Positions 1-37,657 of a stretch of DNA of 37,657 nucleotides are shown piece by piece. Source of the DNA: Candidatus Sericytochromatia bacterium (lineage in GTDB: Bacteria; Cyanobacteriota; Sericytochromatia; S15B-MN24; JAQBPE01); NCBI GenBank assembly GCA_035285325.1, contig JAYKJB010000065.1, positions 1 through 37,657 of the forward strand, given 5' to 3'. Positions within the stretch are counted from its first letter, which is position 1, and each line of letters begins with the position of its first letter. The notes beneath the pieces were generated by a model. It had not been told where the DNA came from. It was given only the letters and a program-made list of their open reading frames with translations, and searched no databases. Position numbers and translations under genes: made by a program.

Positions 1-88
1 TATAGGCAGCCTGCGCCGGCAGGGTTTGGGCGAGGACCAGTGCCCACACCAGCCATGCGCGCAGCAGGGCTCTCTTGATTTGATTCAC
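1..88 (-). CDS. Secreted protein, N-terminal part only (signal peptide)
   Basis: Only the first 29 codons lie in the window; the gene runs off the left edge. The reading begins at a GTG (base 88) preceded on the minus strand by GGAGGGAAGTT, a strong ribosome binding site (GGAGG six bases before the start). The peptide begins MNQIKRALLRAW, then has a hydrophobic core (about residues 9-21) and ends in AQA-A, a classic signal peptidase I site. The protein is therefore exported, but nothing of the mature part is visible, so no function can be given. It is divergent from the UvrC-like gene that starts at 177. Confidence 0.6.
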   Translation of the reverse strand, partial: MNQIKRALLRAWLVWALVLAQTLPAQAAY

Positions 89-158
89 AACTTCCCTCCG
101 GTGCAAGCAAACAGGCCTCCGGGTCTCAGGACCAAGGCGGCGGCAAGGCACACTGGCG

Positions 159-167
159 TGCTACCCT
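159..167 (+). promoter_or_regulatory. Possible extended -10 for the UvrC-like gene
   Basis: TGC followed by TACCCT lies nine bases before the ATG at 177 and fits the TGn-TAnnnT pattern seen at other genes here. No -35 is visible. If used, the leader would be only a few bases, which would explain the lack of a ribosome binding site. Confidence 0.3.
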
Positions 168-176
168 GATGCCACG

Positions 177-1268
177 ATGGAATCGCTCCGGACGGCGATC
201 GACACCCTGCCGACAGGCCATGGGGTCTACTTCTTTTTCGACGCACGCGACCGCCTGCTTTACATCGGGAAGTCGGTCAACGTGCGTGCCCGGGTCCGAA
301 GTTACTTTCGTGATGACGGAGGGCACACGGCGCGTACGGCCAGACTGAAGCACGAGGTCGTGAGGGTCGAGAGCCAAACGTGCGGTTCTGAGTTGGAGGC
401 CCTTCTGCTCGAGAGCCGTCTGATCAAGGAGCGAATTCCTCTCTATAACATCAGGGGACGCAGCTACCGTCACTTTCCCTTCGTGAAGATCACCCAGGAG
501 GCCTTTCCCCGCGTCCTGCTCACCTTCGAATTGCGGGATGACGGCGCGCGTTACTACGGTCCGTTTGTCGGCGAGATTCGCGTCCAAGAAGCCCTGGATG
601 CCCTGCGTCCCATCTTTACCTGGCGCAGTTGCATGCCATTGGCTCGACAGGTCTGTTTCGAACATACCATCGGTCGTTGCCAGGCCCCCTGTGTGGGACT
701 GGTGGCAGAGTCTGACTATGGAGAGGCGCTGGAAGCTTTGACGGCTTTCCTGTCCGGCGAGGTGACGGGACCGCTTGAAGCCCTGGAACAGGACATGAAC
801 AGGGCTGCGGAGTCCCTGGCCTTCGAACGCGCCGCAGTGCTGCGCGATCGACTTTTCCGTTTGAGAGCCTGGGTCCAGCAACAGCAAGCCATACAGGCCG
901 TGCAGACCCAACTGGACTGTCTGGTGGTGTTGCCAGCATCGACGCCAGATCGAGTCAACTGGCTTCTGGTACGGCGTGGACGCCTGGTTCACAGCGAATG
1001 CGAGATCACGCCTCAGGATCGGGGGCGCGCCTGCAAGCGCATCCGAGCCGCCATGGCCCACCCAACGCCCTCGCTCGCGGTTCGACAGTCAGAGATGGAG
1101 GAGATCAACATTGTATCGGGCTGGCTTCACCGCCACACCGATTCAGAACGTTGCATCCGCCTCTCCGGCGAAACCATGAAGGAGGCCTTGACGCAGGCGT
1201 GGCAGCTTTCATTCGGCGCCGAGAAGCAAGCCAGTCAGCGGTTCCGTTCGGCCGCGATGGCGCGCTGA
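177..1268 (+). CDS. UvrC N-terminal-like GIY-YIG nuclease (Cho-like)
   Basis: A 363-residue protein matching the N-terminal half of excinuclease subunit UvrC, which makes the 3' incision in nucleotide excision repair. The GIY-YIG domain is at residues 15-92: GVYFFF at 16-21, LYIGKS at 28-33, an Arg-rich helix at 37-43 and a probable metal-binding Glu in GSELEALLLES. Four cysteines (C152, C160, C168, C172) match the UvrC spacing that has been linked to an iron-sulfur cluster. A UVR motif, which contacts UvrB, lies at about 198-232. The C-terminal RNase H-like nuclease and the helix-hairpin-helix domain of full UvrC (about 600 residues) are absent, as in E. coli Cho. It could also correspond to the UvrC half of DEDDh exonuclease-UvrC fusions. 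The ATG at 177 has no clear ribosome binding site. The 3' end overlaps the convergent gene by 34 bases. Confidence 0.85.
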   Translation: MESLRTAIDTLPTGHGVYFFFDARDRLLYIGKSVNVRARVRSYFRDDGGHTARTARLKHEVVRVESQTCGSELEALLLESRLIKERIPLYNIRGRSYRHFPFVKITQEAFPRVLLTFELRDDGARYYGPFVGEIRVQEALDALRPIFTWRSCMPLARQVCFEHTIGRCQAPCVGLVAESDYGEALEALTAFLSGEVTGPLEALEQDMNRAAESLAFERAAVLRDRLFRLRAWVQQQQAIQAVQTQLDCLVVLPASTPDRVNWLLVRRGRLVHSECEITPQDRGRACKRIRAAMAHPTPSLAVRQSEMEEINIVSGWLHRHTDSERCIRLSGETMKEALTQAWQLSFGAEKQASQRFRSAAMAR

Positions 1269-1657
1269 AGAGCGAGGGCATCTTCGATCTGGGCGGAGGT
1301 GCAATGTCCGAGTTGCACCAAAGCCTCACCCAACTGGCAGCCCAAGGCCTGCTGCCGGTCCAAAGCCTCCAACAACTGAATGAAGCCAATGTCGCCCTGA
1401 TTCAGCAGCAATTCCCCCAGACGGATGCCGGCCTTGTAGTCCTTCAAGGCTTTCACCAGATTTTCAGCCGAAAGCACGCCACGTTTGACCAGCAACTCGC
1501 CGATTTTCAGGTGTGCCTTGAGGCTCTTCTGCGCCAGCAGGCCCTCTTCGAGCTCCGTGCGGGTAATCATCCCCTGAGAAATCAAGAATTCGCCAAAGAA
1601 TCCAGCATTGATTTCTTCCAAAAAAGATTCCCGCACGTGTTTGGAGGTTTCAAACAT
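1235..1657 (-). CDS. GspE-N/MshEN-like repeat protein
   Basis: A 140-residue soluble protein built from four copies of a helical unit of the form (L)GELLxxxGxIxxxxLxxALxxQ, at about residues 21-43, 52-73, 80-102 and 109-131. This is the pattern of the N-terminal domain of type II secretion and type IV pilus ATPases (GspE-N, MshEN), which in some members binds cyclic di-GMP. No ATPase domain follows, so it is a stand-alone module. The ATG at 1657 shares bases with the TGA of the upstream FHIPEP gene, and AGGAAGG lies upstream, so the two are probably translated together. An adjoining TTG at 1660 is a weaker start. The pairing suggests a joint regulatory or scaffold role; the true function is unknown. 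Confidence 0.7.
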   Translation of the reverse strand: MFETSKHVRESFLEEINAGFFGEFLISQGMITRTELEEGLLAQKSLKAHLKIGELLVKRGVLSAENLVKALKDYKAGIRLGELLLNQGDIGFIQLLEALDRQQALGCQLGEALVQLGHCTSAQIEDALALQRAIAAERNR

Positions 1658-2952
1658 CAACGCGCACCTTCCTCGGTATCAAAGGGCAGCCTGGGTTCCC
1701 GTTCGAGCGAATCCTGGCGAAAGACAGGAGCGTCCAGATGAGTCGACCCGAGCGGACGGGTCGCCGGTGACTGCACGGGGTCCAGGCGCAAAGAGCGTTC
1801 AAGGCTGGCCTGGATCCCAGCGATCCGCTCAGTCGTCCGCGGCAATCCCAAGCCGTGCAGGACCGCCTGGACCAGCTCGTCTGTTGAGAAAAACGGGATG
1901 TGAGAGGAAATTTTCCAGGTCTCGTCCATGCTCAGAGGTTTATCTGCCAGGTAGTTGATGAAATGGTTCATCAGGATTTCGACCATCTGTGGCAACTGTC
2001 GGATGCTGTACCCCTGGCGCAAAAGGCTCTGCAGGACCAGCCGCAGCTCACTCACCGACATGAAGCGCCCCAACAGTTCCTGGAGCGTTTCGCGACCAAT
2101 CTCGACCTCGCGGACGCGCAACACCTGGTCAAGTTCATGATTGGTAAACAACCGATGCGCGTGACGCCGGACCAGCGATGCCAGGTGTTCAGCCAGCAAC
2201 TCTTCGGCCGAACTCACTTCACCAGCCCAGGCATTCGAGGCGGCCTGCGCAATCCAAACCATGGGAATCGGGCGTACAGGGTGCGGTTCTGAGGCCCAAG
2301 CAGGGGGAAGCTCTGGCCCCAGGGCCGCCACGCACCCAGGTACCAGGCGACCTTCAGCCAAGGTTTCCCCCTGGATTCGCAGCGCGTAGATCTCCTGAGG
2401 CATGGCTGGATTTTGCACCACGGTCACAGCGGGAAAGGCAAAGCCCAGTTCGTGCGCCAGTTGGTACCTGGCGCGACCGATCAAATCCTGAATCAGAGAA
2501 TGGGACTCTGCGGCTGACAGTGCCTGGACCAACCCTGGATGCATTTCAAGCGCCAGCGGGGGGGAGACCAAGGATTGCAGCACCATCTCCGGCACCCGGC
2601 CGATAAAAATCTCCGCGGAGGCCTCCCCGGAGGTCACCAGCGACTGCGTGCCCGGAGGAGGGACCAGGGCCTGGTCGCGCGAGGAGCGCAGCCCGCCTAG
2701 CAAACCGGTGATGGCCCTCTTGGCGCCATCGAGTAGCCCGCTGCCGCCCGGCGGTGGAACCAGTTCCGCCGGCCAAAGCCCCACGGCCAATAGCTGTCGG
2801 TGAATCAAACGGAGGCGAGCCGGGTCGTGGCGAGCCACATAGTCGTCCCAATCTTCTTCGAGAAGGAGGCAATACTCCGCGAAGAGGCGCATCGCGTCTT
2901 CGTAGCGGTAGCGACCCACCAGCAGATTGAGCGCTTTCTCCCTGTCGACCAT
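1657..2952 (-). CDS. Soluble FHIPEP (FlhA cytoplasmic) domain protein
   Basis: About 431 residues with no membrane segment. Residues about 132-346 match the cytoplasmic domain of FlhA/SctV, the export gate of flagellar and type III secretion systems: a helix with RARYQLAHELGFAFP, the YALRIQGETLAEGRLVPG strand region, an AEHLASLVRRHAHRLF helix, then SELRLVLQSLLRQGYSIRQL, close to the FlhA helix normally ending in SIRDL. The N-terminal eight-helix membrane part of FlhA is missing. An N-terminal helical stretch (1-65) and a Pro-rich linker come first. The start is uncertain. ATG 2952 has GAAGGA eight bases upstream; ATG 3114 has GAGAGG but would add 54 residues whose codon use looks non-coding. 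No flagellar or secretion genes are nearby. Confidence 0.75.
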   Translation of the reverse strand: MVDREKALNLLVGRYRYEDAMRLFAEYCLLLEEDWDDYVARHDPARLRLIHRQLLAVGLWPAELVPPPGGSGLLDGAKRAITGLLGGLRSSRDQALVPPPGTQSLVTSGEASAEIFIGRVPEMVLQSLVSPPLALEMHPGLVQALSAAESHSLIQDLIGRARYQLAHELGFAFPAVTVVQNPAMPQEIYALRIQGETLAEGRLVPGCVAALGPELPPAWASEPHPVRPIPMVWIAQAASNAWAGEVSSAEELLAEHLASLVRRHAHRLFTNHELDQVLRVREVEIGRETLQELLGRFMSVSELRLVLQSLLRQGYSIRQLPQMVEILMNHFINYLADKPLSMDETWKISSHIPFFSTDELVQAVLHGLGLPRTTERIAGIQASLERSLRLDPVQSPATRPLGSTHLDAPVFRQDSLEREPRLPFDTEEGAR

Positions 2953-3173
2953 GTCAGCCATCCTTCGGTCGGAGACAATCCGAAGCCGCTCCCGCGCCAG
3001 CGTGCAGCCATGAGCACCAGACGGACCAGCATACTCCCTCCCATTTATACCCCGAAAGGTCTCCCTGACGCGAGAGTCCCACCAGCCAGCCGGCAGCTGA
3101 CGCGCATCCATCATTGACGCCTCTCGACGAATTTCATTTACTGAAGAGGTGCATTTTTGTGACGGAGACGCGC

Positions 3174-3620
3174 ATGTCCACTGACCTGTTAATCGCTGCC
3201 AGCGCCCTGGCGATCACGTCGGTGGCCGGCGCGGTTCTCTGGGTTGCCTGGCAGGCGGGCCGTCTGCTCGACCGACTCCATTCAGACACCTTGCCGAGGG
3301 TTCACCACACCTTGGAGGCATTGCAGGTCAATCTCCAGGAAGTGGAACGTCTGACGCGGGATGTCGACACCACGGTGAGTCAGGCCAATGAAATCGTTGA
3401 GGTGGCCCATCGTTCCGTGCAAGGAATCGAGTCAGGGATTCGGACCACCTGCCAGGCGATCAAGACCCAGGGGCGCTTACGATGGGCCAGCGCCTGTGCA
3501 GGGCTGGCTGCAGCGTGGCAAGTCTGCCGTTCGGGCCCGGACTCGGTTCAGGAAGTGACGGCACCTGCTGAAGCCGAGCCGTGTGCCAGCGCAGCATCGC
3601 CCATCGCAGCCACCCAATAG
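3174..3620 (+). CDS. DUF948-like single-pass membrane protein
   Basis: A 148-residue protein with one N-terminal membrane helix (about residues 4-26), then a long amphipathic coiled-coil (about 35-110) rich in heptad-spaced Leu and Val, and a variable Ala/Pro tail. This is the layout of the DUF948 (YtxG-like) family, whose exact role is not established; members sit in the membrane with the coiled coil in the cytoplasm. The ATG at 3174 is chosen because GGAG lies six bases upstream; an earlier in-frame ATG at 3114 would put 20 polar residues before the membrane helix. It diverges from the FHIPEP gene and converges with the glycosyltransferase gene (15-base gap). Confidence 0.65.
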   Translation: MSTDLLIAASALAITSVAGAVLWVAWQAGRLLDRLHSDTLPRVHHTLEALQVNLQEVERLTRDVDTTVSQANEIVEVAHRSVQGIESGIRTTCQAIKTQGRLRWASACAGLAAAWQVCRSGPDSVQEVTAPAEAEPCASAASPIAATQ

Positions 3621-3635
3621 CGGCGGTCCGACGCG

Positions 3636-4820
3636 TCACCGGCTGGAGGCGCGCTGAACCCGCGTCCAGACCGCAGACTGTCGCCTCGTCAGATAACGCC
3701 AGGCACCTGCCAGCATGGCCAATTGCGCCATCACGAAGAAGGCCGGCGCCGCCGCCCAACCTGCCGCGCGGCCTGTGGTTTCCCTCCAGAAGCCGAACGC
3801 AGCAACTCCCCATAGCGCCAGTTGCAGGCCGAAGATAGCCCGGTAGGGCATCTGTTCGAGCAGGATCAGATTGAGCGGCAGGAGGGCCAGAAAAGGTCCC
3901 GGCACCACCAGCCAACGCATCACCCGATGAGAGAAGAAAAACCAGCAAACAAGGCCGAACCGAGGCGCCAGCAAGCCTGCACTCCGAAACACGGCCTGCC
4001 ATCCCCCGGCCGCAATTCGGGTCTTCCGAGCGAACTCGTCTCGCAAGGACCCACTGGGGAGTTCCGTCGCCACGGCCCGCGGCTCGTACACCACGCGAAA
4101 CCCATCCAGCAACTGACGCATCGTCAAAATGTAATCCTCGATGATGCTGTCCGCAGGCGGTGGAATAAAACGGCTACGCCGCACGGCCAAAATTTCGCCG
4201 GCAGCCCCCATCACCGCGCCATGGCGTGATTCCTGTGCTTTCAGCCAGGACTCCAATCGCCAGTAAAGCCCGTCCACCGCAGCGGCCTCCCTCCACGAGC
4301 CGACGACACGTTTTTCGCCGGCCACCAAGGCCACACGCTCGTCCTGAAACGGCTGGACCAGATGCCATACGGCACGACGGTTGAACATGGCATTGGCATC
4401 CGAAAAAACCAGCACCTCACCGCGGGCTGCTGCCACAGCTCGGCTGACCGCGTGGTTTTTGCCTGCACGCTCGGGCTGATGGAGAAAACGCACACCGTGC
4501 TTGAGAAAGGGCCGCACCCGGCGACAGGTGTCGTCTCGACTCCCATCCGTCACGACCAGAATTTCCAGCCGCTCGCGTGGATATTGCTGGGCCAGACAGT
4601 TTTTCAGTTTGGCCCGAATCACATCCTGTTCGTCACAAGCGGCCACGATCATCGTGACGTGGGGCAACCGATGGTGGGCTGAGGCCAGCGACTCGCCCGG
4701 ACGCACGGCCCGCAGCAGAACGAGCAGGCCGGGGAAGAGGGCATAAGGGTAGGCGCACAGCAGGACACAGGTCCAGAAAATCGCTTCGAATGAAAGCAAG
4801 AACGACGCTCCTTCGCACAC
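3636..4820 (-). CDS. Family 2 glycosyltransferase, membrane-bound
   Basis: A 394-residue processive-type GT2 enzyme that should transfer a sugar from a nucleotide sugar to a growing polysaccharide or lipid at the inner face of the membrane. Visible elements are an N-terminal membrane helix (about 8-38), the nucleotide-binding strand TMIVAACDE, the DGS motif at 92-94, FSDAN at 139-143 (metal-binding Asp), E228-D229 as the likely catalytic acidic pair, and an RKTRIAAGGW segment at the position of the QxxRW motif. Three or four membrane helices follow after residue 280. The substrate is not readable. The first possible start is GTG 4820, but TTG 4799 has GAAGGAG eight bases upstream and may be the true start, removing seven residues. 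Confidence 0.85.
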   Translation of the reverse strand: MCEGASFLLSFEAIFWTCVLLCAYPYALFPGLLVLLRAVRPGESLASAHHRLPHVTMIVAACDEQDVIRAKLKNCLAQQYPRERLEILVVTDGSRDDTCRRVRPFLKHGVRFLHQPERAGKNHAVSRAVAAARGEVLVFSDANAMFNRRAVWHLVQPFQDERVALVAGEKRVVGSWREAAAVDGLYWRLESWLKAQESRHGAVMGAAGEILAVRRSRFIPPPADSIIEDYILTMRQLLDGFRVVYEPRAVATELPSGSLRDEFARKTRIAAGGWQAVFRSAGLLAPRFGLVCWFFFSHRVMRWLVVPGPFLALLPLNLILLEQMPYRAIFGLQLALWGVAAFGFWRETTGRAAGWAAAPAFFVMAQLAMLAGAWRYLTRRQSAVWTRVQRASSR

Positions 4821-4933
4821 GTGCGCCAGCCCCCACGTCGCAGCGCTGACTCACCGATGGTCGAGGCGAATCATGGCGGGCGAGGGGCCATCCCCCCCAC
4901 GCCACACTGGACGAATTTCCCCGTCCGTCGGGT

Positions 4934-5644
4934 TCAGCGACCGTTTCGGCTTCCAACAAAGGAAAAGAGAGGTCCGAAAGGATGACCATCCGGGGCCCCC
5001 TGGGGAAGAAGGCCGGCTGTGCTGGTCTCAGAGGAGTTTATCTCCCCCGCTGCGACAGCGACCGGGAGCAAGCTTGGGGTAGTTCCGGGAGCAGCGGGAT
5101 CAGGACCGTCCCCTCGCTGGACTGCCCGGGCGTGATGCATCTGCGCAAGTCTGCGCTGGTGCTTATAGTCCGGCTCGTGGGCCGCCACCAGCGCCCAGAA
5201 GCGCGACGAATGATTGGCCTCGTACAGGTGTGCCAGTTCATGAATCACCAGATAGCGAAGCGCGGACAACGGCATGCCATCAATGGCGAAGCGAGAGAAG
5301 GTCAGAATCCCCGTTCTTGTGTTTGCCTGCGCGAGGCGACTGTGGCGTGCCTTGCCAATCCGAACGCCGCGCAAAGGGGCGCACAGGGTGACCCGATTCA
5401 CTTGCTCCACATAGTCAGAAAACTCCCGCTCGCCCCAGCGCTTGAAGGGCTCGGCGGGAACTGTCTCCAGCACTTCGAGATCGCGGACCTGTCTGGCCGC
5501 CCAGCGTACGAATCGCGCGATCGCCCTGGCCTGATGTTCCGCGGGCCAGTGCATGGGCATCTTGACCACCAGTTGCCCATCGACGAGGCGGGCACGGGCA
5601 GTCCGCGCGGACACCATTTGAATGTGGGGCGAAGGTGGATTCAT
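4934..5644 (-). CDS. YgjP-type zinc metallopeptidase (DUF45)
   Basis: A 236-residue predicted metal-dependent hydrolase of the YgjP/DUF45 family, related to M48 peptidases. The core motif is VIHELAHL with H135, E136 and H139, followed by H145 in EANHSSRFW, the pattern that binds zinc in this family. The first 180 residues match the usual family length. The last 55 or so are Pro/Ser/Gly-rich with no recognised domain and look disordered. The substrate is unknown. The ATG at 5644 has no good ribosome binding site. TATGAT at 5690-5695 on the minus strand could be its -10 box. It shares strand and a 113-base gap with the downstream glycosyltransferase gene. Confidence 0.85.
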   Translation of the reverse strand: MNPPSPHIQMVSARTARARLVDGQLVVKMPMHWPAEHQARAIARFVRWAARQVRDLEVLETVPAEPFKRWGEREFSDYVEQVNRVTLCAPLRGVRIGKARHSRLAQANTRTGILTFSRFAIDGMPLSALRYLVIHELAHLYEANHSSRFWALVAAHEPDYKHQRRLAQMHHARAVQRGDGPDPAAPGTTPSLLPVAVAAGEINSSETSTAGLLPQGAPDGHPFGPLFSFVGSRNGR

Positions 5645-5769
5645 GACACGAGCAAACGCGAGGGCCTCTCAAACGGCACGAGTGAAACCATCATAGCGGG
5701 TTCCCATGGGCTTCCGGGTGCGACGCGTCACTCAGACAACCTTACCCGGCACAGAATCGCTCAGCGTCT

Positions 5770-5780
5770 GTCTCAGAGAC
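5770..5780. promoter_or_regulatory. 11-bp palindrome next to the gdh promoter
   Basis: GTCTC-A-GAGAC is a perfect inverted repeat ending two bases before the -35 of the gdh promoter. The position suits an activator or repressor site. No factor can be named. Confidence 0.3.
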
Positions 5781-5782
5781 GA

Positions 5783-5811
5783 TTGATCGGTCATTTTTCA
5801 CGTGGTAGGAT
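5783..5811 (+). promoter_or_regulatory. gdh promoter
   Basis: TTGATC at 5783-5788, a 17-base spacer, then TAGGAT at 5806-5811 preceded by TGG (extended -10). The predicted transcript start is near 5818, giving a leader of about 96 bases before the ATG at 5914. This is one of the best promoter matches in the window. Confidence 0.65.
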
Positions 5812-5913
5812 CAGGTCCTTCGACAAGGTCGTCGAAGCCATGCTGTTGCGGTGCAGGCAGACCACCGCGCCCCCGACGCCGCCCCATACCCGAAGACGTG
5901 TAAGAGGACCCCG

Positions 5914-7176
5914 ATGCTGCTGACTGAATCCAAAGCCGAATCCCCCCTGCAGGGTGCCCGGCAACAACTGTCGAAGGTCATTGACCTGATGGGACTGGGG
6001 CAGAGCGTCTACAATCGCCTCGCCCATCCGGATCGAATCGTCACCGTCCACTCCCCCGTTCGCATGGATGACGGCAGCATTCACGTCTTCACGGGCTATC
6101 GGGTCCAGCACAACAATGCCCTTGGGCCATACAAGGGCGGGCTCCGCTTCCATCACCACGCTGAAATGGATGAGTTCACGGCCTTGGCGATGCTGATGAC
6201 CTGGAAATGTGCCCTGGTCGGACTACCGTTTGGTGGGGCCAAAGGCGGCATCACGGTCGATCCAAGGGAACTCTCCCTCGGCGAACTTGAACGTTTGACC
6301 CGCCGATTCACGTCTGACCTGATTCCCATCATCGACCCCAACAAGGACATCCCGGCGCCGGACGTGAACACCGGCCCGCGTGAAATGGCCTGGATCATGG
6401 ACACGTTCAGCGTCAACAAGGGATACGCTGTTCCCGGAGTGGTCACGGGCAAGCCCATCTGCGTGGGAGGCAGCCTGGGGCGCAACGAAGCGACGGGGCG
6501 CGGCGTCACCATTATTTTGGAGGAAACCCTGCGGCACGCGGGTCGGAAGATTCAGGGCATCCGAGTGGCCATTCAGGGCTTTGGCAACGTGGGGGGCGTC
6601 ACGGCCAACCTGTTGCACCAGATGGGAGCGAAGGTGGTCGCCGTCAGCGATTGGCGCGGCGGTATTCAGAATGCAGAGGGGTTGAATATTCCTGCCCTGA
6701 TGGCGCACTACAAGGAGACAGGAACGCTCGAAGGCTACCAGGAGGGCAGCGCCATCAGCAATGCAGACCTCTTGACCATGCCCTGTGAAGTCTTGATCCC
6801 AGCGGCCTTGGAAAGCGTTCTGACAGCCGACAATGCTGAAAAGATCAAGGCGGAGTTTGTGATCGAGGCCGCCAATGCGCCCACCACGCCAGCGGGGGAA
6901 CTTATCCTGGAGAAGCGGGGGGTCACGGTGGTACCCGATATTCTCGCCAATGCAGGCGGCGTCGTGGTGAGTTACTTCGAGTGGGTGCAGGGCATGAGCC
7001 AGCTTTTCTGGACAGAGGAAGAAGTCAATGACCGGCTGAGGCGGGTGCTCACCCGGGCATTTGCCCAGGTATCAGCCTTGGTGGACCAGAAGCAGCTTTC
7101 TTTCCGGATGGCCGCTTATTCCGTGGGTGTAGGAGCCGTGGCAGAGGCCACCCGAGTGCGCGGCCTCTACCCATGA
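5914..7176 (+). CDS. gdhA: Glutamate dehydrogenase (Glu/Leu/Phe/Val family)
   Basis: A 420-residue enzyme interconverting glutamate with 2-oxoglutarate and ammonia using NAD(P). Length and motifs match hexameric GDH. Substrate lysines K74 (GPYKGGLRF) and K98 (MTWKCA) and the catalytic K110 (PFGGAKGG) are in place, as is D150 in PAPDVNT. The Rossmann motif GFGNVG is at 222-227 and is followed by VVAVSD, where the acidic residue bears on cofactor choice; NAD versus NADP cannot be settled by eye. ATG 5914 is chosen because AAGAGG lies just upstream and the N-terminus then matches the family; an upstream in-frame GTG at 5851 adds 21 unrelated residues. The stop overlaps the next start as ATGA. 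Leucine or another branched amino acid is a less likely substrate. Confidence 0.95.
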   Translation: MLLTESKAESPLQGARQQLSKVIDLMGLGQSVYNRLAHPDRIVTVHSPVRMDDGSIHVFTGYRVQHNNALGPYKGGLRFHHHAEMDEFTALAMLMTWKCALVGLPFGGAKGGITVDPRELSLGELERLTRRFTSDLIPIIDPNKDIPAPDVNTGPREMAWIMDTFSVNKGYAVPGVVTGKPICVGGSLGRNEATGRGVTIILEETLRHAGRKIQGIRVAIQGFGNVGGVTANLLHQMGAKVVAVSDWRGGIQNAEGLNIPALMAHYKETGTLEGYQEGSAISNADLLTMPCEVLIPAALESVLTADNAEKIKAEFVIEAANAPTTPAGELILEKRGVTVVPDILANAGGVVVSYFEWVQGMSQLFWTEEEVNDRLRRVLTRAFAQVSALVDQKQLSFRMAAYSVGVGAVAEATRVRGLYP

Positions 7177-7472
7177 CCGTCTGGGCCGCCTTGTCTTTGC
7201 TGTCCGGCCTGCTGGCCACCTTGGCGGCCCTGGTACGGCGCTGGGCCCTGGTTCGTTCCCTGGAACCAACTTACCTTCCTCGCTTCCTGGTGACCCAAGG
7301 GGTCCTCATCAACGGCGCCCTGTATGGCGTGTGGCACTGGACCCTCCAGAGTTCCGGACTGAACGCCCAGTGGTCCCCGCCTATCCTGGTCGTGGCCTAT
7401 GGCCTGATGTATCTGGCCTACAGCGTCGCGAACGTCGACTGGACCGTGAAAAAGTTCCATGCGGAGGGGTGA
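7173..7472 (+). CDS. Small three-helix membrane protein
   Basis: A 99-residue hydrophobic protein with three likely membrane helices (about 3-23, 37-58 and 69-90) and a short basic C-terminus. No family is recognised. Its ATG overlaps the stop of glutamate dehydrogenase by four bases (ATGA), so it should be translated by coupling and made together with the enzyme. Its tail in turn overlaps the start of the next gene by 14 bases. The tight packing suggests a job linked to the operon, but the sequence shows nothing more specific. Confidence 0.65.
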   Translation: MTVWAALSLLSGLLATLAALVRRWALVRSLEPTYLPRFLVTQGVLINGALYGVWHWTLQSSGLNAQWSPPILVVAYGLMYLAYSVANVDWTVKKFHAEG

Positions 7473-8301
7473 AAACGGGCTTGCTGTCAGGCCGAAACGC
7501 GGGGCTGGGCTCCATTCGGCGGGCCCCTTGCTCCTCGGCCTGATCGCGTTCACGCCCGAGTTCGCGTCCGCGGCTGAGGTGACGGGACTGCGTCCCCTCG
7601 GCGGTGATTTCGAGTCGGCCCGTTCGATCAAATCTGGGCAGTCCTTGCTGGAACTGGGTGGATGGATGCCTCGCTTTACCGGTGACGGCGTGGCGGCTGG
7701 TCAGGAAGACATCGACGTCCTGCAACGATGGCAGGAGATACCGGCTTGGCCCGACATGCGCCTGCTCCACGGGCTCGCTGATGGCAACGCCGTGGTGGTT
7801 CGAGCGGGTTCGGCCATCAACGGGGGTTATCGCAAACCTTTTCTGCGCGCGGAGGCGCCTTGGGGAGAGGAATACCTTCAAGCCTGGATGCAGGCTGGCG
7901 TGGGATTTCACCTGGCCAGTCGACGTCCGATGGTCTATGCGAGCTTACCGGGAATTTACGAGCGGGGCGCTTTCACCTTGCACGTGGCGGGAGGCGGTTA
8001 CTATCTCTTCAATGACCAGCCGCTGGTGGAAGGATCGCTGGGTTGCGAGGTCCGACCGTTTGACTGGCTGGATCTGGGCGCCACCGCGCGTTTGCGGATG
8101 GATTCGAAAAAGATGACCCCCACGGATGGTTCGTGGAGTTACGGGGGAGGCTTGCGCATACGACCGGCCCCCAACTGGGGGATTCAACTGGAGGCTGGAC
8201 GTGATGTGGGGCCACCAGAACCTGCTGGGGGCACACCAGCTCGGCCGCGCATCGAATTTCCGCTCGAGAGCCTGCGAGCTGGAATCTCCGTCTTGTTCTG
8301 A
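7459..8301 (+). CDS. Secreted beta-barrel-like (outer membrane) protein
   Basis: A 280-residue exported protein. A long basic N-region is followed by a hydrophobic core (about 23-35) and an ASA-AE signal peptidase site near residue 38. The mature part has alternating polar and hydrophobic strands with many Gly and aromatic residues (for example FTLHVAGGGYYLF and LDLGATARLRM). It ends in SVLF; a terminal Phe is the usual BAM recognition signal of outer-membrane barrels. The N-terminal half of the mature part (YRKPFLRAEAPW and around) may form an extra domain. It overlaps the preceding gene by 14 bases, so it is probably the third gene of the gdh operon. No named family is recognised. Confidence 0.65.
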   Translation: MRRGENGLAVRPKRGAGLHSAGPLLLGLIAFTPEFASAAEVTGLRPLGGDFESARSIKSGQSLLELGGWMPRFTGDGVAAGQEDIDVLQRWQEIPAWPDMRLLHGLADGNAVVVRAGSAINGGYRKPFLRAEAPWGEEYLQAWMQAGVGFHLASRRPMVYASLPGIYERGAFTLHVAGGGYYLFNDQPLVEGSLGCEVRPFDWLDLGATARLRMDSKKMTPTDGSWSYGGGLRIRPAPNWGIQLEAGRDVGPPEPAGGTPARPRIEFPLESLRAGISVLF

Positions 8302-8306
8302 AGCAC

Positions 8307-9743
8307 CTACTGGCTTGAAAGCGACAGATTGTTGCGATTGAGATAGGTGCGGTACTGGCGATTGTTGGTCAAACGAATGGGCCGTTGCCAGACCATATAG
8401 CGGTTGGCGTCCTCATAAATGCCCAGTAAGAAAAAGTCTCCCTCGGGCAGCGCCTGGAACTTGAAGCGACCATACCGGTCCGACTCGATCCCGCTGACAA
8501 TTTTCCCGCTGCGAATCAGTTCCCAGACTCGGGCGCGATGCCTGAGCTTCAAGACCTCCCATTGTGCCCTGGGCACCGGCTTGGCCCCCGCGGTCAGGGC
8601 CCCATCCAGGGGTTCGACGGAGACGTAAAACTGCACGCCGTGTAGGTATTGAATGTCACCCGTATCGGACCGGAAGTGGGAGACCAATCCCACAATCGCC
8701 GCGTTACCAGTCTTGCTGACCGGCGCGGTTGCGGAAGCCGACGCGCGGACCGCAGGGGGTCTGGAGGCCGCTGGCACCCGTGCCGTTGCCATGGGCGTGG
8801 GGGTGGGGCGTGGCGTGAAGGTCGGCCGGGGTGTAGGAACGGGCGTAGGCGTCGGGGTGAGACGTGGCTTCGGCGTAGGCGTGGCCGTCGGACGCGGGGT
8901 GGGCGTGGGAGTGGGGCGCGGCTTCGGCGTAGGCGTGGCCGTCGGACGCGGGGTGGGAGTGGGGCGCTGGGTGGGCGTGGGAGTGGGACGCGCCGTTGGT
9001 GTGGCGATGGGCCTCGAAGTCATACGGGGAGTGGGCCGCGGGGTCGGCGTCGCCGTGGGCCGCGGCTTCGGCGTGGGCGTGGCCGTCGGACGCGGAGTCG
9101 GCGAAGGAGCAGACAGTCCGTCATCCGATGTCCGCATCGCCTTGAGTGCCGGATAGTAGAGGGCCTGGCTCAGGGTGTCACTGCGACGCTCGAAGGTCAG
9201 GTCAAAACCATATGGCACGTAGATCAATCGACGCGTGTGCGTGTCTTCCACGATCTCGTGTGTCGGCTTCCCCCAGGCTTCAATGACCTTGCGACGACGC
9301 ATTTCCATGCGAACCCCGCCCCGAAGGGGCGCCTCGTAAGAGGGCAACAGCAGAACCGCACCTACCACCCCTTCATCGTCCACCCCCAGCAAGAACGCCT
9401 CGCGCTGATAAAACATCCAGCGCATGGGCTTTTGTCCCGGCAGATCGTAAATGGATTGCAATCCCGTGGTCCGTTCAGGCGCCCCATAGATCCGCTCCAC
9501 GTCTTCGACCCGGCGACCCACCAAGGCAATCGGCCCGCCTTTGGGGCGCACGCCCGGAAGCACGGCCAGCTGCGCAAAACTGGTGACGATACCGGCATCC
9601 GCCACCTGGGGACACGCCACCGAGGTGAGCGAGAGCAAAGCCCCCAGCCCCACCGCGCGGGCGATCGCCGCGCTGGGTGGCTTCCGGCAGGCAGCGGCCG
9701 CCTGGCTTCGGGGCGATTCAAAAAAACGACGGAGACGACTCAC
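8307..9743 (-). CDS. Secreted protein with Pro/Thr repeat linker
   Basis: A three-part exported protein of about 478 residues. The N-terminus begins MSRLRRFF and carries a hydrophobic signal core and a VADA-GI cleavage site. A globular domain of about 160 residues follows ([19 protein letters not shown] onward), of unknown family. Then comes a stretch of about 110 residues of [16 protein letters not shown]-type repeats, probably an extended wall-spanning or glycosylated linker. The C-terminal domain ([11 protein letters not shown] to YLNRNN) looks like a carboxypeptidase-regulatory or transthyretin-like beta fold, with [17 protein letters not shown] typical of it. Start choice: GTG 9743 lies seven bases after an extended -10; in-frame ATGs at 9752 and 9794 lack convincing ribosome sites. 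Confidence 0.75.
8806..9105. repeat. Tandem repeat coding the Pro/Thr linker
   Basis: A degenerate tandem array within the secreted-protein gene. A near-identical unit beginning GGCTTCGGCGT recurs at 8866, 8920 and 9064; the first two copies are 54 bases apart. On the coding strand it yields [12 protein letters not shown]-like peptides. Such arrays easily change length by slippage or recombination. Confidence 0.85.
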
Positions 9744-9750
9744 GCCCCAC

Positions 9751-9759
9751 ATGCTAGCA
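9751..9759 (-). promoter_or_regulatory. Extended -10 suggesting a leaderless start at 9743
   Basis: On the minus strand TGC-TAGCAT ends seven bases before GTG 9743. Transcription would begin at or next to the start codon. The same TGn-TAGCAT box precedes hemE and tRNA-Ser. No -35 is visible. Confidence 0.4.
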
Positions 9760-9940
9760 GGGATGGTCCTTTGATCGTCTGTGACCGACAACATGACCCC
9801 CGGAATTCAGGGAAAATCACATCTCCCTTGCGTGCCGTTCAGAAGCTGTGAAATAAAATTCAGAAACAGACGAAAGTAATATTAGGTTAAGTCCTATATG
9901 GAGTTCAGGTTGGGTAGCTTGTGGAGACGAGGGTGTCAAG

Positions 9941-11521
9941 GTGAGCAAGCGTTCAGTTTCGGTGGGGCGCAGGGGCGTTGGCCTTCCCGTTCGTTCGGCG
10001 ATCGCGCTCTGTGCCGCGGTCTTGAGCCTGATGGGTTGTGGGGCCATGCCGACGCCAGGCCTGCCTCAGGCTGCTGCAGCCTCCGACCTGACCACGTCCG
10101 CGCGCAAGCGAGCGCTCGACAGTTGGCGCGATGACATCATTTATTTCGCGCTGACCGACCGCTTCTCCAACGGAGATCGGACCAACGACCGGCACGTCAA
10201 CGCCAAGGATCCCCACGCCTACCATGGGGGTGACCTGGCAGGCCTGACCAAAAAGCTTCCCTATATCAAGGATCTGGGCGCGACGGCGCTCTGGATCACG
10301 CCCATCAATGACAACAAGGATGATGCCTTCGTTGGGAAGTACTGGGGCTTCCATGGCTACTGGATTCACGACTTCAATCGCGTCGAGGAGCACCTGGGCG
10401 ATGAAGCCGACCTCAAGCGGTTGGTCGACACGGCTCACGGAATGGGCATCAAGGTCATGCTCGACATCGTGGTGAACCACGCCGGTTACGATGCGCCGAT
10501 CGCCAAGGATCCGCAGCGCCGGTCCTGGTTTCACCACAACGGGAACATTGCCAACTGGGACGACCAGTACCAGCTCGAGCACCACGACATCTTCGGGCTG
10601 CCCGATTTCAACACGGAAAATCCAGAAGTGCTGGATTACATGGTGGACGTGTGGAGCCGCTGGATCACCCGTGCTGGTGTCGATGGATTCCGAGTCGATA
10701 CGGTCAAGCACGTTCCCAAGCCCTTCTGGGCCAAGTTCAATGCGGCTGTGGCCAACCGAGCCCCCAAGGACTTCCTGATGCTGGGTGAGGTGCTGAATGG
10801 CGACACGGGCTACGTGAGCTCCTACATCCGCGAGGGCCGGTTCGACACGACGTTTGACTTTCCAATGTACTTCACCATGGCGGACGTCTTTGCGCGGGGC
10901 CAGTCGATGAGAAAACTGGGCGAGCGGCTTCGCCAAGACGGCGCCTACCCTGACGCGGGGATGCTGTCGACCTTTCTCGATAACCACGACGTGCCCCGCT
11001 TCATGAGCACGGCAGGCGGGGATGAACGCAAGCTCCGACTTGCCTTGACGTTCCTGATGACGGCCCGCGGCATCCCGTGCGTCTACTACGGCACGGAAGT
11101 GGCCATGGAGGGTGCCGCCGAGCCCGACAACCGTGAGGACATGCGTTTCGGCTCCAATCCTCGGCTGACGGCCTTTGTGAAGAAGCTGACCTCCTTGCGG
11201 AAGCAACTCCCCGCGCTGCGGCGAGGCCGGATGCTGGAGATGTGGCAAGATGACGACGTCTATGCCTTCACCCGGTTGGCGGCGAGTTCCTCCAGCGGGA
11301 GCGATGAGGTGGTGGTGGCGATGAACAACGCGGACCGCGATCGCCGCGTGACCGTGCCGATTCGACGGGAAAGCGGTTTACCCGACGGCACCGTTCTGGA
11401 GGACCGCTTGTCCGGCACCCGCTTCACGGTGACGGACCGTTCCATCACGTTGACCATGGCGCCCAAGCAGGGGATGGTCCTGTCCCCAGCGGCCGGCGTC
11501 AAGCCTCACCGCAAGCGCTGA
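9941..11521 (+). CDS. Alpha-amylase family (GH13) lipoprotein
   Basis: A 526-residue secreted glycoside hydrolase acting on alpha-glucans such as starch, glycogen or maltodextrins. The signal peptide ends in the lipobox LMGC with lipidated Cys33. The GH13 barrel spans about 60-440: [10 protein letters not shown], then conserved region I (DIVVNH, 175-180), region [11 protein letters not shown] with nucleophile D253, region III LGEV with acid/base E283, and region IV FLDNHD with D350. A C-terminal beta domain follows (about 445-515). Exact specificity (amylase, cyclomaltodextrinase, pullulanase) cannot be read. The GTG start has GAGG eight to nine bases upstream. It is followed by an intrinsic terminator. 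Confidence 0.9.
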
Positions 11522-11526
11522 GAACC

Positions 11527-11535
11527 TGCTATAAT
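11527..11535 (+). promoter_or_regulatory. Perfect extended -10 before ald
   Basis: TGC-TATAAT is a full consensus extended -10 placed just after the amylase stop. No -35 match is seen 16-18 bases upstream. The start predicted from it (about 11542) falls on the first base of the hairpin at 11541, so any transcript would begin with that hairpin. Confidence 0.5.
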
Positions 11536-11540
11536 CCACG

Positions 11541-11577
11541 ACCGGGCAGCCTGCCGACTGCCCGGTTGTCCCTTTTT
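11541..11577 (+). terminator. Intrinsic terminator-like hairpin between amylase and ald
   Basis: ACCGGGCAG pairs perfectly with CTGCCCGGT (nine bp) around an eight-base loop, followed by TGTCCCTTTTT. It probably ends the amylase transcript; it also lies at the expected 5' end of the ald transcript. Confidence 0.7.
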
Positions 11578-11619
11578 CGCAGGCAACGTGGCCTTGCGGT
11601 GTTCCACGAGGAGAACAGC

Positions 11620-12717
11620 GTGATCATTGGCGTCCCCACCGAAGTCAAAAACAGCGAAAACCGGGTGGCGCTGACGCCTGCCGGCACCATGGCCCTCAAG
11701 CAAGCCGGTCACACGGTGCTGGTTCAGGCTGGCGCGGGCTTGGGCAGCGGCATGCGGGACGATGAATACGAAGCGGCCGGAGCCGAGATTGTCCCCACCG
11801 CCGCGGATGCGTGGGGTCGAGCTGAAATGGTGGTGAAGGTCAAGGAGCCCATTCCCTCCGAATACGGCTTTTTGCGAAAAGACCTGGTGCTCTTCACCTA
11901 CCTGCATCTGGCCGCCGGTGCGGAGTTGACTGATGCGCTCTGCAAGAGCGGGGTCACGGCGATCGCCTACGAAACCATCCAACTGCCGGACCGCTCTCTG
12001 CCACTCCTGACCCCCATGAGCGAGATCGCCGGCCGCATGTCGGTGCAAGCCGGCGCCTACTATCTTGAAAAGGCCCACGGTGGACGCGGCGTGTTGCTGG
12101 GAGGCGTTCCTGGCGTCCCCCCCGCTGACGTGGTCGTCATCGGCGGTGGCGTCAGTGGTACCCACGCAGCCAAAATGGCGCTGGGTCTGGGAGCACAGGT
12201 TCAGATTCTCGACATCAATCTGGACCGCCTCCGCTACTTGGAAGACGTCCTGCACGGGCGGGTCATCACCCAGATGTCGAGTCCGCTGAACATCGCGCGA
12301 GCGGTGCGAGGCGCTGACCTGGTGATCGGGGCGGTGCTGATTCCGGGCGCCAAGGCTCCTTGCCTGGTCACCCACGATATGATCAAGACCATGAAGCGCG
12401 GATCCGTGGTGGTTGACATCGCCATCGATCAGGGTGGCTGCATCGAGACCATCAAGACGACCACCCACGCCGACCCCGTCTATGAGGTGGATGGCGTGAT
12501 CCACTATGGCGTTGCCAACATTCCAGGCGCCGTACCGCGTACGAGTACGTTTGCCTTGAACAACGCGACCCTGCCTTACATGTTGCAATTGGCCAACAAG
12601 GGGGCTACCCGCGCGATGGCAGACAACGCTTCGCTGGCCCTCGGCCTGAACGTGCAAGGCGGCGAAATCACCCACCCCGCTGTCAAGGCCGCCTTCTCTC
12701 AGGCCGTGCCCGCGTGA
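11620..12717 (+). CDS. ald: Alanine dehydrogenase
   Basis: A 365-residue NAD-dependent enzyme converting L-alanine to pyruvate and ammonia, and the reverse. Residues known from the family are present at the same numbers as in the Mycobacterium enzyme: R15 (ENRVALTP), K75 (VVKVKEP) and H96 (YLHLAA). The nucleotide-binding loop is [13 protein letters not shown] and is followed by an acidic strand end (ILDIN), which fits NAD. The GTG at 11620 is chosen because GAGGAG lies six bases before it and the N-terminus [10 protein letters not shown] is the family start. It is coupled to the next gene through a GTGA overlap. The full length and intact motifs argue for an active enzyme. Confidence 0.95.
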
Positions 12718-14387
12718 TCAGGGCCCGCTCCGTTCTTTTCTTGACGGCCAGCGCGCTCGGTTTGACCCCAACCGTCGCCCTGGCCACGGAGCGCACCGTT
12801 CAAGTGGCGAGCCGGATTGCCGGCGTGACGGTTTACCCGGACCGGGCTCAGGTGCGTCGCGTGGCGGAAGTGGGCTTGGCACGTGGCGAGCACCGGGTGG
12901 TGTTCACGCGCCTGCCGAATGAGCTGTCCGCCGATGCGATTCGCATCAGTGCAGAGGGGACGGTGGCCACCACCCTGCATGGCTTCGACCTGAAAACCGT
13001 CTCGCTCGGAACCATCCCGCACAAGGAAGTCGCGGAACTGGAGAAGCGCCTGGAGTCGCTGGGCGACCAGGACCGTCAGCTGGCCGATCAGCGGGCGGTT
13101 CATCAACGACATCTCGATACGATTCGTGAGACGGCTGAGCGGGCTCCCGGGGGATTCTCCGGCCAACTGGCGGCGGGCAAGGCCAATCTGGCCACCTGGC
13201 GAGATTTGCTGGTGTTCATGGAGCAACGTCAGGCCTCACAAGCGAAGGCTTTGCAGACGATCGACCGTCAGCGTCGCACCCTGGCCCGCCAGATGGCGGA
13301 AGTCCGAACCGAATTGAACCGGCTGAAAGGATTCCGCAAGCAAGACTTCCAGCAGGTAGAGGTCTTGCTGGAAACGGCGGATGCAGGAACCGTGACGGTC
13401 TCATTGGAGTATGGCATCGGGAATGCCAGCTGGTCGCCGGCCCATGACGCCCGCCTGGACGCGAAAGGCCACTCCCTGGATTGGCGCAGTTACGGAGTGG
13501 TCTCCCAAAGCACTGGCGAAAACTGGAACGACATCGAGTTGGTCCTCTCCACAGCGCGCCCTGCCGAGGGAAGTGCCCCGCCACCGATTCCTCAGTGGTT
13601 CCTGAACCCCTATGCGCCATTCCCCTCCGAATCGTATGCGGCGCCTGCACCCTCCTCGCGCTTGATGCAGCGCAAGACGGCGGCCCCCGGTGGCGCCCGC
13701 GCGGAGATGGCCGACCAGATCGCCCCGCGTCGCGCGCAGGAAGCGCGGGCGGTGGTGGCCGATCAGGGTACCTCCATTTCCCTGGAGGTGCCCCGCAAGG
13801 TGACCATTCCGAGCGATGGGCAGCCTCACCAGACGCCGATTGGCCCGGTCGCCATGAAGGCCGAGTCGGAGTACAAGGTCCTGTCCAAACTGTCACCGAA
13901 CGCGTTCTTGCTGGTGCAGGCCACCCACCCCGGCCCTTGGCCCCTATTGCCCGGGCCAGTCAAGGCCTTCGTCGGGAAGGACCACATCGGCACGGTGTCC
14001 CTCGACGAGGAAGTCCCAGCCTCCAAGCGCTTCAGTTTGCCGATGGGAGTCGATCGCGCCATCGAGGTGAAGCGCAATCGGCTTTCCAAGCAAACGGGGA
14101 TCACGGGTGTGCTTCAGAAGCGAAAGTACGCCGCTTACCGCTACGAGATTCAGGCTACCAATCACAAGTCCACCGCGCAGACGCTGCGGGTGATCGACCT
14201 CTACCCCCAAGTGAGCCAGGATGACATCCAGGTGGAGCGGGTCGGGGTCACGCCGGCCGCTCTGAGTGACGTGCCCGCAGGCCAATTGCACTGGCGCTTG
14301 CCTCTACAGCCAGGCGAAAGGCGGATCATCCAGTGGGGCTATCGGGTGGAGTGGCCACAAGAGATGGAACTCAGCGGCGTCGAATAG
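12714..14387 (+). CDS. DUF4139/DUF4140 protein (MuiA-like), secreted
   Basis: A 557-residue exported protein of the DUF4139 group, also called mucoidy inhibitor MuiA-like; its biochemical role is not known. A signal peptide (about 1-24, ALATE) is followed by a DUF4140-type N-domain ([21 protein letters not shown]), a long coiled coil (about 100-205) and the C-terminal DUF4139 beta domain ([20 protein letters not shown] to the end). A Pro/Ser/Ala-rich insertion lies at about 285-350. The end [15 protein letters not shown] resembles the usual family terminus. It starts with GTG overlapping the alanine dehydrogenase stop by four bases, so the two are co-translated despite unrelated functions. 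Confidence 0.85.
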
Positions 14388-14418
14388 CGTTCGGCACCGC
14401 GTCGTCTCCAGATGGTGG

Positions 14419-14437
14419 GGGGCTCGGACCGAGCCCC
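14419..14437. terminator. GC-rich hairpin between convergent genes
   Basis: GGGGCTC pairs with GAGCCCC around a five-base GGACC loop. It sits between the ends of the DUF4139 gene and the rib-operon membrane gene and could stop both transcripts. There is no T-run on either side, so termination strength is doubtful. Confidence 0.35.
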
Positions 14438-14448
14438 TCTCAGCTCCC

Positions 14449-15063
14449 TCAGCCAGGTTTGAAGGGGACGATGTTGTTTGGCTCAACATCGATCACTGGC
14501 GGTGTGATAGCCAGGCGCTCCGGTAGACCACCGAACTCCAGCAGCCAACCTGAGTGAGAGGCGAAGGCCACTTGGGCTTGCTCGCCAAGGGAAACCGTGA
14601 GCCAGCGCGCCGCCGTCACTTCCACGTCGTGGCCCGCGATTTGAATGAAGTAGCGTCGCGGGGCATCTGGCCTGACGCGCCATTGCCACCAGGGGCGCAG
14701 CGCGACACTGCGTTTGCCGGTCACCTCACCGGAAGCGACGACAACGCACCGCTCCGAGAGATCGTGCGCCAACCTTCGTCTCAACGACCAGTCTCCAGGA
14801 CGCCAACTGGCTTGCTTGTTCCGCGGGGTCCCGAGCGACAGCACCGCCGCAATGAGGGCCAGCAAGATGATGGCCGACAATAGCAAGGCCATCCGATCGC
14901 CTGACTGCCCCGGGCCGGCGCGCAGGCCGAGGGCCACGAAGCCGAGGGGCAGCCCGATCAGCCCCCACGTCAATACTTGGGCCTGAAAAGCTTGGTCCAG
15001 ACGCGCCTTGGCCAGGGTCAAGCCTTCACGTTCGCCGCTGGTCAGCGGCCGGGTCAGCTTCAC
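14449..15063 (-). CDS. Unknown membrane protein, last gene of rib operon
   Basis: A 204-residue protein with an N-terminal charged helix, two membrane helices (about 31-50 and 58-77) and a C-terminal soluble domain with strand-rich segments such as RRYFIQIAGHDVEVTAARWLTVSLG. No family is recognised. It begins with GTG overlapping the stop of the DUF896 gene by four bases, with GAGAAGG upstream, so it is the last member of a chain of coupled genes from ribD. The link to riboflavin is by position only. Confidence 0.6.
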   Translation of the reverse strand: MKLTRPLTSGEREGLTLAKARLDQAFQAQVLTWGLIGLPLGFVALGLRAGPGQSGDRMALLLSAIILLALIAAVLSLGTPRNKQASWRPGDWSLRRRLAHDLSERCVVVASGEVTGKRSVALRPWWQWRVRPDAPRRYFIQIAGHDVEVTAARWLTVSLGEQAQVAFASHSGWLLEFGGLPERLAITPPVIDVEPNNIVPFKPG

Positions 15064-15311
15064 GCGCCTTCTCCGCGCGGGTCTTCGCTGACAAAGCCCT
15101 CGACCCGACCCGTTTGAGGGTTGTACACCTGCCCGCTGTCGTCCACGAAGCGGATGCTTTCGAGCTGCGGCTGCAGGCTGGCCTTGACCGCATCGATGTA
15201 TTCGCGGCGAAGCGAAGCCTGCTCAGCCTTCTGCTCGGGCGTGAGCCCCGCAGGCTCCTTTGCGAGTCGAGCGAGTTGATTGATACGCGCAATCTTTTCC
15301 GGGGAAATCAC
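15060..15311 (-). CDS. DUF896 (YnzC-like) small protein
   Basis: An 83-residue protein whose first 60 residues match DUF896: an N-terminal helical hairpin beginning [18 protein letters not shown], then LTPEQKAEQ and REYIDAVKASL. The family forms a small two-helix hairpin of unknown function and is best known from Firmicutes (YnzC). A C-terminal extension of about 20 residues contains VYNPQTGRVEGF. The GTG start has AGGAGG seven bases upstream, a strong site, and overlaps the previous stop as GTGA. Confidence 0.8.
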   Translation of the reverse strand: MISPEKIARINQLARLAKEPAGLTPEQKAEQASLRREYIDAVKASLQPQLESIRFVDDSGQVYNPQTGRVEGFVSEDPRGEGA

Positions 15312-15772
15312 AGCGTCCCTCCTGAGGGCGAAGGCCCCCGGCGCAGTGGACTGGCAATTCCGTTGGGGCCCTTTTCAAGACAACGGGGGAGCCATTCACA
15401 CCCCGGACAAACCTTCTCCATGAGTTCCTCCCGTCGCGCCAACACCGCGCGGTGAGCCTGCTCCAGGTCCAGACGATCGCCAGGGGACCACCCCATAGCC
15501 TCCAGCAAGGCCCGATCCCGACGCGAGATCGAGACCTGGTGCGCACACGTCTGCCCATCCGGCTGCAACGAGGGGCAGGGGCCGCAGATCGCATCCGCCT
15601 CCGCGGCCACCACCACCTCTGTCCTTTCGCTGCTGGCGACGGTCTCCATCAGGTGCGTGAAATTGGCGACGAAATCGGAAGAGTAGCCCGCACCCTGGTA
15701 ATGCAGGGTGCAGAGAAAGTGGTGTCCCCGCAGCGCCAATGGCGCTTTTACAGGTTTGGAAGGCCCTGTCAC
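15308..15772 (-). CDS. DUF1284 cysteine-rich protein
   Basis: A 154-residue protein matching DUF1284. The signature RGHHFLC is at 15-21, followed by CGPC (63-66), C76, and CPGC plus C131 (122-131). Seven cysteines in this layout suggest a bound metal or iron-sulfur cluster, which is inference; the family has no assigned reaction. The last 20 residues are a Pro/Ser-rich tail. The GTG start overlaps the ribBA stop by four bases, tying its synthesis to riboflavin genes. A role in flavin or iron-sulfur metabolism is possible but unproven. Confidence 0.75.
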
Positions 15773-16974
15773 AACAGGTGTCCCAATTTTCGAGCCTTGG
15801 TGCCCAGGTAACCCTGATTGTGCGGGTTGGCTTGAATCATCAGGGGAACCCTCCCCTCCACCGTCAGACCGTAACCCTCCAGCCCCACCACTTTGCGTGG
15901 GTTGTTGGTCAGCAACCTCATGGAGGAAATACCGAGGTCCACGAGGATCTGTGCGCCCACCCCGTACTGCCTGAGGTCCGGTGCAAACCCCAGACGCTGA
16001 TTCGCCTCCACGGTGTCCAGGCCCTGGTCCTGCAGGGCATAGGCCTTCAACTTGTTCAGCAAGCCGATGCCCCGGCCTTCCTGTTTCAGATAGACAAACA
16101 CGCCACGACCTTCCGCCCGGATCGCTTCCAGTGCCGCATCCCGCTGCTCTCCACAGTCACAGCGGCGACTTCCCAGGGCATCCCCCGTCAAGCATTCTGA
16201 GTGCATCCGGACCAGAGTCCCCGGTAGGCTGGGGTCTCCCAGCACCAAGGCCACGTGCTCACTGCCGTCCAGGCTGTTGACGTAGCCATAAATCTGAAAA
16301 TCCCCCCAGACGTTCGGCAGTTGCGCATGGGCCACACGCTTGATGAAACGCTCTTTTTGCAAGCGGTATTCGATCAAACGAGCAATCGAGGTCAGCAGCA
16401 AGCCACGTTCGCGCGCCATTTCGAGAAGTTGGGGCAATCGCGCCATCGTGCCATCTGGATTGAGCACTTCGCAAATAACCCCCGCGGGCGCAAGCCCCGC
16501 GAGCCTGGCCAGATCGACCGCCGCTTCCGTATGCCCGGCCCGCTCGAGAACACCTCCCGCGCGGGCCACCAACGGAAAGATGTGGCCTGGCCGTCTCAAG
16601 TCTGCCGGTCGGGACTCTGGATTCACCACCACGGCCACGGTTCGCGCGCGATCGGCGGCGCTGATTCCCGTGGTGGTGCCCTCCGAGGCATCGACCGAAA
16701 CCGTGAAAGCGGTCCCGTGAGGGTCCGTATTCTGACTACTCATGGGAACCAGCGCCAGGTGCTCAGCCGTCTGAGGCGTCACGGCCAGACAGACGAGGCC
16801 GCGTCCATGGGTGACCATGAAATTGATCGTTTCAGGGGTCGTGACGGCGGCCGCAGCAATCAGGTCGCCCTCGTTTTCACGGTCCTCATCATCCACCACG
16901 AGCACCAGTTGACCGTGGCGCAGCGCTTCGAGCACGGACTCGATGGGAGCAAATTCGACGGGACGGTTTTCCAT
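15769..16974 (-). CDS. ribBA: RibBA: DHBP synthase / GTP cyclohydrolase II
   Basis: A 401-residue bifunctional enzyme supplying both precursors of riboflavin. The N-terminal half (about 1-200) is 3,4-dihydroxy-2-butanone 4-phosphate synthase, acting on ribulose 5-phosphate, with the acidic active-site motif [10 protein letters not shown] at 28-37 and the HTE (148-150) region. The C-terminal half is GTP cyclohydrolase II, with zinc ligands C261, C272 and C274 in [18 protein letters not shown] and the QEGRGIGL loop at 298-305. Both active sites look intact. ATG 16974 lies three bases after the ribE stop. Confidence 0.96.
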
Positions 16975-16977
16975 GTG

Positions 16978-17604
16978 TCAGTAACCTTGCCTTGCCATCT
17001 CTTCCAACGTGAGACCGCCCCCCTCCAGACGAGGAGCCAGAAGTTTCTCCACATATTTGGCCAACGTATCCACCTCGAGATTCACGCGAGAGCCCGGCCT
17101 GCGGTCGACCAGGGCCGTGTGAGTCCAGGTATGCGGCACGATCGTCAAGCGAAAAACTGGGGGAGCCAGGGTCACGATGGTGAGGCTGACCCCATCGACC
17201 GTGATCGACCCCTTCTCGACCATGTACCGATGCAGCGAGAGGGGCGCCTCGATCTCCAGTTGCACCCCTGCCTCGCCGGGGCGAACTGAACGCACCGTAC
17301 CGATTCCGTCGACGTGGCCGGTGACCAGATGTCCCCCCAGTCGCTTGCCGAGGGTGAGCGCCTGTTCCAGGTTGACCCGATCTCCCGCCTTCCAATGTGC
17401 AACCGTCGTGACGGCCCGGGTGGTGGCCGAGTAATCAGCCCAGAAGACATCCCCCTCCAAGCGCGTGACCGTCAGGCAGATTCCGTTGGTGGCGATGGAG
17501 TCCCCCAGCGCGGCCTGGGACGCGATCTCGGGAGATCGGATGGCCAGCACGCCGTCCCCGTGATGGACGAGGGTGCCTAGCGCTTCGACAAGACCGGTAA
17601 ACAT
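16978..17604 (-). CDS. ribE: Riboflavin synthase, alpha subunit
   Basis: A 208-residue enzyme that dismutates two 6,7-dimethyl-8-ribityllumazine molecules into riboflavin and a pyrimidinedione. It has the two-fold lumazine-binding repeat: the first begins MFTGLVEALG and includes NGICLTVTR, the second includes HLVTGHVDGIG and GVSLTIV. Length matches the family. ATG 17604 is four bases past the ribD stop, and ribBA starts three bases after its own stop, so the three form one operon. Some nomenclatures call this gene ribC. Confidence 0.95.
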   Translation of the reverse strand: MFTGLVEALGTLVHHGDGVLAIRSPEIASQAALGDSIATNGICLTVTRLEGDVFWADYSATTRAVTTVAHWKAGDRVNLEQALTLGKRLGGHLVTGHVDGIGTVRSVRPGEAGVQLEIEAPLSLHRYMVEKGSITVDGVSLTIVTLAPPVFRLTIVPHTWTHTALVDRRPGSRVNLEVDTLAKYVEKLLAPRLEGGGLTLEEMARQGY

Positions 17605-17608
17605 CGCG

Positions 17609-18763
17609 TCACTCAGGCTGGGTGTAGGCCTCGAGCAACATATCCCCGCCCATCGGTGTACTGGTCATCCGATGGAGGTGGATGGCTTCCTCGAGCAACG
17701 TGACGCCACTGCCCTCCACCATGGTGGGTGCGCCCACACCGCCAATCAGTTTGGGGGCCACAAAGACATAGACCTTGTCGACAATCCCGGCCTCCAAGGC
17801 CGCCGCGTTGAGGGTGCCTCCGCCTTCAAGCAGAATACTGGTGATCTCTCGCTTCCCCAGCAAAGCCATCAAGCGCACCAGGTCGACGTGCGTATCACTG
17901 GCAAAGCCGGCGTCTGGGCAGACGAGAATTTCAGCGCCGACCTCTCGGAGTGCCCGCAAACGCTCCTCCGGTGCCTTCGACCCCACACAGACCAGCGTAT
18001 GGGAGCGCAAGGCGGCCGTCCCGGCCGGTTTATCGAAGACGTTGGCGTTCAGGGGGGTGCGAGCCATCGAGTCGATGATGATGCGCAACGGTTGGCGCCC
18101 CCCCGGGAGGCGACACGTCAGCCGGGGGTTGTCCTGCACCACCGTGTTGACTCCGACCATGATCGCATCGTATGTCCCACGCAAAATCTGCACGTATCCG
18201 CGAGAAGTTTCGTTGGTGATCCACTGACTCTCCCCTGAGGCGGTGGCAATCTTCCCATCCAGACTCATGCCGGTCTTCAGCGAGACGAAGGGGCGCTTGG
18301 TGCGGATGTACTTGAAGAAGCGCTCGTTGGCGGTGGCCGCTTCCCGGGCAAGCACGCCACATGTCACCTCAAGCCCTGCCTCTCGGAGCATCTGCAGACC
18401 ACGTCCAGACACCACCGGATTGGGGTCCTCCACCGCGACCACCACCCGCCGAATACCGGACTGGAGGACGCGTTCCACGCATGGGGGGGTGCGCCCGTGA
18501 TGCGCACACGGTTCGAGCGTGACGTAAAGCGTGGCTCCCTGCGCATCGGCCGCTGCCGCGTCCAGCGCGAACACCTCCGCGTGAGGTTTCCCCACCTGGG
18601 GGTGAAACCCCTCCCCGACAATCTGCCCGTCCTTGACCACCACCGCGCCCACCATCGGGTTCGGGCTTGTCCAGCCGCGGCCCTGCCACGCCAGCTCCAG
18701 GGCACGGGCCATGAAACTGGCATCCAGAGCGGCTTGGTCAAGATGAAGGGGCTGGGTCGGCAT
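17609..18763 (-). CDS. ribD: RibD: pyrimidine deaminase / reductase
   Basis: A 384-residue bifunctional enzyme for the second and third steps after GTP cyclohydrolase. The deaminase domain (1-145) has the zinc motif HAE at 61-63 and PCAHHGRTPPC with C86 and C95. The reductase domain (about 150-384) carries RPFVSLKTGMSLDGKIA, a GGG motif (LLEGGGTLN) and the usual dihydrofolate-reductase-like fold pattern. ATG 18763 is used since the family begins a few residues before FMARALELAWQG; an upstream ATG at 18853 would read through the terminator-like hairpin and adds 30 unrelated residues. Only 17 bases separate the T-run of that hairpin from this start. Confidence 0.94.
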   Translation of the reverse strand: MPTQPLHLDQAALDASFMARALELAWQGRGWTSPNPMVGAVVVKDGQIVGEGFHPQVGKPHAEVFALDAAAADAQGATLYVTLEPCAHHGRTPPCVERVLQSGIRRVVVAVEDPNPVVSGRGLQMLREAGLEVTCGVLAREAATANERFFKYIRTKRPFVSLKTGMSLDGKIATASGESQWITNETSRGYVQILRGTYDAIMVGVNTVVQDNPRLTCRLPGGRQPLRIIIDSMARTPLNANVFDKPAGTAALRSHTLVCVGSKAPEERLRALREVGAEILVCPDAGFASDTHVDLVRLMALLGKREITSILLEGGGTLNAAALEAGIVDKVYVFVAPKLIGGVGAPTMVEGSGVTLLEEAIHLHRMTSTPMGGDMLLEAYTQPE

Positions 18764-18780
18764 CAGGACTTCGTATCGCG

Positions 18781-18816
18781 AAAAAAAGGCGGGAGCGGCC
18801 CGGATGGACCGCTCCC
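18781..18816 (-). terminator. Strong terminator/attenuator hairpin before ribD
   Basis: On the minus strand GGGAGCGG pairs with CCGCTCCC around a ten-base loop, then GCC and seven T. It follows the unknown gene at 18853 and ends 17 bases before ribD. TATACT (18822 to 18817, minus strand) lies directly before the hairpin. It could terminate the upstream gene, attenuate rib, or both. Confidence 0.75.
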
Positions 18817-18852
18817 AGTATAGCCCGCGTGACGCCTCTGCCGATAGGGCCA

Positions 18853-19422
18853 TCAGGAAGGAGAGACCGCCTCGGTCGCGACCCCTGAGAGGGGCCGGGT
18901 CGTGGCGACCACCCCGCGCTCGGCCTCGATCTCGACGCGGGTCACGACCCCTGGACGCCGTTTGAATGGTGCCTCTTCCGTCGTGGGCGGGACCTGACGC
19001 TCCGCGTCCCAGATGAGGAGCGAACGCCCCAGGGCGTGACTGGCCTCGAGCTGTTTGGCCAGCAAATCCAAGGCTTCCTCACACACACCACTCAACGATT
19101 CCGGCCAGTGGTGCGCCGTGGCCTCGCGGGTGGTGAGGTGGAGAGCCTCCCGCAGCTGGCGAAGCGCCGCGGACAGGGCGGTCTGACTCAGCCCCAGGTT
19201 GTCCCCCTTGGCCGCGCACTCCTGCAGTTGATCGACCGTTCGCTTCGCGTCCGCGATCACGTGTTGCACCACCCGCTGCTGGGAATGCAGCCAGTCCGTC
19301 TCGGCCAGATGCTCGGTGGTCCGGGATAGAAAATGCGCCAGATTGTCCAGGCTCAACTGGGCAAAGTGGGCCAGTACCTGGGTTGCGTCGACCCGACGAC
19401 GGGGAGAATGGAGATGTGCCAA
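18853..19422 (-). CDS. Unknown helical protein upstream of rib operon
   Basis: A 189-residue protein, mostly amphipathic helix (about 10-145), with a short strand-rich C-terminus (VVTRVEIEAERGVVATTRPL). No signal peptide, membrane helix or known family is seen. The start is a TTG at 19422 with AAAGGAG six bases upstream, the best ribosome site in the region. The frame stays open far upstream, but that part lies opposite the LpxB-related gene and is not coding. It may share its promoter region with that divergent gene. A strong hairpin with a T-run follows its stop, so it may be transcribed apart from ribD. Confidence 0.6.
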   Translation of the reverse strand: MAHLHSPRRRVDATQVLAHFAQLSLDNLAHFLSRTTEHLAETDWLHSQQRVVQHVIADAKRTVDQLQECAAKGDNLGLSQTALSAALRQLREALHLTTREATAHHWPESLSGVCEEALDLLAKQLEASHALGRSLLIWDAERQVPPTTEEAPFKRRPGVVTRVEIEAERGVVATTRPLSGVATEAVSPS

Positions 19423-19499
19423 GCCTAACTCCTTTCCAAGGTCCTTCCAGACCGATGGGAAGCCAGACGACAGAGGGGGCCCCTGCCGTACGGGCGTGG

Positions 19500-19600
19500 A
19501 TGATCGTGGGAATGTGAGCCATTGTAGCGCATTTGTTAATTTTTGTTTCCATATGTTTAGATTTGCAACGGAGATGATCCCTACGCTCGAGCGTGGGAGA
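19500..19600. promoter_or_regulatory. AT-rich divergent promoter region
   Basis: A short AT-rich island between two divergent genes in otherwise GC-rich sequence. On the minus strand TACAAT (around 19532) is a good -10 for the gene starting at 19422, with only a weak -35 (GAAACA). On the plus strand TTGTTA and TAGATT are 19 bases apart, a poor fit. Exact starts are uncertain. Confidence 0.35.
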
Positions 19601-19608
19601 CTGACGGG

Positions 19609-20925
19609 ATGACGAGCAGGCAGCTGGAAAACCTCGTCATACTGACCAACGGTCCAGGGGAAGTGTCTGGCTGGGTGCATCCTGTGGTCGCGTCCTGGCG
19701 CGCCCGGCACCCGAGGGCTCGCATCACCGTGCTGCTGCTGCCCTGCCCTCACGCCAGTGGACGCGAGGCGTCGGTCCTGGCGGGTTGGCCCGAGGCACCG
19801 TCCGTCTGGCTTCCAGCGGAAAGTCTCCGGTTCATTCTGGTCGGGCGCCAACCCGCAGGTCGGGCCCTGGGAGACACCTCCGGCATCGTGCTGTTTCTTG
19901 GCGGGGACCAGGTGTTCGGCGTCTTGGCTGCGCGGCGCTTGGGCTGGCCCTTGTTCGTCTACACCGAGAAGCTGGCCCTCTGGCCCAGCCGGAGCGAATG
20001 CTACCTGGTCGCCAGCAGCCCCCTGCGCGATCGCCTGCTGCAGCGAGGGATTCCGGCCCAGAAAATCGAGGTAGTGGGCGACTTGATGCGAGACGCATCC
20101 CTGCTGGGAAGCCGGGAGCACCTCGTTGGGGAGCCCGAACCTCCAGGTCTGGCAACCCCCGAGTTGCTGCTGCTGCCGGGGTCGAAACCATCCAAGTTCA
20201 GGGCCGCTCTGCCGCTGTTTCTCGGGGCGGCGGAGCAGGTCCAGAGAAACTTGCCTGGGACGCGCTTGCGGCTGGTGCGGGCCGCTTATGTCAATCGAGC
20301 GGAACTGGCTGAGGCCGCCAGCGATGACCGCTTTATCCCCTTTACCGGTGGCGTCACGGCGCAATATCGCTCCGGAACGGATGGAGAGTGGCTCGACACC
20401 GCGGGCGGAGCCTCGGTCCAGATCATTCCGCGGCAGGCCCTGGCGAATGTCCCGAGTGGGCCCAGGCTGGCGTTGACCTTACCAGGCACCAACACAGCGG
20501 ATCTGGCGTTCGCCGGCATCGCCATGCTGGTGGTCCTTCCCCTGCAGCGCCCCGACCTGATTCCCCTGGATGGCTTGCTCGGGCAACTGGGGCGTCTGCC
20601 GCTGTTCGGTCCGTTTCTCACGCGTGACATGGCCAAACGGTTTCTCCGGCGCTCCCCCCTGGTGGCGCTGCCCAACCGAGCCGCGGGCCGGATGGTGACA
20701 CCCGAGTGGATCGGAGACATCCGTTCCGGCCCGCTCGCCGCTCGTTTGGCCGATATGCTGGCGGACCCGGACCGACTGCTGGAGATCGGCCGGGATTTGC
20801 AGGCCTGCAGCGCACCGCCAGGGAGTGCCGACCGGTTGCTGGAGGTCATTTCCGCGAGGCTCACTCAGCACGCCCGGCCTTCCCCTGCCGAATCAGCCGA
20901 AATGGCCGCCCCGGGGAATGAGTGA
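19609..20925 (+). CDS. Lipid-A-disaccharide synthase-related glycosyltransferase
   Basis: A 438-residue GT-B-type protein related to LpxB, the enzyme that joins two acylated glucosamines in lipid A synthesis. The N-terminal motif NGPGEVSGW (14-22) corresponds to the AGExSGD motif of LpxB, and the C-terminal half has LLLPGSKPSKF and LTLPGTNTADLAFAGIAMLVV, equivalents of the LpxB donor-site motifs. It is closer to the diverged 'LpxB-related' proteins found in Cyanobacteria and relatives, whose product is not established. No other lpx gene is in the window. ATG 19609 follows GGGAG by ten bases. It converges with the methyltransferase gene, 47 bases apart. Confidence 0.75.
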   Translation: MTSRQLENLVILTNGPGEVSGWVHPVVASWRARHPRARITVLLLPCPHASGREASVLAGWPEAPSVWLPAESLRFILVGRQPAGRALGDTSGIVLFLGGDQVFGVLAARRLGWPLFVYTEKLALWPSRSECYLVASSPLRDRLLQRGIPAQKIEVVGDLMRDASLLGSREHLVGEPEPPGLATPELLLLPGSKPSKFRAALPLFLGAAEQVQRNLPGTRLRLVRAAYVNRAELAEAASDDRFIPFTGGVTAQYRSGTDGEWLDTAGGASVQIIPRQALANVPSGPRLALTLPGTNTADLAFAGIAMLVVLPLQRPDLIPLDGLLGQLGRLPLFGPFLTRDMAKRFLRRSPLVALPNRAAGRMVTPEWIGDIRSGPLAARLADMLADPDRLLEIGRDLQACSAPPGSADRLLEVISARLTQHARPSPAESAEMAAPGNE

Positions 20926-20972
20926 GCCCTCAACGGGCTTCCGTCCGGGACAAAGTCGGGCGCCTGCCCCGG

Positions 20973-22112
20973 TCAGAGCGGTCGCGGCAATCGCGTGCCC
21001 CGGTACATGTGAAGGTCGCAGCGCAAGTTTCCGTTGAACAGCTTGCGGCGCTTGTCCGCCACCCGGCCATAGTGACGTTCGAAGCCCTCATAGCCACAAA
21101 GCACGTGAACGGACCAATGGGGGTGCCGGGCGGCGATCGCCCCGAACTCCCGATAGAGTGCCTCGACCGAGGCCGCCTCGCCGATTCGCTCGGCATAAGG
21201 CGGGTTGGTGACCAGCACCCCCCGGGGGGCCTGAGACGACCAGCGACGAGCATCTGCCACCTCCCAGCGGATCTGGGCGGCAACCCCGGCGCGTCGGGCG
21301 TGGCGCTCCGCAAGTTGAATCGCTTGAGGGTCGATGTCGCTGCCCCAGACCAGCACGTCGGCACTGCGCAACGCCTGATCACGAGCCTCCTGTCGGGCAG
21401 CCTGCCAGGACGAGGCCGGAATGAAACCGAACGCCTCGCCGTCGAAGTGGCGCCCATATCCCGGCGCACGCCGGAGCTGGTACAGGGCCGCCTCAATGGC
21501 CAGGGTGCCCGAGCCACAAAAGGGATCCACCAGCGGCTCGTTACCCTTCCAGCGCGTGAGCGAGATGATGCCGGCGGCCAGCGTTTCCTTCAACGGGGCT
21601 GCCCCGACCAGATCGCGGTAACCGCGCTTGTGCAGGCCGTCCCCCGTGGTGTCCAGCGTCAGGGTCGCGAGGTCCTCACGCAAGGCCACCTGAAGCCGAT
21701 GGCGCGCCCCCGTCTCAGGCAACTGAGAGATGCCGTGATGGGCCCCCAGGGCCGCCACGACCGCCTTCTTGACCACCCCTTGAACCGCGGGGACGGAGGT
21801 CAGGGTCGACTTCACGGATTTGCCGTCCACGGGGAGATTCGCATCCTTCGCCAACAAGGCCGCCCAGGGCAGCGCACGCACGCCATCGAACAGGGCATCG
21901 AAGGTCGGGGCAGGAAACTCTCCGACCACCAGTTGAATGCGATCGGCGGCGCGCAACCAGATGTTGGCGCGGGCAATATCGAGGGCCGTGCCACGAAATC
22001 GCACCCGCCCTTGCTCGACCATCTGGTCGTCGTAGCCGAGGGTCTTCAATTCCCAGGCCACCTGCGACTCGAGACCAAAGGCAGCCGTGGCGATCAGTTC
22101 GTATTTTTGCAT
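20973..22112 (-). CDS. THUMP-domain RNA methyltransferase (RlmL/YpsC type)
   Basis: A 379-residue SAM-dependent N2-guanine methyltransferase of the RlmL-N/YpsC group, expected to modify 23S rRNA. An N-terminal ferredoxin-like and THUMP region spans about 1-165. The Rossmann methyltransferase follows, with motif I PFCGSGT at 197-203, SDIDP (motif II) at 258-262, and the catalytic NPPY at 303-306, which accepts the exocyclic amine of a base. The RlmK half found in the E. coli fusion is absent. A tRNA target, as for archaeal Trm14, is less likely but cannot be excluded. ATG 22112 gives a family-typical start (MQKYELIATAAFGLE). Confidence 0.9.
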   Translation of the reverse strand: MQKYELIATAAFGLESQVAWELKTLGYDDQMVEQGRVRFRGTALDIARANIWLRAADRIQLVVGEFPAPTFDALFDGVRALPWAALLAKDANLPVDGKSVKSTLTSVPAVQGVVKKAVVAALGAHHGISQLPETGARHRLQVALREDLATLTLDTTGDGLHKRGYRDLVGAAPLKETLAAGIISLTRWKGNEPLVDPFCGSGTLAIEAALYQLRRAPGYGRHFDGEAFGFIPASSWQAARQEARDQALRSADVLVWGSDIDPQAIQLAERHARRAGVAAQIRWEVADARRWSSQAPRGVLVTNPPYAERIGEAASVEALYREFGAIAARHPHWSVHVLCGYEGFERHYGRVADKRRKLFNGNLRCDLHMYRGTRLPRPL

Positions 22113-22211
22113 CAGGCCGCACTCTCTGGCAGACGGGACAGGGACCTCGCCATCGTATCAAAACACGACACTTTCGCGGGATCGGCCCCGTCGCCAGCTG
22201 ACAAGGGGCGG

Positions 22212-22240
22212 TTGTCTTTAAACTGGCCTTGATGTAATCT
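22212..22240 (+). promoter_or_regulatory. Promoter of the amidase gene
   Basis: TTGTCT at 22212-22217, a 17-base spacer, then TAATCT at 22235-22240. The transcript should start near 22247, leaving a leader of about 39 bases to the ATG at 22286. Confidence 0.5.
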
Positions 22241-22247
22241 TAAACTG
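22215..22247. repeat. Direct repeat in the amidase promoter
   Basis: TCTTTAAACTG (22215-22225) and TCTTAAACTG (22238-22247) are near-identical, with their ends 22 bases apart, about two helix turns. One sits in the promoter spacer and the other at the start point, so they could be a regulator site. No known factor is recognised. Confidence 0.4.
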
Positions 22248-22285
22248 TTCTGTCTCCCAAGAGATGAGTGGTGAGGGATTCAACG

Positions 22286-23140
22286 ATGCATCCTGTCAGG
22301 CGTACGCTGAGTGTGCTGGCTTTGCTGGTGTGGGTGGCGGGCTGCGGCCGGACCGGCACGCTGCAGTCTACTGGACGTCCCTCGACGATGGGCTTGAAGC
22401 AAGCTGACCCGGGGCGATCCCCGTGCGACCACGACATTGCTCGCCGCATCGACCCGAACGCGCCGATCGTGGGTGCTCGCAGGCAAGCCGCCGTGTCAAC
22501 CAACGGTCCGGACAAGCCGGCGATGGTGGCCATCGATTCCCCCAATCGCTACGCCCGCGCGGGAGGTCCTGACGACATCAAGGCGATCGTCCTGCATCAC
22601 ACCGCCAGTGCAGCCGATGCCGAGCGCATCGGGATGTTCTTCTCCAAGCCGTCATCCGAGGTCAGCTCCCACTACGTGGTAGGCAAGAACGGCGTGCTGG
22701 TGCAGTGCGTGCCGGACTCTGCGGCGTCTTGGCACGCCGGCCCCTCGAAGTTTCTGGGGCGAGACAATGCCAATCACTTCACCATCGGGATCGAGATCTG
22801 CAACCTCGGCAACAACTCGGACCCCTATCCGCAAACTCAGTACGAGGCCCTGGGTCGCCTGATGGCCTTCTTGATGGTGCGCTACAACCTCAACTGGTCG
22901 GTGGTGACGCGACACCGCGACATCGCATATCCGCTCGGCCGCAAAACCGACACGTCCAACAATTTCGACGTCGAGGCGCTTCGGCGGGCCGTCGTCGCAG
23001 CTGGCGGCCCCTCAGCCGGCCTGCTCCCCTTCCCGACTCCGGCGCCGACAGTCGCGCCCTCGCCCGCTCCGAGTGCGGCCCCCAGCATCATCCCCTCGCC
23101 CTCGCCCAGCGCTGGGCTGCGATTTTTCCCCGCGCCTTAA
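22286..23140 (+). CDS. N-acetylmuramoyl-L-alanine amidase lipoprotein (Amidase_2)
   Basis: A 284-residue lipoprotein that should cleave the bond between N-acetylmuramic acid and L-alanine in peptidoglycan. The signal peptide ends in the lipobox VAGC (C20). The amidase domain spans about 98-240: zinc ligands H104 (VLHHT), H210 (TRHRDI) and D222, with K220 two residues before, as in AmpD-type enzymes; E170 lies in IGIEI. The last 45 residues are Pro/Ala/Ser-rich, probably disordered. ATG 22286 is chosen because it places the signal peptide correctly and GAGG lies ten bases upstream; a GTG at 22268 is possible. Outer-membrane anchoring would put it in the periplasm. Confidence 0.9.
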   Translation: MHPVRRTLSVLALLVWVAGCGRTGTLQSTGRPSTMGLKQADPGRSPCDHDIARRIDPNAPIVGARRQAAVSTNGPDKPAMVAIDSPNRYARAGGPDDIKAIVLHHTASAADAERIGMFFSKPSSEVSSHYVVGKNGVLVQCVPDSAASWHAGPSKFLGRDNANHFTIGIEICNLGNNSDPYPQTQYEALGRLMAFLMVRYNLNWSVVTRHRDIAYPLGRKTDTSNNFDVEALRRAVVAAGGPSAGLLPFPTPAPTVAPSPAPSAAPSIIPSPSPSAGLRFFPAP

Positions 23141-23151
23141 GGCAGCCTTAA
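23137..23151. promoter_or_regulatory. 15-bp perfect palindrome over the amidase stop
   Basis: TTAAGGC-A-GCCTTAA is a perfect odd palindrome that includes the TAA stop of the amidase gene and lies 77 bases before the subtilisin-like gene. The one-base loop is too small for an RNA terminator, so a protein-binding site is more likely. Confidence 0.35.
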
Positions 23152-23227
23152 CGTCAGCTTCCCCTCCTCGCTCCGATACTTCACGTAGCATCAGCGGTTC
23201 CTCGGTTGACGAGAGGATGGGGTACGA

Positions 23228-24649
23228 ATGAAGCGGGCGCTTGCCTCGATCGTGGTGGTTTCGCTGCTGCTTGCGGGCTGCGGCGCAGTGCCGCGCCCCC
23301 TCGCCGCGCCGGCCGTGGGGGGCAAATTCAAGAGCAAGTCGCTGCGAGCTTCCGGCAGTCGGTTCAGTGAGCACCACTTGCTGGTCAGAGGCAACGTAAG
23401 CGCAGCTCCCCCGCTGCCGGGCATCACGATTTCTCAGCGGTTTGCCGACTACCAGGTTCATCGCCTGCCCGCCGGCATGGCGATCCCGGACGCACTGGCG
23501 GCCTATCAGCGCGCGCCAGGGGTGACCAGCGTGGAACGGCTGGAACTGTTTCCCGTCGAGCAGGCCACGCCTGCACCGCTGCCGGCGCTGAATCCGGCGG
23601 TCCCTCAAGCGCCACCCTCCCAGTTCGCCGTCAATGACCCTCGCTATGGCGAACAATGGTCTCACGTGACGACGAGGGTGGCGGAGGCGTGGAAAGTGAC
23701 CACCGGTCGTCCCGAGGTGGTGGTCGCGACCCTCGACACCGGGGCGGACTTTGAACATCCCGATCTCCTGGGACAGGTGATCAACGGTCCTGATCTGGCC
23801 GAGGGCAAACCAGACTCGCGGGACATCGACATGCACGGGACCCACGTGGCCGGCATCATTGTCGCCAAGGCCAACAACGGCCTGGGTGGTGCCGGGGTGG
23901 CGCCGGGCGCCAGGGTGCTCGCGCTCAAAGTGTTCGAACCCTATTTCGAGGACGGACAATTCCAGGGCACTTACTACAACGCCGTGTCGCTGGCCAAGGC
24001 GATTCATTACGCTGCAACCCAGGGCAACGCCAAGATCATCAACATCAGCGCGGGCATCGCGGACGATGAACTGGTGTCGAGCACGCTGGCGTTTGCGCGA
24101 GGGCGCGGTCTGCTGGTCTGCGTCTCGGCCGGCAACAAGGGCAGCAACCTCTACACGGGCCAGGCCAAATACCAGGATGGCGTGCTGAGCGTCCATGCCA
24201 CCGACCCGATGGATCGGCTTGCTCGCTTTTCCAACTTCGGTCACACCCTGGGTGTCTCGGCCCCAGGCGCCAGCATCTTCTCGACCATCCCAACGTACCC
24301 CAATCCTTACACCGGCCAGGTGCCCAAGGGCGACGGCTACGCCAGCTTGAACGGCACCTCGATGGCGTCGCCCTTCGTGGCGGGGGTGGCCGCGCTGGCC
24401 GTTTCGGCTCTGCTCGAAGCCTTGGGAAGGGATTCCGGCGCCGCCGGTCGCGGACCAGCTGTCACGCCCGCGATGATCCCTGCCGCGTTGATCGAGGACC
24501 TGATGCGTCAAGCCACGGTCGATCTGGGCCTTCCCGGGCGAGACGAAACCTACGGATCCGGGCGCGTGGATGCGCTGAAAGCCGTCCAGCTGGCGCAAAG
24601 CCCGGACTGGGTGGCGCGCGCAGGCAAGTCGCTCCGACGACTGCCCTGA
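23228..24649 (+). CDS. Subtilisin-like serine peptidase (S8) lipoprotein
   Basis: A 473-residue exported protease. The signal peptide ends in LLAGC (Cys18 lipidated). A propeptide-like segment (about 45-112) precedes the catalytic domain (about 135-455). The triad is D170 (ATLDTGAD), H203 (MHGTHVAG) and S378 (NGTSMASP), with the oxyanion Asn303 in SAGNKG. All are intact, so it should be active. ATG 23228 starts MKRALASIVVV, a normal signal peptide. Substrates are unknown. It lies downstream of the amidase gene on the same strand, with an 87-base gap containing a palindrome. Both are predicted lipoproteins of the cell envelope. Confidence 0.94.
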   Translation: MKRALASIVVVSLLLAGCGAVPRPLAAPAVGGKFKSKSLRASGSRFSEHHLLVRGNVSAAPPLPGITISQRFADYQVHRLPAGMAIPDALAAYQRAPGVTSVERLELFPVEQATPAPLPALNPAVPQAPPSQFAVNDPRYGEQWSHVTTRVAEAWKVTTGRPEVVVATLDTGADFEHPDLLGQVINGPDLAEGKPDSRDIDMHGTHVAGIIVAKANNGLGGAGVAPGARVLALKVFEPYFEDGQFQGTYYNAVSLAKAIHYAATQGNAKIINISAGIADDELVSSTLAFARGRGLLVCVSAGNKGSNLYTGQAKYQDGVLSVHATDPMDRLARFSNFGHTLGVSAPGASIFSTIPTYPNPYTGQVPKGDGYASLNGTSMASPFVAGVAALAVSALLEALGRDSGAAGRGPAVTPAMIPAALIEDLMRQATVDLGLPGRDETYGSGRVDALKAVQLAQSPDWVARAGKSLRRLP

Positions 24650-24761
24650 ACCTCGCCAGAGTCGCCGGTGGTTCCCTGCCACTCAGCCCGGCCCCAGGTC
24701 CGTGGTGCCCTGATGGCGGCCTCCCACTGTAAGATTGGGGAGTCCCTGCTGCGAGAGCCCC

Positions 24762-26810
24762 ATGCACCAACCGCGCGGCCCCGTGCCGCCCACTTATGAT
24801 CCGACCCGCCTGATCGCGGAGGCGGAGGCTTCTGGCCCCGTGTACCGGGCGCGTCGCCGTGCGTTCATCAGCGCCCTCTGGCTCACCTTCGCCTGGATCT
24901 TGTTGCTCTGGCTCTGGCCGCGTGCCCGAAGCGTGCGCGTGCGCTTCGCGCGCTGGGGACGTCAGGAGATGGTTCGCCAAGGTGCCGTCTTTATCAAATT
25001 CGGGCAGATGCTGTCGACGCGGGTCGACGCCTTTCCGGAGGATGTCCTCGCGGAGCTGTCCAAATTGCAGGACCAGGTGCCGGCCTTCCCGTTCGAAGCG
25101 GTGCGCGCCATCGTCGAGGAAGACCTGGGCGGCCCCCTCGAAAGGCTGTTCAGAAGCTTTGACCCGACGCCCCTGGCCGCCGCGAGTTTGGGGCAGGTTC
25201 ACGCGGCCACCTTGCCGAGCGGCGAAGATGCCGTCGTGAAGGTGCTGCGCCCCGGTTTGGCTGCGCGCTTCGCGGTGGACCTGGTGCTGATGCGCTGGTT
25301 CGCCCAATGGTTGGAGGCGCACCCCCGCTTTACCTTCTGGCTGGGAGGCAGTCCCGACACGCCCTACGTCGCGCTGGTCGATCGACTGGGCGTCAGTTGT
25401 TACCAGCAACTGGACCTGTGGGTCGAAGGGCTTCATGGGGAAAAGTTCGCGCGCAATTTCGAGCGGGTGGCCCGGATCGGCGCACCAGGAATTTACTGGA
25501 GCCATTCGTCCACGCGCGTGCTCACCCAGGAACGGGTCTACGGCGTTCGCTTCGATGACGAGCACGCCATCCGCGCCGCCGGCATCGATTACCTGGAGAT
25601 GGCAGGCCTGGGCATTCAGGCCTTTACCAAGCAGATTTTCGAAGATGCGTTCTTCCACGCCGACACACACCCGGGCAACATCTTCGTCACGCCTGACGCC
25701 CGACTGATTTACCTTGACTTCGGCATGGTCGAGTACATCGACGAGAAGTTCCAGCGGGAACTCGTCGAGATGTTCATTCACGTGATTCAGCAGGACTGGG
25801 ACGCCTTTTACGACGACATGGTTCGGGCTGACATCGTGCCGCCGGACGTGCCCCGCCAGGAGTTGTTGCCCATCTTCACGGACGTCTGGGCCGCCCAACT
25901 GGGCTTCACGGATCGCCGCTACACCTTGCAAGAGGTGTCTGACAAGTTCTATGCCCTGATGCGGCGATACCCCTTCCGCCTGCCGGATCGATTCCTTTTC
26001 CTGACCCGGACGGCAGCCTCCATGGAGGGGGTGGTATACCGGGCGGATCCCTCCTTCAAGTTCCTACCGATCGCCTTGCCGTTTTTCGCCAAGCTGGTCC
26101 TGCGGCGCGTTGATGTGGAAAACCCCTGGATTCTTCAGGAATTGATGCGAGTTGCCGCATCGGGCGGCATGATGGAGCGTCTCGGCAGCCTGGTACAGAT
26201 GGCGATCGCCGACGAGCCGGACGCCATGAACGACATGCTCGCAGCCTTGCTCGATGTGCTGGCTCACCCTGGAGCCAGCGCCCTGCGTCGCGAGGTCAGG
26301 GAACGCGTGCTGACGGGTGGATTCGACGCCATCACCAACGCCCTGCCGCCAGACGTATCGCTGGAGCGACTCGACACCCAAAAACTGGAGGCCTTTCTCG
26401 CGTCCCCCACCGGTCGTGAACTGGTCGTCTCGACCCTCGAGGACCCCCGCTTCCCCTCCGCGCTGGGACGTTTGGTGCCGCACCCCGCACGCTTGCCGAA
26501 GCTGAAGCTGGATTGGGTTCGCTTGCTGCAGGCCTGGTTCCCGGGGCCAAGCGAGCAGGCTCGCGCGGCCGCCATCTTGCAACGGGTTCTGATCTCCCCG
26601 GAGGTTCCCTGGGCCCGCTGGGTGGCAGCCAACCTGCCGCCGGGCCCCCGCCTGTCCCGGCCCGCCGGCGGTGGGCCAGCGCCGTTGCCGGACTGGGCAG
26701 GCTGGTTCTCCGCGCTCGCTTTCCCACCTGGACTTCCCTGGGTGGCGCGCGGGGTGTTCAAGGGCGTGGCCGATCGCCTGAACGACTCCCTGCGTCACCC
26801 TTGGCGGTAA
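24762..26810 (+). CDS. AarF/ABC1/UbiB family atypical kinase
   Basis: A 682-residue protein of the UbiB/ABC1/ADCK family, which supports isoprenoid-quinone biosynthesis or lipid handling through an atypical kinase fold with ATPase activity. The KxGQ motif (IKFGQMLSTR) is at 78-87, the Ala-rich loop AAASLGQVH at 129-137 replaces the normal Gly loop, VVKVLRPG holds the ATP lysine K150, and HADTHPGN and YLDFG form the catalytic and metal sites. One membrane helix lies near 36-53. A long C-terminal helical region (after about 380) extends past the usual kinase domain and is Pro-rich near 625-650. ATG 24762 is preferred, with GAGAG four bases upstream. Confidence 0.9.
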   Translation: MHQPRGPVPPTYDPTRLIAEAEASGPVYRARRRAFISALWLTFAWILLLWLWPRARSVRVRFARWGRQEMVRQGAVFIKFGQMLSTRVDAFPEDVLAELSKLQDQVPAFPFEAVRAIVEEDLGGPLERLFRSFDPTPLAAASLGQVHAATLPSGEDAVVKVLRPGLAARFAVDLVLMRWFAQWLEAHPRFTFWLGGSPDTPYVALVDRLGVSCYQQLDLWVEGLHGEKFARNFERVARIGAPGIYWSHSSTRVLTQERVYGVRFDDEHAIRAAGIDYLEMAGLGIQAFTKQIFEDAFFHADTHPGNIFVTPDARLIYLDFGMVEYIDEKFQRELVEMFIHVIQQDWDAFYDDMVRADIVPPDVPRQELLPIFTDVWAAQLGFTDRRYTLQEVSDKFYALMRRYPFRLPDRFLFLTRTAASMEGVVYRADPSFKFLPIALPFFAKLVLRRVDVENPWILQELMRVAASGGMMERLGSLVQMAIADEPDAMNDMLAALLDVLAHPGASALRREVRERVLTGGFDAITNALPPDVSLERLDTQKLEAFLASPTGRELVVSTLEDPRFPSALGRLVPHPARLPKLKLDWVRLLQAWFPGPSEQARAAAILQRVLISPEVPWARWVAANLPPGPRLSRPAGGGPAPLPDWAGWFSALAFPPGLPWVARGVFKGVADRLNDSLRHPWR

Positions 26811-26820
26811 TTCCCTGCCG

Positions 26821-27510
26821 TCATTGGGCAGGCGCGATGCCCCACACACGCATCACGGGGCCCCAGGCTGGCCGCTCGGTTTCCAGGCGACGCAGCAGCG
26901 CGCTCGCTTCATCGCGTCGCGCGCCGCTCGTGCTGGCCTGCGCCAGCCTTTCGAGGGCGTCCCGCTCCTGGGTGAGCTGCGGGTTCGCGGCCGCGACCTC
27001 CATCGAATTCGGGGGCATCCAGGGAGAAAAGCCGTAGTCGCCCAGGCCCAACCCCTGAATGATGGAACCGAGTTGAAAACGTCGCAATGGCGGCCATTCC
27101 GCTTCCCCACCGCCCGCTTCGGCGCGGACCAGTCGACGAATCTCCCGGTGCAAGGCCGCCGCCGGCTCCAAGGGGCCCTCCAGTTCTTCGACCAGCAGCA
27201 ACACCGCCCCCGGCCGCAGGGCGGCCCGCGCAGCATGCAACCACGAGGTGGGGTTGGCCACGTGACTCAGCACCCCCAGCAACGCCACCGCATCATAGCG
27301 GGCCGAAAGGGGCTCGGGGAGTTGGGTGGCACCCGGAAGCTTGCGCAAGATGGTCCCGCCAAATTCAGGCGTGGCGCCTGCCCAGCCGGGCGCAGCCCAG
27401 ACGAGGGCATGGGTGCCGTCCCAGCGCGGCAAATCTGCCAGTCTTGGGTCTCCCGTTTGCAGCATCTGCCGACTCCCTGAGTCTGGCCTTCGCCCGTCAA
27501 CCAGGCTCAA
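26821..27510 (-). CDS. SAM methyltransferase-like protein, N-terminus unclear
   Basis: The recognisable part is the second half of a class I methyltransferase: YDAVALLGVLSHVANP, then ARAALRPGAVLLLVEE, the usual post-motif-I strands. A helical C-terminal region follows. The Gly-rich SAM-binding motif I is absent or degenerate (ALVWAAPGWAGATPEFG is the nearest candidate), so activity is doubtful. The TTG at 27510 has no ribosome site. The same frame stays open and coding-like up to 27621 (AAWNFSACPAATGFIRD) with no usual start codon, which points to a frameshift that has cut off the true start at 27697. Its end lies 10 bases from the convergent kinase gene. Confidence 0.5.
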   Translation of the reverse strand: MSLVDGRRPDSGSRQMLQTGDPRLADLPRWDGTHALVWAAPGWAGATPEFGGTILRKLPGATQLPEPLSARYDAVALLGVLSHVANPTSWLHAARAALRPGAVLLLVEELEGPLEPAAALHREIRRLVRAEAGGGEAEWPPLRRFQLGSIIQGLGLGDYGFSPWMPPNSMEVAAANPQLTQERDALERLAQASTSGARRDEASALLRRLETERPAWGPVMRVWGIAPAQ

Positions 27511-27697
27511 AGCCGGTGCGTCTCGAATGAAGCCCGTGGCCGCCGGACACGCGCTGAAGTTCCAGGCGGCGACGACCCTCCCCGCCCGTCCGACAAGGCC
27601 CCCCGCGCGCCGGGCGGCTTGTCAACCGATGTCCTGCCACACTATAGGCCCACCGGATGCCCGTGACCAGGAGCAGGATCACGAGAAAACGGGACAC
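27497..27697 (-). pseudogene. Likely frameshifted 5' end of the methyltransferase-like gene
   Basis: A GTG at 27697 lies 15 bases after the stop of the isopropylmalate-dehydrogenase-like gene, with AGGG about eight bases before it. It encodes MSRFLVILLLVTGIRWAYSV, a membrane or signal helix, then reaches a GC-rich run with six consecutive G (27599-27604). Beyond that point the coding-like frame is the next one, which leads into the methyltransferase-like gene. One extra base in the G-run would explain this. It could be real decay, an assembly error, or a slippery site. Confidence 0.4.
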
Positions 27698-27712
27698 CCG
27701 GCAAGCCCTGAC

Positions 27713-28792
27713 TCAAGCCACGTCCAGCGCGGCAATCAGGGCCGCCGTCAGGTCTCGGGTCGAGCAGGGCACCAGCGAAGGTTCCCGTCCGTCACACAAC
27801 TCGGCGGGGCGCAAACCGGCGGCCAGGACCTTCTCGATCGCGCTTTCGATCGCGTCGGCTGCCGTCACCTCGCCGAACACCCAGCGGAGCATGAATGCGC
27901 CGCAGCGAATCATGCCCAGGGGGTCCGCCACGCCCTGTCCGGCAATGTGAGGTCCCGAGCCGTGCGCGGGTTGAAAAATGCTGGTGGCTCCCCCCAGGTA
28001 TGCCACTGGATGCACCGCGAAACTGCCCGTCAGGCCCTGCGCCACCGCCGCCATCAGGTGACCGAGGGACATCTCCGACACCAGCACGTCATAGCGCTCA
28101 GGTTGCCTGACCAGCTCGAAAAAGAAGTGGGTCGCATCCCGGCGCGTCAGGCGCACATCACGGAGCCCAGGGGCGATCGCCTCCACCGCGTGCGCCCACA
28201 CCTGGCCCGTTTCGAGCAGCTTGGCCTGATCGACCGATTGGACTTCACCGCGTCGCTTGCGGGCGAGTTCACAGGCCAGATTCACCACCCTGCAAACCTC
28301 CTGCGAGGTGTAAACCATCGTGTTGGTGGCGACCTCTCCCTCCGGCAAACGCACAAGGCTCCGAGGTTGACCATAAAATAGCCCGCTGCTGTGGTCATAG
28401 ACCATCACGAGGTCGAACGGCGTCCTGACATCGCCGCTTGCGCGGCCAAGGGCCGGATAGGTCCGGATGGGGCGAACCGTGGCAAAAGTGCCCAGCCAAT
28501 CCCGTAATTTGATCAATGCCTGGCGAGGTTGTTTCGAGGAAGGAGAATCGAGATGCTTGGGGCCGGCCAACGGCCCCACCAGCACCGCCGGCGCCCCTCG
28601 ACACAATGCCATGGTGACGCCGGGCAAGGCGTGACCGGTGGCGTGGTACGCCGTCAAGCCAATCTGCCCCTCGCGAACCAGCAGTTGAAACCCGTGTCGA
28701 GCGCCCGTGGCCCGAAGCACCTCCAGGCAGGCTGGCATGACCTCGCCCCCCACGCCATCCCCCGCGAGCACCGCCACGGGAAGCGTTTTCAT
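27713..28792 (-). CDS. Isopropylmalate/isocitrate dehydrogenase-like, active site lost
   Basis: A 359-residue protein with the full fold of beta-decarboxylating dehydrogenases (LeuB/Icd): GDGVGGEV at 11-18, GLFYGQPR at 137-144, SVDQAKLLETG at 186-196 and PAHGSGPHIAGQGVADP. By comparison with LeuB of Thermus thermophilus, R97 and R107 keep the substrate arginines. The third arginine is Y132, the catalytic Tyr is F139, the catalytic Lys is Q189, and the three metal aspartates are T221, H245 and A249. It should therefore not work as a normal dehydrogenase. ATG 28792 has GGAGGG six bases upstream and begins MKTLPVAVLAGDG. It diverges from hemE. Confidence 0.8.
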   Translation of the reverse strand: MKTLPVAVLAGDGVGGEVMPACLEVLRATGARHGFQLLVREGQIGLTAYHATGHALPGVTMALCRGAPAVLVGPLAGPKHLDSPSSKQPRQALIKLRDWLGTFATVRPIRTYPALGRASGDVRTPFDLVMVYDHSSGLFYGQPRSLVRLPEGEVATNTMVYTSQEVCRVVNLACELARKRRGEVQSVDQAKLLETGQVWAHAVEAIAPGLRDVRLTRRDATHFFFELVRQPERYDVLVSEMSLGHLMAAVAQGLTGSFAVHPVAYLGGATSIFQPAHGSGPHIAGQGVADPLGMIRCGAFMLRWVFGEVTAADAIESAIEKVLAAGLRPAELCDGREPSLVPCSTRDLTAALIAALDVA

Positions 28793-28905
28793 GTGCAGCC
28801 CTCCGTTCGCTTGGCCCCCCCGCCATCCTGCGGCAGGGCTGGAACCTTCCCAATGGCCAAGTGTGCCTGAAAACGCCGGCAATCCCGTCACCCGCGAGCG
28901 GGCTG

Positions 28906-28914
28906 TGGTAGCAT
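28906..28914 (+). promoter_or_regulatory. Extended -10 of hemE
   Basis: TGG-TAGCAT, the same box as at tRNA-Ser. The predicted start is near 28921, giving a leader of about 44 bases. No clear -35 is present 17 bases upstream (CGTCAC). Confidence 0.4.
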
Positions 28915-28964
28915 GCCGCAGGCCTTCTGGACGCCGCCAGGACCGCTTTTTCGGAAACCCATCC

Positions 28965-30014
28965 ATGTCCGACATCCGTGACTCCCTGCTCCTCCGTGCG
29001 CTTCGACGCGAGCCCGTTCCGCGACCGCCGGTGTGGATCATGCGTCAGGCCGGGCGGTACATGCCGGAATTCCGCGCGGTCCGGGCCAAGCACTCATTCC
29101 TGACGGTGTGCAAGACCCCGGAATTGGCCTGCGAAGTCACGCTGCAACCCATTGGCCCGATCGGCGTCGACGCCGCCATTATCTTTTCCGACATCCTGAC
29201 CCCGCTGGAAGCGATGGGCATGGCGCTCGTCTTCGATGAGAAAGGCCCCCACCTGCCAGACCCCATTCGGTCGCCGAACGACATCCAGAAACTGCGAACG
29301 GTCGTGCCTGAGGAGGGGGTGGGTTACCTGGGACAGGCCCTGCGCATGGTCAAGGCGGCCTTGCCCGCGGGAATGCCCCTGCTGGGCTTCGCCGGTGCGC
29401 CTTGGACGCTGGCTGCCTACATGATCGAGGGCGGCGGCAGCAAGAATTACGACCGGATCAAGCGTTTCATGTACAACGAACCCGAAGCCTTCGACGGCCT
29501 GATGAATCGACTGGTGGCCATGTTGGTGGATTACCTCCGCTACCAGATTGGGGCGGGGGCAGACGCCGTGCAGATCTTCGAGAGCTGGGGAGGCGTGCTG
29601 TCTCCGCGCGATTTCGAGCGGTTCGCCTTGCCGTATACCCGTCGCGTGGTGGCGGGTGTGAAGGGGGCCGGAGTCCCGGTCATCGTGTACATGAACGGCG
29701 CGGGCCAGGCCCTGGAACATCTGGCAGGGAGCGGGTGCGACGCGGTGGGGATCGACTGGCGAACGGACCTGGGCCAAGCCTTCGACCGGATTGGGGGCCA
29801 GGTCGCCATTCAAGGCAACATGGACCCGTGTATGCTGTACGCGCCCGTCGCGGACATCGCGGCGGAGGTGCGTCGCCTGCACGCGCAGGTGGCCGGTCGC
29901 CCCGGGCACGTGTTCAATCTGGGGCACGGCATCCTGCCGGACGTGCCGGTGCCACACGCGCAGGCGTTTGTGGACGCGGTGAAGTCGCTCGCCGAGGTCG
30001 CCACGCGTGCCTGA
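28965..30014 (+). CDS. hemE: Uroporphyrinogen decarboxylase
   Basis: A 349-residue cytosolic enzyme that removes four carboxyl groups from uroporphyrinogen III to give coproporphyrinogen III. The signature RQAGRYMPEF (27-36), with its substrate-binding arginines, is present. So are FSDILTPLEAMG, with the catalytic Asp, and the ESWGGVLSPRDFERFALPY segment; FNLGHGILPDVP near the end is also diagnostic. Length fits the family. ATG 28965 gives the typical start MSDIRDSLLLRAL. The frame is open upstream but that part lies opposite the divergent gene. The stop overlaps the hemN start by eight bases, so hemE and hemN are co-translated. Confidence 0.96.
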   Translation: MSDIRDSLLLRALRREPVPRPPVWIMRQAGRYMPEFRAVRAKHSFLTVCKTPELACEVTLQPIGPIGVDAAIIFSDILTPLEAMGMALVFDEKGPHLPDPIRSPNDIQKLRTVVPEEGVGYLGQALRMVKAALPAGMPLLGFAGAPWTLAAYMIEGGGSKNYDRIKRFMYNEPEAFDGLMNRLVAMLVDYLRYQIGAGADAVQIFESWGGVLSPRDFERFALPYTRRVVAGVKGAGVPVIVYMNGAGQALEHLAGSGCDAVGIDWRTDLGQAFDRIGGQVAIQGNMDPCMLYAPVADIAAEVRRLHAQVAGRPGHVFNLGHGILPDVPVPHAQAFVDAVKSLAEVATRA

Positions 30015-31428
30015 CGACGCCACCCAGCGCCGGTCACCGGTGGCCGCGGATTACATGGTGCCCCGCGAGATCCTCGCGCGCTACGACGTGGCAGGCCCGC
30101 GCTACACCAGCTATCCCACCGCCCCCGAATGGCGGGACGATTTCGGGCCCCGAGAGGCTGAGCAGGTGCTGCGGGACAACCATGCCAGCCGCGGCCACGT
30201 GCCCCTGTCGATCTACGTTCATATCCCCTTTTGCCACAAGCTGTGTTACTTCTGCGGTTGCAACATGTGGGTCACCCAGAAGCAGGAACTGGTCGAGCGA
30301 TACCTGAACGCCGTCGAGCAGGAACTGGCCAGGGTCGGGGAACTCGCCGGACGCGGACGCGAAGTCGTTCAGGTCCACTGGGGCGGGGGCACCCCCACTT
30401 ACCTGGACAGCGCCCAGATCACCCGGCTCTTCCAGGCCATCACCAAGCATTTCCGCCTGCGGCCGGAGGCCGAAATATCGCTGGAATTGCATCCGGCCGT
30501 GACGAGTTTCGAACAGCTCGCGACCCTGCGCCATCTCGGCTTCAACCGCGTCAGCATGGGGATTCAGGATTTCGACGCCAAGGTGCAAGAAACCGTCAAC
30601 CGTGTGCAACCCTTCGAGGTTACCCGAGACTTGATTGCGGAGTGTCGTCGCCTGGGCTTCCTGAGCGTCAACACCGACCTGATGTACGGTCTGCCGCACC
30701 AGACTCCGGCGGGATTTGCGGACACGCTCGACAAGGTGGCGGCCATCAACCCGGACCGACTCGCCCTGTTCAACTATGCCCACGTGCCCTGGTTGAAAAA
30801 GCACCAGAGTGTGTTCACCCCGGAAAGCCTTCCAAGCGCGGAAACCAAGCTGTCGCTGTTTGAAATGGCGATCGCCCGACTGCTCGGAATGGGCTACCGC
30901 TACATCGGCATGGACCACTTTGCGCGCCCGGATGATGAACTCACGCGCCATCAGGCGGATGGAACCTTGCGTCGCAATTTTATGGGATACACCACCCATG
31001 CGGACACCGACCTGCTGGCATTCGGCCCATCGGCCATTTCTGACCTGGCCCAGGCTTACGTGCAAAATGACCGCAACGTGTTCGATTACATGAAGCGCGT
31101 CGAGGCGGGAGACTTGCCGGTGGTGCGAGGCTTGCCATTGACCCCCGATGATCGGTTGCGACGGGATGTGATCAACCGCTTGTTTTGCTTGCTGCACGTG
31201 AGCAAGGACGCCGTGGAGGCAGAATTCGGCATCGACTTTGACGCCACCTTCGCCGCTGCCCTCACCGCCCTGGCGCCGATGGAGGCCGATGGGCTTCTGG
31301 AGCGTGGCCCGCGAGACCTGTATGTCACCTCACGCGGCCAGATTCTGCTGCGCAATCTGGCCATGCAATTCGATGCTTACCTGGGGCGTACGCCGCCTTC
31401 GGAACGACGCTTCTCACGCACCCTGTAA
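30007..31428 (+). CDS. hemN: Oxygen-independent coproporphyrinogen III dehydrogenase
   Basis: A 473-residue radical SAM enzyme converting coproporphyrinogen III to protoporphyrinogen IX without oxygen. The iron-sulfur motif is in HIPFCHKLCYFCGCN: C76, C80 and C83 bind the cluster, and the following C85 marks true HemN rather than the haem chaperone HemW. WGGGTPTYL, MGIQDFD and MYGLPHQT are further family motifs. Length also matches HemN. The GTG start at 30007 overlaps the hemE stop by eight bases. Its presence without an aerobic hemF here suggests haem synthesis at low oxygen. Confidence 0.96.
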   Translation: MPDDATQRRSPVAADYMVPREILARYDVAGPRYTSYPTAPEWRDDFGPREAEQVLRDNHASRGHVPLSIYVHIPFCHKLCYFCGCNMWVTQKQELVERYLNAVEQELARVGELAGRGREVVQVHWGGGTPTYLDSAQITRLFQAITKHFRLRPEAEISLELHPAVTSFEQLATLRHLGFNRVSMGIQDFDAKVQETVNRVQPFEVTRDLIAECRRLGFLSVNTDLMYGLPHQTPAGFADTLDKVAAINPDRLALFNYAHVPWLKKHQSVFTPESLPSAETKLSLFEMAIARLLGMGYRYIGMDHFARPDDELTRHQADGTLRRNFMGYTTHADTDLLAFGPSAISDLAQAYVQNDRNVFDYMKRVEAGDLPVVRGLPLTPDDRLRRDVINRLFCLLHVSKDAVEAEFGIDFDATFAAALTALAPMEADGLLERGPRDLYVTSRGQILLRNLAMQFDAYLGRTPPSERRFSRTL

Positions 31429-31446
31429 CGCAGTCCTGGAGGTCTC

Positions 31447-31875
31447 ATGCTCTGGCTCAAAGCCTTTCACGTCATCTCGATCATCGCCTGGATGGCCGGT
31501 ATGCTCTATATCTGGCGGCTCTATGTGTATCACGCAATGGAGCAGGAACAGGTGGTCATGGACCGCCTGGTCATCATGGAGCGGCGGCTGCTGAACTACA
31601 TCACGACGCCCGCCATGCTCGCCTCCCTCGCCACCGGAGCCAGCCTGGTCGCACTGGCGCCGTCCGCCTATCTGACCCAGCCCTGGATGCATCTGAAACT
31701 GACGCTGTTGTTGGGCCTGTTTGCCAGTCACGGCATGGCGGTGGCGCACCGAAAGAAGCTGCTGGCCAATCCGCGCGTCAAGCCGCCAGGCTTTTATCGC
31801 GTGATGAATGAGGTACCGACCCTGTTCATGGTCGGCATCGTGATCGCCGTGATCGTTCGACCGTGGGCGCGCTGA
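31447..31875 (+). CDS. hemJ: Protoporphyrinogen IX oxidase HemJ
   Basis: A 142-residue membrane protein of the HemJ (UPF0093) family, which oxidises protoporphyrinogen IX to protoporphyrin IX. It has four membrane helices. The conserved His8 lies in KAFHVISIIAWMAGMLY, and K84 in PWMHLKLTLLLG; both positions are typical. NEVPTLFMVGIVIAVIVRP is the usual end. It starts 18 bases after hemN with GGAGG upstream, so hemE-hemN-hemJ forms one unit for three consecutive steps. Presence of HemJ rather than HemG or HemY fits Cyanobacteria and Proteobacteria. Confidence 0.93.
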   Translation: MLWLKAFHVISIIAWMAGMLYIWRLYVYHAMEQEQVVMDRLVIMERRLLNYITTPAMLASLATGASLVALAPSAYLTQPWMHLKLTLLLGLFASHGMAVAHRKKLLANPRVKPPGFYRVMNEVPTLFMVGIVIAVIVRPWAR

Positions 31876-31942
31876 GCGTCCCCCCGCCGAACCGGCCGCA
31901 ACACCCGCTACCAAACCGACCCGCCCCGTGGGGTGGCTTGCC

Positions 31943-31971
31943 TTGTCCGCCCCGTTCAACTTTGATAAAAT
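31943..31971 (+). promoter_or_regulatory. hemA promoter
   Basis: TTGTCC at 31943-31948, a 17-base spacer, then TAAAAT at 31966-31971 preceded by TGA. The start is predicted near 31978, with a leader of about 100 bases that contains no recognised riboswitch. The rest of the 203-base gap after hemJ shows nothing else. Confidence 0.65.
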
Positions 31972-32078
31972 GTTCGTATGGCTCATGTAGCCTGTAGGTG
32001 CTGGTTTCAGCCTTTCCGTCCCTGCCCGCGACGTGTTGAAGCAGCCCCCGGACAGTACCTTGTCCCTCCAAGGCCCGC

Positions 32079-33416
32079 ATGCAACTCGTCCTACTCGGAA
32101 CCAGCCACCAGACCGCCAGCGTCGACATCCGCGAAAAGCTGAGCTTCACCGACCGCCAGGCGGAAGCTGCTCTGGCCCGTCTGCTGGGCTGTACCGGCAT
32201 TCTGGAGGGGGTCATCCTCTCCACCTGCAATCGGACGGAAATCTATGCGGTGACGCCGGACCCTGATGCGGCGCGCGCCACGCTACGTGAATTCTGGTGT
32301 CGAGAAAAGCGGGTCGAGCAGGGCCTGCTGGACGCCTACGGATATTTCTACGTCCACGAGGACGCCATTCGCCACCTGCATCGCGTGGCCGCTGGCATCG
32401 ACTCCCTGATCGTGGGCGAAGGGCAGATTTTGGCCCAGGTCAAGGCCGCCCTCTCCGAATCGCAACGTCTGGATGCAGCGGGGCAGTATCTGGAGGCGCT
32501 CTTCCAGCAAGCCATCAAGGTGGGCAAGGGCGTGCGTACGGAAACCAACATCGGACGAGGGTCCGTCTCGGTGAGTTCCGCAGCCGTGGACATGGCGGCG
32601 GCCAAACTGGGCGACCTTCAAGACCGCATCGTGCTGATCTACGGGGCGGGCAAGATGAGTTCCCACACCATCAAGGCACTCACCCAGCGAGGGGCCCAGC
32701 ACGTTTACATCGTCAATCGAACCTTCGAGCGGGCGCAGGAAGCCGCCCGCCGCCTCGGTTGCGAGGCCCTCTCCCTGGAAGATGGCCGCATGTTGCATGC
32801 GGTGGCGGATGTGATCATCTGCTGTACCTCCGCCCCGCATTACCTGCTCGGGCCCAACAATTACCCGGCCGTGCCGGGCCGAGCGCGCATGCTGATCGAC
32901 ATCGCCGTGCCCCGCAATATTGACCCCGCGCTGGCGGAAGTGCCGGGCGTGACCTTGATCGATCTGGATGGCCTGGAAGCGGTGGCGCGCCACAACCGGG
33001 AAGAACGGGCCAATCTGATTATCGACGCGGAAGTCTTGATCGAGGCGCAGGTCAAAGACTTCATCTCCCGCCTGGCCTCTTTTCAGGTGGTGCCCACGAT
33101 TCAAGCCTTCACGGAACATTTTGAAAGACTCGCGGCCGACGAAATCAGCATCTTCTTGGAACGCCAGCCCGGCCTGTTGCATCGCGATCCACGGGCGGCC
33201 TTGGAGCGCTTTGCCCACCACCTGCTCGGCCGCCTCACGCATCCTCCGGTGGCCCGCCTCAAGACGCTCGACACCAATGAACGGACCAGCCACGCCGCCG
33301 CATTGGCCCGGCTGTTCGATCTGGAGGTCGAAGACGCGACCCAGCGTTACTTGCGCAAGCGCATTCCGCAACGTGACAAGGCCCGTTCGAACGCCGGAGA
33401 GAGCTTGATTGACTGA
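32079..33416 (+). CDS. hemA: Glutamyl-tRNA reductase
   Basis: A 445-residue NADPH-dependent enzyme that reduces glutamyl-tRNA to glutamate 1-semialdehyde, the first committed step of the C5 tetrapyrrole pathway. The catalytic Cys50 is in LSTCNRTEIY, exactly at the E. coli position, and HxxxGIDSLIVGEGQI forms the substrate domain. The NADPH site has LIYGAGKMS. A C-terminal dimerisation helix region follows (from about 330). The ATG has AAGG six bases upstream. The stop overlaps the hemC start by eight bases. Confidence 0.96.
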   Translation: MQLVLLGTSHQTASVDIREKLSFTDRQAEAALARLLGCTGILEGVILSTCNRTEIYAVTPDPDAARATLREFWCREKRVEQGLLDAYGYFYVHEDAIRHLHRVAAGIDSLIVGEGQILAQVKAALSESQRLDAAGQYLEALFQQAIKVGKGVRTETNIGRGSVSVSSAAVDMAAAKLGDLQDRIVLIYGAGKMSSHTIKALTQRGAQHVYIVNRTFERAQEAARRLGCEALSLEDGRMLHAVADVIICCTSAPHYLLGPNNYPAVPGRARMLIDIAVPRNIDPALAEVPGVTLIDLDGLEAVARHNREERANLIIDAEVLIEAQVKDFISRLASFQVVPTIQAFTEHFERLAADEISIFLERQPGLLHRDPRAALERFAHHLLGRLTHPPVARLKTLDTNERTSHAAALARLFDLEVEDATQRYLRKRIPQRDKARSNAGESLID

Positions 33417-34350
33417 CGCCGGGCACCTTCGTCTGGGCAGCCGGGGCAGCGCGCTGGCGCTGTGGCAGACCCGTCACGTGGCCGATGCGCTTTGCCGGCT
33501 TCATCCTGGGTTGACCACCGAAATCGTCGTGATCAAAACGACGGGGGACAAGATCTTGGATGTCCCGCTGGCACGCATCGGTGACCGAGGCCTGTTCGTC
33601 AAAGAAATCGAGGAGGCCCTGCTGGCCGGCACCATTGATCTGGCCGTACATTCCTTGAAGGACCTGCCAACCCAGCTTCCTGCCGGGCTTTCCGTTGCAG
33701 CGGTACTGCCCCGAGAAGATGCCCGCGACTGTGTCGTGAGCGTACGTTTCGCGCAACTGGCCAGCATGCCGGCCGGGACGGTCGTCGGAACCAGCAGTCT
33801 GCGTCGCCGGGCTCAGTTGCAGCGGGCCTTTCCGCAGCTTGCCTTCGCCGATGTGAGGGGGAATCTGCAAACCAGACTCGCCAAGCTCGAACGTGGGGAA
33901 TACGATGCCCTGGTGCTGGCTGCAGCCGGCCTCACGCGGTTGGACCTGGCTGCGCGCATCACGGAATACCTGCCCCCAGACATCTGCCTGCCGGCCGTGG
34001 GCCAGGGCGTGCTGGCCGTGGAGTGTCGTGCCGCCGACGCACGCGTCCAGCAACTGCTGGCGCCGCTGGAAGACGGGGAGGCGCGCGCCTGTGTGCTGGC
34101 GGAACGCAGCTTGCTGGCGGCCTTGGAGGGAGGTTGTCAGGTGCCCATTGCGGCCCATGCCACCTGCCACGACGGCGAGTTACACCTGACAGGGCTGGTG
34201 GCCGCCCTGACGGGCTCCCCTTGCCTGCGATTCTCGGAATCGGGAACGACGGACGCGGCGGTGTCGCTGGGACAGCGCGTGGCCCAACAGTTGCGGGCGC
34301 AAGGGGCAGACGAATTGCTCGAGCACGTGCGTCGTGGCGCGCTCAGCTGA
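33409..34350 (+). CDS. hemC: Porphobilinogen deaminase (hydroxymethylbilane synthase)
   Basis: A 313-residue enzyme that links four porphobilinogens into hydroxymethylbilane. The start LRLGSRGSALALWQ is typical. D85 in HSLKDLP is the catalytic aspartate, SLRRRAQL binds substrate carboxylates, and C243 in LEGGCQVP carries the dipyrromethane cofactor. All are intact. The TTG start at 33409 sits inside the end of hemA (eight-base overlap), with GGAGAG upstream, and the gene overlaps hemD by 17 bases. Confidence 0.95.
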   Translation: MTDAGHLRLGSRGSALALWQTRHVADALCRLHPGLTTEIVVIKTTGDKILDVPLARIGDRGLFVKEIEEALLAGTIDLAVHSLKDLPTQLPAGLSVAAVLPREDARDCVVSVRFAQLASMPAGTVVGTSSLRRRAQLQRAFPQLAFADVRGNLQTRLAKLERGEYDALVLAAAGLTRLDLAARITEYLPPDICLPAVGQGVLAVECRAADARVQQLLAPLEDGEARACVLAERSLLAALEGGCQVPIAAHATCHDGELHLTGLVAALTGSPCLRFSESGTTDAAVSLGQRVAQQLRAQGADELLEHVRRGALS

Positions 34351-35119
34351 CGTCCTGCACGGCCGGGTTCTCTGGATCACCCGCCCGCTGGAACAGGCAG
34401 GGGATTGGATACACGCCTGCGAACGCGCGGGGGCACGCCCCATTTCCGTGCCGTGTGTGGCCATCGAGGCGTTGACCGACGGGGCCTTGCGGGCCCAGTG
34501 CCAGCTCTTGCTGAGCCAGGCTGACTGGTTGCTATTGACCAGCCCCACCGTGGTGCGGGTGCTTGCCACGTGTCTGGCCGGAGAGCCTCCGAGGCGCTCG
34601 CTGCGAGTGGCCGCAGTGGGGCCCGGCACGGCGGCCCGCGCCCGCGAACTCGGTTTTTCCGTCGAACTGGTCGCAGAACGGGCCGACAGCGAAGGTCTGG
34701 CGCACATCCTGCGACGGGAGGTGCCACTGCGTGGCCGTCTGGTCTTCTTGCCGCAGGGAGACCGCGCCGCAGACGCCCTCACCTTGCGCCTCCAGCAGGC
34801 CGGCGCAGCGGTCAGTCCCCTCACCATTTACACCAATCGCGCACCGGTAGGCCTCCGCGACACCGTCGACCGAGCGCTGACGGATGCGCCACCGGACTGG
34901 GTTCTGTTTGCCAGCGGTTCGGCCTTCGACCATTGGCGGGAGGCCTGGCCCCTGCACGCGGGGCGTCAACGGCCCCACCTGGCCTCGATCGGCCCTCACA
35001 CCAGCGCGGTGATTCGGCAAGCCGGCCACGACGTGGCGGCAGAGGCCAAACAGCCCACCATTCAGAGCCTGCTGGCCGCGCTGGCCTCGGCCGCAACACC
35101 CTCGGAAGGCGACGGATAG
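34334..35119 (+). CDS. hemD: Uroporphyrinogen III synthase
   Basis: A 261-residue enzyme that closes and inverts ring D of hydroxymethylbilane to form uroporphyrinogen III. The family is poorly conserved, but the two-domain pattern is clear: GRVLWITRPLEQAGDW, DWLLLTSPTVVRVL, VAAVGPGTAARARELGF in the first part, and FLPQGDRAAD, VSPLTIYTNR, VLFASGSAFDHW and ASIGPHTSAVIRQAGH later. The position directly after hemC, with a 17-base overlap, supports it. The GTG at 34334 is the earliest start consistent with coupling. The last 15 residues are variable. Confidence 0.9.
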   Translation: MARSADVLHGRVLWITRPLEQAGDWIHACERAGARPISVPCVAIEALTDGALRAQCQLLLSQADWLLLTSPTVVRVLATCLAGEPPRRSLRVAAVGPGTAARARELGFSVELVAERADSEGLAHILRREVPLRGRLVFLPQGDRAADALTLRLQQAGAAVSPLTIYTNRAPVGLRDTVDRALTDAPPDWVLFASGSAFDHWREAWPLHAGRQRPHLASIGPHTSAVIRQAGHDVAAEAKQPTIQSLLAALASAATPSEGDG

Positions 35120-35200
35120 CGATACCCACCGGACGGGGCTGCCAGGCTGACCCTTTGCCGCTGAGAGAGGCGACGGGAGCCACAGCGAGCCCACCTGAGC

Positions 35201-35803
35201 CTACCAACCCCTGGGTTGGCGAAGCATGCGGTTGTTGCGGTCCAGTTTCTCCTCGATACGCGCCAGGTGTTCCAAAAGCATGGCATTGGTGCGTTTCACG
35301 TCCCCCACCTCGACCAGCAGGGCGGTCAACAAACGTTTGACGTCGATGGGGCCCTTGATCTCGCGCAGGGCTGCTGGCAAGGCGTCCTGCGCGGCCAGTT
35401 CATACCAGGCCTGGTAGCGTTCATCCGAGCGTTTGATGACCAGATCCCCATGCACCTCATCCACGGGGGAGTCGGGCAAGACGCGGTCGAGTTCCGCGAT
35501 CAGATTCGCCAGGTCTTCGGGTGAGCCCAGTTCGAAGGCGTGAGGGGCGGGCCCGGGAGGCTCGAGGGGCAACAGCTCTGCCGGCAATTCCGGAGGGGCC
35601 TGCACGGTCGCCTCGATCACGTGGGCCGCCTCACGGTCGAGTGGGTCCTGGGCTCGCTGGCGTTTCGCGTTGGCCCGGGCCCGCGCGGCCCTCTCTCCGG
35701 CGGCGATCGCGTCACGCATGGCAGCCAGCCTTTGCTCGGCCGACAACCCAGCCAGCAGGTCCGGACCCGGAGGATTCATTTCATCGTCTGCGTGTTCTGA
35801 CAC
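35201..35803 (-). CDS. Unknown acidic helical protein
   Basis: A 200-residue soluble protein with no recognised family. An N-terminal charged helix (about 18-60, Ala/Arg-rich) is followed by a Pro-rich link (67-88) and a C-terminal helical part (92-195) ending in a coiled-coil-like segment, KRTNAMLLEHLARIEEKLDRNNRML. The GTG start at 35803 has AGGGACC close before it; an in-frame ATG at 35779 is possible. It follows the sigma/anti-sigma-like gene on the same strand after 127 bases and may be cotranscribed with it. It converges with hemD. Confidence 0.6.
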   Translation of the reverse strand: MSEHADDEMNPPGPDLLAGLSAEQRLAAMRDAIAAGERAARARANAKRQRAQDPLDREAAHVIEATVQAPPELPAELLPLEPPGPAPHAFELGSPEDLANLIAELDRVLPDSPVDEVHGDLVIKRSDERYQAWYELAAQDALPAALREIKGPIDVKRLLTALLVEVGDVKRTNAMLLEHLARIEEKLDRNNRMLRQPRGW

Positions 35804-35930
35804 GGTCCCTGTTGTTCAAACGCACGTGAGAGCCAGGTTCTTCCTATACCCAGCGACGAGAGCCGCCCCGCAGGCGACCGCCCTCAGGCGAGCGATGAGA
35901 GCGCCCCACACGCCGAGCCGGCCAACCTGC

Positions 35931-37226
35931 TCACGGCTCGTCGCTGGCCAGCCCCGTCAGACGTTCGCGCACCCGGCGCACACGATCGTCGATGATCTGT
36001 TCGCGGCGCTCGTGCATGGCCAGAAACGCCTGATAATGTTTCAAAGCCCGGGTTTGGTCCCCCAACCGATCATAGGTGCTGGCCAGCAACCAGCGAGCCT
36101 CCATGTCATCCGGCCGACGAGCGAGCACCAGGTTGAGTTCCTGGAGGGCCGCCTCGACCTTGCCCCTGCGAAGGGCCACGCGGGCATTGGCCAGGTGAGC
36201 GGCCAACGGCGAAGGCAGGGGAGCGGCTGAACGCGCCAGGAACTGGTCATCGGGCAACGTCACCGGGCGAGCATATTCCTGGCGCGGCAACACGACCAGC
36301 AGGATGAAAATACCGACGACGCCCCCCACCACCAACCCAGCCACCCAGTCCGGTTGGGAAATCAAACGCTCACGCCAGGTACGCGGCCTGGTTTCGGGCT
36401 CCGGGCCAGCCTGACCGCGGTGGTCCTGGACCGTGCGCAACAGCCAGCGTGGCACGGTCAGCCGGGGCACGACCTCCAAACGCGGCTTGAGCCAGGCCAC
36501 GCGTTGTCGACACGCCTCGCAGTCGCTGACGTGCCCGTCCCAGCGTATCCGGTCCAGCGCTGCACCTCGCCCCTCCAGCCAAGCAGCCAGTTCCTCAGGC
36601 GCCGGACAGGAGGCCGGGAGAGCTGCCGGAGTGTTCTCTCTCCCGTTCTCGGGCCGCCACGGCCACCAGCGCAAGCCCTGGCGCTCCAGGGCAGCCTCGA
36701 TCAGGCCCTCCGCCTCAGCCATCTGCGTGGAGTCCAGTCCGACCTGCCGCTGCACGTCAGCCCGGTTCGATTCTCGGCACGATCGCCTGAACACGCTCTG
36801 AGCCGACGATGGCAGTTCGGACAAGCCGGGCGGCAGCCACTGATGGCCATCCCTGGCCACCCGATAGGCCTCCCACTCTTCCCACAGGATGGCCTCCAGC
36901 CAGGCCTCTGGCGAGGCCATGCCACGATATTCCGACAGGCGCCCCCGAACCCTGGCACAGACCCCTTGAAACCGGAGCATCGCCTCTCGACAAAGGTCAG
37001 GCGCCTCCGAGGGCTCCGGTCCGTCACCGAGCATGGGCCGCAAAATGCAGGCATACGTGCCTCGGGCCACCCGACAGCCCGCCTCGCATTGGGTCGCCAC
37101 GGCAGCCAGAATGCGGACGCCGTGACGCGTCAAAAACTCATTCCAGGCCTCCGGCTGGTGGGCGGCCAGGGTCAGCGGCGTCGGGTCAAAGGGGAGACCC
37201 GCAGTGGGGATAGCAGGCGTGGACAT
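35931..37226 (-). CDS. Sigma-like / zinc-finger anti-sigma / TPR membrane protein
   Basis: A 431-residue protein with four parts. Residues about 18-190 resemble a diverged ECF sigma factor: a region 2-like helix (AWNEFLTRHGVRIL), GRLSEYRGMASPEAWLEAIL, and a helix-turn-helix-like segment DVQRQVGLDSTQMAEAEGLI. Residues 205-248 are an anti-sigma zinc finger (zf-HC2): CPAPEELAAWLEG, then H232, C236 and C239 in HVSDCEACRQR. A membrane helix lies at 294-314. Residues 341-402 are TPR-like (ARVALRRGKVEAALQEL, LASTYDRLGDQTRALKHY), outside the cytoplasm. The sigma part is weakly conserved and is inference; the zinc finger, helix and TPR are clear. ATG 37226 is chosen for the -10 seven bases upstream; an ATG at 37283 is less likely. 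Confidence 0.65.
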   Translation of the reverse strand: MSTPAIPTAGLPFDPTPLTLAAHQPEAWNEFLTRHGVRILAAVATQCEAGCRVARGTYACILRPMLGDGPEPSEAPDLCREAMLRFQGVCARVRGRLSEYRGMASPEAWLEAILWEEWEAYRVARDGHQWLPPGLSELPSSAQSVFRRSCRESNRADVQRQVGLDSTQMAEAEGLIEAALERQGLRWWPWRPENGRENTPAALPASCPAPEELAAWLEGRGAALDRIRWDGHVSDCEACRQRVAWLKPRLEVVPRLTVPRWLLRTVQDHRGQAGPEPETRPRTWRERLISQPDWVAGLVVGGVVGIFILLVVLPRQEYARPVTLPDDQFLARSAAPLPSPLAAHLANARVALRRGKVEAALQELNLVLARRPDDMEARWLLASTYDRLGDQTRALKHYQAFLAMHERREQIIDDRVRRVRERLTGLASDEP

Positions 37227-37233
37227 GTGGGAG

Positions 37234-37239
37234 ATTATA
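37234..37239 (-). promoter_or_regulatory. TATAAT box suggesting a leaderless start at 37226
   Basis: A perfect TATAAT on the minus strand ends seven bases before ATG 37226, with no ribosome site between. Transcription should start at the A of the ATG. No -35 match is seen; the spacer holds a GGGGGCCCCC palindrome. Confidence 0.5.
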
Positions 37240-37254
37240 GCCGAGGGGGCCCCC

Positions 37255-37283
37255 TTGCGGCGGATCCCCCTCTTTGATAGCAT
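37255..37283 (+). promoter_or_regulatory. tRNA-Ser promoter
   Basis: TTGCGG at 37255-37260, a 17-base spacer, then TAGCAT at 37278-37283 preceded by TGA. The start is expected near 37290, six bases before the mature tRNA. It overlaps the divergent promoter region of the sigma/anti-sigma-like gene. Confidence 0.65.
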
Positions 37284-37295
37284 GGCAGCTCATCT

Positions 37296-37377
37296 GGAGG
37301 GTGTCCGGGTGGTTAGGAAGCGCACTCGAAATGCGTCGCCCCGCAAGGGGTTGTGAGTTCGAATCTCATGCCCTCCG
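37296..37377 (+). tRNA. tRNA-Ser (anticodon CGA)
   Basis: A class II tRNA. The acceptor stem GGAGGGT pairs with GCCCTCC, followed by discriminator G. The anticodon stem GCGCA/TGCGT encloses the loop CTCGAAA, with anticodon CGA at 37327-37329, reading the serine codon UCG. A long variable arm with the stem CCCC/GGGG and a normal T-arm (GAGTTCGAATCTC) are present. CCA is not encoded and must be added afterwards. Confidence 0.95.
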
Positions 37378-37408
37378 CCTCACATGTAGCGAAAAACCCA
37401 GTAGAAAA

Positions 37409-37442
37409 GCCGGTCTCAGGAACTCCTGAGTCCGGCCTTTTT
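37409..37442 (+). terminator. Terminator of tRNA-Ser
   Basis: GCCGGTCTCAGG pairs with CCTGAGTCCGGC (one T-T mismatch) around AACT, followed by C and five T. A strong intrinsic terminator 32 bases past the tRNA. Confidence 0.85.
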
Positions 37443-37495
37443 GTTTGGGGCTACGCTGGGGCTACGTCGGAAATTCATGTCCCCTGCCCAGGGTC

Positions 37496-37657
37496 CTACC
37501 GTTTCCTCTCGCCCCTTTTAGGTTTTTGACCTTGCTCGCTCCAGTTGGACCAGACCATCGCCGGGACGTCGAAACCGAGCGCCTTTAGGGCCTGTTCGAA
37601 ACCGGGATTCAGCTCGCTGCGCTGCTAGTACGTCTGGCGCCTTGCTCGACGTGAACG
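37496..37657 (-). pseudogene. C-terminal remnant of a gene with an internal amber stop
   Basis: On the minus strand a coding-like frame runs from the right edge to a TAG at 37496. It reads SELNPGFEQALKALGFDV, then PAMVWSNWSEQGQKPKRG, ending in RGERKR. Ten codons in from the edge it is broken by an in-frame TAG (37625-37627), with RRARRQTY before the stop and QRSELNP after it. The protein is not recognised. A broken reading frame directly downstream of a tRNA gene fits the leftover of an element that had integrated there. The two GGGGCTACG repeats at 37447-37455 and 37458-37466 lie between it and the tRNA. Confidence 0.35.

Follow-up and report, generated by a model that had tools for sequence, protein, structure and literature searches.

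A soluble FlhA-C paralog encoded next to a standalone MshE-type module in Sericytochromatia: a possible regulator of flagellar export

The window analyzed here is a 37,657-nucleotide stretch of DNA from a Candidatus Sericytochromatia bacterium. Two adjacent genes on its minus strand raise the question of what the cytoplasmic domain of a flagellar export gate could do as a soluble protein, and what it could do with a standalone cyclic di-GMP (c-di-GMP) type module encoded directly downstream. A first-pass annotation, made from the DNA letters, had described the two as secretion-system modules freed from their machines and locked in one operon, possibly forming a ligand-controlled adaptor. The features of both genes are listed in Table 1.

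Table 1 Features of the FlhA-C-like gene and the MshEN gene in the window
Feature	Position	Strand	Basis
Soluble FlhA-C paralog, 431 aa	1657..2952	(-)	PF00771 match, PDB FlhA-C matches
N-terminal helical module, ~61 aa	2770..2952	(-)	Alignment of its sequence
Linker motif RVPEMVLQSL, residues 119-128, fits FlhA PExVxxL	2569..2598	(-)	Alignment
HPVR, residues 224-227, replaces FlhA DPxF (D456, F459)	2272..2283	(-)	Alignment
E255, replaces FlhA T490	2188..2190	(-)	Alignment
C-terminal extension with IPFFSTDEL, residues ~331-431, at the expected place of D4	1660..1962	(-)	PF00771 match and G001 homolog
Stop/start overlap TGATG between the genes	1655..1659	(-)	Sequence
Standalone MshE-type c-di-GMP module, 140 aa	1235..1657	(-)	NF053729 and fold match
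Degenerate first pair of MshEN half-repeats (FFG...Q, KIG...Y)	1436..1600	(-)	NF053729 match, alignment
53-residue c-di-GMP unit: RLGELLLNQGDIGFIQLLEALDRQ, 5-residue spacer, QLGEALVQLGHCTSAQIEDALALQ	1265..1423	(-)	Motif alignment, 8 orthologs

The upstream gene runs from an ATG at 2952, a start position common to its homolog in the nearest genome (G001), to a TGA at 1659-1657. Its product matched the FHIPEP profile PF00771 with an E-value of 1.6e-25 and 90.2 bits (gathering score 29.1), but only over profile positions 322-534 of 657. The match begins after the FlhA membrane domain and stops before D4, so both are absent, and no membrane helix was found, the maximum 19-residue Kyte-Doolittle mean being 1.1 vs 3.0 for the full-length FlhA of the same genome. 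The annotation was therefore right that only the cytoplasmic part of FHIPEP is encoded. Against TIGR01398, the NCBIfam FlhA/SctV equivalog, the protein scored 78.5 bits, below the cut-off of 772.1. FlhA-C crystal structures were matched by phmmer (3mix, 1.6e-16), and a six-row profile of the protein also matched FlhA cytoplasmic-domain crystal structures. The AlphaFold model is weak (mean pLDDT 46) because its input consisted of two rows only; its best Foldseek matches were all to FlhA-C or SctV-C, which is in line with the sequence result but proves little.

The protein is laid out as an N-terminal helical module, a linker and domains D1-D3, without D4, and the GYXLI motif of FlhA (PMC9431611) is missing. 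Four helices were modeled in the N-terminal module (pLDDT 70-84). An alignment search of 18 class genomes found this module only on G000:C65, G000:C21, G001:C47, and G001:C407, G000 being the window's genome, and thus confined to two paralog pairs of family f1. The FlhA-C-like protein arose by duplication and truncation of FlhA, keeping the linker and D1-D3 of the cytoplasmic domain, and has turned soluble with an N-terminal module of its own.

The downstream gene (ATG at 1657, stop at 1235) shares one base with the stop codon of the first (TGATG, 1659-1655), which bears out the stop/start coupling noted in the annotation. Its product matched NF053729, the MshE-related c-di-GMP motif, in two stretches with an E-value of 1.8e-22 and 78.9 bits (cut-off 38 bits), and its 140 residues gave no match to the GspE/PilB-type ATPase domain PF00437. 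The PDB folds that best matched its AlphaFold model (two-row input, pLDDT 61) were 5htl, 8pfa, and 8pdk, in which c-di-GMP is bound to V. cholerae MshE or T. thermophilus PilF-GSPIIB; the matches spanned 56 columns at ~40% identity, with a probability of 1.0 and a best E-value of 0.028. The repeat module of type II secretion ATPases indeed stands alone here, and the structural check that the annotation had suggested agreed with its assignment of both proteins.

Such MshEN modules, familiar mainly from the ATPases of pili and type II systems, follow the consensus RLGxx..G..LxxxLxxQ, present twice, with 24 residues each and a 5-residue spacer between (PMC5013675). In motif I (residues 79-102), the Arg, Gly, and Gln are kept in 8/8 orthologs; the window protein has an Asp at one hydrophobic position and otherwise fits the consensus. 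In motif II (residues 108-131), the Gly and Gln are kept, while Gln, Ser, Thr, His, or Pro stands in for the first Arg, so the affinity for c-di-GMP may be low. As judged from these motifs, c-di-GMP binding is plausible, not certain. The nucleotide itself is probably present in the cell, as 14 GGDEF domain matches were found in the genome. NF053729 matches number 30 in this 3.8-Mb genome and up to 50 in a classmate.

We then asked how far the pairing is conserved in the class sample of 18 genomes. In the nearest genome (G001, ‘Cyanobacteria bacterium RYN_339’), which is the only other member of the family in this sample and belongs to another genus, the pair is also adjacent, with protein identities of 52% (FlhA-C-like) and 70% (MshEN), a 2-bp gap between the genes and the same GIY-YIG gene adjoining. 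The FlhA-C gene of G001 runs over the ends of two contigs (C47, C19), a split that we read as an assembly break. Differences between the window and G001 at the three codon positions were 0.40/0.28/0.59 for the FlhA-C-like gene and 0.28/0.17/0.55 for the MshEN gene, a signature of purifying selection on both. Given the adjacency in G001, these identities and this selection, the pair is not due to chance.

The arrangement is nevertheless not the locked operon that the annotation had claimed. Six genomes of the order, drawn from three further families (G002, G003, G005, G006, G007, G009), have full-length MshEN orthologs (45-48% identity). No FHIPEP match was detected near them on the same contig in any of the six, and no FHIPEP gene adjoined them in the five readable neighborhoods, the G009 contig being too short for gene calling. 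MshEN is thus present order-wide without such a neighbor, so it has another role there. Window-type FlhA-C proteins number two in the window's genome, two in G001 and one in G003; the last has no MshEN gene directly adjoining, and a large MshEN-containing gene lies 2.5 kb off. Being present in two genomes and absent in other families, the pairing is specific to one family rather than an old, fixed system. A somewhat unlikely alternative, one of the two main rivals of the regulator favored below, is that the genes are neighbors without a common function, MshEN doing its order-wide job and merely lying, in one family, downstream on the transcript of an unrelated FlhA-C-like gene. The orthologs without an FHIPEP neighbor and the G003 relative speak for it; the TGATG overlap speaks against it, as does the 2-bp gap kept in another genus although the FlhA-C proteins are only 52% identical.

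A scan of genome contigs with the FlhA-C-like protein alone as query gave no match, and with a two-row alignment the only match was G001's own record; searches of plasmids and phages yielded no more than partial matches of FlhA type, several without annotation. PADLOC gave no match, and at the pair one weak promoter-like match and zero terminators were found. A short GIY-YIG and UVR protein (363 aa, window 177-1268(+)) is convergent with the pair, its G001 copy being 52% identical; the divergent coiled-coil gene and the glycosyltransferase of the window flanks were not found at the G001 loci. The nearest same-genome paralog of the window protein (C21; L040:3-3089) lies 40 bp upstream of a gene for a PilT-type ATPase that carries a long extension at its N terminus. 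A PilT linkage of this paralog was dropped as a candidate, as the G001 gene upstream of the PilT ortholog does not read as an FlhA-C orphan.

Neither flagellar nor pilus genes were found among the scanned proteins around the pair, so the annotation's remark that no flagellar, type III or pilus genes are near holds for the window. It does not hold genome-wide, as three FlhA genes elsewhere have flagellar neighbors. These are flgD-, flgE-, fliN-, fliO-, fliP-, fliQ-, and fliR-like genes at C54; rod, ring, and hook-basal genes and one flagellin-like gene at C61; and fliM-, fliP-, fliQ-, fliR-, and flhB-like genes at C102, where the cluster ends at the contig edge. It should be noted that FHIPEP alone was identified by profile search, while the flagellar gene names were read from translations. 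The presence of three FlhA genes in separate clusters of one genome (L044, L043, L042) suggests more than one export apparatus. Further FlhA-derived genes, besides the window gene, lie on C19, C21, and C5, the last carrying two, one of them with a degenerate membrane part.

Orphan FHIPEP cytoplasmic domains are not limited to this family. Among 39 relatives they occur in genomes that also hold FlhA, and none was found in the other large genomes of the phylum (families f8, f10-f15). The annotation's view of modules freed from their machines is thus not borne out, in view both of the three flagellar-cluster FlhA genes and of the orphans of other flagellated genomes in this set; it had looked to pairing in genomes without flagella as the sign of a new system, and the pair was found in two genomes, the window's own not being flagella-free. 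In a draw of 292 genomes from the phylum, 153 had FHIPEP, and family f9 had at least two matches in nearly all of its genomes. In the eleven f9 genomes inspected, the two matches were one FlhA and one orphan of ~492 aa. A tree of 45 sequences grouped the five window-type proteins (98/97) and joined the f9 orphans to f9 FlhA (100/99), forcing at least two changes between full-length and orphan forms, with several long branches and unsure deep placements. Soluble FlhA-C paralogs therefore recur in non-photosynthetic Cyanobacteriota, with at least two origins.

These orphans come in several forms. The ~492-aa f9 type (L059-L069), near-universal in its family, has a weak DUF4177-like N-terminus, and in the five loci read it is flanked by uridine-phosphorylase-like and 4-alpha-glucanotransferase-like genes. 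In L057:9315-10556 and L056:9765-11018, an HTH_17 (excisionase-type) DNA-binding domain is fused to FlhA-C; the gene is divergent from a fliP-fliQ-fliR-like cluster in G011 and located elsewhere in G013. A role of this fusion as a flagellar regulator, considered because fliP adjoins in G011, was set aside given the location in G013. A C19-type orphan of ~590 aa (L039:7416-11410, L051:8440-11891) is convergent with a conserved proline/histidine-rich protein, which has LysM-like repeats at its end in the window's genome. A conserved pair (L041:8651-11577, L048:3-2140) consists of a full-length but degenerate FlhA-like protein (578 aa) and an FlhA-C protein (365-367 aa) with a hydrophobic segment at its N terminus, adjoining a large gene that resembles DHH-CBS tRNA nucleotidyltransferase. 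Classmates encode standalone FlhA D4-like proteins of ~106-136 aa (L095:6671-6991, L098:6570-6908, L099:6010-6420, also L096 and L097), the complement of the D4-less window protein; in each of the three loci read, a thiolase gene adjoins. In G225 and G062, the phylum search gave an FHIPEP match of orphan strength and no full-length FlhA match.

What the orphans have lost and kept bears on their possible function. In Salmonella FlhA, chaperone-cargo complexes dock at a dimple made up of D456, F459, and T490, the linker (E351, W354, D356) contacts D1/D3 and the dimple of the neighboring subunit, and linker and chaperones are rivals for the same dimple (PMC8166844). Phe or Tyr occupies residue 459 in 21/22 full-length FlhA proteins, whereas no orphan among 23 has either, except one with a visibly misaligned stretch here; residue 490 is Thr or Ala in 22/22 full-length proteins and 0/23 orphans. 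The window protein has H224, R227, and E255 for D456, F459, and T490. The PExVxxL linker motif, in contrast to the dimple, is present in most of the 23 orphans, the window protein among them. Loss of the dimple disfavors cargo docking, and together with retention of the linker it allows contact with an FlhA ring via the linker.

We tentatively favor a reading in which the FlhA-C mimic and MshEN form a c-di-GMP-tuned regulator, a brake or switch, of the flagellar export gate. With dimple and D4 gone, the FlhA-C-like protein would no longer take export cargo, and with the linker motif kept it would bind to the genuine FlhA-C ring of the cell or assemble together with it, and there it would compete with chaperone-cargo complexes, as linker and chaperones do for the Salmonella dimple, and thereby slow or switch flagellar export. 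The signal would come from the co-translated MshEN protein: c-di-GMP binding would alter its hold on the FlhA-C-like protein, engaging or releasing the brake, and this change would be set at the motile-to-sessile switch. The established identities of both proteins, their overlap or tight spacing in two genera under purifying selection, the conserved key residues of motif I, and the presence in one genome of both target (three FlhA genes in flagellar clusters) and signal (14 GGDEF domains) are consistent with such a regulator. Against it, MshEN is kept across the order without an adjoining FHIPEP gene, the pairing is seen in two genomes only, the replaced Arg of motif II may mean low affinity, the linker motif may be retained for folding rather than ring contact, and the model of the FlhA part is poor. 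The contacts of the FlhA-C-like protein with MshEN and with FlhA, as well as c-di-GMP binding, are what we infer. The more specific version, a c-di-GMP-gated trans-acting regulator whose linker helix caps the FlhA ring and which belongs to a set of export-regulating FlhA-C mimics that evolved repeatedly across the phylum, is rather doubtful.

Alternatively, the FlhA-C fold may have been exapted as an oligomerizing scaffold outside type III export, for example in type IV pili or surface attachment, under c-di-GMP control by MshEN. Loss of dimple and D4, the PilT-type ATPase gene downstream of the C21 paralog and the pilus and type II ATPases from which MshEN is best known would fit, but the PilT neighborhood is absent at G001, the window pair has no pilus gene nearby, and orphans are present in flagellated genomes; we regard this scaffold, the second main rival, as unlikely. 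A docking adaptor, in which the FlhA-C part would bind chaperones or export substrates and MshEN would gate this binding via c-di-GMP, is improbable: true export-gate FlhA-C does bind cargo (PMC9431611, PMC8166844), but here the three dimple residues are replaced and GYXLI and D4 are lost. Of the ligand-controlled adaptor put forward in the annotation, docking thus falls away and ligand control remains conceivable, given the largely intact c-di-GMP motif and the 14 GGDEF domains. A decaying fragment of a former flhA gene, which the gene's nature as a shortened partial copy of a larger one might suggest, is hardly credible for 431 intact codons with a new N-terminal module and an orthologous gene in another genus with the codon-position rates given above.

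If the proposed regulator acts on the FlhA ring, these proteins would be naturally occurring regulators that control type III export in trans, and it would become possible to test directly how c-di-GMP could control flagellar export itself, as opposed to gene expression or the motor. If they do not act on the ring, they show that evolution can put a central part of the export gate to a different use. In either case, FlhA-C has repeatedly become soluble, without its cargo-docking dimple, within a single phylum; in one family, its gene and that of a c-di-GMP-type sensor module are translated together. As the annotation had sensed, the arrangement is unfamiliar: no description of orphan or soluble FlhA, of cyanobacterial FHIPEP or of FlhA with MshEN was found in the open-access literature, so that the set of soluble, dimple-less FlhA-C orphans in this phylum is apparently unreported.

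FlhA-C and MshEN are both known modules, the former, as far as found, only within the membrane export gate; the soluble, dimple-less FlhA-C and its pairing with MshEN are new forms of them. The window protein resembles the FlhA/SctV (FHIPEP) gate in D1-D3 sequence and fold class and in the PExVxxL linker motif, but it is soluble, lacks the membrane part, D4, the dimple and GYXLI, and has gained an N-terminal helical module. Its partner shares with the MshEN/GSPII-B modules of MshE and PilF the 53-residue two-motif unit, the Gly and Gln contacts and the helical hairpin fold; it differs in standing alone, without an ATPase or glycosyltransferase, in the replaced first Arg of motif II and in its degenerate first pair of half-repeats. 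FlhX and similar proteins, which are orphan C-terminal domains of FlhB, offer a precedent for a freed export-gate cytoplasmic domain in a flagellated bacterium, although they derive from FlhB, not FlhA, and have no nucleotide-sensor partner. The other FlhA-C orphans of Cyanobacteriota (the 492-aa proteins of f9, the HTH_17-FlhA-C fusions of f6 and the C19 type) are likewise soluble and have lost the dimple, but most retain D4, they carry other N-terminal modules, no MshEN neighbor was seen for them, and at least those of f9 have, according to the tree, an origin separate from that of the window-type proteins.
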